Positions 1 through 9,694 of a stretch of 9,694 nucleotides of DNA are shown in pieces. The notes beneath the pieces are model-generated. The model did no database searches and had not been told where the DNA came from. It was given only the letters and a program-made list of their open reading frames with translations. The stretch comes from Bacteroidota bacterium. Its GTDB lineage: Bacteria > Bacteroidota > Bacteroidia > Chitinophagales > UBA10324. The position numbers were made by a program, and so were the translations under genes. The first letter of the stretch is position 1; each line of letters starts with the position of its first letter. Location: positions 1 through 9,694 of the forward strand of contig DMRR01000163.1 in NCBI GenBank assembly GCA_003455275.1, in the 5' to 3' direction.

Positions 1-2868
1 GAACGATTGCAAATAACTTGTAGGAATATTATGTTTCCCATATTTTGCATAGTGTTTTTCGATTGTTATTTTGCCGCCGTGCGAGAACTTCACATCAGGT
101 GTTCGAACCATATAATTACCAGAAAAAGTTTTGAAATCAAATTCAGAGTAATATTTTTTAAGATAATCATTTGAAAGTTTTTTTCTTTTGTCAATGTCTT
201 TTAAAAAGTATTTGTTGCGGGGCATTGCCTCAAGATAAAGCGTGGTGCCGTGCTTATCAGCCAGTGCGCATAGGTCAGCAAAATATTTTTTTGCAGAATA
301 TTTAGATTCCTTTTTTTGCTGTTCTGGCTGGTTCTTTTCAAACAGCTCAATGATTGCGCTGTTGCTTACTGTCTTAAATGGAGTTACTTCATTTGGTAAA
401 CTTACAATAAGTGTAATTCCATTTGCCATAAACACACTTGCCATGCGCATGTATTCAGCAAAAAATTTTTCTTGTTCTGATAAAACTTTTCCCCCTCTAT
501 CAAATCTTATATCATTACTCTCAGGATTAAAAGTGGTGTTGGTGCCATCAGCGATTTTGATTTGGTTCGGTTCGAAAGCAATGTAAGTATTTTGAACTAT
601 ACCCTGTGTTTCAATAATATTTTTAACAATAGCACCATCTGATTTTGATTGTAATGATTTTATAATTAAACCTTTCATTACCATATACCATCTCTGTTTT
701 TCGCCATCAACAATGTATGGATTTTTTATTGAAAGAAAGCATGGAATAATTCTATTAATTTGATATTGTTTTTCTACAGAATAAATTCCAAATTTTTCTT
801 TCTGTTCATTGTATGTTTTCTGATATGATTCCCAATCTTGTTTTTTCTCATACTGCCTTAATTCATCCTGTAATTTTGCAAATTCTGGTATTGGCTTTGT
901 AAAATCAAGTGCATAAAATCTTGCTGTATCTTTATTGTTAGAAAAATAAATTCCATAATCCCATACTAACCAATCTTTTCTGAATTTATTTGCTGGAATA
1001 AACTCAGTAAACTCTTTTGTTGTTCCATGATAAACCAACAACGGCTCACCGTTCTCATCCACTACTTTAGAGGCATTGGCAGGGTCGTTTTCCCAATCCC
1101 CAAACCATGCCTTAAACTCTAGGGTGCGGACTAAGTGCCATTGTTCCTGCGTAAGATTGCTCGGCTTGCCATTGGGTGCGAGATGCTTGGACATATCGCC
1201 TCCTAAATGTAACATCTCGCCACCTGCGTTCTTCTTTATTGGGTTATTACCCCATATAAGCAAGGATAGGTGTTTCCGTGTCTTGCGACCTTTATCATCA
1301 AATAAAGCCCCCTCATTGCCACTCATACGGCTTATAAAGCTAACTTGACGACCAGCCCATTTCCACATCTCATCTGTCCATTCAGCCTTTGGGGTGCGTT
1401 TCATACGCATTATCCAACGAGCCGACTGCCTTCCGCTACCGATACCTTGTCTTTTGGCTTCGGATGCTGATAGACCTGCCTTTTTACCTTCTTCGCTATC
1501 ATAAAACCTCTCAAGTTCAGAGGCACTCATATTTACGAGTTGTTTCCATTTCCGGTACAACTCATCGTGCTTGTCATCAACAGAACCGCCATCCTCAAAC
1601 CTTATATCTTTAATTTCTGCATCAAAGGTTGTGTTACTGCCATCGGCAAGTTTTATTTGATTAGGATAAAAAGCGACTATCTCGCCCCCTTCATCAATAA
1701 AACCATCATAACCTCTTTTTTTTGCTTCATCAGTCCATTGCAAAGAAGCATTTTTAATTGAGGTATATTCTTTCAATTCATTTGCTCGATTCGGAATCCA
1801 CGAATAAGGCATAAAACTATCTTTCCAATTATCAGATGTTCTTACCAAAGGATTTTTTATTGACAAAAAACATTGATACGAATATTGCCCATAACCTTTA
1901 ATGGATTTGTTAGCGAAATAAAATCCTACTCCCGCATACCCACCATCGCTTTTTCCAAAATATGACAAATCAAATACATTGAATTTGCTATCCGAATTAT
2001 GATAAACCACCATTGGCTCACCATTCTCATCAACTACTTTGGAAGCATTTTCGGGGTCATTCTCCCAATCGCCAAACCATGCTTTGAAGTTAGGGGTGCG
2101 CACGAGCGCTTGCTGCGCGGGGGTAAGGTTGCTTTTATAGTTGGTGGCTCGTGGTTGGTGGCTCGCAGTAGTTCCGCCTTGTTTCATTTTATAATATTGT
2201 TCTTCAATAATAAGTTTTTCCGGGTGTAGTGAAACCATAACCTTAAAATCTTTCGAACCGATTGTGCTTGGGTGCATGAATGAAACAAATTCATAACCTT
2301 GCTTGCGCGCTTCGATTGCCTGAGATTCAATTATGAAATCAATATCATCTTCATTCATAATTGCATTTTCAACCTGCTCGTTTATGTCTTTAATTTCTCC
2401 TTTTGGCGCAATAACTTTCAGCAATCGTGGAGTTCCTTTTCCTCTGCCTCCACCAATGATATTGTCAAGAGCAAATCCTCTTGCTTCCAATGAGTTTTCA
2501 GCAAGGTAAACAATGTCGCCTTTAAACTTGTCGAAGTTTACTGAAGAAGTGCCGTGGTAAAGAGTGATTGTGTCTTTGTCTTGTTTAAGTATGTTGATAG
2601 ATTTACTGGAATATGGTGGAACATCAGTGTTGAACCCGTCATTATTAATCTGGGAAATTTCTTTCTGATGCTCCCGGTTAACTTGCTGCACACTGCTACT
2701 CCCTTCCATGTAAAGTTTTCTTATGGCTTCAAATATGGTTGAATCAAGCAATTCCTCTTTCTCATTGTATTCACCTTTATCATCAAGCAGTTTAATACTG
2801 TCCTTTATTTCTTCCGGCAGTTCGGAGAAATTAAAATCAAGTTCGCGAAGCCGTGCAATTAGTTTCAT
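1..2868 (-). CDS. Polyvalent protein with three ADP-ribosyltransferase-like modules (3' end outside window)
   Basis: Reading the minus strand from the ATG at 2868-2866 gives 956 codons without a stop to the window edge, so the gene is partial at its C-terminus. In order I see a helical N-terminus (residues 1-95), an ART-like module starting at LYHGTSS (about 100-225), a second from LTPAQQALVRTPNF to IKLADGSNTTFD (246-427), a conserved phage/element-associated segment (430-545), a third ART from LTQEQWHLVRT (571-792), and a GNAT-like segment (796-932). The FKAWFGDWENDP...VVDENGEP...VYH signature is typical of the ART domains found in polyvalent proteins of phages and conjugative elements (ART-PolyVal type). 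Such proteins are thought to travel with invading DNA and modify host targets by ADP-ribosylation. Start choice rests on the TGATG overlap with the upstream gene. The targets are unknown; activity of each copy is inference. Confidence 0.87.
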   Translation of the reverse strand, partial: MKLIARLRELDFNFSELPEEIKDSIKLLDDKGEYNEKEELLDSTIFEAIRKLYMEGSSSVQQVNREHQKEISQINNDGFNTDVPPYSSKSINILKQDKDTITLYHGTSSVNFDKFKGDIVYLAENSLEARGFALDNIIGGGRGKGTPRLLKVIAPKGEIKDINEQVENAIMNEDDIDFIIESQAIEARKQGYEFVSFMHPSTIGSKDFKVMVSLHPEKLIIEEQYYKMKQGGTTASHQPRATNYKSNLTPAQQALVRTPNFKAWFGDWENDPENASKVVDENGEPMVVYHNSDSKFNVFDLSYFGKSDGGYAGVGFYFANKSIKGYGQYSYQCFLSIKNPLVRTSDNWKDSFMPYSWIPNRANELKEYTSIKNASLQWTDEAKKRGYDGFIDEGGEIVAFYPNQIKLADGSNTTFDAEIKDIRFEDGGSVDDKHDELYRKWKQLVNMSASELERFYDSEEGKKAGLSASEAKRQGIGSGRQSARWIMRMKRTPKAEWTDEMWKWAGRQVSFISRMSGNEGALFDDKGRKTRKHLSLLIWGNNPIKKNAGGEMLHLGGDMSKHLAPNGKPSNLTQEQWHLVRTLEFKAWFGDWENDPANASKVVDENGEPLLVYHGTTKEFTEFIPANKFRKDWLVWDYGIYFSNNKDTARFYALDFTKPIPEFAKLQDELRQYEKKQDWESYQKTYNEQKEKFGIYSVEKQYQINRIIPCFLSIKNPYIVDGEKQRWYMVMKGLIIKSLQSKSDGAIVKNIIETQGIVQNTYIAFEPNQIKIADGTNTTFNPESNDIRFDRGGKVLSEQEKFFAEYMRMASVFMANGITLIVSLPNEVTPFKTVSNSAIIELFEKNQPEQQKKESKYSAKKYFADLCALADKHGTTLYLEAMPRNKYFLKDIDKRKKLSNDYLKKYYSEFDFKTFSGNYMVRTPDVKFSHGGKITIEKHYAKYGKHNIPTSYLQSF
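70..483 (-). other. GNAT-like C-terminal segment, motif A not seen
   Basis: Residues about 796-932. The pattern LCALADKHGTTLYLEAMP, then DYLKKYYSEFDF and NYMVRTPDVKF, resembles the last strands and helix of GNAT acetyltransferases, where a similar ...fYkkfGF...M.R.P ending is common, including in polyvalent proteins. The first half does not show the acetyl-CoA binding Q/R-x-x-G-x-G/A loop, so this may be a degenerate or partial GNAT. It ends at KFSHGGK (928-933), after which a new unrecognised segment begins and leaves the window. Confidence 0.45.
493..1158 (-). other. ART-like module 3 with intact HGT motif
   Basis: Residues about 571-792. LTQEQWHLVRTLEFKAWFGD leads into ASKVVDENGEPLLVYHGTTK (H614), then DYGIYFSNNKDTARFYA, FLSIKNPYI and FEPNQIKIADGTNTTFN. 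It is homologous to module 2 from end to end but carries a longer charged insert (about 665-700, rich in K, E and Q) and keeps the canonical HGT motif, so it is the best candidate for an active ADP-ribosyltransferase. It ends in DIRFDRGGK. The interior (about 541-1020) is very AT-rich; for example 12 of 60 bases at 721-780 are G or C, against 31 of 60 at 1081-1140. Confidence 0.8.
1027..1131 (-). repeat. Direct repeat copy B (ART module 3 lead-in)
   Basis: This 105-base stretch encodes the FKAWFGDWENDP...VVDENGEP...VYH lead-in of module 3. It aligns without gaps to 1999-2103 at an offset of 972 bases (324 codons), with 85 of 105 positions identical by my hand count. Most differences are at third codon positions, so the copies have been kept under protein-level selection since duplication or acquisition. 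Confidence 0.85.
1234..1581 (-). other. Conserved domain between ART modules (resembles DUF5824)
   Basis: Residues about 430-545. The segment has the conserved blocks MSASELERFYDSEEGKKAGL, GIGSGRQSARWIMRMKRTP, MWKWAGRQVSFISRMSGN and KGRKTRKHLSLLIWGNNP. I recognise this as a domain recurrent in large phage and mobile-element proteins and believe it corresponds to DUF5824; no biochemical function is established to my knowledge. Its arginine/lysine and tryptophan richness would suit nucleic-acid or protein binding, which is inference. It is more GC-rich than the variable ART interiors on either side. Confidence 0.6.
1588..2133 (-). other. ART-like module 2 with HNS instead of HGT
   Basis: Residues about 246-427. 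The lead-in LTPAQQALVRTPNFKAWFGD is followed by ASKVVDENGEPMVVYHNSDS (H290), then GVGFYFANKSIKGYG for the second motif, FLSIKNPLV, and the closing FYPNQIKLADGSNTTFD. The usual HGT is HNS here, which may be a tolerated variant or may weaken NAD binding. The module ends at the F-x-x-G-G motif (residues 424-428). The stretch between the two conserved ends (about 1640-1990) is clearly more AT-rich than the ends. Confidence 0.78.
1999..2103 (-). repeat. Direct repeat copy A (ART module 2 lead-in)
   Basis: This is the partner of 1027-1131, encoding the same lead-in in module 2. The shared stretch includes a perfect 10-base block around CAAACCATGC (plus strand), which encodes part of FKAWFG. In-frame homologous recombination between the copies would remove exactly 324 codons: the rest of module 2, the intervening domain and the start of module 3. 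Confidence 0.85.
2194..2571 (-). other. ART-like module 1 (divergent)
   Basis: Residues about 100-225 of the polyvalent protein. It opens with TITLYHGTSS, where H105 sits in the HGT motif that binds NAD in ADP-ribosyltransferases. This is followed by IVYLAENSLEARGFA, which corresponds to the second conserved strand and helix, and ends with a strand like VMVSLHPEKLII. A glycine-rich loop, IIGGGRGKG (138-146), is inserted. It lacks the FKAWFGDWE lead-in of the other two copies, so it belongs to a different ART lineage. I cannot place the catalytic glutamate with certainty, so activity is open. Confidence 0.65.
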
Positions 2869-2880
2869 CAGTTCGCCCCC
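2866..2880 (-). promoter_or_regulatory. TGATG stop-start overlap with G-run ribosome site
   Basis: The TGA of the PAPS-reductase-like gene (2870-2868) shares its last base with the ATG of the polyvalent gene (2868-2866), an arrangement that favours translational coupling by reinitiation. Seven bases before the ATG the minus strand carries GGGGG (2880-2876), which could pair with the 16S anti-Shine-Dalgarno using one G-U pair. This supports the ATG as the real start of the downstream gene. Confidence 0.7.
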
Positions 2881-4211
2881 ATAGTTTCGGTTTTAAATGC
2901 TCCCGCAGGTAGTTTCCAATCCTCAATAACAATTGGTGATATAAATTCATCTAATGCCTCATCAAGCCAGCGTGCTTTCATATCTTCCGGAATAAAAGAA
3001 TTTCCATTCGTCACTTTTGCGTCCCAAATATTTTTGTCGCGATACAAAGTAAATCCAAGTTCTTTCTCAATTTCATTGATGCGCAAAACTTTTTCCGGAC
3101 TGATTTCAAAAATGCTTGCCCACGCATTGGCTGAGCTGAATATGCACAACTGACAACTGCACCTGTTCCACCCAAGCATGTAGCACGGGTGCGGTTGCAC
3201 GCGATGTGCTTCAATTATTCCCCAAACTTGTTTCTCACTCCAATCAATAATCGGTCGCCATGCAATAGCACGGCGGGTTTTGCTCATGCTGCGATAAGGT
3301 TCAATTTCATTGTAACGGCTTCGTGCTGTGCTTTCCTGCCTGCGCTCACCAGTTAGGACAACAATGTTCGCGTTCTTGTAGCGAGACATATTGTTGATGG
3401 CTTTATTCATTACACCAATCTTTGCAATCCAACTGCACCAGCGAGTGTTAAGGTCGGCACTCACTGCAGGGAATTTGCGGCGTGTGCTTTTAAATTCTGC
3501 TTTGTCTTTCGGCTTTACTTCTATGTATTCTCCATTTTGTTTCTCTTGAAAATAAATCGGCTGTATGGTTTCATTTTCACGAAAAATTTCTCTCAAGATT
3601 CCTCCATTCGCATAGCTGAATAAATTAGTTACTCCAAATGCTTTTGCAAAGGCGCGGCAATATGAAGGTGTGCATTTCCAATCGAACAAATGTTCGCCCA
3701 TTCCATCCACTTCATGATGCCACAGTTCAATTTGTTCTTTCGGAACTTTCAAAACAAAAAGTGCATAAAGCACCATTGCAACAGAATCTTTTCCACCTGA
3801 AAATGCAATAATAAGTTTTACATTTTCCTTCTGATTTTTAATCCATGAAATAAGTTCATCTCGCTGCTTATCTGTTTCCTGGTTTAAAATATTTTCTGCG
3901 GAATCCGTAAACTTTTTTTTTAAACCCATGATGGTTTTGTCAATGAGATTTTCTTCCATTTTAGGATGTCGCTCTGCCAGCCGTGCGCCACGGTCCATGC
4001 GAATAAAATTCCCGTTGCGTAAATCTTCTGGTGTTAATTCATCGCCTTCATTAAAATCATAATACTGTCGTTCTGAAATTTTATGCAATACAAATCCGTC
4101 ATCGTGCAGTTTATCAGCGACCTTAACTAATTCTTCATCAGTTTGCTCGCTTTTCACTACGCCAAGCAGTTCATTTGTTTTTCCATAAACACCAAAGTAG
4201 CGGATTTTCAC
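2868..4211 (-). CDS. PAPS reductase-family PP-loop enzyme (phage/mobile-element type)
   Basis: 447 residues starting at a GTG (4211-4209). A roughly 100-residue N-terminal segment that I do not recognise precedes the PP-loop domain. The pyrophosphate-binding loop IIAFSGGKDSVAM (SGGKDS at 138-143) defines the ATP-pyrophosphatase fold of PAPS reductases. Further family marks are TRWCSWIAK (C259), LTGERRQESTAR (287-297), a WRPIIDWSEKQVW block, and HPCYMLGWNRCSCQLCIF with C343, C351, C353 and C356. Enzymes of this fold adenylate or reduce sulfur compounds or modify nucleic acids; DndC of DNA phosphorothioation is a relative. The cysteine cluster could bind an iron-sulfur cluster. Assimilatory sulfate reduction is unlikely, as no other sulfur gene is nearby and the neighbours are mobile-element genes. 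It lies 23 bases after the helicase stop and overlaps the next gene by one base. The substrate is unknown. Confidence 0.86.
   Translation of the reverse strand: MKIRYFGVYGKTNELLGVVKSEQTDEELVKVADKLHDDGFVLHKISERQYYDFNEGDELTPEDLRNGNFIRMDRGARLAERHPKMEENLIDKTIMGLKKKFTDSAENILNQETDKQRDELISWIKNQKENVKLIIAFSGGKDSVAMVLYALFVLKVPKEQIELWHHEVDGMGEHLFDWKCTPSYCRAFAKAFGVTNLFSYANGGILREIFRENETIQPIYFQEKQNGEYIEVKPKDKAEFKSTRRKFPAVSADLNTRWCSWIAKIGVMNKAINNMSRYKNANIVVLTGERRQESTARSRYNEIEPYRSMSKTRRAIAWRPIIDWSEKQVWGIIEAHRVQPHPCYMLGWNRCSCQLCIFSSANAWASIFEISPEKVLRINEIEKELGFTLYRDKNIWDAKVTNGNSFIPEDMKARWLDEALDEFISPIVIEDWKLPAGAFKTETMGAN
3913..3921 (-). other. A9 homopolymer in the PAPS-reductase-like gene
   Basis: The coding strand carries nine consecutive A residues within GLKKKF (residues 97-102), at the junction between the N-terminal segment and the PP-loop domain. 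Loss of one A leads to TAA at 3870-3868 and gain of one A to TAA at 3886-3884, so either slip yields a protein of only about 110 residues lacking the catalytic domain. Slippage is not shown by the sequence; the run is simply long enough to allow it. Confidence 0.4.
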
Positions 4212-4234
4212 AATTTGTAGATTTAAAGATGAAA
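4212..4234 (-). other. 23-base intergenic gap, only one in the window
   Basis: Between the TAA of the helicase (4237-4235) and the GTG of the PAPS-reductase-like gene there are 23 mostly A/T bases. I see no Shine-Dalgarno core, no hairpin and no room for a promoter, so the two genes are almost certainly co-transcribed. Weak A/T-rich leaders are usual in Bacteroidota, which fits but does not prove that host. Confidence 0.6.
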
Positions 4235-7200
4235 TTAAACTCCCAATTCCAGCAACACATTCACCTTCGCAAATTTCTTTGCTACAGAGGCACGGCGGCG
4301 GTTCAGTTCTGCTTCATCTTCGAGTTGCTTAATGCGGGCAGCAGCATCATCTTCTGCAGTTTTTTCAGCATCAAGATTCACTGCTTCCTCCTTATTTTTT
4401 TCGTCAATCATCTTTTCTGCCTCGCGGTCCTGTTGCTGAAGGTCATCCAAAATTTTTTCCTGTATTGGCAATGGTGATTCCTCGTCCGTGTATTCCTCCA
4501 TCTTCACATGCGGTTTCACATAATGGTCGAACTGTGCGCGGCTGAGTGATGCAGTAGCATTGTATTGTTCTTTCAGGTAATCCAAAAGATTCTGCAACTT
4601 GTTTTCCGGCACCTCGCCACGCATGTTCGTTGCAACTTTGTTAAACTGATTTTTAGTCAGCCCCACAAGCACCTGGTCTTCAGCGTAGTATTTTGCAAAG
4701 TCCTTTTTGGAAGGCATCATTACTTCGTAAATGTATTTGTCTGCATCACGAGCCACAAAACCGCGATGTCCTGTGCTTCCCGTATTATGCTTTTTCACTA
4801 TTGTAATTCCAAGTGAAGTTTCAATCGGATTTGTGTCCGGTTCTGAATCCTGGAGAATGTGCAGTGCATAAGTAATCGGCACTGTAACTCTTACCGGCTT
4901 TTCATCTTCGCCATGAATACGCTTGGTTCCTTCCGGTTTAAAGTCATAAGTCATCAGCACACCGTTTCTTACTCCGCCCTTGATGGTAGTAAATCGAATG
5001 AGTTTTCCTTTCTGAATATCTGACTTGGCAAGAGCTTTCAGAATGTTTCCGGTAACGATGTATTGATAAATACGGTCGGCACTGGCTTTCTTAATTTCAC
5101 TGTTCCATATTTTGAGCATGTATTCATAACTCTCATTGCTGGAAATTCGTGTGCGCGTCATGTCGCGGCACTGAGAAATTATATCCAATTTTGAAAGCGG
5201 AACTACGCGGTAGCGCTGCGAACCAGCAAGCGCGAAGCGAAGTTTGATGTTGCTCTTTGCATAAGGATTTTTGGTTGATTTGTTAATCGCAAACCCAACG
5301 AAAATTCCCTTGATAAAAGTAGTTTCCGGGTTGTTAATGTCGCCGCCGGCTACAAACAATGGATAAGCAACTACCTTACCCGGACGGAAGAAATCAATGA
5401 AGGTATTGATGTAACCTGCCTGTGAGTTTTCGTAGTTTTCGCTTTCGTGCAGTCGGGTTGCTTTTTCTGCTTCCAGCTCACGGGCTTTTTCTTCCACACG
5501 CATATCAATATCCTTTTGAGTGATTCCGTTTTTCTCCAGTTCAAGTTTCCAGATTGGTGAGTTACGGAATTTCTCTAAATCATTTTGCGTATCGGTTTCA
5601 ATATACTTTGCCATCCGCTCTATCTCCGCCTTAGCGTATGCTTTCACATCGCTCTTCAGTGCATTGGTATATTCTTCAACAGTAACTTTATTTCCATCAG
5701 CATCAGTGAGCGTTTGCTCCACCATCGCGCGAACTTCTTCGCTCTTGTAGGGCTTGCTCAGGTTATTGACAATACATTTTTCGAGAATCGCATGGCGACT
5801 GAAAATACTTTTATCGCCACTACCCAATGACACAATCATTTTTTCTTCAGTTTCGGCCTCAAGTTTTTCAGCCACACCAACTTCGAGATCATATTCTCCG
5901 CTTTGTTTAAGAAGAAATACAGTGTCTTTGTATTGCTCAATGACTTCATCATAAAACTGCTCTTGTTGCTTGGTTGGTAATACTGCAATTCGTCCGCTCG
6001 TGCGGTGCGCGCAATCCGCTGGCACAGGCACATGCTCGATGCCTCCGTATTCCTGAGCGAGTTTGTTCAGGTTTCCGAATGGTGCGCCAAGCTGATTGTT
6101 ATAGATACTCATGTGTTCGAACAGCCAGTTCAGCACAATTCGGTCTCCGTATTTGTTCAGAAAATCATCAGTATCAAGAATTGCAGTTGATTGCTTTTGA
6201 TTTGAAGTGGTGTTTGCATCAAGCGAACTGAGCTTATGCTGAAGCATAATCATATAGCGCTTCTCGGCCGGAACAGCAGAAATCACATAATCGTAAATCG
6301 GTTTAAATATTTGACCTGTTCGGAAAATACGCCCGCGCTTTTGAACTTCCTCGTTAATATCCAACTCCGCCTGTAAAATAATCATGCAACGCTGCTTCAC
6401 TTTATCTTTCGGAACTTTCTTGGTTGGAATCGCATGTGCGCTGGCTCCGGTGCTTCCGGCGCGGTTAATCATGATACAGTCAATTTCATTATCATTGAAC
6501 ATGCGGAAAGTTTCTTTCGCATTTCGGAACACACGGCTGGTGTAAATTGCAGTTCCGTCGCCGTTAATTTTCAAACGATTTTTTCTGCCTGTTACTTCTT
6601 CTACCGTGAATCCTGCATTTTGAATGTGGTAGTAAAGCACATCAATCGGTGAAAGTGAAATTCCTGTAACAGTTTGCTTTATTTTCTTTTCAAGATAAGC
6701 ATAAGCATTCATAAAGTCCTCTCCCATTTCTTCCGGAATTAAATACTCAGTGTAAGCGGTCCCGTCAGGATTGGTTACAGTGTATTTGGTGCAGTTCTTT
6801 AACCGGTGCAAAAACACATGACTGAAATCATCAGCAATCACTTCTCCGTCGCGCAATTGCATTCCTTCATCATTGGTAAGGCGGTTTAAGAAACTTTCCA
6901 TGGTAGAACTGAACGCAATTACCGGCTTGCGACCTTCTTTCAAACGATTGACTGCGTGCTGCGCCACCACAGATGCTTTAATTGAAAAAAGCATCTGAGA
7001 AATCAACTGAAATACCCCGTTAAATACCGGCATGTTATTGATTCCGCCTTCTTCGGTTCCCTTTGTCATGCGCGATTTCAGGCGCTCATTCTTTTTTTCA
7101 ATTGCGGGCTTCACATATTGTTTCTGAAACTCCATAATATCACGAAGCAGTTCAGTTGCGCTGTCGGCTACGGCACGGTGAACATCTTTTAAGTCAAACT

Positions 7201-9694
7201 CAGGGTGCGGGCTATTGCCTTCGCGCTGGCTTGAATCCAGATACATGTAATTTACTTCCACTCCCTCGTAACTGCGTTCTCGGCGTATGTGCTCGCCCTC
7301 GCGTGTAAGCATACTTGCAAGAATTTCCTGCAATGCAACCCCGCCACGACGAACAGCATCTACTAATTGCGTATCATCTAATTCAGCGTCCTGTATTGCA
7401 GTTTTAGCTGCATAGATTGGCATATTGTCCGGGCGCTTTGCAAAGGTGGCTGAAAGAAATACTGCCCCGCTACATGCCTTTAACAATTCTTTCATGAACT
7501 TACCCGTGTTGCTATCTCCTGCTGCATTGTGGCTTTCGTCCATAATAATAATTGCTTCCGGTGCAAGTGACATCAGAAATTTACGCTTTGCTTCACTGCG
7601 CTTGCTTCCTGATATTTGAGAATAAGTGAGAAACACTCCATCATAACCTTTTGGCATTCCGGCGTGAGCCATTGCTTCGTTTCGCTCTGCTGAATTTCCG
7701 GCAAGCGGGCGATAAAGAATATTTCCTTCTTCATCCTGCACAGCAGTGCGGGTATCATTGGCATTGATGATGAACGGAACAAATCTTTTTTTTCCAAAAC
7801 ATTGTTCTTTGTAATTTTTATTCGGAATGTAAACAGGCATTTCAATTCCGCCTGCTTCTGCTTCAAGCCACAGTTGTTCTACTGCTTCATCAGGATCCAC
7901 ACCATCTTCAATTGCCTGTTCGCGTGCTTCGGTAATTTCTTTTCGGGTTACTGTTCTTTTCTTCAATCTGGTTTCGGTAGTAAGAAACTCCTGAGGAATA
8001 CCTGCATCGGCGCCGATGGCTACCAGGTCGCGAGCCATATCAGAAAACAGATTTGCTTTTGCAGTAAAGAAGATTGGAATTTTTTTGTGAAGCCGTGCAT
8101 ACTCCATTACACCTGCAGCCACGCGACCTTTCCCGATTCCCGTCATGTCGCCTATGATGGTGCTTTCGTGGCGGTTCTCTACATTAAAGATAGCCATTGC
8201 CAGCGCATCTATTTGTTCTGCGCCAAATGCATCACACAGGCACTTGATACCTTGCTGCTTTTCTTCCATAGTGCAGTTGATATCGTGGAAGCCAAGTTTT
8301 TCGCTCACATATTCATCTACACCATTTACCCGGCGGTCAACTGTCTCAATTGCTTTGAGCATTTCGTAGCGGAGCAATTCAGGTGCGGTGGTGTCAAGCG
8401 TAGCGCACGCATCGCTGGCGGGTATGTAGGTTGTGTCCACTGGCGAAGCATTTTTGGTTTCGGTTGGCGCGGTGATGTGTAGGTTAGCTGCTTCAAGTTC
8501 CGTTGTAGCAGTGGTTGGGGGAATTTGAGGATTCATTTTTTTAAATTCTTTATTATTATCTATCTCCTGGTATTGTTTTAATAATTTATAATATTTTTCA
8601 ACGAGTTCATTTCCTCTTTTATCAAAAACTTTTGAATCTTTGGTAATTTTTATATTATTTTTTGAATTGTCTTCAATATACAAATCTTCATTAAAATGTC
8701 CATTAATTCCATATTCTTCTTCTAAGATTTCAAAGGTGGCATTTATTTCTTTTTCTATTTCAAATAAAGATTCTTCTTTAACGGTTCTTTTTTGAGGAGG
8801 TAACTCGTCGGATGCACGAGGTAATTTAATTTTGGTTCTTTGTTCTATTGTTGTAATAATTTGTTTTACAACATCAGATAAAGTATTATCAGAAAGGCGA
8901 ACTTCAATTTGGTCGTCAAGTTTTGTTTGCTTGATATAATCAGATAAATAATAAGTGCAGTAAAGAGAAACATTGTCTCCATGCATAGAGTTTCCTGATT
9001 CACATTGAAGCACTAATCCTTTATCAAACCAAACAGCAAACAATTCATCGTCATAAACTTTTCTGTTAGGAACGCCATAAATATTTTGAAAAAGTTTATT
9101 TCCAAATTTATCAACTAATTCTTTCAGTGCTTTTTTACCGCCTTTGTTCACGGTAATTACATCGGCATTATATTTTTGAAATTCAGCGATAAGTAAATTT
9201 CCTGCTATTGCGCCTGTATTTTGTGGATTGTCAAGGAAATTAATATTTAAAGCGTCAGAACTTGTAATAAAATCCGGCGCATTATCTTTATCGGTTACAA
9301 AGTTTTTTACCTTGGTGGCGGCGTGGCTTATGCCAGAAGCAAGTTTGTTTAGAAATGATTTTTCAGGCAGATGTGCTTCGTTGTATTCGGAAAGGTCAGA
9401 ATCAAGTTGCTCTGAAATATAGAAGTCAATAATTTTATCAATTTCCTTTTGTATTTCGTTTTGTTTTTTTCTTGCTTGTCCCTCTGGAAATTTAAAATAA
9501 ACAGATAATTGGATTTGACTTCGTTTATTTTTTTGTAAAATTTGTGGCGGAACAAAAACGCTGTGAATAACAACATCAGGCACTCGTGTGTTTGACTGAA
9601 TGAATATTTTTAATTTATCTGTCAGTTCACGAATAATATCATAAGTTCCTGGTTTGTAAAATTTTTTCTCAACTGCTTCTGAAATGTTGTAATC
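4235..9694 (-). CDS. Giant strawberry-notch-type SF2 helicase (5' end outside window)
   Basis: The frame is open from the right edge (9694) to TAA at 4237-4235, giving at least 1819 residues; the true start is outside. Counting from the first visible codon: an unrecognised AT-rich N-terminal block (1-386); a T/A/P-rich linker (about 387-420); then a Sno-type helicase core with YIPASDACATLDT, EQIDALAMAI, Walker A GDMTGIGKGR (515-524), Walker B MDESHN (D719), SATFA (748-752), motif V NRAGSTGASAHA and motif VI QKRGRIFRTGQ (1118-1128). After the core come long helical stretches, two beta-rich modules (from about 1437 and 1563) and a charged coiled-coil tail (about 1735-1810). Such helicases translocate on or remodel DNA using ATP and are frequent in phages and conjugative elements, often joined to methylases; no methylase motif is seen here. 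It heads a tight operon with the two genes after it. Confidence 0.9.
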   Translation of the reverse strand, partial: DYNISEAVEKKFYKPGTYDIIRELTDKLKIFIQSNTRVPDVVIHSVFVPPQILQKNKRSQIQLSVYFKFPEGQARKKQNEIQKEIDKIIDFYISEQLDSDLSEYNEAHLPEKSFLNKLASGISHAATKVKNFVTDKDNAPDFITSSDALNINFLDNPQNTGAIAGNLLIAEFQKYNADVITVNKGGKKALKELVDKFGNKLFQNIYGVPNRKVYDDELFAVWFDKGLVLQCESGNSMHGDNVSLYCTYYLSDYIKQTKLDDQIEVRLSDNTLSDVVKQIITTIEQRTKIKLPRASDELPPQKRTVKEESLFEIEKEINATFEILEEEYGINGHFNEDLYIEDNSKNNIKITKDSKVFDKRGNELVEKYYKLLKQYQEIDNNKEFKKMNPQIPPTTATTELEAANLHITAPTETKNASPVDTTYIPASDACATLDTTAPELLRYEMLKAIETVDRRVNGVDEYVSEKLGFHDINCTMEEKQQGIKCLCDAFGAEQIDALAMAIFNVENRHESTIIGDMTGIGKGRVAAGVMEYARLHKKIPIFFTAKANLFSDMARDLVAIGADAGIPQEFLTTETRLKKRTVTRKEITEAREQAIEDGVDPDEAVEQLWLEAEAGGIEMPVYIPNKNYKEQCFGKKRFVPFIINANDTRTAVQDEEGNILYRPLAGNSAERNEAMAHAGMPKGYDGVFLTYSQISGSKRSEAKRKFLMSLAPEAIIIMDESHNAAGDSNTGKFMKELLKACSGAVFLSATFAKRPDNMPIYAAKTAIQDAELDDTQLVDAVRRGGVALQEILASMLTREGEHIRRERSYEGVEVNYMYLDSSQREGNSPHPEFDLKDVHRAVADSATELLRDIMEFQKQYVKPAIEKKNERLKSRMTKGTEEGGINNMPVFNGVFQLISQMLFSIKASVVAQHAVNRLKEGRKPVIAFSSTMESFLNRLTNDEGMQLRDGEVIADDFSHVFLHRLKNCTKYTVTNPDGTAYTEYLIPEEMGEDFMNAYAYLEKKIKQTVTGISLSPIDVLYYHIQNAGFTVEEVTGRKNRLKINGDGTAIYTSRVFRNAKETFRMFNDNEIDCIMINRAGSTGASAHAIPTKKVPKDKVKQRCMIILQAELDINEEVQKRGRIFRTGQIFKPIYDYVISAVPAEKRYMIMLQHKLSSLDANTTSNQKQSTAILDTDDFLNKYGDRIVLNWLFEHMSIYNNQLGAPFGNLNKLAQEYGGIEHVPVPADCAHRTSGRIAVLPTKQQEQFYDEVIEQYKDTVFLLKQSGEYDLEVGVAEKLEAETEEKMIVSLGSGDKSIFSRHAILEKCIVNNLSKPYKSEEVRAMVEQTLTDADGNKVTVEEYTNALKSDVKAYAKAEIERMAKYIETDTQNDLEKFRNSPIWKLELEKNGITQKDIDMRVEEKARELEAEKATRLHESENYENSQAGYINTFIDFFRPGKVVAYPLFVAGGDINNPETTFIKGIFVGFAINKSTKNPYAKSNIKLRFALAGSQRYRVVPLSKLDIISQCRDMTRTRISSNESYEYMLKIWNSEIKKASADRIYQYIVTGNILKALAKSDIQKGKLIRFTTIKGGVRNGVLMTYDFKPEGTKRIHGEDEKPVRVTVPITYALHILQDSEPDTNPIETSLGITIVKKHNTGSTGHRGFVARDADKYIYEVMMPSKKDFAKYYAEDQVLVGLTKNQFNKVATNMRGEVPENKLQNLLDYLKEQYNATASLSRAQFDHYVKPHVKMEEYTDEESPLPIQEKILDDLQQQDREAEKMIDEKNKEEAVNLDAEKTAEDDAAARIKQLEDEAELNRRRASVAKKFAKVNVLLELGV
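4238..4490 (-). other. Charged coiled-coil tail of the helicase
   Basis: The last roughly 85 residues contain long runs rich in E, D, K, Q and A, such as EKILDDLQQQDREAEKMIDE and ARIKQLEDEAELNRRR, with hydrophobic residues at heptad-like spacing. This suggests a coiled coil for self-assembly or for docking to a partner, possibly one of the operon products (inference). Confidence 0.6.
4860..5386 (-). other. Two similar beta-rich modules after the helicase core
   Basis: From R1437, PGKVVAYPLF followed by FIKGIFVGFAIN and IKLRFAL; from G1563, GKLIRFTTIKGG followed by GVLMTYDF and VRVTVPITYAL. Both read as GK-hydrophobic strand, glycine turn, G-(I/V)-hydrophobic strand, then a basic strand. This is the outline of small beta-barrels of SH3 or KOW type that bind DNA or partner proteins. 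The repeat relation is my reading and is weak at sequence level. Position after a Sno core is consistent with an accessory DNA-binding part. Confidence 0.45.
6190..8440 (-). other. Sno-type helicase core
   Basis: This covers both RecA-like lobes. Lobe 1 runs from YIPASDACATLDT (about 8390-8440) through Walker A (8152-8123), Walker B DESH (7540-7529) and SATFA (7453-7439). Lobe 2 has PVIAFSSTMESF, motif V (6472-6431) and motif VI with two arginine-finger candidates in RGRIFR (about 6311-6343). The TGIGKGR form of Walker A and RIFRTGQ of motif VI are diagnostic of the strawberry-notch group rather than Snf2. All catalytic motifs are intact, so ATPase activity is expected. Confidence 0.88.
8537..9694 (-). 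other. AT-rich N-terminal block fused to the helicase
   Basis: About 386 visible residues, beginning in frame at the window edge with DYNISEAVEKKFYKPGTYDI. It contains predicted strands (VVIHSVFVPPQIL, IQLSVYFKFP), a charged helix (about residues 70-95) and DELFAVWFDKGLVLQCESGN. I do not recognise a family. G+C in 8581-8700 is 23 of 120 bases by my count, against 66 of 120 in 8401-8520, a sharp step at the first residue of the helicase part (M387). This points to a domain joined from another source, or to a region under different selection. Confidence 0.6.

Follow-up and report, generated by a model that had tools for sequence, protein, structure and literature searches.

A multi-module ART chain with repeated [FY]xxGG spacers, probably encoded by an uncultured bacterial virus

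Polyvalent proteins have been described as carrying one or more ART copies each, up to twelve, and the active site of their ART-PolyVal domain consists of a His in strand 1, a Tyr in strand 2 and an acidic residue in strand 5 (Iyer et al. 2017, PMC5512222). Delivery of polyvalent ARTs together with the DNA, ADP-ribosylation and the existence of host targets were postulated in the same paper, which also proposed that polyvalent proteins are processed by zincins. The window analysed here, the whole stretch of 9,694 nucleotides, features a chain of three ART modules with two neighbouring genes, all encoded on the minus strand. The new part is the repeated inter-module spacer [FY]xxGG rather than the three ART enzymes, multi-module chains being already known.

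The 956-codon frame described in the earlier note as open to the left edge was confirmed: it begins with an ATG at 2868, contains no internal stop from 2868 to 1 and runs off the left edge, which is a contig end, since contig G000:C247 is no longer than the window. The start codon of the ART chain overlaps the stop codon of the preceding PAPS-reductase-like gene by one base, and the order of helicase, PAPS-like gene and ART chain is operon-like. The features are as follows.

1..2868, minus strand: multi-module ART chain, 956-codon open frame, ATG at 2868, C-terminal end off the contig edge
2868..4211, minus strand: PAPS-reductase-like gene encoding 447 aa (PF01507), immediately preceding the ART chain
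4235..9694, minus strand: gene of the Strawberry-notch helicase type (PF13872, PF13871), grouping with viral contig L097; its N-terminal end lies beyond the right edge
2584..2868, minus strand: N-terminal segment, residues 1-95; P0084 is the best listed relative (36%) and the start is of the LSELPEEIKDSI type
2173..2577, minus strand: module 1, residues 98-232 (approximate), ART fold by predicted structure
1585..2133, minus strand: module 2, residues 246-428, lead-in and ART-PolyVal domain
1585..1599, minus strand: FEDGG, the spacer copy that follows module 2 (residues 424-428)
1225..1560, minus strand: DUF3140-type module (PF11338), residues 437-548, 87% identical to the P0043 module
490..1176, minus strand: module 3, residues 565-793, lead-in and ART-PolyVal domain
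490..504, minus strand: FDRGG, the spacer copy that follows module 3 (residues 789-793)
73..483, minus strand: C-terminal module, residues 796-932, conserved and located behind other domains in relatives
73..87, minus strand: FSHGG, the spacer copy that follows the C-terminal module (residues 928-932)

The three ART modules claimed previously were upheld, two by profile and one by predicted structure only. Searched against ART-PolyVal (PF18760, curated cut-off of 31.2 bits), the whole chain scored 127.6 bits over two stretches, the best of which (residues 280-415) lies in module 2, and module 3 alone scored 72.2 bits. The profile was positive for modules 2 and 3 and negative for module 1, which had no Pfam match even at an E-value of 10. 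In P0123, a relative of module 1, the homologous stretch (653-754) scored 20.7 bits to PF18760, short of the cut-off. The AlphaFold2 model of module 1 (pLDDT 79.3, pTM 0.74) resembled ADP-ribosylating toxins, RES toxins and PARPs in structure comparisons, as well as ART-PolyVal proteins of phages, and on this predicted structure module 1 has the ART fold and falls within the ART superfamily. The FKAWFGDWE lead-in is present in modules 2 and 3 and absent from module 1, and the three modules derive from at least two lineages, as the earlier note had held. A search with module 1 gave 250 candidates, of which three were relatives, each within a large protein of a different kind; no relative was found in the viral contig collection. 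No ART chain was among the PDB matches to the sequence of module 1, nor among the three weak PDB matches to that of module 2.

The His expected in the active site is found in modules 1, 2 and 3 at H105, H290 and H614, respectively, and the Tyr at Y121, Y317 and Y641. The third active-site residue occupied no single conserved column in the relatives, and the candidates D207, E396 and E753 were assigned by inspection only. T761 of module 3 stands at the strand where module 2 carries E396; a proposal that module 3 is catalytically dead through T761 in place of an acid was dropped because this position varies widely in the family (E in 38 and T or S in 35 of 112 matches) and E753 precedes it. Three ARTs in one chain had been thought exceptional, but at least three lead-ins were present in 40 of the 124 chains counted and a published chain has twelve, so that three per chain are ordinary among such chains.

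The domain seen between modules 2 and 3 proved to be DUF3140, which covers residues 441-534 with 29.4 bits against a cut-off of 25. No Pfam match was obtained for the N-terminal segment (residues 1-95), and the gene behind the PAPS domain in viral contig L100 begins, by inspection, with a similar start, GELPKDLKEAVELI. The suggestion of a GNAT-like segment was not sustained, as the C-terminal module matched no GNAT family in Pfam at E<=10 and a GNAT profile comparison gave a probability of 10 over part of the module, from a small alignment of two GNAT segments and one GNAT-bearing chain. The acetyl-CoA loop of GNAT enzymes has the form R/Q-x-x-G-x-G/A, and inspection of the segment did not reveal this loop in the C-terminal module. 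The predicted model of module 3 with the C-terminal module was poor (pLDDT 54). As far as can be recognised from sequence, the chain consists of three ARTs, the DUF3140 module and one further, unassigned module, with ART the only recognisable activity; it is probably of the polyvalent type, as had been proposed. In related chains, NUDIX, zeta toxin, methylase or PAPS domains accompany ART. Exchange of modules between chains seems to occur, because different parts of the window protein are closest, among the listed relatives, to different chains.

The motif [FY]xxGG occurred 803 times in 146,480 residues of relatives compared with 82 times in shuffles, and sits between Pfam domains in those relatives. 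The helicase gene of the window carries it once, at chance level. It is also present once in the PAPS-like gene (SYANGG) and at a like place inside the PAPS part of a relative in viral contig L100 (a fusion behind a DUF3140 module, 55% identity), and therefore not every copy is a boundary. The DUF3140 ORF of L092 had no [FY]xxGG. No description of the spacer was found in open-licence literature searched by words rather than by meaning. The repeated inter-domain spacer had not been remarked upon in the earlier note and is the more unusual feature of the chain.

We tentatively read the gene as encoding a modular multi-ART effector polyprotein of an uncultured bacterial virus, with the [FY]xxGG spacers as processing or docking sites, which is plausible if somewhat short of probable. 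From what is known of the family, viral DNA and effector chain would likely be delivered together, and early in infection the three ART modules would ADP-ribosylate host molecules. The spacers are likely the points at which the chain is cut, or held, as it is packaged or delivered, and a protease, rather than another partner, is predicted to recognise them. In 8 of 18 related loci, genes encoding an HExxH motif were located no more than about two genes away from the polyvalent gene. A profile made from five of these genes recovered 5 of 16 records, exactly its five sources, and weakly one of 13 controls, which weakened the case for general processing by a zincin; no peptidase shared across the spacer-bearing group was identified.

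The motif might instead be a mere flexible hinge at the joints, retained by cassette shuffling, in an uncut chain that works as an ordinary polyvalent protein. This would suit the scatter of best listed relatives over different chains and the failure to find a common protease, and codon sharing is compatible with the recombination involved: lead-in copies within one gene shared codons at 0.70 (5 pairs) versus 0.57 between loci (360 pairs), with values of 0.72 for copies in different genes of one locus (13 pairs) and 0.40 for the window's own pair. A hinge has no need of an aromatic residue at the third position ahead of the glycines; F or Y was nevertheless found there in 0.52 of isolated GG pairs in 120 listed relatives, which were chosen by likeness to the query including its ART tail and thus favour spacer-bearing chains. 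The ART chains of 67 other phage loci share the lead-in while [FY]xxGG is at chance level, in a split of loci (12 and 67) for which motif density was itself the criterion. In the same viruses the motif is also repeated in large ORFs that lack an ART lead-in, its glycine codons are mixed, and overall we consider the hinge doubtful. An unlikely further explanation is that spacer and C-terminal peptide serve as docking or loading tags, putting the chains into the virion uncut. In its favour, a PDYL[RK]MFLGK-like peptide forms the end of 13 ORFs, from 5 viral loci, and of one listed relative, all 14 occurrences were found 0-1 residues from the C-terminus, and the peptide is also present on P-loop-motif proteins without an ART lead-in. 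Against it, the peptide was present in only 5 of 18 spacer-bearing loci, and the last residues of the window matched listed relatives or ORFs no better than shuffled sequence. The window tail IPTSYLQSF, considered as a C-terminal tag with a stop within a few codons, was rejected with a best local alignment of 42 compared with 39-47 for 12 shuffled tails.

The viral part of the effector polyprotein reading draws on [FY]xxGG as the mark of one group of uncultured viral contigs. A HerA-like ATPase was detected in 15 of 16 records of this group, four of which were the profile's own rows, and in none of 13 controls, and matched none of 50,697 phage records. DUF3140, PAPS and spacer relatives of the window were located in IMG/VR contigs, and in a tree of seven helicases, with long branches elsewhere, the window's helicase paired with that of viral contig L097 with support of 97/99; the viral helicase relatives had been reached via loci from the lead-in and DUF3140 profiles. 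From the helicase, PAPS, DUF3140 and spacer relatives we infer that the window belongs to the spacer-bearing viral group, and the gene likely comes from an uncultured virus of bacteria. These same observations make it very unlikely that a conjugative, plasmid or integrated element is the source of the chain, although relatives of the Strawberry-notch gene occur in 424 plasmid records and are carried by the Bacteroidota plasmid pPP10 (38% identity) and by a chromosome of the bin's own order (43%). Searches with the window's own patterns recovered no relatives of the whole ART chain in the viral and genome contig collections and none of the helicase in the viral contig collection. Within the bin the lead-in pattern was limited to the window contig, and searches for LPD38, zincin, Terminase_6N and the ATPase, three of the four run without a positive control, found nothing.

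A wider scheme, improbable as it stands, would have uncultured and possibly tailless viruses with interchangeable modules (ART, DUF3140, PAPS, kinase, topoisomerase IB, NUDIX), [FY]xxGG cut sites and a C-terminal loading peptide, such that one gene would give rise to separate virion-loaded effectors. Terminase_6N was absent in 16 of 16 spacer-bearing records, which is weak evidence for taillessness because it was also missed in 10 of 13 control phage records. The phrog_9 family was absent in 13 of 13 records, and the capsid candidate L121:13247-14455 had no PDB match by sequence. A spacer marking the joints in one virus group makes the storage, delivery and splitting of giant polyvalent chains a directly testable question. 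It also offers a means of dissecting the modules of unknown function that uncultured viruses encode, as a module can be excised between two spacers.

Compared with known ART families, modules 2 and 3 belong with ART-PolyVal (PF18760), being over its curated cut-off, while module 1 is of a separate lineage. ARTs of the RES/ParT and PARP types (6d0h, 6gw6, 6fkg, tankyrases) had only 9-18% sequence identity to module 1 among the matches listed. The helicase gene of the window has known counterparts in the Strawberry-notch proteins of plasmids and of phage BS-TP4. In BS-TP4 it lies inside a 5391-aa chain beside the portal gene, with [FY]xxGG at chance level only, whereas helicase, PAPS-like protein and ART chain are encoded by separate adjacent genes in the window. 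The polyvalent proteins of Iyer et al. (2017, PMC5512222) are, like the window chain, large and made up of several domains including ART; they are encoded by mobile elements, as the window chain probably is. The spacer-bearing relatives differ from them in belonging to a viral group whose ATPase is without a match in the 50,697 phage records, and the words "glycine" and "linker" are absent from the main text of that paper. Unlike the published polyvalent proteins, the window chain carries a regular [FY]xxGG spacer between its modules.

Three copies of a short peptide, [FY]xxGG, referred to here as the spacer, lie at module ends of the 956-codon chain:

FEDGG, end of module 2
FDRGG, end of module 3
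FSHGG, end of the C-terminal module

The first relative search scored 7990 candidates, of which 1789 were at E<=0.001 and the best 120 were listed (P0001-P0120). These held 803 motifs in 146,480 aa relative to 82 in shuffles, a count biased by their having been picked for likeness to the window chain. A second sample was made up of the 79 top viral loci among 489 relatives retrieved via the ART lead-in. Lead-in ORFs of twelve spacer-rich loci held 85 motifs in 17,390 aa (9.5 shuffled) while those of the other 67 held 81 in 203,547 aa (73.6 shuffled), and since the split was defined by motif density itself it shows only that some contigs are rich in the motif and the rest have it at chance level.

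The spacer peptide is kept at the amino-acid level and positioned between Pfam domains. In 19 chains, taking the best stretch per Pfam family over cut-off (49 stretches in total), one of 126 [FYW]xxGG motifs was inside a stretch once 8 and 3 residues were trimmed from the stretch edges, where circular shifts would place 26.5. A motif followed within 40 residues of the end of 25/49 stretches (shifted mean 9.1, highest 19); the non-ART part, at 10/33, was not significant by itself given a shifted mean of 5.8 and a highest value of 14. Spacer glycine codons were mixed with GGC somewhat favoured. The motif is not always a boundary and is also internal to the PAPS-like gene of the window, whose relative in viral locus L100 has one at a like place. 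It recurs in large ORFs without a lead-in in the same contigs, such as L120:2436-9236. This 2267-aa ORF has 20 [FY]xxGG motifs, the first eight spaced 21-84 residues, and a transglycosylase gene is located a few genes away. The chain L097:7523-12091 includes eukaryotic-type topoisomerase IB, NUDIX and DUF3140 (below cut-off) domains with spacers between.

Eighteen loci were spacer-bearing, twelve from the lead-in sample and six further records from a DUF3140 scan (28 loci), the latter judged by motifs in the matched ORF or its neighbour. The DUF3140 profile had no relative in genome_contigs. The distribution of a HerA-like ATPase is an independent check on this spacer-defined group. The search, which omitted spacer-bearing loci L022 and L095, identified the family in 15/16 spacer-bearing records, or 11/12 once the four that supplied the profile rows are set aside, and Pfam HerA was below cut-off. 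The single record missed was a 19-kb fragment. The ATPase was found in 0/13 lead-in records without the spacer (controls hand-picked from the 67 loci), and a search of 50,697 phage and 72,556 plasmid records gave no match to that of the spacer group. Terminase_6N was found in 0/16 spacer-bearing records versus 3/13 lead-in records without the spacer. Together with short ORFs having an N-terminal hydrophobic stretch (7/30 in L121 and 5/30 in L123), these distributions suggest that virus records G099-G114 (loci L013-L100) are possibly, though not provenly, tailless viruses.

Contig C247, complete at 9,694 bases, belongs to an assembly of 277 contigs with an estimated completeness of 80%. No tRNA genes were found in the window, and three genes were assigned:

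Strawberry-notch helicase gene, minus strand, open at the window's right edge
PAPS-reductase-like gene, minus strand, 447 aa
956-codon ART chain frame, minus strand, open at the window's left edge

The ATG of the chain and the stop of the PAPS-reductase-like gene have one base in common. The N-terminal stretch of roughly 400 residues in the helicase-type protein (window 8500-9694) is without a Pfam match, and G+C in this stretch (0.28-0.33) is below that of the remainder of the gene. The helicase paired with L097 with support of 97/99 in a tree of seven with long branches elsewhere, and L021/L093 (one record) and L092 have a helicase gene adjacent or close to an ART or DUF3140 chain. In L100 a DUF3140 module is fused in front of a 55% relative of the PAPS gene, and the gene after this fusion starts with an N-terminus similar to that of the window chain.

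By sequence comparison the chain appears to be a mosaic, as the best listed relatives of its parts, by E-value, sit in different chains: P0084 for the N segment (36%), P0039 and P0012 for module 2 (84%), P0043 for the DUF3140 module (87%), P0112 for module 3 (58%) and P0064 for the C-terminal module (40%). The closest relative of module 1 was P0121 (57%). Among the best 120 of 1789 relatives, the DUF3140 module, whose Pfam match in the window chain covers residues 441-534, was present in 63 and the C-terminal module in 12.

Two C-terminal peptides were also observed. In each of five viral loci, two or three adjacent ORFs close with a GTPDYLRMFLGK-like peptide after a GG. This peptide also ends ORFs with a P-loop motif and without an ART lead-in, and was 0-1 residues from the C-terminus in 14/14 occurrences, including one listed relative, P0042. 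A role as a tag for loading or targeting is possible. The second, F[KE]PI[TER].PL(N), was at the extreme C-terminus in 5/5 occurrences.

Stretches and listed relatives with either C-terminal peptide
L013:7233-11695, GTPDYLRMFLGK-like
L015:8115-10954, GTPDYLRMFLGK-like
L017:6195-8948, GTPDYLRMFLGK-like
L020:9364-10558, GTPDYLRMFLGK-like
L033:9013-12271, GTPDYLRMFLGK-like
P0013, F[KE]PI[TER].PL(N)
P0086, F[KE]PI[TER].PL(N)
P0113, F[KE]PI[TER].PL(N)
P0116, F[KE]PI[TER].PL(N)
L020:10563-13709, F[KE]PI[TER].PL(N)

Seven ORFs of spacer-bearing viruses begin at a seam, and six of these end 15-20 residues past a spacer; the joints are thus points at which the chain can be split. Recognition of the spacer by a protease or docking partner would account for the constant position of the aromatic residue better than a simple hinge would. 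In 8/18 spacer-bearing loci, genes with HExxH lay no more than about two genes away from the chain. The profile of these genes was found in 5/16 records, exactly the five used to build it, and therefore no processing enzyme is named.

Polyvalent ARTs have been described as likely entering with the DNA and likely modifying host proteins (Iyer et al., PMC5512222), and to this the present study adds a candidate for handling of the chain, a peptide in which the spacing between an aromatic residue and two adjoining glycines is constant. The observation of a triple-ART chain in the earlier note stands, while the segment it called GNAT-like is not recognisable as GNAT, and its interpretation was partly right and aimed at a less unusual feature. 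Three ARTs per chain are not exceptional, as at least two lead-ins occurred in 80 and at least three in 40 of 124 sequences (123 relatives and the window chain), three or four ART-PolyVal stretches were present in 4/14 listed relatives scanned, and up to twelve ARTs in one chain are reported by Iyer et al. The window chain is filed among the polyvalent proteins, as a variant not described before.
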